This document shows positions 1 through 64,000 of a stretch of DNA of 64,000 nucleotides, in pieces; positions within the stretch are counted from its first letter, which is position 1; each line of letters begins with the position of its first letter. The notes beneath the pieces were generated by a model. That model was not told the DNA's origin. It searched no databases and worked only from the letters and a program-made list of their open reading frames with translations. The stretch covers positions 52,313 to 116,312 of the forward strand of contig FMBT01000148.1 of the NCBI GenBank assembly GCA_900095095.1. Reading direction: 5' to 3'. The translations under genes were made by a program, and so were the position numbers. The DNA is from Fragilariopsis cylindrus CCMP1102. Lineage: Eukaryota > Bacillariophyta > Bacillariophyceae > Bacillariales > Bacillariaceae.

Positions 1-665
1 CAAGTTACAAATGCACAAAAGGAGATGGTAGCTGCGTGCAATTCTGTAGGTAAACCTGTCATAGTAGCAACCCAAATGCTCGAAAGCATGGCAAAAAATC
101 CTCGACCAACTCGGGCTGAAGTTTCTGATGTGACTAATGCCGTTTATGATGGTGCTGATGCAGTTATGACAAGTGGTGAAACAGCCAAAGGCAAATACCC
201 TAACGAAACGATCAAAATGATGACGGATATCATTTTATCAGCCGAGCACTTTATGCGTCAGGTTCCTTGGATAGTTTATACGCTCCTCGATCAAGTTTGT
301 TCACGGGTGACAGTAGCGATCCTATGACTGCGGTCGCCAAAGGAGCGGTCGCGGCCAGTTTAACTAACGACTGTAAGGCTATCTTGGTTTTTACAGAGAC
401 TGGTAAGCTACCTTCCTTGGTAGCTGCTTTTCGACCGAACTGTCCAATTGTCACCTTTTGCCCCACTAGCAAAGTTGCCCGTCAGCTTATTTTGACCAGA
501 GGCGTCTACCCGATAGTTGGACTGCAGGATACTACTGACGACGAAGAAATGATTGAAATTGCTATGAAAGAAGCTGAACGTATGGGCTTTGTCTCTAAGG
601 GGGACTCTATTGCAGCCATTTATGCCGATCCAAAATCTACCACTTTCAAGCTTGCTCAAGTATAA
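1..665 (+). CDS. Pyruvate kinase, C-terminal part (5' end outside window, one frameshift)
   Basis: Catalyses the last step of glycolysis, phosphoenolpyruvate plus ADP to pyruvate plus ATP. The window opens inside the catalytic barrel: the family block [14 protein letters not shown] is followed by [21 protein letters not shown] and the ETAKGKYP motif. The reading frame then moves by one base near position 265 and continues as the regulatory C-terminal domain, with the [18 protein letters not shown]-like stretch and the typical RGVYPI segment, to a TAA stop at 663-665. The first frame would stop at 327, so the shift is real in the given sequence; one missing base between about 262 and 270 restores a normal protein. 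No organelle leader can be judged because the N-terminus is missing. The gene converges on the SufD gene. The identity is firm; whether this is a cytosolic or a plastid isoform cannot be told. Confidence 0.93.
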
Positions 666-796
666 TTAAGTAGATTTTTATATGTACTAAAATTACATTT
701 ACTACAAGTTCAATTTATTCGTCTATAGATGGATGTAAAATATTGCTTTACTTAAGATTAGAACTTTTAAATCTAAGCCAGCAGCTGCGTACTTGT

Positions 797-838
797 ACTA
801 CTAGCTACTAGCTACTAGCTACTAGCTACTAGCTACTA
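797..838. repeat. Short tandem repeat of a 7-base unit (CTAGCTA-like)
   Basis: About six head-to-tail copies of a TACTAGC/CTAGCTA unit fill the gap between the convergent 3' ends of the pyruvate kinase and SufD genes. It looks like an ordinary minisatellite and holds no reading frame. Confidence 0.85.
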
Positions 839-889
839 CATGGTAAAGAAGGTATTGGTGATTTCAACTAGCTGTCGTCGCGTTTTTAT

Positions 890-3144
890 TTAACTACTTT
901 GGAATTCACCCCTAACCGCTCGTTCGCCCTGTGGCACAACGTTTTGTAGACGCTTGATCAATCGACTTTGAAGTCCCTCTTCACTATCCACAGACTGTAG
1001 CATAACTGGGTCCACCTCGCTGCAAACATCATCCGCAAATGCATACATCAGGAGATTCCTTGACTGATTAGTATCAAGCCCTCTGGATCGGAGGTAAAAT
1101 AGTTCTTCTTCGGACAAATCGGAAACGGTAGCACCATGAGTACACTGTACATCATCGGCAATAATTTCTAAAGATGGTACCGCCCATGCACGTGATCTAT
1201 CACTCAATAGGATAGTTCTGGATATTTGTTGACTATCTGTTTGCTGCGCGCTCTGTTCGACACGGATACGGCCGCGAAAGGCTCCAGTAGCTCTTCCTCC
1301 GATCATATTCTTTTGGATCTGCTCGCTTGTGGTACCTTGAGCGGCATGATGGATGTTTGTCTTACAATCTGTTCTTTGATTTCCGCCAGATAGGAAGAAT
1401 CCATTCAATTTGACATGTGCACGTGGTCGTAACAAGGCAACCGAATGAGCGATTCTAATTCTACCACTTCCACCGACGCTCATCACAGTTCCTGCATAAG
1501 TTCCATCATCACCTATTACATTAACTTCAATAGCATCTAAATGTGTGTCCTTCGTTGCGGCACGTTCTGCTTCTACATAACGTGCGATTGGTTCGCCCTC
1601 ACCAAAGCTGTTATCACTTTTTTCAACACCGGCAGTTACCATACCTCCAGTCTCCTCAAGGAACGAGTGTGTAACATTGGCACCCTCCTTAACAAAAACT
1701 TGTGTATATCCATTGTAAAGTTTAGGAACAGCCTCACTTTTGTCATCTAAATCAACACATGCCTGTACAACAGACAACCGACTCTTTTCTTCAGCAACAA
1801 CTAAAACTCTTGGATGAAACGCCATACCATCACAGTCGGAATTCTTCGCCGCCCCTCCACTATTTGTTACAGCATTCAGGATCAAAACTGGTTTAGGATG
1901 TTCATCGATCCCTTCATCAAGACCTTTTGGTGCTCGGACATATGCAACGGCACCAGTCCGTCTGGTATTTAATGCCGCAAAACAAGCTGTTCCTTGTTGT
2001 GTATTAATAGCGAATTGGGAAATAGGTTCACCTAAGTTATGATCAGGTCCACTAAGTTTCTTGAACGAATTACAGTATGTGTCCTCTCCGGTCGGTACGG
2101 GTGCTGCAAGTTCATCCGTGTGTCCATCTGTCAGTCTGGACAAGTATGATTTTACATCCTCAGTAACGACGGAACTATTATCATCAATATTTCCAATATT
2201 AACAGCCAAATCATCCTTCTCTATTGATAATTGGGGTACAAATCGACCATTAATGTATACCAATCGAGCCTGACACTTATCATCTGGAATCCAACTTCCA
2301 CCATTTTCTAATTGTACTCTGTAGTCTGTAATTTCCTCTTCAGTCAATTCTACAATCTTACCATTATCTTCACAACTTCCGGAATAATCCTGGTTGACCA
2401 TACTAGATACATCAAAGTTCCTCCACGTTTCTGCATTCCTCCTCGGTGTAGGTAAACCAAATTCTTCCAATCCAAAGGCAGGTACTAATGGTGTCCAGGG
2501 TAGTTTCGTACTAACGTATGGAGTCCATTCCTCGTCATCTTCTGGCAGTGCGATCTATTTAAACAAAAAGACAAAATATATATATACATATAAGTGAGAA
2601 TGAAGTAGCCGTACTTCGAACAAACAAGACACTGCTTGATCAATACACACACACACAAACACACACAAACATATATATACATACATCATTAATTAGAGGG
2701 ACTGCTGTAGTTAAAATCTTTCTCGCATCATCAGCTAACGAGCCCATAATCCCTTGTTGGTCTTCATTTCCTAATAAATCGCCAAACCACTTATCACATT
2801 GTTCATCAAGGTTGGAGCGACGTGATAAACGGAAGGATTCATGGTCAGGAACTTCGTAGTCGACACCTGCAACATATTCCTTTTTCTTCGTCTTCTTATT
2901 ATTTTTATACCCTTCAGAACGTTCACCGTCCTCCGCATCTTCATCGGTAAGATCCGCTTCCGGTCCTAGGCCGATACTAACGCGTAGTGATGATGTCGTT
3001 GACGATGAAAAAGATGACCTCTATGATTGGTGCCGGTATTCGAAGAAGTAGTAGTGAAAGCAGTTGTGGTATGATATGTTGATGGCATCCCAAAAAGACA
3101 ACCAACACAAAATAAGGTAACGTTTTCCGATGGTATTTTTTCAT
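890..3144 (-). CDS. sufD: Fe-S cluster assembly protein SufD, plastid-targeted
   Basis: SufD is part of the SufBCD scaffold that builds Fe-S clusters in plastids. The C-terminal half carries the SufB/SufD core: HGATVSDLSEEELFYLRSRG followed by LLMYAFADDV, and upstream a long beta-helix region. Exon 2 is 890-2554 and begins right after a TAG acceptor. The intron is 2555-2684 (GTATGT donor, phase 0). Exon 1 reads back from 2685 through residues ending TTAVPLIND. The 5' end is a likely bipartite leader: ATG at 3142-3144 gives MKKYHRKTLPYFVLVVF, a signal peptide, and a Ser/Thr-rich stretch with TTAF follows. These parts lie in three frames. One extra T in the TTTTT run near 3070 and one base near 3023 would join them. 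The protein would be about 700 residues, longer than bacterial SufD because of an acidic lysine-rich N-terminal extension. Core identity is firm; the leader is inferred. Confidence 0.9.
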
Positions 3145-4659
3145 GTTTTGTTTTGTTTTGGGATGAATGTGGGTTGGCAAGAAAGCGGTTGGTTGTGTTG
3201 TGTTATGTTTATATAAATACACTAATGTCAGATTGGATTCATTCTTTGTAGTTGTTTGAGTCAATACAGCTGCAACCCTTCATGCATACCGGTATGTATC
3301 AGGCTTTCATGAAGTTGAAATTCGGAACACAAATAAAATCCTAGTAGAAGATTGAATATGAAACATCATTCTTCGTCACCGCAAATCACCGAAGAAGTAA
3401 ATTCAGGGAATAATGGACAGACGCTGTATTCTGACTGAAAAAATCTGCTGACGTCACGTGCAAAGCACTTATTCTTTAATTCAAGAATCACAATCTGAAA
3501 TCAGAAATCATCTCGTGATTGAAAATATATATATATGCTATAATAGAGCAACAAAATAGTAAAAGTAATCATCAATAATTATTACATTGTGTGTTGGCTT
3601 TTTCCTTGCTGTACAGTTTCTCCGAAAAATTCATACTTTAGACTTATGTGGTATTGAGCCACTGAATAATGTTCACAATCCCTGCAGTACATCATGTTGT
3701 AACAACTACTACATATTTTACATCACGCTTTGTTCCGAGTACTAATGCTTTATCTTTTAACCTTTACTAAGGTGTTTAGGTACTTCAATTGGTATTTTCC
3801 TGTGGATTTTTGACTTCTTGTCACCGTGGCAGACAGTACTAGTTGTCAACAATTATTCTAACAGGATAAATATAGATGCACTTTATGTATTATTTATTTT
3901 CCATCATCTTCCCTTATGGCTTGCTCTCCCTTTGTCTTTACTTTCATCACAGCAGCCTTCGATTGCTCTGTTTTTTGAATCTACTAGTATTAGTTGCTTT
4001 CAAGCACATGGAACTTCCTTTTTAATATTATTCTCTCTAAGATATCTCTTTACTATTTATTTTGTACATATTTTTGCACTGTTACTTCTACATGCTTCTA
4101 TATATTATATATATATTCTGTTATTATTATGAGCAAAGTGGAATTTGGATGCATTGCCGTATCTGATCTTTAAACATGGTCTCTTGTCTAATAGTACGAT
4201 GCTTTGATTGATATTATTATGATTGAAGGGGAGCATCAAATCAATCCACCTGCAAAATCTAACAATATCCTCAAACTTGAGATACAAATTTTAGATGGAA
4301 CGTTCAGTTGCTACATTGAATATCCGTTATGGTTTACAATAAATCAACCTATAATGCCCTGTCATAGCATAAAAACCAAGATCACAATCAATATTGCATC
4401 AGGCTTAGGATATTAGAAACTTAAATACAATAAACATAGTTAAAGGTTCAAAATTCTTTCCTACGTAGATTTTTTTTTAAATATAGTAGTACGTTTTATT
4501 CTAGTACAACTGCCATAGCGATATTAATTTTGTCGACAAAAGCGATAGTGTGTATGTTATCGATATGTCAAATTTTGATAATAGACTGGGAAAAGGTATT
4601 GTCAAACAATATGTTTTACAACAACAAAAAGCAAAAGATAAGGTAAGTGTATCTCCCAA
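3145..4659. other. Intergenic, no supported gene
   Basis: AT-rich sequence between the 5' end of sufD and the 3' end of the twin CX9C gene. A plus-strand reading frame at 3818-4132 is open but is a run of Leu, Ile, Phe and Tyr with no leader or domain, as expected from T-rich non-coding DNA. No tRNA or clear repeat was seen. Confidence 0.6.
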
Positions 4660-5275
4660 TCAACCCCAAAATACGTCCTTCTTTTCACCAGCTGCATCGT
4701 GTTTGTAAACTTCCATCAGATCAAGTGCCTTCTTCTTGTTATCTTCGTAGTAAGGGAAAATTCTCTCGCAAGCCTCTTTTCCAGCAAGTTTCACCGCCGT
4801 TTGATATGCCGTTTCTCTCTTGTTGATTAAGCATTCCATGTGCGTAACTGCCTGGTTCATGCAGGCTGCTGGAAATGGGGAGGAATCAGACGAATCCTGT
4901 TGTGGAATATAAACATAAACCAAGCGAGAAGCAGCAAAGATGAAATCAAGGAGAACGGTATTTATCATCAGAAATATATATTATGCAAAACTATTCTTTT
5001 TTTAAAGCGTAAAACACGTAAACCATGGCATTAATAAAGATATAAAGTACTCGCATAGAGCGATGGAATCGATAGGCCTTGCTTACCTCAGAATTCGAAG
5101 CACATGATTTCAAAAGTTCCTGTGTACTAGCGCACATTTTTTGGAAGGCTTCGGCTTTTGGATTTTCCGCTTTCCGAAGTGCGTAGGACTTTTCTTGGGC
5201 GCTTTTGAATACATCAGCAGGGATAGATTCCACGGGGATGCCCTTTGCTTTTGCGTACTCTTCAATATCCAACAT
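4660..5275 (-). CDS. Twin CX9C (CHCH) protein, probably mitochondrial intermembrane space
   Basis: A small two-exon gene of about 141 residues. Exon 1 is 5087-5275 and ends GAG before a GTAAGC donor; exon 2 is 4660-4896 after a CAG acceptor; both borders are in phase 0. The spliced protein has two cysteine pairs with exactly nine residues between partners: CASTQELLKSC in exon 1 and CMNQAVTHMEC in exon 2, separated by about sixteen residues. This is the twin CX9C layout of the coiled-coil-helix-coiled-coil-helix fold, whose members are oxidised by Mia40 in the intermembrane space and serve as assembly factors or peripheral subunits of respiratory complexes. A third region with Cys (EACERIFPYY) follows and the tail is charged. 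I cannot assign a specific member. Neither exon alone would show the motif, which supports the splice model. Confidence 0.75.
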
Positions 5276-5595
5276 TATTATCGTCTCTATATATTACCGG
5301 TTATTGAATCAATCCGAATTATATTACCAGTCGACTTAGGACCTATGATATTTGTATCACCTAAACGCTAGAGATGTGCTAAAGTAGTGTTGTTGTTGCT
5401 TTGTTGTTTCATATCGTTCGCCGACTATTCAGGGTCGTATCGTCGGGTGCTTATTTTGGGTCAAAATGGGATATACAAGTTATTCTATCGCGCATTCAGT
5501 CATGGATGATTGAGTCCTGGTACAAGTGAGATCCCGGTACAAGTGAAAGTCGCTAGTACTGGTAATACAGTACATCATACACGTTGACAAGAAGA

Positions 5596-5801
5596 CCACA
5601 CGACACAAACTACTGTAGAAGCAAAACTAAACATTTACTTTTTTCACAAGTTAGCGCTGATCGCTTGACAAAATTTTACTGTCCAGTCTAGCTACAAGCC
5701 CACACGACACAAACTAGAATCAAAACTAATCATTAACTTTTTTCACAAGTCAGAACTGATCGCTTGACAAAATCATATAAACATATTGTCCAGTCTAGCC
5801 A
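5596..5801. repeat. Imperfect tandem duplication of about 100 bases
   Basis: Two adjacent copies, 5596-5695 and 5699-5801, share CACACGACACAAACTA at the start, a central TTTTTTCACAAGT block, GATCGCTTGACAAAAT and a terminal GTCCAGTCTAGC. The second copy differs by small substitutions and a short insertion. The pair ends about 85 bases before the ATG of the following plus-strand gene, so it lies in its promoter or 5' UTR. Confidence 0.85.
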
Positions 5802-5885
5802 CGTTTGAGTATAACAAATAGAATAAAATATAATACTACGACGTCAATTTTTGTTTTGTTCTTAAAATTTCCATCTTTTGTTATA

Positions 5886-7087
5886 ATGTCATCACGAGAA
5901 AATCGCAGAAGGAGCCGTTCGGAATTATCTGGAGTAGAGCAAGATTCTGTTGTTGCCACTCGTGTCCATCGACGCCGTAGGACAGAATTTTCAAGCCCCG
6001 CCAGGCTTATATTACCTCGACTCACCGAGGTAACCAGATACTTCAATAGAAATGAGTATGTCATAGTAAAAGAGGCGCACGCTAAGGTGGGTCAGCTTGT
6101 AAGTAACGATGGCCCATACAGACGAAAACTGCTCGAGTTGACTACGGAGAGCATTAATCACCTCAGAGATTCAACACAAGGACGAGTACAAGTACAAGAA
6201 AATGCTGATGAGGTAGTTCTTTCAGCTTGGGATAATATAACTTACTATTGGGCCAGGCAGTCGGACCATCGTGTCAAGAAAGAAAAAGCAACTGCTTTTG
6301 CTTCGATGGGTCGTGAAAACCAAAAGTACTTCCCTTTCATTGCTATCAGCGATTGTTTCAGAAAGAATGACTGGCTCATTGCTGGAGAAGTCAACAGTAG
6401 TCAAATTCTGGCAACGGCGATAGGGAAGAAGACATTGCTTTTGTTCTTCCGGAAGATCAAGCACGCATTTCTACACCTTGTGCATAGATATCTTCGAATT
6501 ATTCACTTAGAAGAATGGACAGACGATCTCACCCCAGAAAAGTACACTCCGTACAATGCAAGATATGTCGGCAACAAATATTTATCAGAAGTCGGTGATC
6601 ACGACGAGGAAGAAGATTCAGGAGGACCAATCCTCCCACGCTACAATAACAAGATGCTTTCGGACGATGACAACCAACTCTGTTTGTACTACAACCGACA
6701 ATTCCTTGAACTGACAGACGAACAGGTTGATGGTTTATTAACTATGCATATTACTTCGATCTCGTACAACGTGAGGGAACACGTCACAATGATGGTGGTT
6801 GGTCGTTTCTATTTAGTCGAGCCGTGACCAACAATATTTTGACTGAGGATTTCTTCGTTCCTGCAACCAACGGGACACTCGTTCATAGATCCAGTACTGC
6901 TGCTAGTGAGACTACTTCGAGATTGGGTTCACCTCCTCCAGTAATGACTCCCGAGGACAACCGTGGATATCCTTTGTGGCGTACTCTTGGCCACGTTCCC
7001 TTCGAACGACCCGTGTTGTCTCCTGCTACTAGAAATAGAACTGTAGTTGCATCGCAATCGAGTTCGCTTTTTCCAATACCCAGCTAG
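5886..7087 (+). CDS. Hypothetical protein, one frameshift
   Basis: I do not recognise this protein. The ATG at 5886 follows an AT-rich leader and opens with an Arg/Ser-rich basic segment (residues 1-30), then a mixed, mostly helical region with several aromatic residues (ITYYWARQ, YFPFIAISDCF, HLVHRYLRIIHLEEW), an acidic loop (DHDEEEDSGG) and a conserved-looking EQVDGLL stretch. The first frame stops at 6827, but the frame one base back is open from before that point to 7087 and has Ser/Pro-rich tail composition, so a single missing base near 6790-6825 would give one product of about 400 residues. No membrane segment, leader or zinc motif is visible. It might be a lineage-specific nuclear protein, judged only from the basic start. 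Confidence 0.55.
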
Positions 7088-7500
7088 ATCTTGTAAATAA
7101 ATGCACACCAATGTTGCATCGATACCGTGACGCATCTTCCAAGGGTGGACAAAAGCCACTACACGGTAATGATAAAGTCAGTAACGTTAATGCAAAAAAA
7201 AGTGGGCGATGCTTATTCTGTAATATATTTGTCATAATTAAATACCACTGTAATGAATTAGAATAGATATAGTATTATCTAATCTTATACTTTAACCTTG
7301 CATTTAAAACTATATTTTTAAATATATGAATATCTATGTATGTATATATATATATATATATATATATAATATGTTCGATGTGTTTTTAATGAATTAAAGA
7401 TATCGAACCTTGCAGATCAATTCATAGTGATTTTTCTCTTCATCAGATATATTTCTCTAACACAATGATTATAGTTTTTAAACGCCATGTCGTTATTACG
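7088..7500. other. AT-rich intergenic stretch with a TA microsatellite
   Basis: Converging 3' ends of two unknown genes. A TA dinucleotide run occupies about 7342-7369. Nothing else is recognisable. Confidence 0.7.
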
Positions 7501-9219
7501 TTACGACTTTACCGCAACTTCCCAGCAGTCATCTTCATCGGAGGAATTGCTACTAGTATCTTTCAGATACGATCCTTTACTGCTGCTGGTCACAATCTTT
7601 TTTGATAGATGCCGTACAAGTAAATTTCGAAAACCTTTCTTTTCAGCTGGTGGTTGTTCTTCTTTTTTAACACTAGAAGGCTCTTCTATTCTAATACTTG
7701 GAGGCGCTAGTCGCATATTGTCTAGGAGATCATGGAGTCCATCTGTTCGTTCCCGTATGTCAGAAGAAGAACTGTTGTTGTTGTTGTTATCATCTCCGCC
7801 ATCGTCGTCATTATACATTTCGTCGATGTCGATTTCGCTACAACTTTTATGTCCATTAGTACTAGGACTTGCCTCCGCTTTTAAATTGCGTACACTTTGT
7901 GATGAATGACGCTGTCTGCTAAGACTACCTCGTCGGCTTTTGGTTGAAGATAATTGTCTAGGATTGCTGTTGCTGTTGCTGGTGTTACCGTCGTCGTTGT
8001 TATTATTATTTTCGTCGATATAGAATGGTTCACTCAAACTTTTACGCCCATCAATACTTGGACTTATCTCCGATTTCAAATTGCGTACACTTTCTGATGA
8101 ACGACGCTGCCTACTAAGACTACTTCGTCGGTGTTTGATTGGATTAGTAACATCGATATTTGAAGAGCGCCTGCTGAGATCACTTCGTCGGTTTTTGGTT
8201 GAAGATGATAATCGAGGGTTGCTGTTGTTGTTGTCATCTCCGCCATCGTCGTCATTATTGATTTCATCGATGTCGATTTCACTGCAACTTTTATGTCCAT
8301 AAGTACTTGGACTGTCTCTGTTTTTAAATTGCGTACACTTTGTGTTGAACGACGCTGTCTACTAAGACCACTTCGTCGGTTAGCAGTAGTAACATCGGGA
8401 TCTGAAGAGCGCCTGCTGGAACTTCGTTCAGATTGTTGTCTTGAAAAACCACTTCTTCTACCTGATTGTTCTGGTGTATTAGTCTCAGAACGATCGGCCC
8501 TATTCTTTATAGCTGTACGATTATCACTCTGTTTCTTCCTTTTGTCATTATTTGTATCAGTATCAGTATCATCAATACCATCATCGATATCAATATACTC
8601 AATATCATCAATAACATGGCAGCTGTTGTCGGGGTTCATGAATATCTGATCTATTACAGAGAAGAGAAGTCTTCAATTCTTCGCACTTGTTCGATTTTAT
8701 AATATTCAACAAAAGCGCCTTCATACGTTCCGACGACTGGCTCTTTCTCATTAAATTTACAAATTTGGAAATTTCAACCTCCAATCTCGTCGTTGTCGCT
8801 GTCGCTGATGTCGTGGAGGTCCAACGATAGATCCCAAGAAGTACTACTCTGGTCTGGATAAAATGTTGCGCTGTTACGTCTCTCTTTCTCTCTATTTTCT
8901 TTCCTGTTCTTGTTCTCGTTTTCTTCACAAGATTTCTGGTCTGGAAATTCGGGATGCCAAGAAGTATTACTCTGGTCTTGAGAAAATGTTGTTGTTGTTG
9001 TACCGTGGCGATCCCAAGAATTATTATCAATACCTCCTCGACTTCTTTCTTATTCTTCTTTGTTATCTTACAATCGCCTATCATATCGTAATTAGAACTA
9101 CAACTATCGAGATTATCTGAGAAAAGTGACGATTCTGGGCCATCCTCGACCTTAGGAAAGAATCGTCCGTCTGTATTGCCTTTCCCGGTAAAACCATTCA
9201 TTTTCATAAACCTACTCAT
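7501..9219 (-). CDS. Disordered repeat-rich protein, several frameshifts
   Basis: Three overlapping minus-strand frames read as one low-complexity, charged protein that starts at 9219 (MSRFMKMNGF) and ends at 7501. Its main feature is three tandem copies of a module near 8385-8250, 8135-8000 and 7955-7800. Each has RRS-LSRQR, then QSVRNLK, then a short Ser/Pro stretch, GxKS, an EIDIDE acidic block and poly-Asn. In the first copy the codons after RNLKTE are out of frame; the other two copies show that one A is missing near 8315 (GCAAGTCC against ACAGTCC). Another shift lies near 9030, where an N-rich frame takes over, and one near 8640. No domain is recognised. The S-R-x-R-x-S pattern could be a kinase or 14-3-3 target, which is only a guess. 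The DNA copies are close enough to be a recent internal expansion. Confidence 0.5.
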
Positions 9220-9419
9220 TTTGTTGCTGTATTCTACGAGAGAGAGAAAAAAGAAGATATGGCGTACTATACAGATTGTAGACGATTGACCGATGGCGAG
9301 TTGTTGGTCTATAAAAGAATGTAAAATGATACCCTGAATTGCTTCGTTGAATCATGTGCACCCAGTCAAAGTTTCTACTACCACTAGGCTTCGCTCGGAA
9401 TAAAGTTTGTGCATCATAT

Positions 9420-9513
9420 GCCTTCATTATTTTAAATACTAAGAATAGAACTATGCCGTTTTTGCTAATGGGCCTTCATTATTTTAAATACTACGAGTAG
9501 AACCATGCAGTTT
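9420..9513. repeat. Two tandem copies of about 45 bases
   Basis: GCCTTCATTATTTTAAATAC occurs at about 9420 and again at about 9472, each followed by a near-identical GTAGAAC..ATGC.GTTT stretch. It is a short non-coding direct duplication. Confidence 0.8.
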
Positions 9514-9614
9514 GTGCCGAAGTTATTGGTAGAATGCACTTGAGACGAACCTTAGATAATCATTATTTATACCGATAATGACTTCTTGGTCATTCCTACA
9601 TCACATCATACATA

Positions 9615-9820
9615 CTTCCTCCAGAGAACGCTAATTTACTGCATACTATCGTTTAAAAATTTAGCGCTTGTAAAATAGCACTAAAACCTTAAAATCTACC
9701 CAATCGACAGGAAATTACAAAAATAAAATGAGATTTTGAAAGTTTTCGAATCACTATCGAACTTTTGGGTCTTAATTTTGATAACGATAAACGCTGTAGA
9801 TTAACGCTCACTGGAGGAAG
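9615..9820. mobile_element. MITE-like inverted-repeat element, copy 1
   Basis: The left end starts CTTCCTCCAG (9615) and the right end finishes CTGGAGGAAG (9820). The terminal inverted repeats run for about 38 bases with few mismatches (left AGAACGCTAATTTACTGC, right complement TGAGCGTTAATCTACAGC). The interior has no reading frame. Its reverse complement matches the interior of the element at 37723-37919, including a shared block like CTGTCGATTGGTAGATTTTA. So the two are copies of one family in opposite orientation. No clear target-site duplication was seen. The superfamily is unknown. Confidence 0.75.
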
Positions 9821-10092
9821 CGATCGTATAAATTGGATTTGGCCGCGGGGCCCAAAATTGGGGGTTCTTTTAAATTTTCGAATTCTTCTCAATTCTCCCC
9901 CAAAATGAAAGCATGTATCAGTAAAAAATAAAAATCAATCTTTAAGAAAAAAATGATCACGAACACAAATTTAACAGCAACAACCAACAGCAAAATCCCA
10001 ACAAGAACCATAAGCAGAACAACCTTCGGATTATTTTCTACCAAACACGGCAAAGCCAATCTGAAACCTCTCCCGCTTGTATTAAATCCAAT

Positions 10093-12353
10093 ATGTCTGC
10101 GAATCTTGATAACGCCTGGGGAGATGAGGAAGGTCTCGACATTAGTGATGATGGGTTCGGTTGGGAAGATGACGATGACTTATTTGGAAATAGCGAAGAT
10201 GCTACTACTAGTCATATATAGACGTACCAGAGATCAAAGGAAATGAAGAAGACAACGATGACAATGACAACGGCGAAGATAACGACTCTGGTCTCGGATT
10301 TCCCTCCGCTACTCCTGTAACGGCATCTATACCACCTCCTGTTTCGTCTCCGTCTCCTACAGAAGAAGAATCACAAATCGGTTGGGAGGATGATGACAAC
10401 TTATTTGGAAATAGTGAAGATGATGGTTATGGAGAAGAAGTACTGAGACGACGACGACAGCCGCAGCAAAGTTCCAACGTAATCAAAGCAAAAAACCGCC
10501 GCCGCCACCACCACCACCACCACGGGAACAACAACAACAACAACAACAAAATCCTCCTTCTGGTATGATGCCAATCAATCGCAATCCACAAATTTCAAAA
10601 ATGGTCGAAAATCTTTCAAACTACGTTACGTCTTTAAATCGAATGCTTTCTTCAATCAACGCTGTCTTGGAATTCGAATATAACACCCCCCAAAAGGCTG
10701 AAGAGCTAGTGGAATACTATGGCAGTCGTCCTAAACTTGCAGAATACACTCGATCAAAAGAACTTCATAGGATGAACTACAAGGTAGTATTGCCACAGGT
10801 CATGTAGAAACTAACAAAGAACGATCCTTGCCGATAATCTATTGTCAGACAAATCCCTTGTTTCACGTGCAGCTAATCAATCATTGCTCGCCGATCTTCT
10901 GCACGTCATTACTGGGAATGATTTGATTGTTCAACCACAATATTTTGCGATATGTGTCGCAACGTGGTGTGGATTTACCATCCATATTGGTGATCAAGGA
11001 GCAGACATGGTTGACTGCCGAGCTACACTTTCCATATCCTTGCCAACAGAACAGGGTGACCGATTGAGTATTGCTGAAGTTTCTGTTCTGGTCATATTTT
11101 CTCCTAGTCAACCAATGGTTGAGTTTAAAGTACTGAAAATTGATGTTCTTTTGGAGGACCACTCTCAACTTGTGGGTGTTGCCGAATTTATAAACGCGAT
11201 GGAAGGTCATAATAATTATGAAGATGATGGTTTACAAAATGATGTATCAGCTGATATTTACCGTGACGCATTCCTGGAAAACTCTCAACGTATGCTATCT
11301 TTGTCGTCGAAAGGGATGAAGTCGGCATTGATGCAAATGGATTCCGTCATTAACATAAAAGGAAAGTTACAGAGTATTTCGAACTTTATTCCAGGGACAG
11401 ACCAACTTTTGGCTGCTGCAGAGGAAGAAGCAAAAGCATTCACGGAAGCTAGAAATCCAACAACAACAACAACAACAACAATCCGGTAATGGATTTCCCC
11501 GTCCATCACCGCCGCCGCCGCCACGACCTAGTATTTCAAACTTTATCCCAGGAGCAGATCAACTTTTGGCTGCAGAGGAAGAAGTGGAAGTCAGAAACAG
11601 AAAGCAACAATCTGCTGGTCATGAATTTCCCCGTCCCCACCACCGCTGCCACGAGCTCCTGGTTCTGATGAATATCGACCACAATCGATTCTGGGTGGCC
11701 TCGTTCGCAGCGGATGGAAGACTCTAGCTAAATCGGTGGTACTTCCCGACGGTGATGATCCTGCAATTTATGGTGAATCAGTACCGCCACCTCGAGTTGG
11801 AGTTTATAACGAACCAAGCGTGCCAATGTCACTATACCGAAAAGAAGATACAGCTCCCGAAAAAACTCAGAATCTATATAGAAAAGATGAGACAACTAAT
11901 AGATCACATCTACCACCACAAGAAGAACGACGTTATAAAACAGGATCAAATAGATCCGGTACCAAGATAGGTGAAGTAAAATCGACTGAAAATGAGATCC
12001 AAACTGAAGTGCTCAATTCAATTGCTGCAAAGACTATAGATGATCTCAATCGAAATGCTGATAAAAAGAAAGATGAAGCAATCGACTACGATGGCTGGGA
12101 CGATTTCGGTCTTGATGATGATGATTTGGATGATTTGGATGATTTGGATGATACATCAGGTTCGCAAAAGTTGTCTGTAGAAGAGGAGTCGTTGTTTGTT
12201 CATTCTTCAGATGTTGTTATAGTCGGTTCGCCGCCATTGACACAAGAACAATTCCCTGTCATTGAGACGAAGTATAATCCAGAGGATGATATTGTTGAGA
12301 CTCGGAAACGCTGGTTGAATCCACGGCCGTATAGACCTTATATAAGAGGCTAG
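10093..12353 (+). CDS. Unknown protein with acidic tryptophan motifs, multiple frameshifts
   Basis: Adjoining frames read as one protein of about 740 residues. It opens at ATG 10093 with acidic Trp motifs (GFGWEDDDDLFGNSED, repeated as IGWEDDDNLFGNSED) and a Pro/Gln-rich linker. A folded middle part (about 10565-11220) contains NYVTSLNRMLSSINAVLEFE and a beta-rich domain (VATWCGFTIHIG, VSVLVIFSPSQPMVEFKV). A direct duplication SISNFIPGTDQLLAA / SISNFIPGADQLLAA follows (11376 and 11529), then a linker and an acidic GWDDFGLDDDDLDDLDD tail ending NPRPYRPYIRG. Frames change near 10205, 10470, 10800, 10825, 11457 and 11640; all but the one at 11457 fit one missing base. Acidic W-D/E-x-F motifs in other families bind coatomer or adaptor appendages, so a membrane-traffic role is possible but not shown. 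No known family recognised. Confidence 0.55.
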
Positions 12354-12671
12354 CTAGATTTTTTATTATCGGGTCTACCTTTGTATGATATAGGAAGTTA
12401 TTGTGAAGTATATACATTAGAAATGAATGAATTACAAGGAATGTTTCAGTTTTAATTCTTCCATTACATACCTGCTTTGTAAAAAAGCAGGTACCCGTTC
12501 CCGCTTTGCATTCAGTCCTATGATTGATTGATTGATTCCATTCGTACAGAAGCAATAAATAACATTACAATTGTACTCTGTTTTCGCACAGTATTCAATA
12601 AGTTGAATATAATTTATAGATTATATTATATTATATTGAACATTATATTATATTTACTTTATATATTATAT
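12354..12671. other. Short AT-rich gap between convergent 3' ends
   Basis: Contains a repeated TATAT stretch near 12610-12670 and a tetranucleotide GATT run near 12520. No gene seen. Confidence 0.6.
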
Positions 12672-13575
12672 TTATAAATATCTTTTCTTTTCAAAGAATT
12701 TTTTCCAATACATAACTTGTCCAACCGACATTAAAATAACTAGTAAAGTTTCAATATACGTCCATCTTGTTAAACGATTCATAATTTCATAATTCATACT
12801 ATAATGTATCCCTTCTCTATTGCGTAAAAAATCAAAATGATCTTGTAATATATTCCAATCTAACTGTATTTTGGCGGCTTTATCAATTAATTGTGCCGCA
12901 CGTTCACCATCTGGACCTTCTTCTAAGTCATCTAATGTTCTACTGGTTTGTTTCGTAAACCGTATATTAAAACCTAAATCAAATTCATTTTCTTCATCAT
13001 CATCATCGGAATTATTTTGAAAACAGATGGAAAATTTCGTCGAGGGTGGAATTTTTTCTAAGGTAAAATCACCTTCTTGTAACCCTGGTGGTGCTTCATA
13101 TAAGGATTGACCATTCTCTAAATTAGCAACCTTTACTGCTAATTCGTACGTATCAACATCATCATGTAATACCTCAAATGATCCACTTTTGGTTTCGTTT
13201 TAATTTAGATTTATAGAGTTGTCAAACACAAACACAACAATACGTATGAGGATGAATAAAAAGAAGTGAGATGACGAGATGACATGACATGACGTTGTAT
13301 GGTATTATTATTATTATCATTGCACAATGAATTTAATTTATTCACTACTGTACTTACGTTATTATACAGGTACTACCAACATCTGTAGGTGTCGTATATA
13401 TAAAACATTCTTCACTATCAGGTTCAATACTAATTGCATATGATGCATCAACGACGACGATGTCACAAATTGATGATAATAATGCTAATACTAATATCAA
13501 TGATAATGATGTCGCAGTATTACGTGTACGTGTTGTAATAGTAGACATCATGCTCAAATTATTTGCTAGTATCAT
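12672..13575 (-). CDS. p24 / TMED (emp24-GP25L) cargo receptor
   Basis: p24 proteins are type I membrane proteins that cycle between ER and Golgi and help COPII/COPI vesicles select cargo. Exon 1 (13358-13575) encodes a signal peptide (TSLSLILVLALLSSI) and the start of the GOLD domain, with ECFIYTTPTDVGSTC. Exon 2 (12672-13185) begins GSFEVLHDDVDTYEL, the second cysteine FSICF completes the expected pair, a helical stalk follows (AAQLIDKAAKIQ), then one transmembrane segment (VETLLVILMSVGQVMYW) and the short cytosolic tail KKFFEKKRYL with aromatic and dilysine-like signals. The intron is 13186-13357 with GTAAGT and AAAAG borders, phase 2; spliced length is 243 residues, normal for the family. 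It is divergent from the TSG101 gene across about 460 bases. No frameshift. The choice between the first ATG and the internal MM at residue 9-10 is open. Confidence 0.9.
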
Positions 13576-14037
13576 ATTGTGTATTCTGCCTTGATTTGAC
13601 GACCCCTCTGATATGCTAATGTAACGAAATCCGAATATGGTAATAGAAAAATGTTTGCTTGTTGTTCGATCTTCTTGTAATGATCTAACAAAGAGAGTAA
13701 ATGACCATTGTTAAAAATTTGACGAAAATAATTGTCGCGATTTGAGAGAGTCGAGACACTTTTAGATAGTGACTGAAATGTTGTCTATTGCGAAAATTCG
13801 AAAAATGAACGTAAAACCGCAAGACTCAAACCTCAAACTTCTTTCAACCGTATCAAAAACAACAAGCAAACAAATTCGAACTTTCCTTCTTCGACAATCA
13901 TTCTTGTCTACAGTATTCGGAACAAAGCGGCAACGGCAACGCAGCATCTACTATAGTATATTAATACACGAAACACACAAACAAAAAAGCAAGCAAACAA
14001 CAAATACAATAGTATCTATAGTAATAATTATACAACC
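13576..14037. promoter_or_regulatory. Shared upstream region of the divergent p24 and TSG101 genes
   Basis: About 460 bases between two start codons pointing outward, AT-rich, with no gene of its own that I can support. A divergent promoter is inferred from gene order only; no known element was recognised. Confidence 0.4.
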
Positions 14038-15573
14038 ATGGTCCAAGATCCGAGAGTCACGACGTTGTTAGGTCGGTTAGGTGGTTTGTATCGAGATCCA
14101 GCACGAGTGGATCGAGATACCTCTAGTTTATTAAAAAGTTCAGTGGGTACACATTTAACACCAGGAATATCACCACTTGTTGAAAATAATGGCGATTCCT
14201 CCCATTGTTTAGTATTACAGGGCACGATCGCGATAGTCTTTCGTGGTATGACCTACCAATTATTAGTGGATATATATTTACCACCCGGATATCCAATCCG
14301 ACCACCTGTATCATTTGTACGACTGGCAGAAAATATGGTACGTTTTTTTATGTAATGATATTATTATTATGACTATTATTATTGTGTTCGTGTTTGTGAT
14401 TGTGTTTGTGTTTGTGTTACTGCTATTACTGATGTTACTGATGTTACTGCTCCGCTCGTCAATCGCAACTCAATTACTCATCTCTCTCTTCTCTGTCTCT
14501 CTCTATTTCTATTCCTGTCAATAATAAAATATCATCTCTATAAACTTTCTTCCTGGATGGATGGGATGAATACTGTACTGTACTTTACTATAATACAATA
14601 CAATACAATACAATATCCACAGTATCTGAAAGAAAGTCATCCTCACGTTGGAAGTGATGGGATGGTGTATATGCCATATACACATGAATGGAATCCACGT
14701 ACACATTCCTTAATTGAAATGGTCGTGGCAATGAGTAGTGTCTTTTCAGCTGATCCACCCGTGTTTACTCGAGCAGCTCCAGCTCCCGCTCCTCCGCCGT
14801 TGGAGACACCACCACCACCACCACCCGCATATTCGAGTTATGTATCATCCACTTCTAACAATAATAATAATAATAATGATTCCGAACGGTACATGCAAGA
14901 ACAAATTGCTGCTATAATGGCAAAAGAGATAGAAGAAGCAAATTCGGCTGCAGAAATTGCACGTAAAGCTGATATGGAGGAACTGGATCGGAAAGAACAG
15001 ATAGAAGCACAACGACAATGGGAAACAAAAAAATGTGAACAAATTAGAATTGATGTCAATAAAAAAATACGATGTTATTTACAAAATTTTACAGAAGAAA
15101 CAAGAAGTACCTTGTCGGCGGATTGGAGAGATTCCGAACAATTAACACAAACAAAGAAACAAATTGAGCAAGAGATACAAGATTTAACTAATAAAAAAAT
15201 AAAATTGAATCGGCACATTACTACAATGGACAATAAAACGACAGAAATTGAAAACTGGTTAGAGGAAAGTAATAAGAATGATGATACTACAAATAATTTG
15301 AAGCAGGAAATTAATGTGGATGATATCTGTCAACCTGTTAATAAATTGAATACACAACTGTTAGAGTTGAGTGCCGAAAGTGCTGCCTTAACGGATGTGA
15401 TGTACTTTTTAGATCGTGGTATGTATATGAATCAAATTGATTGTACGACACATCTGAAAATGATACGTAAGCTTGCCAAAAGACAATTTCTGATTCGAGC
15501 ACATTTGATTAAAATTAATCAATATACTGTTAGTCAACAGCAGCAACAACAACAACAACAGCAAGTAAATTAA
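14038..15573 (+). CDS. TSG101: ESCRT-I subunit TSG101 / Vps23
   Basis: Recognises ubiquitinated cargo on endosomes and hands it on in the ESCRT pathway. Exon 1 (14038-14337) and exon 2 (14623-15573) are joined over a 285-base intron with GTACGT donor and CCACAG acceptor, phase 0, giving 416 residues. Residues 1-155 are the UEV domain: GTIAIVFRGMTYQLLVDIYL, then PPGYPIRPPVSFVR, and after the splice SHPHVGSDGMVYMPYTHEW. A Pro-rich linker follows (PPPLETPPPPPPAYS), then a coiled coil (QIAAIMAKEIEEAN to KKIRCYLQNF and onward) and a C-terminal steadiness-box-like region (VMYFLDRGMYMNQIDCTTHL, KMIRKLAKRQF). A poly-Gln tail comes from a CAA/CAG run. Length and domain order match animal and yeast members. 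The intron contains a GTGTTTGTGATT-type microsatellite. No frameshift. Confidence 0.93.
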
Positions 15574-16381
15574 ATAATATAAGATTAAATTATTAATACC
15601 ACCAATGTGCTGCAAATTGCTTCCCTTTTTTGTGACTCTTTTTATTCGATAACCTACATGATGATGATTACAACAGGGGTCGTCACCACTACTCGATCGG
15701 ATTATAAACAGCATTTACATCTAAGTTCCTTCGATGCTGAGCCTAACTATTTTTCATTACTGAATTTATTCCTTAGTAGCTCTTCCAAACATGCATTGCA
15801 GAGTTTTGAATCCTGTTCTGTATTATGTTTCCCAGATTTTCATTGCTCAATGTGGCTGGAATTTTCCGAATTTTTTTCTATTTTTGATAGAAGATTGATT
15901 GTTCTTGTGCCTCTATCTGTTGATCTTTCTGAAGCTGGCTAACAATTGAATATGCTCATAAAGAAAAAAAATAGAGGCTAGAATGGATATCTTTTTGTGA
16001 TAGTAAAAAAGAAACAATGACAATAAAGAGATTTTAAAAAACTTATATTCATTCGTGATTGATTTTGGGATTGAAATTATTTGGGCGGTCATTTTACACA
16101 TTTCCTTGAGTCACATTTCACATTTCTGATCCCGAATCGAATCCCGAAATATTTTAATAAACTTAATGAACAATGAACATCATAAAAATGAAGTTGATGC
16201 TTTTGCTTTCGGATTGGTGTGATCGTATTCTGCCGTGACGATTGGTGTGTTATATTTGATTTTGAGTGTTTACAGCATTGTATTTCAGCGTTACTGTCGC
16301 CTCCGATGTTCACCCGGTGATCAGTGAATCGAACAAGAATTGAATCAAATCGAATCGAATCGAATCGAATCGGAATACAGT
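15574..16381. other. Intergenic, no supported gene
   Basis: A plus-strand open frame at 15607-15942 has no leader, domain or plausible partner and is probably chance. A short GAATC repeat lies near 16340-16370, just before the next start codon. Confidence 0.55.
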
Positions 16382-19300
16382 ATGTTCCAAAGAAATCTTC
16401 ATTCCAAGAAAAAAGCGCTGGAGTCATCCTCGTCATCGATTCTATCCTCCGACATCGTCGATAATATTGAGAAAGACAAGAACGCAAATCGATTCAATAC
16501 GAAGTTGACGAGAATAATAAATCTCCATCGAAGGTTGCTGCTAAGATTATTTTGTCTTCTGTCCTTTACTTTGGTAACATTAAATCTATGGTATCAGCCT
16601 CAGCCCAGCCCCAAGACGAATACCATGATGCAACATATTATATCAGTGCCAACTCTACGGATAACGTCATCATTTCAACGCAACAGCAACGAACGAAGCA
16701 ACAAAATTTCATCATACAACATGGTTTGAATCAGAATCCAATCGCAAACCATGCATGTGACGGATATAGAGGGATATACCATATTGAAAAGGGTGACATC
16801 GGTGGGGCGGCTGGAACTGTTTTCTTTCAATTTGTTATCGGTCAAATTATATGGGCGGAGAAATATAATTTCAAACCTTGGGTGTACCTTAATAACGTTA
16901 GTCACATCGTTTATGATCCTATAGTTCACGGAAATAATACCGGTGTGAACTTTACGATGCAAAAGGGTACGGAAATTTCATACATTCAACGGCCGATGGG
17001 ACATAGAAGAGATGCGTATCCAGGACAAACCGTTGTGAATAATCCTGACAATTTGCGATCTTTTCATTATAATTTTGATGGAAATGGGGTTTGGGATAAT
17101 TACTTTGAACCTATATCTGATTTTATTCCCGGTGATAAATCGTGTCAAGATAAACCCCTAGTTACTATGGACTTATACCAAGTAACACCAGGCGTTCATG
17201 GATTTTCTGGTGCACCAAAATGTTGGAGGTACGAATATCTTCCAGATTATATAACAAAGCCACATATACCCCTGAATGACTGGTTGGCACCTCAACGTCA
17301 ATCTGCCCACGATGTATTGAAAAGATATATCCGATTTAAGCCTCATATTAAAGCCAAAGCAGAATATGTTAATCCTTCCTGTTCCATCGAGACTAATAAT
17401 GCATGTCTTGGGATTCATATTCGACATTCTGATAAGGCCGCTGGTCGACGAATACTTGATACGGATGAATTTTTACCGTACGTGAAAGCCTTTTTAGATG
17501 CTGGAGGGAAATGGATATACCTTGCGACAGATTCGGAGAAAGTTGTTGAACACATCAAAACTACATGGCCAGAGAATGTTCTAAAAGTTATTCGATCAAT
17601 GGGAGATGACGTGGTTCGTTCAAATGACGAACAGGCTGTATTTGATATTGGTTCCCATCATCGTACCAATACAGAAATTTTAGTTGAGATCCAAGCTTTA
17701 TCATATTGTCAATTTATGATTCATGGACTTAGCGCAGTAACTGAATCCAGTATATGGATCAATATTGATTTGCATTACACATCCGTAAATTTAGAAGATC
17801 CTGATCATTCCAACGAAAATGAATTTGGGGATCTGGTGGGAAAGGTACTGACTGGTGGGAATGCTAGTCAAATTTTGGAGAAAAGAAATTCCATCAATAA
17901 TAATAATATTAATAATTGGTGGATGCCTAAATCATACGAAGTGCAATTTTCAACGACCACTCTAAATCAAAACCAAAATCAACTGCCGCATACTCAAGCA
18001 TGTGATGACTCTACGAGTGGCATTCTTCATATATCGCACGTTGGTACGAATGCAGGTACCGGAGTAGCCTTCTTCACATCTGTTTTGAACCAACTCTTGT
18101 ACGCAAAGAAAAATAATCTTACGCCATGGATTCACTTGAGTAACGAATCGAAATTGATCTACGATGATGAAATCCACGGGGCAGCATCAGGGGGAGTCTC
18201 GGTGATTGAAGACATTCAAGATGTATTGATGATTACCATGTTGGAGAATGACAACATCAACAGCTCATTGTTATACCCTGGTCCTGTGGTCGTTGAAAGT
18301 AGTAGACAGAAAAAAATATCACACTTCGTGGAAATGGCATCTGGACAAGCTATTTCCGTGGTGTCTCAGACTTTGTTCCAGAGAGTAAATCTTGTTCTGA
18401 CAAGCCAGTTCTTTCCATGGATGAAGTATGGTTTCTGCTATGAACTCGTGGAGTCCTTGGTCAAGCAAGGCCTGGCAGTATGACGATATTCCGAATGAAT
18501 TCTGGAATCCGAAGGGTTTGACTTTGAAATCGTGGCTTGAACCAATGAGGATAAAAGCCAATGATATTGTCAAAAGATATTACAAATTCCAGCCTTTTAT
18601 TGTTGAACGAGCTCAACAAGTGAACCCTTTCAATTCAACACCTTGTCTTGCTGTACATTTACTCAATACCGACAAGGAAGGAATACATCGGGAAAAATTT
18701 CCCCCCAACAAGTTTCGGGAATACTTCGACGCATTTGCTCGTGCCGGAGGTAAGCATATTTATATTGCCTCCGATTCAAGTCGTCCATTAGAATACATTA
18801 TGGAGCATTTCCCATCTAATATACAAAAAATGATTCGGACTCAGGGTCCGTATGTTGTGCGGTCATCCTGGAAATGGCCTCCTCATATGCTTGAGAATCA
18901 TCATCGTACCAACTCTGAAGCTCTCGTTGATATATTGGCGATGTCGAAATGCCAACTTCTATTGCACGGTAATAGTGCAATATCTGAGGCTACAATATAC
19001 TTGAATTTAAATCTTCACAACAATAGTGTCAATATGGAAGATCCTGATAGGTTGAGTGTTAAAGAATTTGAAGCCTTGGCTCGACGAGTAGTAGAAATTC
19101 CAAGTGATGAGGCAACAACTGTCAATGCAACGAAACTTCAACAAAGGTCTACTACAAAAATGAATGCTACAAAGGGTAATCTCCCTCCTCCTCCTGAGAA
19201 TAATAACGTAGGAATTATTAAGGGGAATCATGATCGGAAATGTAGAAGAAATGCTATCGTTTATCTAGCACAGAAAAAACACTCTAGTTATGAAAGGGAT

Positions 19301-20439
19301 AGTTATGGAAATTTACTAAAATCATTGGAATTAATGAATCAAATTATCTTTCTGTTCACAACCATCAGAATAATACAGATGTAATAATATTCCATACTGA
19401 TGATTTCAATCAAGACGATATGGATATAATGGAAACTAAATTCGGTTCATCTTTTCGAGAAGGACTTTATTTTATCAATCTACAAAATACATCATACTGG
19501 CAACGTCCAGTTGGCACCGTAACGACAATCCTTCTGCTGATTGGTATGCATATCCACTTTTCTCAGAAGGATACCGACAAATGATGCATTGGTATGCCAT
19601 CGATATATGGCGTTTTTTCAAAGATTACGGAAGGAACAACAATTGTTCGTATGAATATATAATGCGTTTTGATGAAGATTCTTTTCTAAGATCAAAATTA
19701 GATTATGATATATTTGATTATATGAAAAAGAATGACTATATTATGGTTTTCGTCTTTGTTCGTATGAGATGCAAGTAACACAACGGATATGGACAATTTG
19801 GACTAAAATGACATCGAAGAAAGGATCACAAGTACCACCGATACGTGATATTGATTTGAATATGTGTGGTATATACAATAATTTTTTCGTTACAAAATTA
19901 TCCTTTTTTCAAGATGACAAAGTACAACGTTTTTTGAAATTAGTTGATCGACAAGGAATGATATACCGGAGACGATTAGGTGATTTAATGATCCATTCTA
20001 TGGCGGTATATGCATTCTCACCATCTGAAAAGATACATCGATTTTTGGACTTTACATACGAGCATAGTACAATTAATACAACAACTGGTTGTGTTATTTG
20101 GGGTGGTATCCAAGCTGGATATAATGATCCAAATTCAAATAAAACATTAGATAAGTTTTATCAAGAAAAGTATTAGATCATAATTGTGCAACAACAACAT
20201 CAGCAATAAGAAGTCCTCATAATCCGCCACCACTGGCAGTCATCGATACATCTTACTTGATCCAAGATGATTTAAGTCCAACTTATCAACATCATCTTCC
20301 ATCAGAATATGCTTCTACTACTACTACTACTACTACTACTTTGAATAAAAATGAAAATGGGTATGGTAAGAAATTGAAACTAAAAACGATCATGGCTGGT
20401 AAAGTTGAATATCCTGGTCAAGGATTGTTAAGTGGTTAG
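16382..20439 (+). CDS. Giant Golgi-type glycosyltransferase: two fucosyltransferase-like domains plus a GT15 mannosyltransferase-like domain; about six frameshifts
   Basis: ATG 16382 gives a type II anchor (LLLRLFCLLSFTLVTLNLWY). Domain 1 (about 16760-17830) has GDIGGAAGTVFFQFVIG, then CLGIHIRHSDKAAGRR, KWIYLATDSEKVVEHI and HHRTNTEILVEIQALSYCQF; this is the GT23/NodZ-like layout in which HxRRxDK binds GDP-fucose. Domain 2 (18000-19050) repeats it (THVGTNAGTGVAFF-like start, HHRTNSEALVDILAMSKCQL) but reads HLLNTDKEG where the Arg residues should be. Domain 3 (19240-20160) is GT15/KRE2-like: RNAIVYLAQKKHSS, EGYRQMMHWYAIDIW, YEYIMRFDEDSF, DIFDYMKKNDYIYGF, RRRLGDLMIHSMAVYAF. Frames change near 16620, 18440, 19341, 19520, 19755 and 20165; five of six fit one missing base. 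Stops at 18483 and 19384 lie past the point where the next frame is already open. Expected in the Golgi. The tail after 20176 is less certain. Domain families inferred from motifs only. Confidence 0.75.
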
Positions 20440-20666
20440 TCTATTTTAGGTTTTCAGCAGAATTGTTACTCCTCGCTCAGTAGTCTACCAGTCACTTAAT
20501 TAAACTGTATAATATCGTCGTTAATTTAATCAATTATTTCGGTATTAGCTCTAGCTAGTGTATTGCATATCCTATATTGTTGAGTTTGGCGATCGTCCCA
20601 TCGCACCTGTGACTACCATTGTCTACCATCGTCGACTTTTTGATGTGTACAATTGTATTGATTGTA

Positions 20667-21689
20667 TCATTGTGATTGTAATATATCCCATAATTCATCA
20701 TCTGATTCAAATAATGATTCTATTCCAGGTCGATTTAAATATGGATAATCACCAACAAAGCATTCAGCATCAGGGACATATATATCTGACATTGCACTTA
20801 AAGATTCAAATGTATCAGATGTACTTAATAATATACCAGCAATTGGCATACCAATTTCTATATTCAAATATTCTTCCTTAAGTCGTGAATGGATTTGTAA
20901 TTCACGATTTTCATCATCATTTATCTTTATACGTATCAAATATGGTATACCTGTTATTTCTTCTAATACATCACGATCATTTTTATAATCTTGAAATTCA
21001 TTTAAATTATACTCTTCAATTGATGAATTATCTTCAACAACACATACGTCATCAATCCGTCCTAACAATATTGATCCATATAAACCAGCATTATCACGTT
21101 CTTCTCTACGATTATCATTACTCCGAAAATTATTAAAGAAATTGTCATCATTCTCATTATCATCAAACATCCATGGATCAACTAATTGTCTTCCACCTAA
21201 TAATTCCCAATTCCTTTGTCTTGCTTTAAAGTCTGGTGATAGTATAGCCCAAAATGCAAATAATGAACCAACTACTGTTGCCAAAAAACTACCAACCACA
21301 AATGATAGAAAATAGGAAAAAAATATACCAATAAAACCAATAATTGATGATTCTAATAATCTATTATATGTTTCACGTTTTGTTTGACCCCAATACGTTG
21401 CGTATTGTAATCCACTTGGACTACCAACAACTAATAATTCGTTTATATCATCTACTGGTAATGGTACTAATGCCATATTTAGACGTGTAGTCGTAGTATA
21501 CATACTAGGTTCTTGCTGTTGTTGTTGTCGTCGTTGTTGTCGTTTTCGTTGTTGTTTTTGCAGCTGAAATTTTTGCTGTCGTCGTCGTTGTTTAGGTGCT
21601 AATATCATTGATGATGATAATGATGATGATGATGATAGTGACGTCGTCCAAGCTGCTGCTATTTGTGCTGTTATTACCAACATTATCAT
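20667..21689 (-). CDS. Predicted plastid membrane protein of unknown function
   Basis: A single 340-residue frame. The start MIMLVITAQIAAAW looks like a short signal peptide ending A-A-A before Trp, an aromatic residue of the kind found at the +1 site of stramenopile plastid leaders; a Gln/Arg-rich transit-like stretch encoded by CAG/CGA repeats follows (residues 25-60). The mature part has YWGQTKRETYNRLLESSIIG, two membrane helices (IGFIGIFFSYFLSFVVG and FLATVVGSLFAFWAI), then SPDFKARQRNWELLG, a Gly-Ser core (AGLYGSILLGRIDDVCVV) and an acidic C-terminal domain with many Glu/Asp. I believe similar proteins exist in other photosynthetic eukaryotes, but I cannot name a family with certainty. 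It converges on the glycosyltransferase gene. No frameshift seen. The plastid location is inferred from the leader. Confidence 0.65.
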   Translation of the reverse strand: MIMLVITAQIAAAWTTSLSSSSSLSSSMILAPKQRRRQQKFQLQKQQRKRQQRRQQQQQEPSMYTTTTRLNMALVPLPVDDINELLVVGSPSGLQYATYWGQTKRETYNRLLESSIIGFIGIFFSYFLSFVVGSFLATVVGSLFAFWAILSPDFKARQRNWELLGGRQLVDPWMFDDNENDDNFFNNFRSNDNRREERDNAGLYGSILLGRIDDVCVVEDNSSIEEYNLNEFQDYKNDRDVLEEITGIPYLIRIKINDDENRELQIHSRLKEEYLNIEIGMPIAGILLSTSDTFESLSAMSDIYVPDAECFVGDYPYLNRPGIESLFESDDELWDILQSQ

Positions 21690-21990
21690 AACATAATAAT
21701 AACAATAAAAAGCAATATTGTTTCTTTTCTTCTTCTTCTTCTTCTTCCCCTATACAAGCACAGGCTGTATGAACAACCGATGATGGCTTCATCTTGCTTC
21801 TTTTACTGTTTGTACCCTACTTTATTGATTACTTCGTTAGAAAATAATGTGTGATTATGTGAAGTGCGAAAGTGTGTAGATTTATTATTTATTCTACTAA
21901 TTTTACGACAACGAGATGATAAAAAATCTATCGTACATAAATTACTTATAGCCAAAATCCAATTAAATAGTAACAGATTCATTAGAATAA

Positions 21991-22074
21991 GCATTCTTGC
22001 CCGAGTTGGTCTAAGGGGTTGCACTTAAGATGCACTATACGTCGTATGCGGGGGTTCGAATCCCCCAGAATGCA
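21991..22074 (+). tRNA. tRNA-Leu, anticodon TAA
   Basis: GCATTCT (21991-21997) pairs with AGAATGC (22067-22073), followed by discriminator A. The anticodon loop is CTTAAGA between TTGCA and TGCA, giving TAA. A long variable arm follows and the T arm is GGGGGTTCGAATCCCCC, with TTCGAAT as loop. A T run for Pol III termination lies at about 22083. No intron. Confidence 0.95.
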
Positions 22075-23692
22075 TAATTCTTCTTTTTGTCTATCAGAGA
22101 TCTTCTTTTCATTAGGATAGTATTATGAAGTTTCAACTATTCATTTTGGTAAAGAATTAATTGACTTTAGATGATGCTGATGATTTCTAACTTCTCTTTG
22201 TTTTTTTGTTGTTGTGAAATCGGCAAAAGACATTTCATAGAGAAGTAGAGGAATGTGGAAAGTATTGTTGTAGATAAGGAAAGAAAGAGCAATCGAGAGA
22301 GATCCAACCCTAACCACCCTGACCCTGGGCAAATTTGTAGATACTGTTATGATGGGTTACTGCTGCTCATGTTATTGAGATCAAGAACCATATATATAGC
22401 CAGATTGCTGCTAAATTAAATATGCGGACTAGCATCCTCATCCTTTTGTAGCTTCAACAATGCATGATACATGATGTTGTGCCAGGAGGGTTATTTGCAA
22501 AGTGGTTATGAGAATCCATGCATAGTATGCGAGTGAGTGTCCAAATAATTCAACAAATAGCAGTGCTGACCAGTATTGATCCAACCAAGCTACTACTACT
22601 CTAAGAGTGCAAGTAATAGTAAATGCTCATAGCCAAATCCAATGGACAAATCCAATGGATAGAATTTAACAACAACAACAACAACACACAAGTAAGTCTA
22701 CAACAACACACATAGTGAATCACATAGTAAGTCTATAACAACAGCACACAAAATCAGTCTACAACAACAACATCTTTATGAATACACTACTTTTGACTAC
22801 TGTTTACTAGTTCTGTTGTTCCTTTTCTTTCCCCTGTGCTGCCTTCTGGTAACCATATCAGCAGAGACTGTTGTACACAATCATAATAGGCTTTATACAA
22901 TCATTTCATCAGAAGAGGCTATCACACAACGGTTAGTATCAAACTGATGGATTCCATTATCAACACTGCTATAGGTATCATTGTGTATTGGTGTTTGCCA
23001 ACTCGTTTGTGGCTTATGAATATCTGGAATAGATGATTTAGTAATCTGAATGGTCAAAGATTCTGACATTGCAGACCATATCTGATCCCTATGTTCGTTA
23101 GGATCCTCGGATCCAAGATTACAGTCCTCGAATATTGTTTGTTCAGTTTTTGGACTAAATGTCAAATACATTTCTAGGTTCTCAGAGTTAGGATTATTCA
23201 CCAGTGATTCGGGATTTAAAACAATAGTACACAAAACTGAGGTGACACCTGCTCCAATAAGCAGCATGCAAATGGGCCCAGTTTGAGACCAGCAACAAAC
23301 TTGTCTGGCACAACATCATCCCTTGACCAATGGTAAAAGGTAGGGGTCATCCCAGTAACACACTGCTACCTCTGCTTTTGGTGAGCGCCTTCAGAATACT
23401 GTCTGTATCATCTTTCCTTGGGTGGCAGCATCAGCCTCCATGATGACAACGAACCTTTGGCTTATCTTTGGCGCTATAACTACTTGTACTCACCAATCAC
23501 TTTCATTGCCAAGACACATGAAAGTCTTGCCTCTTAGTTCCATTATGTAGATAAGAAAAACAGCAGCATCAAGAAAAGGTAGCAGTAAAATCCAATCAAT
23601 TTGATGCTAATTTATAGAATTCTTCTACATTGACTGATGCTATTGTTGCTATTGTTGTTGTTATCGTTTGTGTGTTTAACGTATATCTGGCA
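22075..23692. other. Long AT-rich stretch without a supported gene
   Basis: Contains CAA-rich and ACACA-rich low-complexity DNA near 22670-22780. A minus-strand frame at 22893-23267 is open for 124 codons but has no leader or domain, and its upstream region (to about 23530) is interrupted in all frames; it could be a decayed gene or element. A short hydrophilic start is taken up again by the next gene at 23693. Confidence 0.45.
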
Positions 23693-24643
23693 TGTCTAAA
23701 AATAAGAGGGGTGTAGCTTGTATCCGTGATTCACAGTTCACGTTTGAAACAAAATCTCAGGCACCAGCTGCATATTTTCCGACGACAAAAAAGAAAAGCT
23801 ATGCTACAATATTTCAAAGGAGTGGTACGACTTACAAGGAGTAGCAGGTCGTTCATCGAAAGCAAATCTAGCGGAAGAAATGGACGACAACGAATCTTTG
23901 ATGCTGCCGTCGAAATTGTATGCTAGTTACAAGGATCGATCAGAAGAAGAAAATATAGGCGAAGTAGATCATGAAAGTTTGTTACATGATATTCTCTCAT
24001 TACTTTCTACTCAGGAGATATCGTATCTAGTACTAAAGGTGGTAGTTTAGATTTCAACATCATCAACAGCAACAACATCAATAGCAATAGCATAGAATAG
24101 CAATAGTAACAACAATAACAACCAGTCCCAACAACACTATGATGAGGATGACATTGTAGCGTATTTCATGAAGATCATCACTGAAGATTCGTTACCATCT
24201 TCAGTTTTATTCAAATACAAGAATAATAACAAGAACAAGAACAATGACAATGACAATACCGGCAATGTGATCAAACACGGAGACGGCAAAGATATGACCT
24301 TTATTGGATGAATGGTCTATAGCCTTACGATACATCCATGATTTGCTACCTCATATCATCGATACTCCCTTTGAAATTCATTCCATCGCTAGTCAATCTA
24401 TATTATTTTCGTCGTCGTCGTCCGTCGTCGTCGTCGTCATTGGAGAAGACTCAACAGCAACGGCAACATCAGCCTCAACCTCAACTTCAACTTCACACTG
24501 GACATTATGTCTACTACTCTGTACAAAATCTTTACAACAATGTCCTTCACCGTTACAGAAACGATGGAGAAGATGGCAAAGTCTTGTATGTGAAACGTTA
24601 CGACTCTTTCAAGACAATTATAATGATCATCTAAACCAGTGCG

Positions 24644-24689
<46 letters not shown>

Positions 24690-26382
24690 GGGTGGCGGTA
24701 TCGGTGTGATAGTTTCTCTTTGGGTATATCACATCGTACCAGCATGTATTCATGTTATAAATCAACTTCCCATCAAGGATTCATATTACGTTGCAATTTT
24801 TTCTGGTATGGTAGGAATAACTACTTACGTTTTAGAAAGAATTTTGATGCAAGAATTATGCTATACTCACCACAAAAATCTACGTCTATCCACTAACAAC
24901 GACAGTAGAAAAAGTGATAATGAAAGAGATAATGCTGATCTCGACGGCACCAATAATAATAATAATACTACGTCTCAGTTTTCGAATTCATTATCAATTA
25001 TGTATGATACAATCCAAACAATCAGTACAACATTCTTTAATCGCTTTGATAATATCTTATGCTCTGGCAACGATGAGTTGACATCATTATGGATGGCTCC
25101 TTACTTACGATTGCAACCCAGTATAAAAGAAGATGATGAAGAAGAAGATAATAACAGTCGAGATAATGATGATGATGACATTAACTTTGTAATATACAAG
25201 GATAATATATCATGGTGGATGATTCATCACAACAACAATTGTAATGAACCACAGGAACGGATTGCAAATATGGATACTTCTATCAGTGGAGTAGGTCTTG
25301 CATTACTTGCGATGAAGGCTTTTCATTATAAGAAACGACCGATGGTGTACCATCCAAGATATATTTGGATCGTTTGGTTCCCTCATCTTATAGCATTGTT
25401 GAAGAAATCATCTGAAAGTTCTTCTTCTCCATCTGTTGTACTATTAGAAAATGAATCTATATCGTTTCTTCAATCACTTATTCAGATAATCCCAGAACAA
25501 TTTCTTGTGTTGGAAGAAGAAAGAAAGATATATGACGAATCAGATGCTTCTTCTTTAGAACTCTTTCATCTCCTATCGAATCGATTAACAGCTCGAATAT
25601 CAAAAACAACAACAACAAGCTTAACAGCAACAGAGGAGGAAGATGAAAACGAAGAAAAGGAGCATTCATCATTTTCATTATCATCATCTACTAATGATGA
25701 AGAAGTTGAATTCAAATTGCGTTCCCAGTATATCGTGGGTCTTATCAAGAATCTACTGGATCGGTTTACTACAATTAGTCGGGTACAAATTGTTGATAAA
25801 CTGACACAAAATAATAGTTCTATTCCGCCCGGTCTTCAAGCAAGATTTTTAGATTTACTTCGACCAATAATTATATTAATTTCTTCTTCTCAAGAGGATG
25901 ACGATGATGATGATGATGATGATAACGAAACCGATGATGAGGCATTACGTGTACTATTATGGAATCTTCTTATGTCAATTATTAATAATAATTTACTCAA
26001 AAAGTACTGGAATAAAACGGAACAAACTTTAATTAATGTGGATGATCTAATCAATTATGACGTTGAAATTACAATTGGGGCTATTACTATGATTCAAATG
26101 TGGTCATCATCAACAGTCAAGAAGAATGGAAGGAAATTTCTACCAGCTTATGATGATGAAGGGAATAATGATCGAAGTAAGTATAATAATAACAATGAAA
26201 ATAATATCAATATTGGTAACATTGGAGACGAGCTTCAAGGATTCTATAATGTATTGAAGAAACAACTAAATTACTGGTCAGAAAATAATGATACAAATAG
26301 TAATGTGGTGGTCCCCCACCACCACTATCGTCTGTTTCTACTTGATAGTGCTATCAGTCACACTATAAATACTATCTTTTAG
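23693..26382 (+). CDS. Large helical protein of unknown function, three frameshifts near the 5' end
   Basis: ATG 23693 begins MSKNKRGVACIRDSQF. The frame moves by one base near 23840, again near 24030-24100, and again near 24300, after which one frame runs unbroken for 692 codons. The main part is all-helical with hydrophobic spacing: ALRYIHDLLPHIIDTPFEIH, VSLWVYHIVPACIHVINQLP, VGLALLAMKAFHYKKRPMVY, SQYIVGLIKNLLDRF, PPGLQARFLDLLRPIIILIS, LRVLLWNLLMSIINNNLL. Poly-Ser (from an ATC run near 24647-24690), poly-Asn and Asp-rich loops separate the helices. The pattern resembles HEAT-like repeat scaffolds, with glomulin/ALF4-type regulators of cullin ligases or TTI-type cofactors as weak possibilities. 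No catalytic motif or membrane segment. The early frame changes all fit single missing bases. Confidence 0.5.
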
Positions 26383-26764
26383 AAGTAGACACAGCATAAC
26401 TTCTTTGCAGAAAGTGGGCGATAGTATAGATATTTGATTTTACAGTAGCCTACCTCTTTCACTAACTGTTGGATGAAATGATATAAAATTGGTTCACAAT
26501 AGTTTTGAGGCTTTTTGATTTGTGTTGTAGATAAATGAAGCTATTATGATTATTGTATTTGGACTGTAAAACTATAACAAATTAAATTGTTTTATTTAAC
26601 TCTTTTAAAAAGTGAGATATATAGAAATTTGATTTACCTCTTGCTCGCTGATGAATAAAATATAGAGTAGTTGTACATTTGATATGAGATTTTAATTGTA
26701 TCGAATATAAATGATGTTCATTATAATTATTAACTTTGAATTGCAGTAAAACTATAGTAACAAC
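26383..26764. other. AT-rich gap between convergent genes
   Basis: Only short open frames; nothing recognisable. Likely 3' UTRs of the helical protein and RPL11 genes. Confidence 0.6.
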
Positions 26765-27295
26765 TTAAATTGCTTGAGCAAGTACAACACCTTCAAATTT
26801 ATCTTGGAACCATTTGATGGCATCTTCCTTGGTAATTTTGTGACTGAAACCAATACGAGATCTTCGGATCTTTCTCTTAGCGACACGGGCACCCTTTCGT
26901 GTTAAGTTCACGAAGAAATCCATACCGTAAATTCCGGTGGTAGGATCGTATTTGATACCTAAATCGATATGTTCGTTAATACCGAATCCAAAGTTACCAG
27001 TCTCCGAAAAATTCTTTTGTAACAGTTCATATTCTTTGACCTTTAATCCACGTTCTAGAATTTCAAGTGCCTTTTCACCACGAACGGTAACATGGACAGC
27101 GATCTTTTCATTACGACGGATACCGAAGGAACGTAATGTGTATCGTGCCTTCGAGTAACATGGTTGTTGACCTGTCAATTGTTCTAACACACGGGCAGCA
27201 CGGGTTAATCTATCACCAGATTCACCAACACAACAATTCAAGATCAGTTTGTCGACCTTGATCTCCTTCATACAATTTTGTTTTGCTTCAGCCAT
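26765..27295 (-). CDS. RPL11: 60S ribosomal protein L11 (uL5)
   Basis: A complete 176-residue frame starting [20 protein letters not shown], then [60 protein letters not shown] and the C-terminal [17 protein letters not shown]. This is the eukaryotic uL5 protein that sits at the central protuberance of the large subunit, contacts 5S rRNA, and in animals also binds MDM2. The length equals the usual eukaryotic length. It has no intron and no frameshift. Codon use is more even and C-ending than in neighbouring disordered genes, as expected for a highly expressed gene. The upstream region toward 27999 is short and shared with a divergent membrane-protein gene. Confidence 0.98.
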
Positions 27296-27523
27296 TTTGA
27301 GATAATTTTCTTGGTGGGGTATATTGTAGGTTGATGATGATACTGTTGATGATCAATATGATGGTGATGCGATTGTTGAAAAAAATCGCGGGGTAACCGT
27401 TTTGATGAAACAAAATTTTAAAAAAGAGAGAAATAATCTGCGTATCTCTTAGTACTAATTCTACGTGATTAAACTTTAGTAAGAGAGTAGAGTTAGAGGT
27501 AGTATATAAAGTAATCATCATAC

Positions 27524-27804
27524 CTATGATACATACGGTACCAAAGTAAAATCAGATATTTTCGATCCACTCTGAATGTGCGCGCGGCGAGACTCATTAT
27601 TGAGCAAATTGAAAATTTGATCACGCAAAATTAATGCTAATTCTCCGTCCGATGATTTTTCATCAAAAACAAATTTGTTACCTATGACTGTAGTACTACT
27701 TCGTTGATGCGTTCTCCAAATCGCAGCGTGACGACTCGCCACCGAGATAAAAAGAAAAGACAAAAGGAGAAGTATCGCTTATTGTAGATGAGACGATCAG
27801 CCAT
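27524..27804 (-). CDS. Possible small secreted or membrane protein, one frameshift
   Basis: ATG at 27802-27804 gives MADRLIYNK; one missing base near 27775 leads into ILLLLSFLFISVASRHAA and then a polar 70-residue domain (GNKFVFDEKSSDGELALILR, DQIFNLLNNESRRAH) ending at 27524. The hydrophobic start followed by a polar body looks like a signal peptide. Without the shift there is no ATG for the longer frame. It lies between RPL11 and a divergent membrane protein. No family recognised; it could be chance. Confidence 0.35.
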
Positions 27805-27998
27805 TAAATTGAGAGTTCCTCTTTTTTCCATTTTTAATTTTAAAATCAACACGCCACGCCACAGCATTGTGGTAATTATTTTGTTTTGGGAAATTAATTG
27901 ATGCTTTGCTTACAAATACAAAAAAGTCATACATTATAAAAATTAAGCACCTCGTCATATTATTACTATCATCTATACAAAACATTGATATTGATACC

Positions 27999-29992
27999 AT
28001 GCTGAAATCATCCCCATTTGTCGCTATCTTGTTTGCTCTAACAGCATGGGCACTTCTTCCGAATGCTAATACTCACGCACAGAAGGTCGACGATGATCGC
28101 ACGAGTGCCATCGAGGACGATTACGAGCAGGAACAGCAGAAAATTGATGATGATCGTCTTGTCACAACGACCTCATCATTATTTGAAATGGTTCTTTACC
28201 CTACCCCGGAAGATTTTAACGCTGTAACAACCATCAACGTACAACAAACGATCAAGAATACGCTCTTACTATCATCTTCTATCACAACAGGTTTTGACTC
28301 TCTTGATAGTATCGTAATCGATATTCAACGAGTAGAATTGAAGGAAGATTACTATGATGGAATTCTCATTAGCAACAACAATAGTAACAACTCCACGTCC
28401 CTCGTCAAGGCCTCACTTATCGAGTTTGAAGTTACAATGTTTTTCGATGACGATGGTCCACAGGATACATCAACATCATCATCATCATCATCAGCATCAT
28501 CAACGTCTACTAGACTGCCAACTCAGTTTGCTATGGATAATCTGATCGTAAAAACTTTCTCCCAGCCTTCAACGAAATCTAGTTTTGTTGAATTTTTATC
28601 TTTAACGGGGGATGCATTACTTATCGGAATTGAAGACATTGATATTAATTTAGTCGGATATTCAAACTGCAATAACAGCGATAATTGTAATGATGATCAA
28701 ACCAAGGTCGAATCTACTTATTTGCTGTCAAATATTGACATTATTCTAATAATTGCATCATCATTTATTGTGATCGGTATTATCTGCATCTCTATTACTA
28801 ATTATAAGAAACAAGACGATTTTCAACAAATTGGATATAAAGATTCTTTCAACGGAAAAAGAAGGATCGAGGATGATACACCCACTGGAAGCAACAACAA
28901 CAGCAACAACGACAACAGCAAACCTGATGACGAGGATTCGAACCATAATACTACGTTCGAAGAAGGCATGGTTGGATCATTGGGACGAATGCTCCAAGTT
29001 GAAGGGAATATCATCGAAGCTGGCAGCCTCGAGAGTTCTATAGATAGTCAAGCTCTGATGGTATTATCTGCTATGGAAGCAGGTAGCGTTGAAAGTTCTG
29101 TAGACGGTCACACTCAGATCGTTGTAAATACTACAAATTCTCCCGTGATGTCATATGCTTCATCATCATCATCATCGTCGTCAACATCATCCTCTTCCTC
29201 TTCTAGTGGCTCTGGTTCTACATCTTCGAGCTCTTCAAAATCAACCTGTACTTCTTCGTCAGAAGAAAACTCGAGAATGTCGTCAATAAGAGAAGTCTCT
29301 ACTCCTTGTAAGAAGAGGAATATAGCGTAGATTCGAATTCGGTTGGAACTGATCAAGAAGGTCACGACCGTGATGATGAAACTGTTGTATCTACAAATAC
29401 TTCGAGTAGTCTCGCTTCTAAGCTTCTACGCCTTTTCGGTGCAGAATCTTCCGACTCAACGAACAAAGCCAATGTTACTCATTCTATTGCATCGGCACCT
29501 ACAATCCTGGAGCAAACCATCTCACGTTCAAAAAGTGAAAGTAAAGCGGGTGATGGGAAATCTACCAAGTCCGCTCGTTCTGCTTCGTCTGAATCGACTG
29601 TTGGTGACAAGAAGAATGATGTTTTGAATAGTTCCACTATGACTGAAACGGATGAGCAAGAATTCCGTACAAGTTGGCTTGAGTCAAAGAGAAAAGCCCT
29701 CGAAGATATTGATGAGGGAAATATTGAAGACGTATTCCGAATCGACGTCGAGCGGGATATTTCCCTAGAAGAGAACCGAACTCTTAGGAATAGTACTACG
29801 ACAAAGTCAGCAACACCATCTGTCTCGGAATGGATGAAGTCGATTCGCGTTGTTGGCTCTGCTTCGGAAACTTTACCATCAGTGGAGCATTCATCGATCG
29901 AGCCCAAGGAGTCATCCCAGCACGGGAAAGAAAACAACTCCATCGATCTTTCACTCGAAGGTTCTTTGGCAACATCACTAGTTGAAGTTTAG
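27999..29992 (+). CDS. Type I membrane protein with long disordered tail, one frameshift
   Basis: ATG 27999 gives MLKSSPFVAILFALTAWALL, a signal peptide, then an extracellular or lumenal domain of about 220 residues (MVLYPTPEDFNAVTTINVQQ, LDSIVIDIQRVELKEDYYDG) with Asn-linked glycosylation sites (NNS, NST) and a Cys pair near SNCNNSDNC. One transmembrane helix follows (IDIILIIASSFIVIGIICISI), then a disordered cytosolic tail rich in Ser, Asn and Asp with a repeat: EAGSLESSIDSQALMVLSAM / EAGSVESSVDGHTQIVV. The frame changes once near 29320 (TPCKKRNIA ends early; the frame one base back continues EEEYSVDSNSVG) and runs to 29992. No known family. Similar large Ser-rich membrane proteins are common in diatoms, but that is general knowledge, not a match. 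Confidence 0.6.
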
Positions 29993-30158
29993 ACGAAGTT
30001 TCTATAGCTTCAAAGAGCATGCTGTTATATTAAATGGCATGGCATCTTATATTCACAATAAAACAATAACGATGGACGAAATGAATTTTCTATATAATAA
30101 TAACAATGATAATAATAATAATATTTGATATTTATTGTACGAACTATTTGAAACTTAT

Positions 30159-31969
30159 TTATTTATTACCATTTTTCCTCCATGCATACGGTATGTTTGT
30201 ATAGTCAGCATTACCATTTTGATCTACGTTACCATCCATGGCTATTTTTAAGGTCTTGGCATCCACAGCGAGACTAAGATTCTTAAGTGTAGTAAGTTCG
30301 ACAAGGCCGGCATTCTTTGCTTTTTCAAAAACTGCTTTGCTACATTATTTCGTTCATCGCCCGTTGGCATCAAAAAACCCAAAGACCTGATTAGGGTAGA
30401 ATATGTAACACCATCCGCGTTTAACTCGTCATCCATTTCAATTGTCTTGAGTATAGCAAAGGCAATTTTTAAAGATTCTGTCTTTTGGTCAGCAGATCCT
30501 TGACATCTTGCACATGCATCGATCGCAGTATTGTACGTAATAGTCGTAGGACGGAGATGTTCGCTTTTTGTCTTTTTATATTCACCTCTCATTTCCATGA
30601 GTAATTTCAAAACACGTTTTGCCTTCAGTGGATCTCTGGCTCTTGACCAACATTGTATGGCGGCAGTATATGTCCTAGAATTGGGATTCTCTCCACATTT
30701 GGCCATTTCCTTCATGATTGCCTCCACCCGTTGAGGAGATTCCTCCGATTTTGTGCGAGACCATGCAGTAACGAGAGTTGTGTACGTACGGAAGTTAGGC
30801 TTATGACGTTGATTTCCAGTCTTTAAATGTAATTGTTTCAATTCTTCCAGAAGTTGTCCTGCGATTTTGGTTGTTTTGTAGGTGGCACAACGCGAATGTA
30901 CATCCATCACGCTAGTATATGTAGCCATGTCTGGTTGCCAATTGGTATCACCAGTTTCATCGAACCGTTTTTTGGTTTCCTGAAGGAGATCGTACGCCTC
31001 AGCAGCACATTTTGCAGCCTGGTCGTATCCTTCCTGATTATTTTGGCTAGTAAATTGAGCAGATTTCCTTGCATATGCGTGCAGAATAGCATTGATAGTT
31101 CGAATCGATGGGGTCACATCATTCGTCTTGCTGTCCTTGCTCAAATTTTCCATATGTCTGTATATTTGTAATACCTTCTCGAGGGAATTGTCTCGATTAC
31201 TGTTCGCCCATGCATCGATGAGAAGATTGTACGTATACGTATTTGGTTGGACCGTTTCAGCATCTCGCATTCGTTTTAGTAATCGTTCTACCGCCTCAGG
31301 TGCTTCTGGTACCCGACTTTTACTCCATGCATCCATCACAATATTATATGCCACCAAATCAGGTTCGGGATAGGCAAGTAAGAGAGATGTAGCACGCTTG
31401 GCGGCGTCGAGGGGTGTGTATACCTCGACTGTTAATTTACTATTTTTCGGAGTCTCCGGTAGGGTCTTGCGATTCCTGCGACTTCTCACTAGACTTTGGG
31501 TGCATTGACTCCAGGCATTGAGTGTCGACCGGAAGGAAATTATATCCGGTTGGAGATTTTTGTTATCCTTCTTGGCCTTCCGGACTTCAATCTCCCATAA
31601 ATCTTGACATTCAGCCGCCCGAATAATCACCGGTTCATGAAGTGAACCACATTTTTCCGCCATTTTTTCTAACGTCAAATTGAATTCTTTCAAACTTTTA
31701 AAAGAGGACGGTGCAGCAGATGGTGAAGCTGATTGTTTCAACGGTGACGTCGTGGAACGCAACGACGTCGTTTGTTGAGGGATTATCCCCGAATTATAAT
31801 TATTGCAAGTCCTACTAGTAGTTGTTACCGATGTGGAGGAATGTTGTGACAGGAATGCATCAGTGGTTTCACCACTACATACAAGTAAAATTAATAGACA
31901 TAACATTCCATGACGACTACTACGCCCTATCAGCCGTGGTCCCTGTTGTTCTTTGTCTTGCATCATCAT
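30159..31969 (-). CDS. Pentatricopeptide repeat (PPR) protein, plastid leader, one frameshift near the 3' end
   Basis: PPR proteins bind organelle RNA and act in its processing or stability. The N-terminus has a signal peptide (residues 21-36, MLCLLILLVCSGE) followed by TTDAFLSQ, an ASAFAP-like junction, so plastid import is expected. PPR units follow, for example PDLVAYNIVMDAWSKSRVPE, NTYTYNLLIDAWANSNRD, DMATYTSVMDVHSRCATYK, NFRTYTTLVTAWSRTKSEES, NSRTYTAAIQCWSRARDPL and TTITYNTAIDACARCQG, eight or more by eye. The long frame ends at 30248 in an unlike tail; adding one A to the run in TTGAAAAAGC near 30330 instead continues KAKNAGLVELTTLKNLSLAV to a stop at 30159-30161. The Ala/Trp pattern DAWS is typical of PPR proteins of algae. 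No C-terminal editing domain is present. Confidence 0.85.
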
Positions 31970-32742
31970 TATGTGTAGTTATCTCAAAAAGAATAAAAAA
32001 TTGTGTCGTCTTAGATTTGACGATTGAACAGAACCAGTGCAAGTTGTATGATGTTTGATGCGTGAATTAAAATAAAGCTGCTGCTATATTGTCTCTCAAG
32101 CACAGAAAATTGATCTCTTGTACAGTATATGATTGTTTGTACGATAGCCGATACACCCTGTTTCGAAAGGTGAGTGGAAGGGCGAATATTGGATGATTTG
32201 CTGTGGGTAAGGATGGAATGGATATTCTTGGTGTGTGTCAGTGCTTCTCGCCTTGCATGCAACATACAAAATAAAAATTTGACGAAAATTTTGTTGGTCC
32301 TCGTGGCAGTTTAGTTTCTTATGCGCTTGAAGTTGAAAGTGCGTACCGGTAGCGTGAAATCATAATATTATTGAATTATTATAGGTCCAAGTGAATTTTT
32401 GGCACCTCCTGTCCGTCACCACAGAGCTTTTTGAGACGTGTATCTTTTTCAATTTTGTTTTGATGGCTATTCGTTTTATTTACTGTTATTATTATTTGCT
32501 TCCTCGATCAAGAAGTAACTTCTTAGTATCACAGTATTGTTCAATGTCGACTTGAGTTCATTACAATAGAGATGTATTGTTATGGGCGTATTCATTCAAG
32601 ATAGAACAATCCAATGCTAATCTAATACAATTCAATCAACACTCCATTTTCCTTTTTGGCAACAGCGAGCAGCAGCACTGACTTCTTTCATCTGCCTTTA
32701 TTTGTACACGAAGGCAGAGTGCCATAGCATACCACGCGAAAA
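31970..32742. promoter_or_regulatory. Divergent upstream region of the PPR and NYN genes
   Basis: About 770 bases between two outward-facing start codons, both encoding predicted plastid proteins. AT-rich with no supported gene; the open frame at 32011-32265 has no features. No regulatory motif is claimed. Confidence 0.4.
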
Positions 32743-34839
32743 ATGATCGGTTTCAGAGGAGATGATTTTGGATACTATTGGAATGGTAGAAATACATTAT
32801 TACTATTGCGAACGATGATAACAATCCTTGCTATTATTGTTCTCGATCTTTGCCAATGTTTTTCGAACAATCAACATCAACTTATTTCTAGATCTTTCTA
32901 CTCGTCGTCGACGAATACACATTCATTATATAATACTGCTGTTGGAAGAATACGTTGCAATACCAATACGCACAACAATAAAGGACGACGACGACATCTA
33001 TCGTTGAAGGGATTGATCAACCATAATGTCAATGACGCTCTACCATTGCCAACAACACCAAACGTTGTCCCACTAAAGGTAATGCTTTTTGTGGACGGGA
33101 CTTGGCTCTATTACAGTATATACGAGCGTGATTATGAACGTGATGTAATAGCACAAAAATTGGGTAAAAATTGGAAAGACGAATCAACACCTGATTGGTC
33201 TAGCTTACCAAGAGTTGCCTGTCAAGCTCTATTGAAAGATCCGAAATCGTCGTGGTCGGCAATCATGCCGGTTGGAAGTAACACAACAACAACAACGTCC
33301 CCATCAGCAGCAGCAACACCAGCACCACAAACAATACGACCCATCGAGGTATCTCGAGTTATGGTGTACAGTTCTATGCATCGAGATACGAAACAGGATT
33401 CATTTCGGTATAAAATGTTTTCAGAAATGAGCAAGGCAGGATTTGATATTAATATGATGGAAACTGTGGGGAAGGGAGAAAAATGTGTCGATATTCAATT
33501 AGCGGTGGATATGTTGTATTATGCTACCGTACCAGATGCGTACGATGTGGCACTACTTCTAACAGGTGATCGTGACTTTCTTCCTGCTGTGATTCGATGT
33601 CGTCAAAAAGGTCGACGGATAGGTCTAGTCAGTACAAGATCAGGATCATTAGCATTTGAAGATACACCGAACTTAAAAGACTACGATACAATATTCTTGG
33701 AGGACTATGTGAACGAATGGATCCGGAAAAAGATTCCCGAAGAGATGCGTAGCAGTAGTAGTAGTAGTAGTAGTAGTTCTACTTCATCTGGAAGAAAAAG
33801 ATCACCACAGGATTCATCATCAGCAGTTACAACTGGGAAAAAGGAATCATCAAAAATATCACCTTATACATTAAATATAGTTATCAAAAACTTTATAGAG
33901 AAATCGGGAAAGTCTAAAGTTTCATCTCGAGATGTTGGTAGACATTTGAAAGAGCTAACTGTTGATGGAAAAACATTAATCAATGAAATCAAGGCAGTAT
34001 ATGGTGGACTGTATCAATTTTTGTATCTTTCTGAGATTTACCTCGTTGAGGCAGATTCTAGAAGGCATGCCAAGGCATTTTGGGTATCCTTGAATGGTCG
34101 TGGCGATAGTAGTGATCCGAAACATGAAGACGAACACAGTTTAGATGCGGAAGGGGAGTTGAACGAGGATGAGAAAAAATTCATGAAGTCGTATAAGCAA
34201 CGACCAGAAAAGGATAAGAACGAAGTGTACGAATTTACAATTAAAGATCCCGATCCGGGTTTCGATGTAGTTTCTAATCTTTCCAATGCTACCGATACAA
34301 TATTGGCTCCTATTAATTCTGATGACATGGAATGCAAGTCGTCATCATTGGACTATAGCACACTTACTGTTGTCGAGTTAAAGGCGATATGCCATGAAAA
34401 AGGTCTAAAAGTTGCCGCTAGGAAAAAAATTGATCTAATAGAGCGAATTGAAGAACACAATGCAAGTGAGAAGAAGCACAAACAGGAGGAGGTCAAAATT
34501 ACGATAGGAGATTTGAAGCCTGAAAGGTATCTGGAAATGCTAGTCCTTGAATATCTCCATGCTACAGGAGGTCAAGCGAGCTCAAGGGATGTTGGCCGTT
34601 ATTTGGCAGCAAACAAGGCTAGCTATAAAAGGCGTCTTACAGAGGAGCTGAAAGTTCGACCTATATCTGCGCTAGTAGAATTGAAAGAAATCTACGGTAG
34701 TCTGAACATCTTTGTCAAAGAATTTTCATATCTTTATAGTAAGACGATATCTTCAAAGGGTCATGAATTCTATATAGGTATCGACGAGGATTCGGCACAG
34801 AAACCTCCATCCGTTGAAGGTACGATGGCACGAAGGTGA
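32743..34839 (+). CDS. NYN-domain ribonuclease-like protein with SAP and winged-helix (OST-HTH-like) domains, plastid leader
   Basis: A complete 698-residue frame. Residues 19-39 form a signal peptide (LLLLRTMITILAIIVLDLCQ) with QCFSNN at its end, so a bipartite organelle leader is likely. The NYN (PIN-like) nuclease domain starts near 111: VMLFVDGTWLYY (Asp118), GKGEKCVDIQLAVDMLYY, LLTGDRDFLPAVIRCRQKG; all acidic positions expected for metal binding are present. After a poly-Ser linker come a winged-helix-like unit (YTLNIVIKNFIEKSGKSKVS, SRDVGRHLKEL), a SAP motif (LTVVELKAICHEKGLKVAAR) and a second winged-helix-like unit (LEYLHATGGQASSRDVGRYL). The two units share SSRDVGR and a later YGxLxxF, so they are a duplicated domain. 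NYN plus helical RNA-binding modules suggests RNA cleavage or decay in the plastid. No frameshift. Confidence 0.85.
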   Translation: MIGFRGDDFGYYWNGRNTLLLLRTMITILAIIVLDLCQCFSNNQHQLISRSFYSSSTNTHSLYNTAVGRIRCNTNTHNNKGRRRHLSLKGLINHNVNDALPLPTTPNVVPLKVMLFVDGTWLYYSIYERDYERDVIAQKLGKNWKDESTPDWSSLPRVACQALLKDPKSSWSAIMPVGSNTTTTTSPSAAATPAPQTIRPIEVSRVMVYSSMHRDTKQDSFRYKMFSEMSKAGFDINMMETVGKGEKCVDIQLAVDMLYYATVPDAYDVALLLTGDRDFLPAVIRCRQKGRRIGLVSTRSGSLAFEDTPNLKDYDTIFLEDYVNEWIRKKIPEEMRSSSSSSSSSSTSSGRKRSPQDSSSAVTTGKKESSKISPYTLNIVIKNFIEKSGKSKVSSRDVGRHLKELTVDGKTLINEIKAVYGGLYQFLYLSEIYLVEADSRRHAKAFWVSLNGRGDSSDPKHEDEHSLDAEGELNEDEKKFMKSYKQRPEKDKNEVYEFTIKDPDPGFDVVSNLSNATDTILAPINSDDMECKSSSLDYSTLTVVELKAICHEKGLKVAARKKIDLIERIEEHNASEKKHKQEEVKITIGDLKPERYLEMLVLEYLHATGGQASSRDVGRYLAANKASYKRRLTEELKVRPISALVELKEIYGSLNIFVKEFSYLYSKTISSKGHEFYIGIDEDSAQKPPSVEGTMARR

Positions 34840-34869
34840 CTCGACTTGACTCAACTCCAATATGTATTG

Positions 34870-35324
34870 TCAGATTTGGCATTTATCTAATGACTCTCGA
34901 TACACGAGATCAACTTCTTGAGGTGGTGTAGATTGACTGAGAAAATTGATATGAGCCACCAAGAATGGATCCAGATGTACATTGGTAGCAAATGCTATAG
35001 GTTGAGAACACTCATCTTCTGGAGGGTGGTAATGATAATCAACAACCGAGTCCATACTTTCGATCGAATCTTGAAACGAATCGGTAGGTGTACTACTCAT
35101 GAAAGAAAATGTATTATTCCCAGTCGGTTGTTGCTCATTGAAGTAGAGCTCGATCGGTGGATCAAAAACCTCTTCCGTTGTCGAAGCGCCGATTTCGACT
35201 TCCCCTCTACGTCTTGTACTCTGTTCATCTTGTGTGTCAACATGAACCACGTACTGAAATCTTCGTCGTTTCCACCAGAACGTATTTTAAAAAATGGTTC
35301 AAATCTCTTATCTTTATCATTCAT
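34870..35324 (-). CDS. Small hypothetical acidic protein, one frameshift
   Basis: Reads MNDKDKRFEPFFKIRSGGND from the ATG at 35324, then one base is missing near 35255 and it continues FQYVVHVDTQDEQSTRRRGE to a stop at 34870. About 150 residues, acidic C-terminal half with a YHYHPPEDE motif and a final hydrophobic helix (FLVAHINFLSQS). No known domain. It lies tail to tail with the NYN gene, only 30 bases away. Confidence 0.45.
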
Positions 35325-35995
35325 TCTTTTGCGTCTGTCGGTTTAGAAATGTAACTAGAATTAAAAATATACTGCTGTAGGACCTACGAGACTTTTCATA
35401 TGCACTGCTTGCATTCTTATATCATGCCTATATAAAGCTACATCACACCTCCTTCAAACTTCGTTTAACGACACTCCGGAAATCGATCCCAGGAAAATGT
35501 AATTGGTGTACGAATGGAGTATTTTTTTAGACGTTGGGTGACTGATTGTACTTATTAGTATGGAACATATCGGTAGAATAATTTTAATCCCACGGACGTC
35601 CACGCTGAAATCGCCGAATTGCCGTGGAAAACACATGCATGTTCGGAGAAGTTATTCTAGAAATGATAACAAGGATCAACTATGCCTACATACCTTTAGA
35701 TTTTCAACATTGCAAATGGCAGTATGCTTCAATTATCTTATATATAGTACTATACTCAAATGCATAACGCCTGACTGATGTTGTGGTATTTTTCTCTAAC
35801 TCTATTTAAAAAAAACACTATCTATTTCATATAGCTTTTAACCTGCAAATTCTCTTTATACATTCACAGTATTCAATAGTTGTAGTTAGTAGTGTATCTA
35901 GTAGCTGCTAGTGTATCTATTAGCTGCCCCATTTTGTTTTTTAATGCTAGTAAATCTACAGTACCAATGATGATCGTCGACTACTTTTTCTTGCT
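35325..35995. other. AT-rich intergenic stretch
   Basis: Repeated TAGTGTATCTAGTAGCTGCT near 35890-35925. No gene supported. Confidence 0.55.
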
Positions 35996-37432
35996 CTATT
36001 CCCCGATTTTTCTTCTCTTTAATTTTTCTCGAATGATCAGATGTATGATCGTATCTTTATCTTTCTTCACTCTATGGGTTCTTTTAGTAGTACCTGCTGT
36101 ACCTGTTCCATCATCAACACTACGGGAAGTTTTCTTTTCATCACTACGGGAAGATTTCTTTTTCGATCCCATAGCATAACTTTTTGATTTCCTTGGAGGT
36201 GATCTATCTCTTGTTGGCGATTTTCACTTTTTTTCCGTCGAGTGGTGCAGTTGATGATCGCCTTGCATCAAATTCTTCATTATTTGACGAAAATACATCA
36301 TCGGAAAGAAACCATCATTATCAACGAAGACATCCTTGTTGTCATTTTTTGTGTTTTTTTATCAAAGTCAGGCCAACCGTTTGAGTCAGTCATACCCCAG
36401 TCGATATTTGCACTATTATTACTGTTGCTGGTTTTCCGCCTATCCCCGCTGCCACTTTCATTACTACTTCCGGTACCGGAGGTCGCTGTTGTTGATTTAC
36501 TATTAGCAGACTTGCTTTTCGATTTTCTTTCTTTAGTAATAGGTGTCGCAGGAGAGGAAACAGAGAAGGGTTCTGTTTGTTTCTTTGTTGGAGAGAGTAA
36601 GCTCATGTCTTGGTCAATATTTTATTTAAATTTCTGGACGCCTTCCCAAATCCTGTAGACTGTAACTTGTTCATTGCCATTTGATAGTTGAGACGTCTTT
36701 GAGCTGCAGCACCACCAGTACCGGCACTCACCGGTTTGGGAGTCGGAGCCGGAGCCTGACGACGAGACGCAGCCATCGGACGGACTTGACTGAGCATATT
36801 TTTCTTTTTTCCTCCTCCTCCTGCTGCTCCCATTAAGGATCTACCAATCTAGATGTTCTACGAGGTGTTGGACTGGTATATGTTGTCCTCCTCCTCCTGA
36901 ACCAATATGCCCCCCTCCTTTATTTCGCGATAATGCTCTTCCTCTGCCACATTTTGCCTAGTCATGACAGTGGGGTAGACATCTCACTAATTACAGAGCA
37001 TTCATCGGAATAACCAGGACCAATCTTAGGAAAATTGTCATCGTCGTCTAAGACATCGTCTAGAGAAGTTGTCAACGACGGTTTTTGTTTCTGTTCTGTT
37101 GATTGTTTTTGTGCAGCTAAGCTTGCTAATGCCATTAGTTGTGGATTTTTGAGCGCCTCTAAGAGTTCTGGTGAATCAGCTTGAGCTTGCTGAAGTTTCT
37201 TAATGATTTCTAAAATTTGAGCATCACTACTACTTACCGCCGTATCGGAAGACGCTTTCTTCTTGCTGGAAGAAGATGATTTTTTATCTCTACTACCTCT
37301 ACTACCTCTTGATCTCGTAGAAGACATTCTTTTTTGTTCCTCTACCAATGCATTGCTATCGATACCATCGATGCCTACCACTTGAAGGAGATTAACCAAC
37401 CCATTCATTGCTTCCGTATCTCCACCCGCCAT
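35996..37432 (-). CDS. Disordered Ser/Lys-rich protein, several frameshifts
   Basis: Starts MAGGDTEAMNGLVNLLQVVG at 37432, then Ser/Arg-Gly-rich (RSRGSRGSRDKKSSSSSKKK) and an amphipathic helix (AQILEIIKKLQQAQADSPEL). Successive frames at 37432-36962, 36833-36603 and 36606-36298, then a last one to 35996, share the same polar, basic composition, and each step fits one missing base. The middle part has APTPKPVSAGTGGAAAQRRL and a helix QMAMNKLQSTGFGKASRNL; the tail has an aromatic-acidic patch (NGWPDFDKK, DDVFSSNNEEFDAR) and a basic end (SPPRKSKSYAMGSKKKSS). No domain is recognised. It may be a nuclear or cytoskeletal adaptor, but composition alone does not decide. Confidence 0.45.
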
Positions 37433-38989
37433 GATAACGTACGTCTTCGCTGCGTTTTGTCAATGATAAATATCCCAAATTTATATGATGTTATTATTTT
37501 TGCACATTCGCCTCTCTGGCGCTCGGGGAGGTTATCGTTTCTTTTCTTTTTCGTTCAGTTCTCTTCTAGTTTCCGTCAATGCGGAGATAGCTGGTACCTT
37601 TGTTTCGGCTTGATTGTATATTCACAACTACATCTATGAATACCCCTCGTAAGAAACAAAGAATATAATAAATACTGTATGAAATGTTGATTGAAAGCGA
37701 TGTTTTGTACACGGTTACGCTACTTCCTCCATCACCGGATTTTGCGTACGAGGCTATTGTTGGAATTTATAAAGCATATAAGCGTCAAGAGTGAGTCGAA
37801 AGTTTCAAATCTATTTTTTAATTTAATTTCTGTCGATTGGTAGATTTTAAGGTTCTCCCCTTTTATCTTGTGAAATTCCTTAACATATAACGTAACTAAA
37901 ATCCGGTACACGGAGGAAGCACGGTAGTGATATTATTATACTGGTGGTATTATTATAATTAGCTTGACGCCCTAAAGTTACTATGACTTGAAACAGAGGT
38001 TTTGCGCGATACTGTTTATGGCACGACTTGATGATGCCTGTGAACGCTAGTGGGACTGCGAATAATGACCCTTGCGTATTGCTTAGGTACTTGGTATTGC
38101 TTATTTCCAGATAGGTCCATGTCATGTATGTACTGTATATAATAATATGTACTAGTATGTTAATAATGTTGTGTCGGAGGCAGTTTTCTGGCTTTTCCTT
38201 TCCTTGAACACTCACTACCCTTGATATAAAAAAGCGATCGGAAAATGAAGAAGCTGCTAATAGTGTATTAGTATTACATTAGTATTAGTATTAGTAGTAT
38301 CTTCTACAAACCATTGTTGTTGTGATGATCATTCTCAAGAGAAGAAGGAGGAGATACAAATCCTGCCTATCGGTTTTGTACCTATGAAGTATTTCTGCTA
38401 TTTCAACTACTGCTTCTATACACTACACTAGGGCATACTACTACTAATACTACCACATCCATTAATACTGCCTCTAAACCACAGATAGGAAAAAATTAAA
38501 AGTGATTTTTCATGGTATCAATCTTCTTGTCATCAAACTGCCCTAACGAAATAATGCTGACAATTGTAGCAACCAATACAGTCAATCATATCCATTTAAG
38601 AATAAAGTTACATACAATACATTCTGACCTACAGTATATGTACATATTTCGAAAGTAAAACATCTACTAGTATCTTAGTTGGGATTACACGCGGAGTCTT
38701 TACACGCGGAATCTAATGAGCTCTTGATTCAATTGATCGCCACAAATAAATATATAGTGTTGTTGAGTCACAGCACAGAAAATGCATCCAAGTTCCTTGA
38801 ACTCACAGAAGATCAAATCCTTCAACTTTTTCGTAAAAGCTGTTCCAAGGGCCAATTAATTAACACATGACAAGAACTTCGAAACTGTAACAATCAAAAA
38901 CGACAAACGTGAATTGTAAGAAAAGATATTATACAACCTATTAATCAACAAAAAGTTTATCAACAATAACAACAACAGGAACAGCAACA
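37433..38989. other. Long intergenic stretch holding a MITE copy
   Basis: Apart from the inverted-repeat element at 37723-37919, I see only AT-rich DNA, a TATTAGTATTAG repeat near 38270-38300 and a short direct duplication CACGCGGA(G/A)TCT at 38690 and 38704. The open frame at 38680-38870 has a coding-like look but no ATG. Confidence 0.55.
37723..37919. mobile_element. MITE-like inverted-repeat element, copy 2
   Basis: Left end CTTCCTCCATCACCGGATTT, right end complement CTTCCTCCGTGTACCGGATT, so the terminal inverted repeats are about 28-33 bases with a few mismatches. The interior block TTTCTGTCGATTGGTAGATT (about 37826-37846) matches the reverse complement of the element at 9615-9820, as does a TCGAAAGTTTCAAATCT block. 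No gene inside. No clear target duplication. Confidence 0.75.
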
Positions 38990-40641
38990 ATGGTCCGGTA
39001 CAATTTTCTCTTTTTCTATTGACGTGCTGTATCACAACAGCGAGTGCTTTCGTTCCATTAGGTGCACACCAACAGCATCAGCATCAAAATGGCGTCGCAC
39101 CTTTAGCTGTTGGAGCAGTAGCAGAAATGCCTCCTGCACCATTAACTGCATGGGGCGAAACAATTTCTGATATTCGATCACTTCAACAAGAATATCGTAA
39201 AAAAGATTTACCAGAATTTGGTCCAGAAATATCCTGTGCCGATGTGGGTATTGATAGTACTGATAAGGTTGCACAATTAAAATACTTTCAAGAACATGGG
39301 ATGGAAATTAAACAAAAAATGCAAGATCATGGTGCAGTTATCTTACGTGGTTTTGATTTAATGAAAGAACAGGATGGATTTCAAGAATTTTATGCCGCGA
39401 TCGGGATGAAAATTTGTCAAGATCCATTGCAATCTGTCGCGGCCCGGCCAACTGCGGATGGACAAAAAGATTCACCTGTGTATGAAGCTGTGAATAAAGA
39501 AAGTCGGAAAAACTTTTTTATTGGTAAGTTATATAAATTTTTTCTTGAGTTTTGAATTTTGAGTTATTTGAAGTTGACAATAACAAAAGTCACTTCTCAC
39601 TTGAGTCCTTTGAGGAAACAATAACAAAAATAATTGAAATAAAATATCTCTAGCTAGGTATAGATAGGAAAGCGAAATGAGAAAAAAGAAAAACACAACT
39701 AACTTTGTCTTCTCCCCTCGTGAATACAAAAAATATAACAAATATATATATATATATATTACAGGTATGCATAATGAATTTGTTGGAACACGTTCGCCAC
39801 GTGCAGCAGCATTTGTTTGTTTTAAACCAGCAGAAGAGGGTGGTGAATTTTTAATTGCAGATGGACGTCGAATGTTTCGTGATTTAGATACTGATTTAGT
39901 GGAAGAATTATATAATCGCGATATTCGTTATTCTGTGATGGAATTACCATTCTTTGGTTGGATTGATAATATGCCAGAGCCAATCCAGGGTCCATTAATG
40001 GGTGGCGTACGTGGTTTAGTCTCGGCTGCAATTAATGCAAGGTTGATTTTGGTGTTGAAATGTTATGGGGACAATCCGATTACGACAATACGAAAATGTT
40101 ACAGGCACGTTCTCCAAGACAACCACCTATTGTGAAACATCCTGTTTCAGGAGAACCAACATGGTTCTGTAACGTCCATTCTCATTCATCTGTACTTCGT
40201 AAAAACCGTGAATCACTGTAAGTTATATAAAAATACCAAAATCATATCATATCAATCCGTAAAATTAAGAAATATTCTGCAATTTTTATCTTTTTTCGTA
40301 TACTAACGGTCCATTTTTTTCATGTGTTCCATACTTCTTTTTTTCATTAACTCTCCTACAGTTACGGAGCTGAACGATTCGAAGATGGTGCATCTCAAAT
40401 TAATAAATCTGACATGTTTTATGGTGATGATGATACTATCAGTGATGAACAATTAAAGCATATGGATGATGTAACATTGAAGAATGTACGATACGTTAAA
40501 ATGACAGAGGGTGATGTTGTCCTTTTGGATAACTATAAATGTATGCATGGACGGAATGTATTTGAGGGAACAAGAAAGCATGCAGTTGCCTGGTTTGAAG
40601 GGTGGGAAGGAGAAAATGAAATGAAAGCACAACAGCAATAA
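38990..40641 (+). CDS. TauD/TfdA-like Fe(II)/2-oxoglutarate dioxygenase, plastid leader, two frameshifts
   Basis: Three exons: 38990-39523, 39765-40217 and 40362-40641, with GTAAGT donors and CAG acceptors (introns 241 and 144 bases). The leader MVRYNFLFF, then TCCITTASAFVPLGAH, is a signal peptide with a perfect ASAF junction; joining them needs one T added to the TTTTT run near 39012. The enzyme part has QDHGAVILRGFDLM, then MHNEFVGTRSPRAAAFVCF (the iron-binding His-x-Glu), EEGGEFLIADGRRMF, and at the end VLLDNYKCMHGRNVFEGTRK, where the distal His and the oxoglutarate Arg are expected. A second shift near 40040 (NARLILVL against NAKVDFGVEMLW) fits one missing base. Length, about 425 residues, is typical. 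Substrate unknown: family members oxidise taurine, chlorinated acids or carnitine precursors. Its plastid leader is unusual for the family. Confidence 0.85.
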
Positions 40642-41263
40642 CAATCTGAACTGTAGTACAAACAACATCTTCTGTGTCGGCCTAAGTAACATACCAGCAA
40701 GAGAGTTGAGCCAATATAGAGTTGAACAATAATGTAACACAGAAGCAAAGAATGAATAACAGTAACGATGATGATGAAAAAGTATTGATTGTTTGTGAAT
40801 TTCGATTCGATTCGATTCAACGATAATAGTCGATATCAGTCAGATTCTATAATTAAATACACGTTTGCAGTCAATTTAACTATATCTTATCTTATTATCT
40901 ATCAATATTCATATTGAATTGTTTATGTTCATACTCCCGCCATTTTCTCCTGTTTGCTTGTTTTCCACTTTTTAGCCAATATAATTATAATTTATTGCAT
41001 CATCATACAACATACAGCATAAAAACTGCAGGCGATCTAGATTTTTGTCTCACCGATCACGATGCATTGCTATGGTAAAAAAAGAGGAAAAAATGCTATT
41101 GATCACATGATACTGGACGGAAGAGATGCTTTTGTTGAAATAATTTAAGCCTTTCAGAAACAAGTTCCTTACTGTCGAGAGGTCTTGTATTGGGGTGTGT
41201 TATTATCTTCTGTTTTCTTCTTTGTAACGACGAGGAGGAGGTTTTTTTTTAGTCAGCGATATT

Positions 41264-41629
41264 TTAGCTTGTCGTGGAGACTCTGTTAGGATAATAGGGT
41301 TGTTGATGTTGAGAGACGGGTCCTAAACACAGACTGGTGATTCCGTCGAGAATACTAGAAACAACTCTTCCATCACAATGTTGTGCTTGTGAGTCCTCAG
41401 AAAAAGTCAACGAAGAATCGTGATCATAATATCTTGTTTTTGAAGACGTCGTTGATGATTCTGACTCCTCTGATCTTGTTAATATTACTCTTTTTGTTTC
41501 GTCGTGATAAGCACGGGGAGAAGGAGACTGCTGCCTACTATGAATAGTATTTGAAACTACTTTCGATGGCTTCTTTGATCTGAATTGTGGTTGTTCATTT
41601 GGTTTTCGTCTTACTCCTGCAGCAACCAT
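41264..41629 (-). CDS. Hypothetical small basic-acidic protein
   Basis: 121 residues, MVAAGVRRKPNEQPQFRSKK at the start, Ser-rich middle (SEESESSTTSSKTRYYDHDS) and a weakly hydrophobic end (SSILDGITSLCLGPV). No domain recognised, no intron, no leader. The frame is clean and Ser/acidic blocks look like kinase targets, but it is short enough that a chance frame is possible. Confidence 0.4.
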   Translation of the reverse strand: MVAAGVRRKPNEQPQFRSKKPSKVVSNTIHSRQQSPSPRAYHDETKRVILTRSEESESSTTSSKTRYYDHDSSLTFSEDSQAQHCDGRVVSSILDGITSLCLGPVSQHQQPYYPNRVSTTS

Positions 41630-43239
41630 TGTTGGATTATTTCGATGGATTTTGCGTTGATTAGGCAGTGTATTCTTTTGATGATATTACAAATTAATAT
41701 ACTAAGTAATACTATGAGAGAACCCGGGAATTGTCCGATTACTATAATGTAAGTTTAAAGTTTAAAAGTTAAGGTATTAGTAGTGTTTATGTGATGGCAT
41801 CCGTTGTCTTAACATAAAAGTTGGAGCTCAACTCGCTCTGCGATAAGTTAAAAACAGATTAAATAGCACAAAAAATTAAAAAACGTAATCGGCGAAAAAA
41901 GTGCGATGCGTTGAGTACGTTAGAAAAAAATATCCTACTGATTAATAGGTCAACAGTAATCACGCTACTACTAATCTTAATGAGAATAGAAGAAGAGGGG
42001 GCATGTTTTTATTCTTGGCATAGAATTTTGTTAATACCTACTTTATTATTATCATATATTGCACACAATTGATTCACACCTAGTATTAGTATAGTACTGT
42101 AAAGTTTAGTTTAGATATGATGTGTAGTAGTGTGTAAAGCATTAATTTGTATGGATGCTCATAACATGTTATGTGAGATGCTGAATCTAAATTGTTAGTA
42201 AGTATGTATCTACAACAAGTCCATAAAAGGAGATTAGTAAGCAACTAAAAAATGGAACAATCCCTGTTTATGATGTGCAGATGTGGCAGACATTTTAATT
42301 GTAATCCTGACTCGATGAAAAATATATGGCTGCAACTGTGTGTGATGTGGCATGCATGCTTATGGAAAGTACTGTACGTAATTGGTGTGATATTCAATAT
42401 GTTGGCCTTTATATAGTCTTTCATTTTGTAGAAGTACCTAACATACTTAATATTTGTTGTCAACAAACTAGACACTTTTTCAAAGTTATCAGTCAGTCAG
42501 TTATAAACTGCCGGAACTTTATCAAAGGAGGAACCGCAGCATTTTATTTAATAATAATATTATTATTATATATGACATATTTATTTTTATTTTTATTGCT
42601 AGTAAGTGTACCAGGAGTAACGTCGGACGTTGTTAAGCCTATTGAGTTCTTGTAATATCTTATTATTATGCCTGAAACATTAAAAATTGATGAACGAATG
42701 AAAAAAATAGGTCAATTTTTTTCGACAAAACTATCGGATTCACGAATCTTATTCCGACAACAGCTACAGCCTGGACGGTAGATTCTTACAAGATTCATTA
42801 GAGATATATCTACGCATCTCGACATGAACACATGTGCTGCATAGAGCAATAAAAGTAAAGATAGATGATTTCATGCAGTCTGTCATTCCAAAGAAATATC
42901 ATCCTACTTCGTAGGAAAACCTTTTTACTCCTCCGTAAAATCTGTTAATAAATCACACATCCTGCATTAACATCGGTTCAAAAAGATCACATAGATAATA
43001 CTCAAACGTCCCGAAATTATGAAGCTATCATCCCGATCATCTTTGCCTCTACCGTTTCGGCTATTCATGGTACGTGGTACCATCAAATAAAGCGTTGTTG
43101 TCAATTGACGATACATTTACATTGTATTGAATTCAATTGATTGGATACTTACTACGGCGATATGAAGGGGGAAATATTGATCGTCGCCGTACAATTCATT
43201 AGCATGATGACGTACAGTACACTCGTTCTCACTCTCGAT
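41630..43239. other. Long intergenic stretch, nothing firm
   Basis: AT-rich. A short hydrophobic start (MTYLFLFLLLVSVPGVTS) near 42570 followed by a second short frame (MPETLKIDERMKKIGQFF) near 42670 could be remnants of a small secreted protein gene, but they do not join convincingly. Confidence 0.4.
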
Positions 43240-44749
43240 ATGTTAATTGCGTATTTCTTATCTTATCTTCCTTTCTTTTTTCGTTCTCATTCTTAAAATC
43301 TCAACCTCGTATTCGACTTTCTTTCACCTGTGTACCTTAGCGGCCGATCGTAAGCTTGGTAAAAAATCAAAGAAATCAAAGAAGTTGAAGTCAACCATCC
43401 CCCAACCATTATCGAAAAGGTCGAGTGTGGCGATATCCTCGAAGAAAATGTCTTACTTCTCGAAGACCTCGAATGTGATTGTCAGCGTGGGCCTGGAAGT
43501 ACCTTCGCTGCTCTAACCCTCGTCGGCCCAGCTATACTAGATCTGAACGGTAATACCGTATCCTGTACCGACAGCAGTGGGATACTACCCAGACTGATCT
43601 AAGTTCTGTTATCTCGGTTGTGGGTCGTGGCGGTGTAGTATTTAATGGCTTGGTTTCAAATGCGAATTTTGGCATCGTCCTTCAGGGATCTGGGCATCAT
43701 ACTGTTGAAGGCGTCGTCGTTTTTGATACTTCCAACGATGGACTTCAAGTTAATTCACCCTTCTGCGAAGTCATTGACAATACTCTCTTTAACAACGGTC
43801 TAGGATTCTACTCAACTGAACAGCTTCTTGCAGAATGCGAAGGAGATCTTTTCCAATGCGAATTTGTCGAAGACGAGTGCCCGGAAGACTTCGACCCCGA
43901 GAATCCAAGCGCCATCCCCTGCTTCAACGGTGATGTAAGTGGGGATGGAATTGATATCGGAGAAGGCTCTCAGTTTAGTGTCGTCCGTAAAACGTCATCA
44001 AGAACTTTGGTGATGATGGTCTCTCGTGTCGTGGTAATATAATATCATCATAAAAAATGACGTATCCATCACCGATTTACTCCTCGCACTAGCAAGAGTG
44101 AAGATGGTATTACCACCCGGGGATTTAATAACCAAGTTATCGATAACATAATTCAGAACACCAACAAGGATGGAATCGATGTCAAGTTCAATGAGGATGA
44201 CAACGATTGCGACCAGGAATTTACGGGAGGATACAATATCATTAGTTTCAACGAAGTCAAGGCACCTATGGATGGTAAAGGGATCAAGATTGTGAGCAAC
44301 AATAACTTTGTTGTTTTGAACAAGGTAGAATCCGTGCAAAATGATGCGGGATTTAATATTGATACGTCTGATTGTGATATCGGTGGAAATCGAAACTACC
44401 TCGCTGATAATCAATCGACCGGCAATGCGGAGGCTGGATTCAAAATCGAGGAGACCAACAATAACGTCTTAGTTCGCAATACAGCCAAGATAACCAAGAG
44501 GAAGGTTTCGTCCTGGCAGTAGAAGAAATTAGTGGCGAAATACGTGGACTTGCCAATATTTTGGCTGGTAACAATGCATCTGGTAACGAGGCTGGACGTG
44601 ATTTCAGGCAGAAGGGCGACGACGCAGTCGCTTGCACTCAAAATGCCTACATTGGAAATGTAGCTCCTAGTACCGACGAAGATGCTACTAGTACTCCAGC
44701 CTGCACTCTTGGAGAACCAATTAATCTACAATTACAGGATAATGCGTGA
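43240..44749 (+). CDS. Secreted parallel beta-helix repeat protein, several frameshifts
   Basis: ATG 43240 begins a hydrophobic leader (MLIAYFLSYL, passing into LIFLSFFVLILKIS one frame away), a signal peptide. The body is built of short turns typical of right-handed parallel beta-helices (PbH1/NosD-like): ALTLVGPAILDLNGNTVSCT, VSNANFGIVLQGSGHHTVEG, VVVFDTSNDGLQVNSPFCEV, KIVSNNNFVVLNKVESVQND, GFNIDTSDCDIGGNRNYLAD, FKIEETNNNVLVRNTAK, EIRGLANILAGNNASGNEAG. The stacked N-G-x-x-V and D-x-x-G-F patterns recur every 22-25 residues. Frames change near 43570, 43985, 44060 and 44485. Such folds occur in pectate lyases, chondroitinases and adhesins; no catalytic triad can be named. The GC content of this gene is visibly higher than that of its flanks. 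Probably an extracellular polysaccharide-binding or cleaving protein. Confidence 0.7.
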
Positions 44750-45183
44750 GAGAGAGAGAGAGAATATAAAAATTAACAGTTAAACTCCTACTCTTGCCTT
44801 TGTATTACAACTAATTTGTTTTATAGTTATAGCGTATAGGCAGTGACCTCGAATAAGCAGGGATGTGACTACTGTATTTTCAACATGGGGGGGTAATTTG
44901 AGAAAATGAGCGAAAAAAGAATCTTTTCTTTTCTTTTGGCGTCACATAAAATACCCGCGCTGCGGTAAAATGACGTGCTTTTCGTAACAGATGAATAAGA
45001 TACACGACTGGTGACTGACTCACTTGACTACTCTCCTTTTATAATTTTTTGTTACCTACTATTATCGCTAGTACATTATTCGTGTCTGTTGCTACTATTA
45101 CATCATTTTTACATTGTAGTTTGTTTCACCGACTTACTCCAGAAATATATTATATAATAGACCCTGTTAGTAAATTTGAAAAA
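44750..45183. other. Short intergenic stretch
   Basis: A GAGAGAGAGA run follows the beta-helix stop codon. A plus-strand hydrophobic frame at 45049-45183 runs in frame into the HIG1 start, without an ATG of its own. Confidence 0.5.
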
Positions 45184-45926
45184 ATGGGAGGCACATTGAG
45201 TAGTACAGGAAACATATCATCAGTATCGCGGTGTGATGATGGCACCACCACCGTAGCAACACCGCAACTCGACGACGACAAAAACAACAGCCCTGACAGG
45301 AACAACGGTCCACCACCGATGAGAAAGGTGTTAACAATCGAAGAAAAGGTCTGGAACAAGGTATGATATGCATGAAATTTTGTTTTTGAATTATCTCCCT
45401 TTTCCGTGATCTAATATAATATATTAGAATATACTATGATATAATAAATCCAACGTAAATGTTCTGACACGCCATATAACTTACTTATTATTATTCTTTT
45501 ATCTTCTTCCAAATATAATAATATGACAGTTTAAGAAAGAGCCATTGGTACCTATTGGATGTGCTGCCACTGCCTACTTCTTAGCATCCGGTATTAAATC
45601 ATTTCAAAATCGTGATCCTCGTCGTGGACAAAAAATGATGCGTCTTCGTGTGGTGCACAATTTGCAACGTTAGCTATGTTTATGTTTTATGTTGGAATTG
45701 ATAATATCAATTTTGAAATTGCGTAAGTTTTGAGTTTTTTTGCCAATTATTTTTTTTTGTTCTGTTCTGTTTGATTTGATTTGATTTGATTTGTTTGCAT
45801 TATTATTATATTATTATTATTTTGATTATTATATTTCGAAATAAGATGTGTTCGACAAACAACCCACTTATACCGTGTATATTAAATTACTTTCATGTAT
45901 TTCTGTTAATTGACGTATCTATCTAT

Positions 45927-45959
<33 letters not shown>

Positions 45960-46068
45960 GGTCAATGATAATAATAATAATAATAATAGACCACAATATC
46001 AAAGAACTTTAAAGGAGAGAGAAGAAGAAGAAAAACGGAAGCTCCAACAGGAAAAAGAATTAAATTAG
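45184..46068 (+). CDS. HIG1-domain protein (respiratory supercomplex factor family)
   Basis: HIG1 proteins sit in the mitochondrial inner membrane and help assemble or tune cytochrome c oxidase and its supercomplexes. Exon 1 (45184-45360) ends VLTIEEKVWNK, exon 2 (45530-45722) holds the two-helix HIG1 domain (EPLVPIGCAATAYFLASGIK, then FATLAMFMFYVGIDN) with the signature loop RDPRRGQKMMRLRV between, exon 3 (45990-46068) is a charged helix APQYQRTLKEREEEEKRKLQ. All borders are GT-AG (donors GTATGA and GTAAGT; acceptors GACAG and AATAG). One base, probably a G in GTGGTGC near 45650, is missing in the loop after RLRV, otherwise the frame would stop at once. The N-terminal 40 residues are unrelated to the family. 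In-frame codons upstream of the ATG make a longer product possible. Confidence 0.9.
45928..45958. repeat. ATCA tetranucleotide microsatellite in a HIG1 intron
   Basis: About seven copies of ATCA in the second intron of the HIG1-domain gene, just before an ATA(A/T) run and the acceptor. Confidence 0.85.
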
Positions 46069-46805
46069 AATTGCACACAATTACTAGTAAATACGTCTAT
46101 ATTATAATTGTATCCTACACTATACCGATGGAAAATACTGTACATATTATGCAATAATTAATTTCTTATGATACTGTACAGAAGATTCATTCATGCGTCG
46201 TCTCTACATTTGAATATATCATATTCGCATGGATCTTTGTTGTTGATTGACGGAAAGAAGAGATTATTGATATATTACAATCAGACTCAACTCATGATTA
46301 TTGAAGAAACTGTGAAGTACATGTAGGATGTTGCGCACAAATGAGACAATATTGGTACGAATATAAAACGAAAGCTGTGGACAGCATAATTTTACCTATC
46401 TTAAAATGTATATTGAATAGACAAAGGATGATACGTGGTAGGAACGAGATAGTCCTAACATGTTTCCATTTTCGCTCTATCTATGATGTTCAATTTTGCA
46501 TATCAAACAAGTTTATAAATGCAATACTAAAGATATCTTTAGTATTCAATTTTTCCTCAAAACATGACCTGGTCTTATGGATTTATTGTTGATTCCATTT
46601 ATTGCTACTGCTGTGTGTGAATTTTTGGATTGATCCAAATAAATAAATTCCGTCTTAGAGACTCCATCTGTTCAGTAGTTTAGAACAGGAAAAAACAATC
46701 AATCCCGACCGTCGATCAACTTATTCGCATTACTATGTTTTTCTGTAGTAGTTTTACAATCGTACATTACACAGTGGCGCCTTTTTCCTTATTCTTTTTT
46801 TTCTC
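46069..46805. other. Gap between convergent genes, nothing seen
   Basis: AT-rich DNA with only short open frames between the 3' ends of the HIG1 and RING genes. Confidence 0.55.
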
Positions 46806-48790
46806 TTAGCAAACTCCTAATCTACGCCCTTTCGTTATCACGCGCTGGATAATCTCATCCTTCTCCAAACAATCCGAAATGTCGATTCGCAATTCTCTTG
46901 AAATAGCGCGAAGATCTGGGATAGATTTTGTAGTCAAAGGCGATAAAGAGCGAAGATAATCTCGTAGATATGGCCGCTCACGATTTCCGGCATACAATAT
47001 CTTTTCAACCATTTCATTCCCAGTCTTACATTGTGATAAATCGATACTAGCCTCAGAAGCCACAACTCGTAGCTGGGAAATACTCCAAGATGAGAACATG
47101 AGTGGTGATAGAGCACAGGGGTCTGGACTTCCGGTGACACCAGCATCAACTAATATATCAATCATTTCTTCCCTCTCAATACAAAAAGATAAGTCTATCT
47201 GCAAATCTTGAGCAAGGGTATGTAAATCATTTATTGTGTAGTGCTGAAATGTTCCTCGTAGGTCCGTACCTCGATAAAATGACTCAATAGTACTTGATAG
47301 GTTTTGTTCTTCGATATCCATTGGCTCACCACCGTATTCCGTCTCAGATTGTTCGTCAGATCTTCCTCTCGCAGAATCGATAGGAGTTGTTGTGTTTTGT
47401 GATTCCGACTCCTGTTCAGGAAGTGTTACGTTTGATTCTGCACTATCATCTTCTGTCGTTACAGGTGGTATTTGCGATGCACTTCTCGTTTGATTATATA
47501 TATTTTCTTCAATCACTTCAGCTTCTGGAAACATGACAATCGGAGATCCAATTGTTGCCTTGTCCCCTTCAATGTCAAAGGAATCATCTATCACTGTTTC
47601 AACTATTATCGTTTCGACTATAACCTTATGCCGTTTACTATTGGTATCAGGCCCTCTTTCGACATCTGAAGTAAATGACGATTCTGATGGAGATGAGCGT
47701 ACATCCTCGTTTGACAACGACGACGACGACGACGATGGCAATGTTGAATTGGTTGTTGTCTTGTTATTACTATCATCGACCACATTAGTAGTACTTTCAT
47801 GTGGAGGAATGATCGTATCTTCTTCTAATTGAATCAAAACCAGTCTACCACTATTTTCGAAAATTGAAATCATATCTATTTTTTCCACAACATCTTCACG
47901 ACGAAAAAACACTCCGGCGTCCTCCATCGTTTTTTTTAGTTCTCCGACCTTCATACTTTTAAGTTCGTCTATATCATATTCGACAGGTTCTGGTGTTGGT
48001 ATTATATCAATCCATTCTTCATCGATCAAACTTTGAACCAAATCTTTCTTTTCTACTGCACCAGATACTGGTCGTCGATACAAGGCAAGGAGAGCTGGAA
48101 TAGCCATCCTATTTAGTTCGTGCATAGCATATCGTGGTTTTCTCATTGCCATTCTCTGTATACGACCAGCCTCGTATAACGGATAATCTGTTGCTAGCTC
48201 ATAACGGCATACCTGTATATATATTTTCACATCAAATACAAGTACAGACATTTGACAAATTAGTTCAGATATATACATTTTTCACTACACAACGAACAAT
48301 ATGCACACACAAACACAGACACAGACAAATTTTACACTTTCATTAAACTTACCGGACAAGTACAGGAATGATTAGATAACCAATCAACGATACAGCATGA
48401 GTGGAAAATATGTGCACAAGGCAATCTTGTAACTTTATCGTCGAGTTTATTTTCCTCGAAGCAAATACAACATTCTCGATTATTTTCATCTACAAGATCC
48501 TCGGGAGCAACCTTAATTGTGGGAAGTTTTCTAATAGCTTTCTGTGATGCGGGAGGAGCACGTCCACTAGGCGCTGAGGGTGGTGGCGGCGGCGGCGGTG
48601 GTTGCTGCTCTTGTTGTGGAACACTCCTCGATGCTGGAGGAGGACGTGGTGGACTAGGCAGGTCTTCTTGAGACCGATTTCTTCTTCGGGATTGGCTCCT
48701 TCGTTGTCGATTCTGTTCGAAATGCTGTGAAACTCCTTCTGCTGCGTTATCAATGGCGCTCCGAACATTATTCACTAAGTTAGGAAACAT
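46806..48790 (-). CDS. RING-H2 finger protein with C-terminal SAP-like helical repeats, probable E3 ubiquitin ligase
   Basis: Two exons, 48353-48790 and 46806-48212, joined over a 140-base intron (GTAAGT, TATACAG) in phase 0, giving 614 residues. The intron cuts the RING domain: CCICFEENKLDDKVTRLPCA and HIFHSCCIVDWLSNHSCTCP in exon 1, VCRYELATDYPLYEAGR in exon 2, so the final Cys pair is made only after splicing. The N-terminal part is basic and Pro-rich. After the RING come a helix (ALLALYRRPVSG), a SAP/ARMET-like unit (LKSMKVGELKKTMEDAGVFF), a long Ser/Glu-rich linker, and three related units of about 38 residues near the end: YTINDLHTLAQDLQIDLSFC, WSISQLRVVASEASIDLSQC and KSIPDLRAISRELRIDISDC, each followed by E-M/I-I. 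The order suggests substrate or nucleic-acid binding by the repeats and ubiquitin transfer by the RING. No frameshift. Confidence 0.88.
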
Positions 48791-49211
48791 TCTATGTATA
48801 TCTAAAGTTCAATTGATACAAGGGAGAGACTTCTGTTCTTCTCAGTTTGTGATTGTGATGTAATAATAATACTGTATATTTTGTATGTAATGCCTAAGAA
48901 CAATCTAACAAACGATTCAAACAAGTGTCAATAGGCGACGCGAGAAGAAAAAAAAAACGATTTGAGTTCATTCCCGTGAGTTGGAACCCACGATAATTTC
49001 ATTTGATTTGCCTTTCGTTGTCCTCTCGAAAACTTGATATTTATTTGTTGACACGAAACGAAAACAAAGAAAACTCAAAACAAAACAAAACGTTTACACC
49101 AGCAGTAAGAATCATCTCCATCTAGTATTGTACTGCTTTTGCAGCTTTTGCAGAGTTGTAGAGTTGTAGGATATACATTGAAACAGAAACAGCTCACACA
49201 AAAGTGTAGCC
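48791..49211. promoter_or_regulatory. Divergent upstream region of the RING and coiled-coil genes
   Basis: About 420 bases between outward-facing start codons. A run of A near 48950 and a CAAAACAAAAC stretch near 49075. No gene seen; promoter function inferred from layout. Confidence 0.35.
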
Positions 49212-50250
49212 ATGGTCGCTGCCATGGATTCCCAAAATAAGATAGAAACGCCTGAGAATGCACTTGCAACGATAGAAGCGAAGATTACGAAGTTCGAAGC
49301 GGAAATCGCAACTTCAGAAGCGGATAGTGCAACTGCAAGGGCGAAAGTCAAACAATCCTGGAATCGATTGGATGCCTTCAAAATTTCCCCTATCGCGTCT
49401 GATGAGAGAGAACTGCATATGCACTTGACCGACGTTAAAAGTGCTCAAGAAATGGTCGAAATTACTCAGAAACAGCCTGCGTACCTTGTCACCGAGATGA
49501 CTTCACTTAGTAACAAGATGGCTGCACTTAATAGTGTTACTTGTGCGCTAATTAAGAATACAAAAACTAAGCACTTCGTGTCTGATGCTTTATCCACCAC
49601 CAATTCCAAGGCAATCTTTACTTTTCAATTCCAGAGCCCCTCAACGAAAATGCAGAAAGATCGACCAGGAATATTTCGATGGAAAGTAGCAGGATACTAT
49701 AAACGTAGAACTGCACTTCCTGGCAGATATCGATGTCAAGTATCTGATGAAGTAGGCGACGGTCGGGTTGTCGCAGCTCATCGTCTCCTTGATCATTCCA
49801 CATATGATGCGCATGTGAAGGAACATTTCGGAGATTGACGATATCAATTCTTTTCGAAATACTTTGCTGCTAGCGAAAGGCATTAAAAAGGCATACAAGG
49901 AAGGACGAGCCTGTTTTGTAGCTGGCGACGACGACGAAACCTTCCATTTACAAATCTGGGATGATAAGATTAGAAATGAACCAATATTCAAAGGATCTAA
50001 CAGAACAATTGGAGATTGCGATGGGAATAAGCTTTCCTTGCCACCACTAGTGGATCCACCATACAAACAAGTCCTCTCATATCACGCTCAGGTTTCGTAC
50101 AAGCACGCCCTTCGTATGGAATGGATATCATCCAATGATACAGTTCCAAATATCTATTATTCATCGCCTCTAAAAGACAGCATGCTATTCATAGTATCAT
50201 CCCCAAAATCTACGACTTCTGAAATTACTATGAACAGCGCAAATCAATAA
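49212..50250 (+). CDS. Coiled-coil protein of unknown function, one frameshift
   Basis: ATG 49212 gives MVAAMDSQNKIETPENALAT, then a coiled coil of about 90 residues (IEAKITKFEAEIATSEADSA, KSAQEMVEITQKQPAYLVTE). The middle has a basic-aromatic segment FRWKVAGYYKRRTALPGRYR and the end is a mixed globular domain (KEGRACFVAGDDDETFHLQI, YHAQVSYKHALRMEWISS). The first frame stops at 49838; one missing base near 49832 changes GDRYQ to GEIDDINSFRNTLLLAKGIK and carries the frame to 50250. No known family. The C-terminal part has the look of a small beta domain. Location cannot be inferred; there is no leader or membrane segment. Confidence 0.55.
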
Positions 50251-50442
50251 AATCGCAATGATGACAACGATGGTGATGAGCAATACGGGGAGCTGATCCT
50301 CTTCCTTTTCTCTTTCAAAGAGTTCGACAATCCCGGTTGCTGGAGCATATGGGTCTCCATTGTGATCGAAAACAACGACAGGCTTGATAGATAAAGTCTT
50401 TATCGGTGTATAGTTTTTCCATTCCTGGTGTTGGGACAACAA
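50197..50442 (-). CDS. Possible last exon of a minus-strand membrane protein
   Basis: The minus strand reads IKPVVVFDHNGDPYAPATGI, then a strong transmembrane helix (LPVLLITIVVIIAILLICAV) and a short basic tail SNFRSRRFWG. An acceptor-like TTAG lies upstream, near 50485. It overlaps the 3' end of the coiled-coil gene by about 50 bases. No upstream exon was found before tRNA-Pro, so it may be a remnant or chance. Confidence 0.3.
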   Translation of the reverse strand: MLSQHQEWKNYTPIKTLSIKPVVVFDHNGDPYAPATGIVELFEREKEEDQLPVLLITIVVIIAILLICAVHSNFRSRRFWG

Positions 50443-51314
50443 ACAGCGTATTGAAAATATTACCCTAACAAATATGTACTAATTTTTGTTTAGTTTGCTA
50501 CTAATGTAACCATAGATTAAGAAACTAAGTAAGATTGTTAACAGACAATCACGGTGCGATCTAGAGTAGGAATATAGTATACCAGCCAATCATACATAGC
50601 AAATCTAACTGAACTCCACAGTTAATCCATATCATACTCCATACTGAACCTTCACAATTAATCCATAGGAATACTCATACTCCTACCAACATGGTTTTTA
50701 TAAATCTTAGTTTCTTTTTAATTTTTTCGCCGAAATACCACGGGGTGAACACAGTGCATCTGAAAAAAAAAATGGTAGCTCCACAGGTCCAATCCGAGAA
50801 TCGAACTCGGGACCTCCTGCACCCGAAGCAGGAATCATACCTCTAGACCAATTGGACACTGAAAACTCTACTTCGAAGCCGAAAATTAAACTAAACGTAA
50901 TTCGACTTTAAGGCTGGACAGCCCAAGCCAGGGGTAATAATTACCCCGGCCCAAGCAATATTGATAATGCGTAAGAATGTTGAAGATGGAAGATGGAACG
51001 ATGGACGACAAGAAGCAGTATATTTTATTCAAGATTGTTGTACCGAACAATAAGGAGCTTTTGTGTCTATAGAATAAAAGGAGAAGTAAATTGGGCAAAA
51101 CCATAGGCTACCATAGCGTAAGGCAAAAGGGTGGCCAGGGGAGGGGTATCATGTTACAAACAACATTCGTTCTATTTTTGGGTTGTACTCTTTGAGCTAC
51201 CAAGCCGATTGCGAGGGTGGAGTGATTCTTCATTCTTCCTGCATCTTCTTTGAATGAATTGAATTGAGCACAAAGTTCATTCAGATTAAGATCCAGCTGA
51301 GCTGTCTTTTAATC
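50443..51314. other. Intergenic region around tRNA-Pro
   Basis: Apart from the tRNA gene, only AT-rich DNA with a short CCATA/TAATCC direct repeat near 50620-50690. No protein gene supported. Confidence 0.5.
50786..50857 (-). tRNA. tRNA-Pro, anticodon CGG
   Basis: On the minus strand GTCCAAT (from 50857) pairs with ATTGGAC (to 50787), discriminator C. The anticodon loop TTCGGGT between CCTGC and GCAGG gives CGG. T arm CCGAG TTCGATT CTCGG. The D arm GGTCTAGAGGTATGAT matches other eukaryotic tRNA-Pro genes. A run of T on the same strand follows about ten bases after the 3' end, for Pol III termination. No intron. Confidence 0.95.
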
Positions 51315-52355
51315 ATGTGGGGGAATGAAGGAGAAAATTTACAACATCGGAGACCACATCAGAGACATCGTCCAGCTTATTTAGCTCCATCAGCGGGACA
51401 TACTGTGCAAATACAACAACAACAACAACAACAACATAATTATCAACAGTATGAAAGAGTGAATGGTAATTGTTCCGCAGACTATAATGATAAATATAAT
51501 CACAATGATGATGACGATGGCGAGGACGATGGTGAACATCATCATTATAATGATAATGATAATCACAATAACGACTATGACGATTATCATGATATAATAG
51601 AAGATTTACGAATACCACTTTTAATTCAAATTCCGAATGATGAAAAGTTGCGCTTTCCGATTGTTTCACCACCTTCTTCAAATGGCTCTGCTGCTGCTGT
51701 TACTACTGCTATTACGAACACAATGACTACAGGGGAAAAATACTTTCTTATTCTCCTTTTATTCTTCCATCATTATCACAACCGTGGTCTTTTCAAATCA
51801 ATCACATCATTTTCGATACAACATGATCCACAATATTCATCATCATTATCATTCAAATGCAAACAGAGTAAACTATGCAAGAGGATGACATCAATATATT
51901 ATATCGTATTAGATTTTTTTTATAATATTTGTTTGTTTAATGGGGTTATTTTTTCATGTAGAAGTTCAAGTTGAAAAACAACAACAGCAACAACAACATG
52001 AACATGACCACGAATATGAACACAATAATATATTAGTAGTGGACGAGGACGAATTATTATTCAACAACAACAACAAAGTAATAGTAACAGTAATAATACC
52101 AATGAAGAGTATCATCATTATCATCAAGAGTGTAATCAACAGGAGGAGGAGGAGGAGGAGTATGATCATCAGGAAGATTATTATCGGGACTCTTATCATT
52201 CGACCGATCTCCTATTACGGCGACCACCACCAACATCATCATCACTATCAATATCACCACCACCACGATCTATTGATACCACTACCACTACTACCACCGA
52301 TTATAGTAATCTACGTAATCCCTATTTAATGTTATTAGGAGATGAGATGGTGTAA
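51315..52355 (+). CDS. Gln/Asn/His/Asp-rich disordered protein, frameshifted
   Basis: ATG 51315 begins MWGNEGENLQHRRPHQRHRP, followed by poly-Gln, an Asp/Asn/His-rich block (DDDDGEDDGEHHHYNDNDNH) and a short ordered patch IIEDLRIPLLIQIPNDEKLR. A frame change near 51740-51950 is needed to reach the second half (VEVQVEKQQQQQQHEHDHEY), and another near 52075 to reach QQEEEEEEYDHQEDYYRDSY, RRPPPTSSSLSISPPPRSID and the end NPYLMLLGDEMV. Composition is constant across the shifts, which supports one gene. No domain. Poly-Gln and His tracts come from CAA/CAT repeats. Possibly a transcription co-factor or condensate protein, by composition only. Confidence 0.45.
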
Positions 52356-53209
52356 ATATAATATAATGTGATAACAATTGCATTGCATTGAAATGCAGTG
52401 AAGTAGTGCCTTTAATACTACTACTAGTGTTGCGCTCACTGACGGGACGATTGTACTAACAAAAAAAATATGTTAGTACAATAAGGTAGTATATAGTGAT
52501 TACAATAATAGTAAAATAATAGAGGAACAGTAAATAATGTATATGATAGCAACAATACGATAATAAGAAGTCTTATTTATCTTACTCTAACCTCATAACA
52601 TAAACAATAGAGTGACGATGGTTGCAGTATCCTACTAGAATGAATGGAATGAAATGAATTTTTATTCTGATAAAAAATAAGATGTGTTGCTTACATCATC
52701 TTACACAGCTACTTCAAGTATAGTGGTGTACCAATCGTTCGTCCAAATTTATATCATCTCCTATTATATTACAAACTATACGAACGCCACTACGAGTAAT
52801 GGTATAGAGTAGTAGTGTCACTCGATTCGAATCGAATGGCTGCGGTGCCCTTCTCCCGAAAAAAAAGATACTACAAACTAAGCATTTAAAATATTTTGTA
52901 CACTGTGTAATTAATATATAAATCAAATCAAATCAAAAAAGTGAATTAATATTACAGTTCCGTAGAAAGAAGTGTGTATTGAATATTACCCATTTTTTCT
53001 TTCTATCTTGTATACAAGCAGTACCGTACAATACAAGCAGTGCGGCACTTTTAATAAAAATGCAGATGTTGTTGTTGTTGGTGTTGTCGTGTGTGCGTGT
53101 TTTAGTTGTTTGTTGATACCATCACGTTTACGGAAATTAATACCATTGTCATTGATGAGCTATATTGAATATAGTTAACAACAGCTACTATTTTATTTGT
53201 TTTATATTA
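52356..53209. other. Intergenic, nothing firm
   Basis: AT-rich DNA. A TACTAACAAAAAAAATATGT / TTAGTACAAT imperfect palindrome lies near 52453-52482 (GTACTAACA with TGTTAGTAC). No gene supported. Confidence 0.5.
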
Positions 53210-54532
53210 TTATGGATCTTCAGGAACAGGTGAGGACCCAGTCGCATTTGGAGTGCTTGTTTTGTAAGAACAATCCCCGGTTCTTTGTTTTTTATGAGCA
53301 GGACCCTCCGGAATCATATCAGCTGCTGCCTTCAGAACTGGGATACATAAATGAGGATAATTCTTCATTTCTTCCTCAAAGGTGGTATTGCCGACCACTT
53401 GACGTAGATTGGACATAATAAATTCAATACACGCTCGTGATAATCGTTGTGCGTTGAAATCTTCGGTGCACCATACATTCGGCTACCGTGTGGACGAACA
53501 TATGATGACGGATTAATTCATGTTCCACCAGACGTTTGAGGTCACGGAGTAACCATAAATCAGAGAGATGTAATATGGAAAGTAAATCTTCGGTACAAAT
53601 GGAACGGATTTTTTCAATCCGGTTCGAGTAGATGAATTCTAACATGTAGGTGATATGTTCCGGAGTAAAATTCGGATCGACCTTGATCGTACATTCTCCT
53701 GATTCCTTAAATGCGATTTTGTTCCCCTTATTTTCGGATGAGGACGATGATGATGAAGAAGTGGCACCTTTTCGAAAGAGCGCCTTGAAGTAATCTGTTC
53801 GTGCTGTTAAGATACATTTGTGGGCACGAATTTCCACCATTTTCTTCTTCTTGTTGTTGTCGTTGTTGTTGCTACTACTACTATTATTATCTTCGACATC
53901 CATTTCTTCACTTTCTTCTGTATCGACAACACTATCAATTGGATGAACAACGAAGATGGCATCCATATGCTCATCGTCATCAAGAAGGTCTCTCATATCC
54001 CGAAAGAATTCTTCATCGTCTGCCGCTACCTCTGGTGGTTCTGCCTTTCTACGTTTCCGGACCATTATTGTATCACCTCGTTGCAGTTGTACCGTTTCCG
54101 GTGTATCTTCATTTTCCAATGGATTCACAAAGTAGTATTCTAAATCATCTTTTCGTAGACCATGATATTTGGCATAATGACGAAATAGAGATGAGAATCG
54201 TTGTGTCTTGAGCATAAGACAGGAATAATTCGTCTCAGCGGTGACCCGACGAATCGTGTTTTCTGAACCACTTAAATATAAATCTTCTTCGGCCTAAAGT
54301 AATAATAATAATAGTGATAATAACAACAACAACGTAGATGTTAGAAAGTGGTAGTTAATTACGATGATTACAGTATTGATAAAAACGTTCAGATATATTT
54401 TTTAAATAATGTAAGATGCATGCGATTTGTATTGTATTTGCTCACCTTCACAGTAAACTCAACATGCTCATTCATGTTACTGTTGCTTCCTCCTCCGCCG
54501 CCCCCTCCTTGTCTTCCATTGTTATTTGCCAT
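53210..54532 (-). CDS. SUMO-like domain fused to a BTB/POZ domain, one frameshift
   Basis: Exon 1 (54446-54532) reads MANNNGRQGGGG, a Gly run, and MNEHVEFTVK; intron 54294-54445 (GTGAGC, TTTAG); exon 2 begins AEEDLYLSGSENTIRRV. Residues 20-115 form a SUMO/Rad60-SLD-type ubiquitin fold: FTVK, then LKTQRFSSLFRHYAKYHGLR, NPLENEDTPETVQLQRGDTI and MVRKRRK. An acidic linker follows, then a BTB/POZ domain: VEIRAHKCILTARTDYFKAL, LEFIYSNRIEKIRSICTEDL, LLSILHLSDLWLLRDLKRLV, EHELIRHHMFVHTVAECM. The frame changes near 53455 by one extra base, after which EDFNAQRLSRACIEFIMSNL runs to the stop at 53210. BTB proteins often bring substrates to Cullin-3 ligases. The Ub-like part has no visible GG end, so it is an interaction module, not a modifier. 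Confidence 0.8.
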
Positions 54533-55080
54533 CGTGTAATCTATCTTTGTTACTCCCGTCCTATCGTTTAGTTGTGTTTAGTAAATAGAATACAGCGAAC
54601 TTGTTATTATTATATTATTTTTTCTTTTGAACTCACTCTCTCTTTGATCATGTCGCATAATTTTATCGTTGTAGCATTTTTTAAATCCTCTGAAAATTTT
54701 AAGACTCGAATAGTGCCCGGACCGCGTTGTTTAGTGCACGCAGTGGTTCTCTTACTGGTTTTTCAGTGTTTTTTTTAAATGTGATTAAACACCCAAGAAG
54801 AAGAGTTTGGGGGAGGGGAATCAATCATTAGAAACATTCAAAAGTCGTTCTTAGGACTAGCATTATTACTGAACAGGTAATGTATTACAGTAGTACTTAC
54901 GAAGTACAGTATTGGTATGACATATTGTATGTATATATAACAAATCTTTTTAAGAGTTCTGTATCTAATATAATTTTGATCAAGTTTTAGGGAGTCCTTC
55001 TCTTACTTTTGTGGGTCTAGGCTTTTATTTTGTGTATTTGGTAGTAGTGACTCAACCAAATTTTCTCTTTTTTAATTCGT
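54533..55080. other. Intergenic, nothing firm
   Basis: AT-rich upstream region of the BTB gene. Composition changes to GC-richer sequence at about 55080. Confidence 0.5.
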
Positions 55081-55305
55081 ATGGTAGTATGGACAAACAA
55101 GAAGAGAAAAGCCTTCCCTCTTAGTCAGGTAGCTGGAACTTTGTCTCTTCGTATTCAGCAGTTGAACGTTTCCTGCGAGACCAAAACTAAGGACAATGTG
55201 TTCGTTAGAGTCGAAGTTGCCGTCCGATTCACGGACAATACGAGTGCCTGCTGTGGCTGTGTGGACGGCAGGGTCCCTTCGGCTGCCCCCTTGTGGCTGC
55301 CGTGA
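55081..55305 (+). pseudogene. Fragment of an HIR / band-7 (SPFH, prohibitin-like) gene
   Basis: The frame contains [20 protein letters not shown] followed by [15 protein letters not shown], close to the conserved start of plant and algal hypersensitive-induced-reaction (HIR) proteins, whose SPFH domain scaffolds membrane microdomains. On both sides the similarity stops: the usual N-terminal block with the myristoylation site is absent, and after VAVRF the frame runs into [18 protein letters not shown] and a stop at 55305. So only about 45 residues remain. The preceding TTAGTCAG could be an old splice acceptor. It lies in the same GC-richer patch as the LRR gene. Most likely a duplicated, truncated exon. 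Confidence 0.65.
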
Positions 55306-55365
55306 GCTCCACCTGTCCAATTTATTATACAGTACAATCTCACTTTAAGCTTTTGACATATTATT

Positions 55366-56244
55366 TCACTCGCTTCGACACGCTTTGAAGATCTGTCTGA
55401 ATGTTTTCGTGGTGTCGAGGGTGATGAGCGTCGGGCAACCCGCAAGGGCTTTGATCGACTCATCTGTCAACTTCCGGCAGCCAAAAATTCGCAGCGCGCT
55501 GAGCTGAGGGAGCGTGGCTACGGCTGTGACGGCCTCATCAGTAAGCTTTTCGCAGTTTCGGATGTTGAGCGAGGTGAGAGATGGGCAGCCAGCAACGATG
55601 GCCTTGATTGATTCGTCGGTAAGGTTCTTGCACCGTGAGACATCGAGCGAGGTTAAAGTGCTGCAGCCGCTCCCAATGGCCTTTATCGACTTATCAGTGA
55701 GGAATTTGCAGTCTGCGGCATTGAGCGAGGTGAGAGATGGGCAGTTGGTCCCAACGGCCTTTATCGATTCATCTGTGAGAAGTTTCCCACAGTACGCGAC
55801 GTTGAGCGATCGAAGCGAGCACGAGGCTATAGCTTTGATAGCCTCGTCAGTAAGATTCCTGCAGCCTGAGACATTGACCGAGGTGAGCATGCAGCCTGTA
55901 TTGGCTATGGTCTGCAAAGCCTCATCGGTTAGATTCCCGCAACCCGAGACATCAAGCGAGGTTAGCAAGGAGTAGTCGACTATACCAGCGTTGATCGACT
56001 CATCAGTGAGTTTCGAGCAGCCAGCGACACTGAGTGAAGTTAGTGATGTATATCCCGAAAGGATGGCCTTGAACGACTCGTCGGTGAGTAAAGGGCTGTC
56101 TGAGACATCGAGCAAGGCGGTGGCGGTTGTGATACCCTTCGATCTCTCACCCTCTGCACTACTCGACAACGCCATCCGAACGCTTCCAACAAAGCCAGCG
56201 ACGGGTCGGGCCACAGCTAAGATCAAGAGACGGCTCAGCTGCAT
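55366..56244 (-). CDS. Leucine-rich repeat protein (cysteine-containing LRR type) with organelle leader
   Basis: ATG at 56242-56244 gives MQLSRLLILAVARPVAGFVG, a signal peptide with an A-G-F junction, so plastid targeting is possible. After a short linker about nine LRR units of 23-26 residues follow, each with LTSLxVxxCxxLTDESIKAI: LTSLSVAGCSKLTDESINAG, LTSLDVSGCGNLTDEALQTI, LTSVNVSGCRNLTDEAIKAI, LTSLNAADCKFLTDKSIKAI, LTSLDVSRCKNLTDESIKAI, LTSLNIRNCEKLTDEAVTAV and others. These are LRR-CC units like those of F-box/LRR and AMN1 proteins, but no F-box is seen. The DNA repeats are very similar and visibly GC-richer than the surroundings, which fits recent expansion or arrival from another locus. 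No frameshift, no intron. Probably a protein-binding scaffold. Confidence 0.85.
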   Translation of the reverse strand: MQLSRLLILAVARPVAGFVGSVRMALSSSAEGERSKGITTATALLDVSDSPLLTDESFKAILSGYTSLTSLSVAGCSKLTDESINAGIVDYSLLTSLDVSGCGNLTDEALQTIANTGCMLTSVNVSGCRNLTDEAIKAIASCSLRSLNVAYCGKLLTDESIKAVGTNCPSLTSLNAADCKFLTDKSIKAIGSGCSTLTSLDVSRCKNLTDESIKAIVAGCPSLTSLNIRNCEKLTDEAVTAVATLPQLSALRIFGCRKLTDESIKALAGCPTLITLDTTKTFRQIFKACRSE

Positions 56245-56934
56245 CAAATGCGATCGGAAACCTAGCTTCCAGGAGAGGGGGGTTTATTAAGTAGAACAAA
56301 ATACTGCTGTAGAATGATAATGTGATGCAGTTTTTATAAAGTGTATAATTAACGGCGCTTACCATTTCTTTTTCGCATCAGAACATTGATGAATCATTGA
56401 TCCAGAGTTTTGAGAACACCGCAGCGTTTGCAGGCGCTAATAGGGTTTGAAACTTCAATATATCCATGTCTCAATATTTTTGAAACTTTTCCCTTTTTTT
56501 GAATTTTAGAGAGAAAAAAAGTGAAATTTCATTTGAGAAGGAAAGTTTCAGTCAACCACACCTCTCGTGAAACTTCATAGAGGTGTTTATGTTTTTATTG
56601 ACATTTTTTCTTCTAGAATGACAATACGCAATGATACAGAATGAATACATAAAAACCATGATATAAATAATGAATTTCAAGTCTGATATTTTCTGTTTCG
56701 ATAGTTAAGACTCAACTAGTTGCATGTATTAGATATACGGCTGGCTAGATAGGCAACATCTACTTGAAGTTGGTAATTTAGAATAAAAAAGCACATATGA
56801 ACATACTGCTTGTATTATCTTCCGTTGGTTTTGTGCTGCTCCTATCTCATCTAGCTAGGCATCTGTGATGGACTGTTCTGTAGAAGTTTAATTGACGTCA
56901 CATAATACCATAAGTTCTAAACAATATATCAAGA
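56245..56934. other. AT-rich gap between two minus-strand genes
   Basis: Composition returns to the AT-rich background at about 56290. No gene supported. Confidence 0.55.
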
Positions 56935-58474
56935 TTAATAACCTTCAATCGCCGCAACACAGTCACCAACAGTGGCCGCTCCCGACGCCAACCGTTCTGT
57001 GATTTCAGTCACTACCGTGTTCTGGCGCCGTAGTAATAGATCTGCTTCCGCTAAGGCCCATTTTAACATGGCTTCTTTTTCTTCGGGCCCTTCTTCAAGC
57101 CACCACAAATCTTCTTTGTTAATCAAAGTAGACTTTTCAAGTCTAGATAGGAAACCATCTGCCTCGCGAGGATCAGATTGGACCAACTGAGGGTGTTTCA
57201 CACTCTCCATAGCCACTGGCGCCATCAACCAAACTAGCATTTTCATCATACCATTATTTGTCAGCAGGGGATCTAAATCGTTGTCAGCTTGTGAAGACTC
57301 TGCTACCATAACTGCTGCCTCTAAAGCATTGGGTTTAAAGGAATAGCATGGTAGACCTAGTGTGTAGGCAACAAAAAATGCTGCCGCTTCGCATTCACAT
57401 TCTCTTTCCGTATCAACTTGTATTAGTCTATTGAAACCCTTAACAACAGTACCAGTGAGACTCCCTGATCCCAATCCTAGAGGTAATTCTTTTGGTAATT
57501 TATCTCCAACCTGATCTTTTGCAAACGTCTTGGTGCCTAATTTGATCAGATCATAAAAATTGTCTACAACACCGACGCCAACAATAAGTATCGAAACTAG
57601 AGTCGTAAATGGTGTGATCTCATCAATATTAAGGACTCCGACGGTCCAGCAAAAAACCAAAACAGAGGAAACAGCAAGTGCACTAGTGATTTCGGTTCCT
57701 CTTTCATCGGTAGGTATGTCGGGCAAGATAGCTAAACGTTCTCCTCGGGTTTTTGTTGTCCCATCGGGCACTGAACTCTAGTATTGATAGTAGTTGGTAG
57801 TGGAGTGATATCACGTTGTAAATTCCATACTGAGAAATACTGCCATTTTTGCCGATAAGCTTACCACCTTTGCCATTGTTTTGGAATCTTTTGCAGCAGC
57901 TGCTGCCTATAAATACAATTCAACAATATGGATCAGTCGTGTTAGATTGTGACCAGAATATACGATAAAAATTGTTCCTGCCGAAGAGCAAAATGTGGGC
58001 TATGAGCAAAGCATTGGAAGCTTTATAATAGTTATAATACGAAGTACTTACGTCGACTAAAGCCATCAAAGAACGACTTCCAGCAGATACCTTTCGCAAG
58101 TTCATTTCCTCCAAAAGACTTATCGAATCTTGAAGAGCGACGATAACTTCATCACCCGAAAGAGATGGCTGGTCCAATATTTTCGCACATAGTCCCGTCA
58201 ACACAGCATCGTATTGGTCACTCTCGTCTAGTGCAGAAAATGCGGAAGCTAATTGTGATTGCAACGAATTACCCATCGCCATTAGTCCTTTGCCATTGCC
58301 ATTGTCGTCTTCGTTGGTCGTCGCAAGCAATTTCACGGTGGAACTGAATGGTGTAGACACAGGGATAAGAAAGGCATGACTTTGATTGATGATAGTCGTC
58401 ATAATTATCATCGTCATGTGGAAGACCAAAGTTGTCGTATTCGTTGATGATCTCATCATTATGACGTTTTCCAT
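56935..58474 (-). CDS. Predicted plastid membrane protein of unknown function, three exons
   Basis: Exon 1 is 58052-58474, exon 2 is 57865-57906 (only 14 codons, AAAAAKDSKTMAKV), exon 3 is 56935-57777. Introns are 57907-58051 and 57778-57864 with GTAAGT, GTAAGC and TAG borders, all phase 0; total 435 residues. The start has a signal peptide (LVFHMTMIIMTTIINQ) and SHAFLIPVSTPFSS, a clean SHAF junction, so plastid import is expected. Exon 1 continues with an acidic helical region (LQSQLASAFSALDESDQYDA, DEVIVALQDSISLLEEMNLR). Exon 3 has ERLAILPDIPTDERGTEITS, two membrane helices (ALAVSSVLVFCWTVGVLN and FTTLVSILIVGVGVVDNFY) and a soluble helical end (WLEEGPEEKEAMLKWALAEA). I have the impression of a family conserved in photosynthetic eukaryotes but cannot name it. 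No frameshift. Confidence 0.75.
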
Positions 58475-58642
58475 TCAAAAGATACCCTTTGAAAAAGAAG
58501 CTGAATGGTATGTTGGGAATTGATTCGAGATGATTTCACTGTTGCCTTCTATTCGGCTACAAGTTCTTCCAATGTATTCGAACTCAACCAGAACTGATTA
58601 TTTCTCTCGTGCTTATTCCGTACAATTCAATACACTACAATA

Positions 58643-58926
58643 ATGGAGATGATACTACTTCAAGTAGCATTTTTCATTTATTTATGTGCTTTTTGTTTTA
58701 TAATTTCATCGGTTCCAAATGTTCAAATTCAAATTATATCTTAAGGAAGGTTCGGGGGAATAATCTCGATGGGGGGTTGACTGCCCCTTTTCTTCACAAA
58801 AATTTAAAAACTAAACTGGCTCCTGAGAAATCCAAGCTCTTGACTCTAGACAAGACAAAGAGTATTGATAGAAAAGGTGACAGTCATATCGTGTTAGGAG
58901 AATGTGTCACATCAAAGCTTTTGTAG
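58643..58926 (+). CDS. Possible small secreted protein, one frameshift
   Basis: ATG 58643 reads MEMILLQVAFFIYLCAFCFI, a good signal peptide, then VPNVQIQIIS. One missing base near 58742 passes into LRKVRGNNLDGGLTAPFLHK and KTKSIDRKGDSHIVLGECVT, ending at 58926. About 95 residues, basic. No family. The single-base step matches the pattern seen in neighbouring genes. Confidence 0.4.
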
Positions 58927-59084
58927 CTTCATTGTGCTAGAAGTTTCTTCTTATCGTTTGTTTGCTAACAAGAAGAAGCTTGGAGGTGGTAGAATAGAAC
59001 TTCCTTGAGGAGTTGAAATACTACGAATCTGAATACAATGTAATATGATGGACTAGTTTGCTTAACATGTTTACTGAATGCAAT

Positions 59085-60135
59085 CTATTTCCTTTTACCT
59101 ATATCTTTCCAAGTTTTAGGATCGTATAAATCTTTTCCCTCTTCCCATGCTTTAAGTCGTAATGGTCCAGTTTTGGCCAATATTTTTTGAAAAATACCTG
59201 GCAAGAATTGATTAATGTAGAGTCCAGATAGATCGGTTGCTCGGCTATCCAGCTTTCACCATTCCCTTGCATAAGGCTACTATGTAGAGTCTCACGCATC
59301 TATCTAATGGCATTTTCATCTTCCGAGTCCTTACTGCTTGTTTGTCTTCGTTGGGACTATCCCCTGTGTGGTCACTTCCTCCAACATAATTGCTGTGGAA
59401 GGATGTGTCGACCGTTCCGGGACAAATAAGGCTTATGTCTAACCACGTTTTCTCGGTTCTCAGTGTATTGAAATATCCATGCAAGGCATGCTTCGATGCA
59501 GCATAGGACGAAGAAAGAGGTAAACCAATGAGTGCACCAACAGACGATGTTACTACTAGTTGTTGTCGTCGTCGTCGTCCCTTTTTTTCCTTATTCAAAA
59601 TACCTTTTTCGAGCAGTATTTGAGAAATTGCAATTGGTGACAATGCATTTACTTGGAAAATTTCGGATGTTGCCGACGAAGACGTTGTTTCCGCAGGTTG
59701 GAGTTGTCCACGACCTGCATTCAATACTACACAATCAAGATTATCGTCCCCCAATATCTTCTCCAAGGAAAATATTGCTTTGTGAAATTCATCGTTTGTT
59801 GCGGTCATGTCGAAAGGAAGGATTGAAATAATCGATGCCGACGATTCAGAGCATGAATCCGCGACTATTTGGAGACGTTCAGGTGATCGCCCTGTCAGTA
59901 TTAAGTTTTTTGCACCATATTTAGAAGCACGAAGAGCTAGCTCTTTGCCAATTCCACTGGAAGCTCCCGTGATCCATATTGATTTTCCCTGGAAATATTT
60001 CCTTAATGTGTCATCGTTCACGAAAAATTTGTCGTATAAATAAAGAGATGGGTTGGCGTCAAATGATGCTGCGAAAGCTAACGCAAAAGCAGCGGTCCCT
60101 ACAGCTATCGCATTTCGAACAAACGGTGCAATCAT
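59085..60135 (-). CDS. Short-chain dehydrogenase/reductase, DHRS7-like, two frameshifts near the 3' end
   Basis: A classical SDR with an N-terminal hydrophobic anchor (residues 1-25, AIAVGTAAFALAFAAS). The Rossmann motif is IWITGASSGIGKEL (TG at 56-57); the NADP-type LTGRS follows, NAG at 139-141, and the catalytic set is Ser197/198, Tyr211 and Lys215 in YAASKHALHG. After the substrate loop (CPGTVDTSFHSNYVGG) the frame changes near 59290 (RCVRL then LHSSLMQGNGESWIAEQPIY) and again near 59225 (LYINQFLPGIFQKILAKTGP) to end at 59085 with KDLYDPKTWKDIGKRK. Each step fits one missing base. Total length about 345 residues, as for membrane-anchored DHRS7-type enzymes. Substrate unknown, perhaps a retinoid, steroid or lipid ketone. 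Upstream lies the TTAA-flanked element. Confidence 0.88.
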
Positions 60136-60412
60136 AGTATATTTCGTATTTGTGCGTTAACCTCCTCTACTCTCTATTGGGTGCGAACTGTCTTCTCTCG
60201 CAAAAGTCGGGTTCTGGTGCTTCCTTTTTTAGAAAAGTGATTGCGTAGCAGTATGAAGTACCGGTATGTGATGGATTGCTTTGGTGTGGTTGATGCGTTT
60301 GTTATTAAAGTATACAATTGTAATCTAAAAAAAAGATACAGCAAACCTGACGTCCGTCCGCCAACCTATCAAATATCTTTACTAAAATAAATCTAACAGC
60401 AGCTGAGTTAGC

Positions 60413-61021
60413 TTAAGGTGGTATCATCAAGATCAGCGCGAATTTTCGACCCTATTAGCGCGATAACGTAAATAGCGCGCTTCACTCAAAATAATCAAAG
60501 ATTGGCATTTTTGCGCGTTGTTTTCTGTACTTCCTCCGTGCGCGTTTATCGGTGCACGGAGGAAGTACACAGCGCAGTGTGTAGTTTAGCACACAAAAAT
60601 TAAAAATCAGTACAAGAAATTATTTTTTGGTCCGCTCTTTCGTACACTCATACAAGCACCCCTAAGCATCCATTTATATGGGGAATGATAGAATCGATAG
60701 ATCTTTTATGTAGATTATTCTATGCCCTACTTTGGGGTGCTAGGTACGAAATTGATGTAGATAAACACTTTTGAACTATTTGGCAGAAACGGCTAAAAAC
60801 CACTTTTTGGTTTCAAAATATACAGCACCTAGTACACGCGCTGAACACCAATCAAATGGACATAGAAAGTTCTGTGAGCAGATGAAGGGCATATACAGAC
60901 GTACATATAGTGAAAATGACAGAGTAACAGGTCAACCAAAATGGACACGAATTGTCCATTTTCACCGTGCTTTTACGCGTTGTAGCGCGATTTTCGGCGC
61001 ACGCTGATGATACCACCTTAA
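60413..61021. mobile_element. TTAA-flanked terminal inverted repeat element (piggyBac-like MITE)
   Basis: TTAAGGTGGTATCATCA (60413-60429) is mirrored exactly as TGATGATACCACCTTAA (61005-61021). TTAA on both sides would be the target duplication, leaving a 601-base element with a 13-base perfect inverted repeat and a longer imperfect one rich in GCGC (AGCGCGAATTTTCG on the left, CGATTTTCGGCGCACG on the right). TTAA insertion is typical of piggyBac elements. No transposase is visible: the longest inner frame (60771-61007) has only 78 codons. It lies upstream of the SDR gene. Confidence 0.75.
60528..60567. repeat. Perfect 14-base hairpin inside the TTAA element
   Basis: TACTTCCTCCGTGC (60528-60541) and its exact complement GCACGGAGGAAGTA (60554-60567) with a 12-base loop. 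The ends CTTCCTCC/GGAGGAAG are the same as the termini of the MITE-like elements at 9615 and 37723. Confidence 0.85.
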
Positions 61022-61069
61022 AAGGCCTTTTTGTATTATTCTCTTTTTTGGTTTGTTTTAATCAAGAAG

Positions 61070-61278
61070 AACGCGAGCGAGAGAGAACTGCCGAAATCGA
61101 GAGAAGATAGAGAGTGAGATCGAAAGAGAACAAGAGTAGTGAATAGTAGCGTAGAGAGAGAGAGAGAGAGATCGTAGGAACTGCTGAGACGAAGAGAGAG
61201 AGAGAGTTTTTGGAAGATAAAAATCAATATCTATGTCCTAGTAATTACACTACTGACAGTGTAATAGCTTTAGCCATT

Positions 61279-61316
<38 letters not shown>
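61070..61316. repeat. GA-rich tract and TA microsatellite
   Basis: A purine-rich GAGA tract runs from about 61070 to 61206, and a TA dinucleotide run from 61285 to 61316. Both sit just past the 3' end of the beta-oxidation gene. Confidence 0.85.
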
Positions 61317-61323
<7 letters not shown>

Positions 61324-61343
61324 TATGTGTGCGATTCGCGAAG

Positions 61344-63648
61344 TTACAATTTAGATGAAACTTTTTTTGTTTCTTGAAAAGACCTAGGTTGAAGTATTCT
61401 TCCACAGTCAAATCCATCATGACACAACGTTTCAGCAGATCACTGGGAGCATAATAGTCAGTATGAGGGAATCTTTCGAGAATTCTTGAATCGTCGTAAA
61501 AGGTATTTGAGTCCAACTTCATGGTCCGCCCACCACATCGGACCTCCTTTATACACCGGCCAGCCATATCCATAAACATAAACTACGTCAATGTCTGACG
61601 GCTCCCTGCAATTCCTTCTTCCAAACATTTGAACCCTTCGTTGACCATCGGGAATAAAGCTCGCTCCACAATCTGCTGATCCGAACAGGAATCTGACCTC
61701 TTTTGGCATATTTGCGAATCAAGTTATCAACCTCCTTACTCGGCAACGATTTACGTCCTCTTCCAATCTTCTTGTCATAATCATACCAACCCTTACCCGA
61801 CTTTTGGCCAAGCCGCTTGAAATCTGATACGATAACATCTGCGACGTCAGGGTATCTAGCTGGTTTGTTTTTTGAAATAATGTCACCATTAGATACCCAA
61901 CCTCTTTGTTTTCGGATGTTGTAACCAATGTCTAAACCTGCCATGTCTGCCATTTGGAACGGGCCTAGAGCTATTCCAAAATTTAAGATAGCTTTGTCGA
62001 CAGATGACACCGTAGCTACTCCTTCCTCTAGTAGCAATGTAGTTTCTGCACCATATGATATTAACAATCTATTTCCGACAAATCCATCACAATTTCCTAC
62101 GACAACACCAGTCTTTCCAATACGTTTTGTAAGTTGTTGCATCACACAGGTTGTTTCTGTTGAAGTTGCTGTCCCAACCACAATTTCGACTAATTTCATA
62201 ACATGCGCAGGAGAGAAAAAATGCCAACCAGCAAAGAGTGGTCGACGAGAAATGGATACGCTTGAGGCCATTTCATCGATATCTAAAGTGGAAGTATTGC
62301 TTAAAAGAATACAACCGGCCGGGGTTATCTTATCCAATGAACTGAAAATCTTCTTCTTGATCTTCATATTTTCAATAACAGCTTCAACAACCAATGAACA
62401 AGTTGATAGATCTTCAAATCTTTGGGTAGGCTTCAAAGATTTAATCATTCTCTTGGCATTTTCTTCTGATATTCTACCTCGTTTTACGTACGATTGGATA
62501 GTACCCTTTAAAAATACAACACCTTTGTCCAACGATTCTTTATATACATCAACTAAATGCACCGTGAAGCCTGCTTGAAGAAGAACTAGACATATTCCAC
62601 TTCCCATAAGTCCGGCTCCTATCACAGCAGCAGTAACAGTTTTGAAAGATTTCTGTAACAACGGATGATTATTGTTGTAGTTATTATTTCCAAGAATTCT
62701 CTGTGCCTTACGAACAGCGAAGAAGCCATGTCGTCGTGCTATACCTTGACTTCCACGAAGTGTTTTAAAAAATTGTTCCAACTCGATTGCAGAACCTTCA
62801 TCAATTGGTAAACGACACGCTTTAACAGCTTCAAGGGCTGCCCATACACCTTCGCCACCCATTTGCATAGGTGGAAGTTTCTTAGATGCTATTTCAACAA
62901 TCATCTCTAATTCACTATCCGATTCTTTGATTCTCATCTTTCCAACACGTCGATCATCGAGTGGCATAAGTTCAGCCCACTTAGCATACCTCTTTGCACA
63001 ACCGATTAGTGAATCCTTCTCCTCCGATGATGATGATGCTGCCAAGCCAACAACGTGATCTACTAAACCGAATTTTTTCGCCTCCTTTGCTCCGATTGAT
63101 TTTGCAGTTAGAATCATTTCAAGTGCTTTTGGCACTGTGACCAATCTAGGTAATCGTTGTGTCCCACCGGCACCGGGGATGACACCTACAAGAACCTCAG
63201 GAAGACCAAAATTACCCGTCGTGTCAGAAATACGATAATGACAACTTAAAGCAACCTCCAGACCACCACCTAATGCGTTTCCTGAAATAGCTGCAACAAC
63301 TGGCTTATTACAATTTTCGATCTTTTTTACTAATTCAATCAAAGGAAAGAATGGTCTTCCGTCATTTTTATTAATACCCGCCGTCGTTGGTGGTGCTTTA
63401 CTAACTGATCCAAATTCGGTCAAATCTGCACCTGCCGAAAAATTACTTCTATTCGATGAAGATAATCCGCCATATAAAATTACACTTCCAACTGATGAAT
63501 TACTTTCTGCTTCCTCTAATGCTTCCCAAATCAATTGACGAAGCTTCAAACCGAGAGGATTTAGTGGATTATTACTACCAACAACGGAAGAAAAGTTTAC
63601 AACTAATGTTGTTTTACTACTAATGGAAGGTTTGCTGCTGATTACCAT
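61344..63648 (-). CDS. Peroxisomal enoyl-CoA hydratase / 3-hydroxyacyl-CoA dehydrogenase (multifunctional enzyme type 1), four or more frameshifts near the 3' end
   Basis: Carries out the second and third steps of fatty acid beta-oxidation. The N-terminal crotonase half has VVAAISGNALGGGLEVALSC, LPEVLVGVIPGAGGTQRLPR and GAKEAKKFGLVDHVVG. The dehydrogenase half starts with AAVIGAGLMGSGICLVLLQA (GxGxxG for NAD), then LVVEAVIENMKIKKKIFSSL, LLSNTSTLDIDEMA, GWHFFSPAHVMKLVEIV and a second HAD domain (NRLLISYGAETTLLLEEGVA). The main frame ends in unlike sequence at 61588. Reading across shifts near 61725, 61605 and 61510 gives QIVERALFPMVNEGFKCLEE, then SDIDVVYVYGYGWPVYKGGP, then RFPHTDYYAPSDLLKRC, all family-typical. 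One more A in the run of seven at 61362-61368 ends the protein in VSSKL at a stop at 61344-61346. That SKL is a canonical PTS1 peroxisome signal. Confidence 0.92.
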
Positions 63649-64000
63649 TTTTTAAATTTTTTTATCACACAAAAATCAAATCGTTCGTTGAGAAATTGTC
63701 CGGTTTTTTTTATCTTGATTGCCAACTCGTTACTCGCTGAATTCGTTGGTTTACTACTTTACGATGTTCGATTTATTCGATACTGTACGATAGATTTGGT
63801 TTGTAAGAAAGATAGGTTGTGTTATTATGTTTTGTTGTCGTCGTGATTGCTTTCTGATTTTCCGCGACGATGACGACGATGAAGATGACGATAGTTAATT
63901 CGGGGGAGGAGTCGTGCTTTTTGCTTTAAAATTACTGTGAACGTTAAAGGTTGAATCGAAGAATGATCATTACCCCCTTTAATCGCCATACATACCTCCC
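63649..64000. other. Upstream region of the beta-oxidation gene
   Basis: No gene seen. A GATGACGACGATGAAGATGA stretch near 63867 is low-complexity. Presumably the promoter of the minus-strand gene. Confidence 0.4.

Follow-up and report, generated by a model that had tools for sequence, protein, structure and literature searches.

A diatom locus encoding a probable fusion of two tandem GT23-like domains with a GT15-type domain

Organization of the locus

The locus lies within a stretch of 64 kb (contig C574:52313-116312), here called the window, from an assembly of 67.9 Mb in 818 contigs. Silicon transporters are encoded in this genome (27 matches at 12 places, best E = 1.1e-226), and the window is therefore diatom DNA. 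A second assembly copy of the region is found on contig C608, which is collinear with the window from 221000 onwards. The six alignments of at least 1500 columns show 242 mismatches between the two copies; of their 272 gap events, 213 involve a single base.

Between the two flanking genes is a gene of ~4 kb that probably encodes a type II membrane protein of the Golgi, with two tandem GT23/FUT8-like domains (D1 and D2) followed by a GT15 (KRE2/MNT1-like) domain (D3) (Table 1). We put the probability of this explanation, taken jointly with the functions and the assembly errors proposed below, at about 0.6. The domains lie in this order and resemble these families, and open frames cross the D1-D2 junction and, separately, lead from D2 through the following linker; the protein would be made as one chain and sited in the Golgi. 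The preliminary description of this DNA had proposed three glycosyltransferase domains on one polypeptide; three domains of this type within one reading unit are supported, with the GT15 core at the C-terminal end and GT23/FUT8-like donor-site motifs in D1. The motifs that it had singled out (HHRTNTE, HHRTNSE, ATDS/ASDS, GYRQMMHWYAIDIW and RRRLGDLMIHSMAVYAF) lie without exception in a coding frame.

Table 1. Features of the fusion locus and its flanks, in window coordinates.
Feature	Position	Strand	Remarks
Vps23/TSG101-like gene	14359-15570		ORF on one flank of 16382-20439; PF09454 and UEV
N-terminal segment	16382-16600	+	Basic tail plus a hydrophobic stretch that may be a Golgi anchor of type II; starts at the first ATG in frame 16328-16729
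D1, first GT23/FUT8-like domain	16744-17889	+	Inside an uninterrupted ORF, 16471-18483
Linker D1-D2	17890-17997	+	In the open frame that D1 shares with the first half of D2
D2, second GT23/FUT8-like domain	17998-19090	+	Placed by alignments; breaks near 18.31 and 18.42 kb inside
Linker D2-D3	19091-19228	+	Inside ORF 18425-19384 (window) and L005:4375-5418 (second copy)
Presumed N-terminal GT15 part	19229-19510	+	Assigned by position only; one open frame in the second copy
D3, GT15 (KRE2/MNT1) catalytic core	19563-20065	+	Two frames meeting near 19.74 kb
Possible C-terminal tail, further frame	20155-20439	+	Weak codon score to about 20439; gene end uncertain
ORF of 360 amino acids	20670-21749	Opposite to the fusion locus	Other flank; no Pfam match

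At the N-terminus a hydrophobic segment of 19 residues (16535-16591, mean hydropathy 1.86) fits the type II anchor that had been suggested, and the N-terminus itself is uncertain because codon scoring prefers another frame from about 16480. One ORF of 670 amino acids spans D1 and runs halfway through D2; the larger part of the remaining half lies, with the linker towards D3, in an ORF of 319 amino acids. The GT15 core is split over two frames, 19440-19778 and 19736-20176. The motifs of the two repeats are in D1 HIRHSDK (17416-17436), YLATDS (17518-17535) and HHRTNTE (17656-17676), and in D2 HLLNTDK (18656-18676), YIASDS (18761-18778) and HHRTNSE (18899-18919). Codon scoring in 90-base windows, with 28.4 kb of sequence in 19 ORFs at other loci of the same genome as its training set, favors a stop-free frame in most windows from about 16360 to 20439. 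Weak scores occur near 18.4, 19.2-19.3, 19.7 and 20.15 kb, for the most part in windows that straddle breaks in the frame.

The C-terminal domain is a divergent GT15

A KRE2/MNT1-like region had been placed at 19240-20160, and the Pfam profile of GT15 (PF01793) does match there. The frame 19736-20173 scores 50.0 bits (E = 3.6e-13) against a cut-off of 25, aligned to profile positions 253-324 of 325, and 19440-19775 scores 14.4 bits, under the cut-off, at positions 152-210; profile positions 1-151 are without a match. The cut-off is exceeded in both genome copies of the locus. Elsewhere in the genome we found no further GT15 gene, the six-frame search (best candidates scored) giving PF01793 at E ≤ 0.001 at this locus and its second copy only.

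Comparison with solved structures leads to the same family. The relatives of the 19736-20173 frame in the PDB are yeast Kre2p (1s4n, E = 7.7e-10) and two Ktr4 proteins, to E = 1.5e-7. Taken alone, the frame 19440-19775 matches Ktr4 (E = 0.097) less well than it does an unrelated formyltransferase (E = 0.024). Aligned with Kre2 directly, the two core frames are collinear with residues 217-273 and 271-388, and none of 500 shuffles attains either score. The assignment of the core to GT15 is thus solid as judged from its sequence. The stretch 19229-19510, presumed to be the N-terminal part of the domain, aligns to Kre2 no better than chance, its score being attained by 245 of 500 shuffles.

KRE2/MNT1 and KTR4 are α-1,2-mannosyltransferases, and D3 resembles them in keeping the catalytic tyrosine and most of the metal- and donor-binding positions over Kre2 217-388. 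Our Kre2 numbering derives from Tyr220 as named in PMC11077754 together with matching spacing, and the metal, donor and catalytic roles are those given for the equivalent positions of the Candida enzyme in the passage cited (PMC11077754). Tyr220, Arg245, Asp249, Asn327, Arg358, Asp361 and His388 are all retained. D3 differs from these enzymes in lying at the C-terminus of a fusion and at three positions. Glu247 is replaced conservatively by Asp (FDED for VEPD), His323 by Gly, and Glu329 by Phe; the last position is Glu in all three solved GT15 relatives. Glu329 of Kre2 is the proposed nucleophile. A double displacement is argued against in the cited passage of PMC11077754, and for this reason we treat Glu329 as non-defining and call D3 a divergent GT15 by sequence.

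The tandem domains are remotely related to FUT8

D1 and D2 are true repeats, as had been proposed, two pieces of D2 being 34% and 38% identical to D1. They belong to a single family with a separate single-domain paralog of 583 amino acids, which is 40-41% identical to D1 and is present on contig C711 (L008) and, near-identical, on C760 (L009).

The relation of this family to GT23 is remote. The Pfam model FUT8_N_cat scores 15.0 bits on D1, under its cut-off of 27.6, and we therefore name D1 and D2 GT23-like and stop short of counting them as members of GT23. The larger ORF of D2 matches no Pfam family at E up to 1. A single-sequence search of the PDB with D1 did not find FUT8 and returned two unrelated matches (best E = 0.69), and the same search with the D2-to-linker ORF of the second copy gave no FUT8 and unrelated chains only, at E of at least 0.23. 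With a profile built from four pieces of the family (A2), α-1,6-fucosyltransferases are the best seven of 16 matches in the PDB (E = 0.017-0.023), with eight unrelated HydE chains close behind (E = 0.042-0.049). We aligned this profile by hhalign with a piece of FUT8 (CAZy GT23) of 144 residues, identical to PDB chains, obtaining a score of 47.6 and a probability of 91 over 100 columns at 27% identity. The maximum from 100 shuffles of the FUT8 piece was 20.0, and the reversed piece gave 13.9. What aligns is the HxRxxDK of the donor site, YLATD, and the stretch that follows through to a conserved serine (the His/Arg/Ser region).

Other searches were negative. The FUT8 model of Pfam had no match in the genome, a result of little information since the model also matched none of 14 control genomes. 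Pfam reported no SH3 domain on the pieces scanned, and NCBIfam gave nothing above any cut-off. A link to the O-fucosyltransferases of GT65/GT68 (PF10250), the second of which had been raised in the preliminary description, is not upheld; PF10250 is not reported in the Pfam scans of the pieces of the gene, and none of its 14 matches in the genome is on C574 or C608. Relatives were not found in viral contigs or prokaryote genomes, collections that contain no diatom proteomes.

Continuity of the reading frame

The locus might instead consist of two neighboring genes, a tandem GT23-like gene (D1-D2) and then a separate GT15 gene. The junction of D1 and D2 lies inside ORF 16471-18483 with no stop. 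The passage from D2 into the linker is likewise free of stops in ORF 18425-19384, and in the second copy the corresponding frame (L005:4375-5418, 347 amino acids) extends to a point that corresponds to about 19584 in the window. At the stop frequency of the window, 0.0535, any one given frame would remain open by chance with a probability of 0.021 over 17800-18010 and of 0.037 over 19060-19240. In favor of two genes, a break near 19.50 kb, common to both copies, separates the frame linked to D2 from the proven GT15 core. The core has no ATG ahead of it in its own frame. A methionine at 19160 in the D2 frame could serve as a separate GT15 start, but a protein beginning there would have no clear membrane anchor, since the best segment of that window frame has a hydropathy score of 1.23 and spans the break near 19.34 kb. 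The codon score is positive at 19.36-19.5 kb. We regard two separate genes as distinctly unlikely, and favor the single fusion.

Frame breaks and the possibility of decay

Six shift points had been counted in the gene; there are seven, near 16.5-16.6, 18.31, 18.42, 19.34, 19.50, 19.74 and 20.15 kb. Five of these are common to both copies (16.5-16.6, 18.31, 19.50, 19.74 and 20.15 kb), the breaks near 18.42 and 19.34 kb are confined to the window, and C608 has two of its own, near 18.24 and 18.55 kb. Introns are rejected as a cause at 18.31 and 19.74 kb, where homology is present on both sides with no added length.

The breaks could be real mutations on both haplotypes, in a former fusion that is now a decaying pseudogene, or they could be errors of assembly. 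The five shared breaks count in favor of decay, and they keep a pseudogene in contention. The alterations in D1, D2 and D3, each of which is changed at residues important in its relatives, point the same way. Within the 4.06 kb of the fusion gene the two copies differ by one mismatch, five frameshifting gaps and one in-frame gap. The corresponding numbers for 18 other window ORFs of at least 230 amino acids, over 22,420 aligned bases, are 35, 21 and three. Frameshifting gaps are thus slightly more frequent in the fusion gene than in this set, which is biased in that its ORFs were picked for being open in the window. In neutral decay, substitutions normally well outnumber indels. Five frameshifting gaps against a single mismatch is the opposite pattern, and for this reason we favor assembly error. 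Moreover, at each of the four breaks that are not shared one copy is open where the other is broken, and codon bias is preserved along most of the gene, both of which speak against decay. Abutting frame breaks are also present in conserved genes elsewhere in the assembly, in silicon transporters (C600, C639 and C77) and in HSP70s (C693 and C70). The single-domain paralog is open across all 583 amino acids in both of its copies. In line with the preliminary view of the frame changes as assembly deletions, they resemble errors of assembly more than decay. A pseudogene seems unlikely to us, and most of the frame breaks in the fusion gene would on our reading be assembly errors.

Active-site residues and proposed function

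The importance of individual positions in FUT8 has been examined by substitution with alanine, and in the passage cited each of Arg365, Lys369 and Glu373 is reported to be required, its replacement leading to full inactivation (PMC7033129). Glu373 is the proposed catalytic base and sits in a mobile loop (PMC7033129, same passage). In our alignment D1 keeps His363, Arg365, Asp368 and Lys369, all four of these donor-site residues, as does the paralog; it has Gly at position 373 and Glu in place of Asp453. D2 keeps His363, Asp368, Lys369 and Asp453, with Leu in place of Arg365, identical in both assembly copies, and His at 373. The paralog retains Arg365, Lys369 and Glu373, the last with a one-residue gap in the alignment. 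Ser469 of FUT8 is Ala in D1, D2 and the paralog alike, with a serine one place earlier. Since the FUT8 loop is mobile and this part of the alignment contains gaps, the loss of Glu373 from D1 is less sure than that of Arg365 from D2. The locus thus departs from FUT8 in having tandem copies fused to a GT15 domain, in falling under the Pfam cut-off, and in the absence of Glu373 from both copies and of Arg365 from D2.

These substitutions are consistent with an expressed fusion that is mostly non-catalytic, in which pseudo-enzyme domains act as a glycan-binding or scaffold protein. Of the three residues essential in FUT8, D2 lacks two and D1 one, the paralog having them all, and in the GT15 core Phe and Gly occupy the positions of Glu329 and His323. 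Against this, the donor site of D1 is intact, the base of FUT8 belongs to a mobile loop (PMC7033129, passage cited) over which our alignment is unsure, and D3 retains seven key residues with a conservative change at an eighth. We consider such a protein improbable, while noting that this reading overlaps with our preferred explanation.

The preferred explanation is as follows. The fusion would be a single type II chain anchored in the Golgi. D1, with HxRxxDK intact, may bind GDP-fucose, and would either transfer fucose using some other base or bind the acceptor. D2 would be a degenerate copy that is probably inactive, which is the more likely state for it on the residues present. D3 would transfer α-mannose from GDP-mannose to a mannose-containing protein or wall glycan. 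Both donor binding and fold are here inferred from motifs.

The idea of one enzyme adding fucose and mannose had been put forward at the outset. It is supported in part, by the donor-site motifs of D1 and a GT15 core with most key residues. However, D1 and D2 are without Glu373, D2 is without Arg365, and D3 has Phe for Glu, and given these changes the dual enzyme stays an inference. A stronger form of the idea is a single Golgi enzyme in which a GT23-type fucosyltransferase and a GT15 mannosyltransferase both work, the other GT23 copy binds substrate, and the product is a glycan, secreted or of the wall, that contains fucose and mannose. This form strikes us as rather doubtful.

Relation to known enzymes and significance

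To our knowledge no combination of GT23 with GT15 has been described, and we found no report of such a fusion among the open-licence papers listed for diatoms or Phaeodactylum. The architecture has parallels in EXT1/2 and LARGE, Golgi type II proteins in which two unlike glycosyltransferase domains build a mixed glycan; their families differ from GT23 and GT15. In the cited part of a cryptomonad genome paper, a two-column table gives GT15 as 5 and 5 and GT23 as 16 and 16, and the passage mentions no fusion (PMC6260743). A review of 2025 states that genes for core α-1,6-fucosyltransferase (GT23) are predicted in different microalgal phyla, in a passage that names no diatoms (PMC12507850).

A parallel within the stramenopiles is with brown algae. 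By description in the cited passage, their GT23 proteins are a distant type that lacks an SH3 domain and has the donor site conserved, and they are candidate fucan synthases (PMC11468063). Again by description, the brown-algal model differs from the domains found here, with 458 amino acids and its donor residues kept (PMC11468063). The same source, a survey of 2024, notes in that passage that fucose-rich polymers are reported from diatoms, their chemical structure not having been worked out, and that no GT23 was found in the diatom genomes screened (PMC11468063).

Taken with its intact single-domain paralog, the fusion gene suggests that one diatom or more has a divergent family of GT23-like proteins, of which one pair of copies is fused to a mannosyltransferase. 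The family may have been either under the detection of the 2024 survey or limited to some diatoms. If confirmed, these would be concrete genes for knock-out and assay. If the dual-activity enzyme is true, it would provide the first genetic handle on the fucan-type polymers of diatoms, a lineage without GT23 in one survey.

Assembly quality around the probable fusion gene

The assembly contains a second copy of the entire window (1-64000), located at C608:221000-300200 (loci L033-L040). Six long alignments between the window and this second contig give identities of 98.3-99.5%, and within them single-base gaps are almost equal in number to mismatches (213 and 242, respectively). The counterpart is likely to be a haplotype or a duplicate contig, with many indel errors. 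In silicon-transporter and HSP70 genes on five other contigs (C600, C639, C77, C693 and C70), matches abut or overlap in different frames, a sign of frameshift errors across the assembly.

Neighboring and related genes

No Pfam match was found for the ORF adjoining the fusion gene at E values up to 0.001.

Coordinates of the neighboring ORF and the single-domain paralog
Feature	Length	Location	Strand	Remarks
ORF	360 aa	window 20670-21749	minus	tail to tail with fusion gene
GT23-like single-domain paralog	583 aa	L008, C711:55152-56231	minus	intact; near-identical copy L009 on C760

The paralog has a hydrophobic segment at its N-terminus (2.26 over 19 residues). No Pfam family scored above the cut-off; on alignment, Arg365, Lys369 and Glu373 of the alpha-1,6-fucosyltransferase FUT8 are all retained. 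This GT23-like protein is possibly the better fucosyltransferase candidate.
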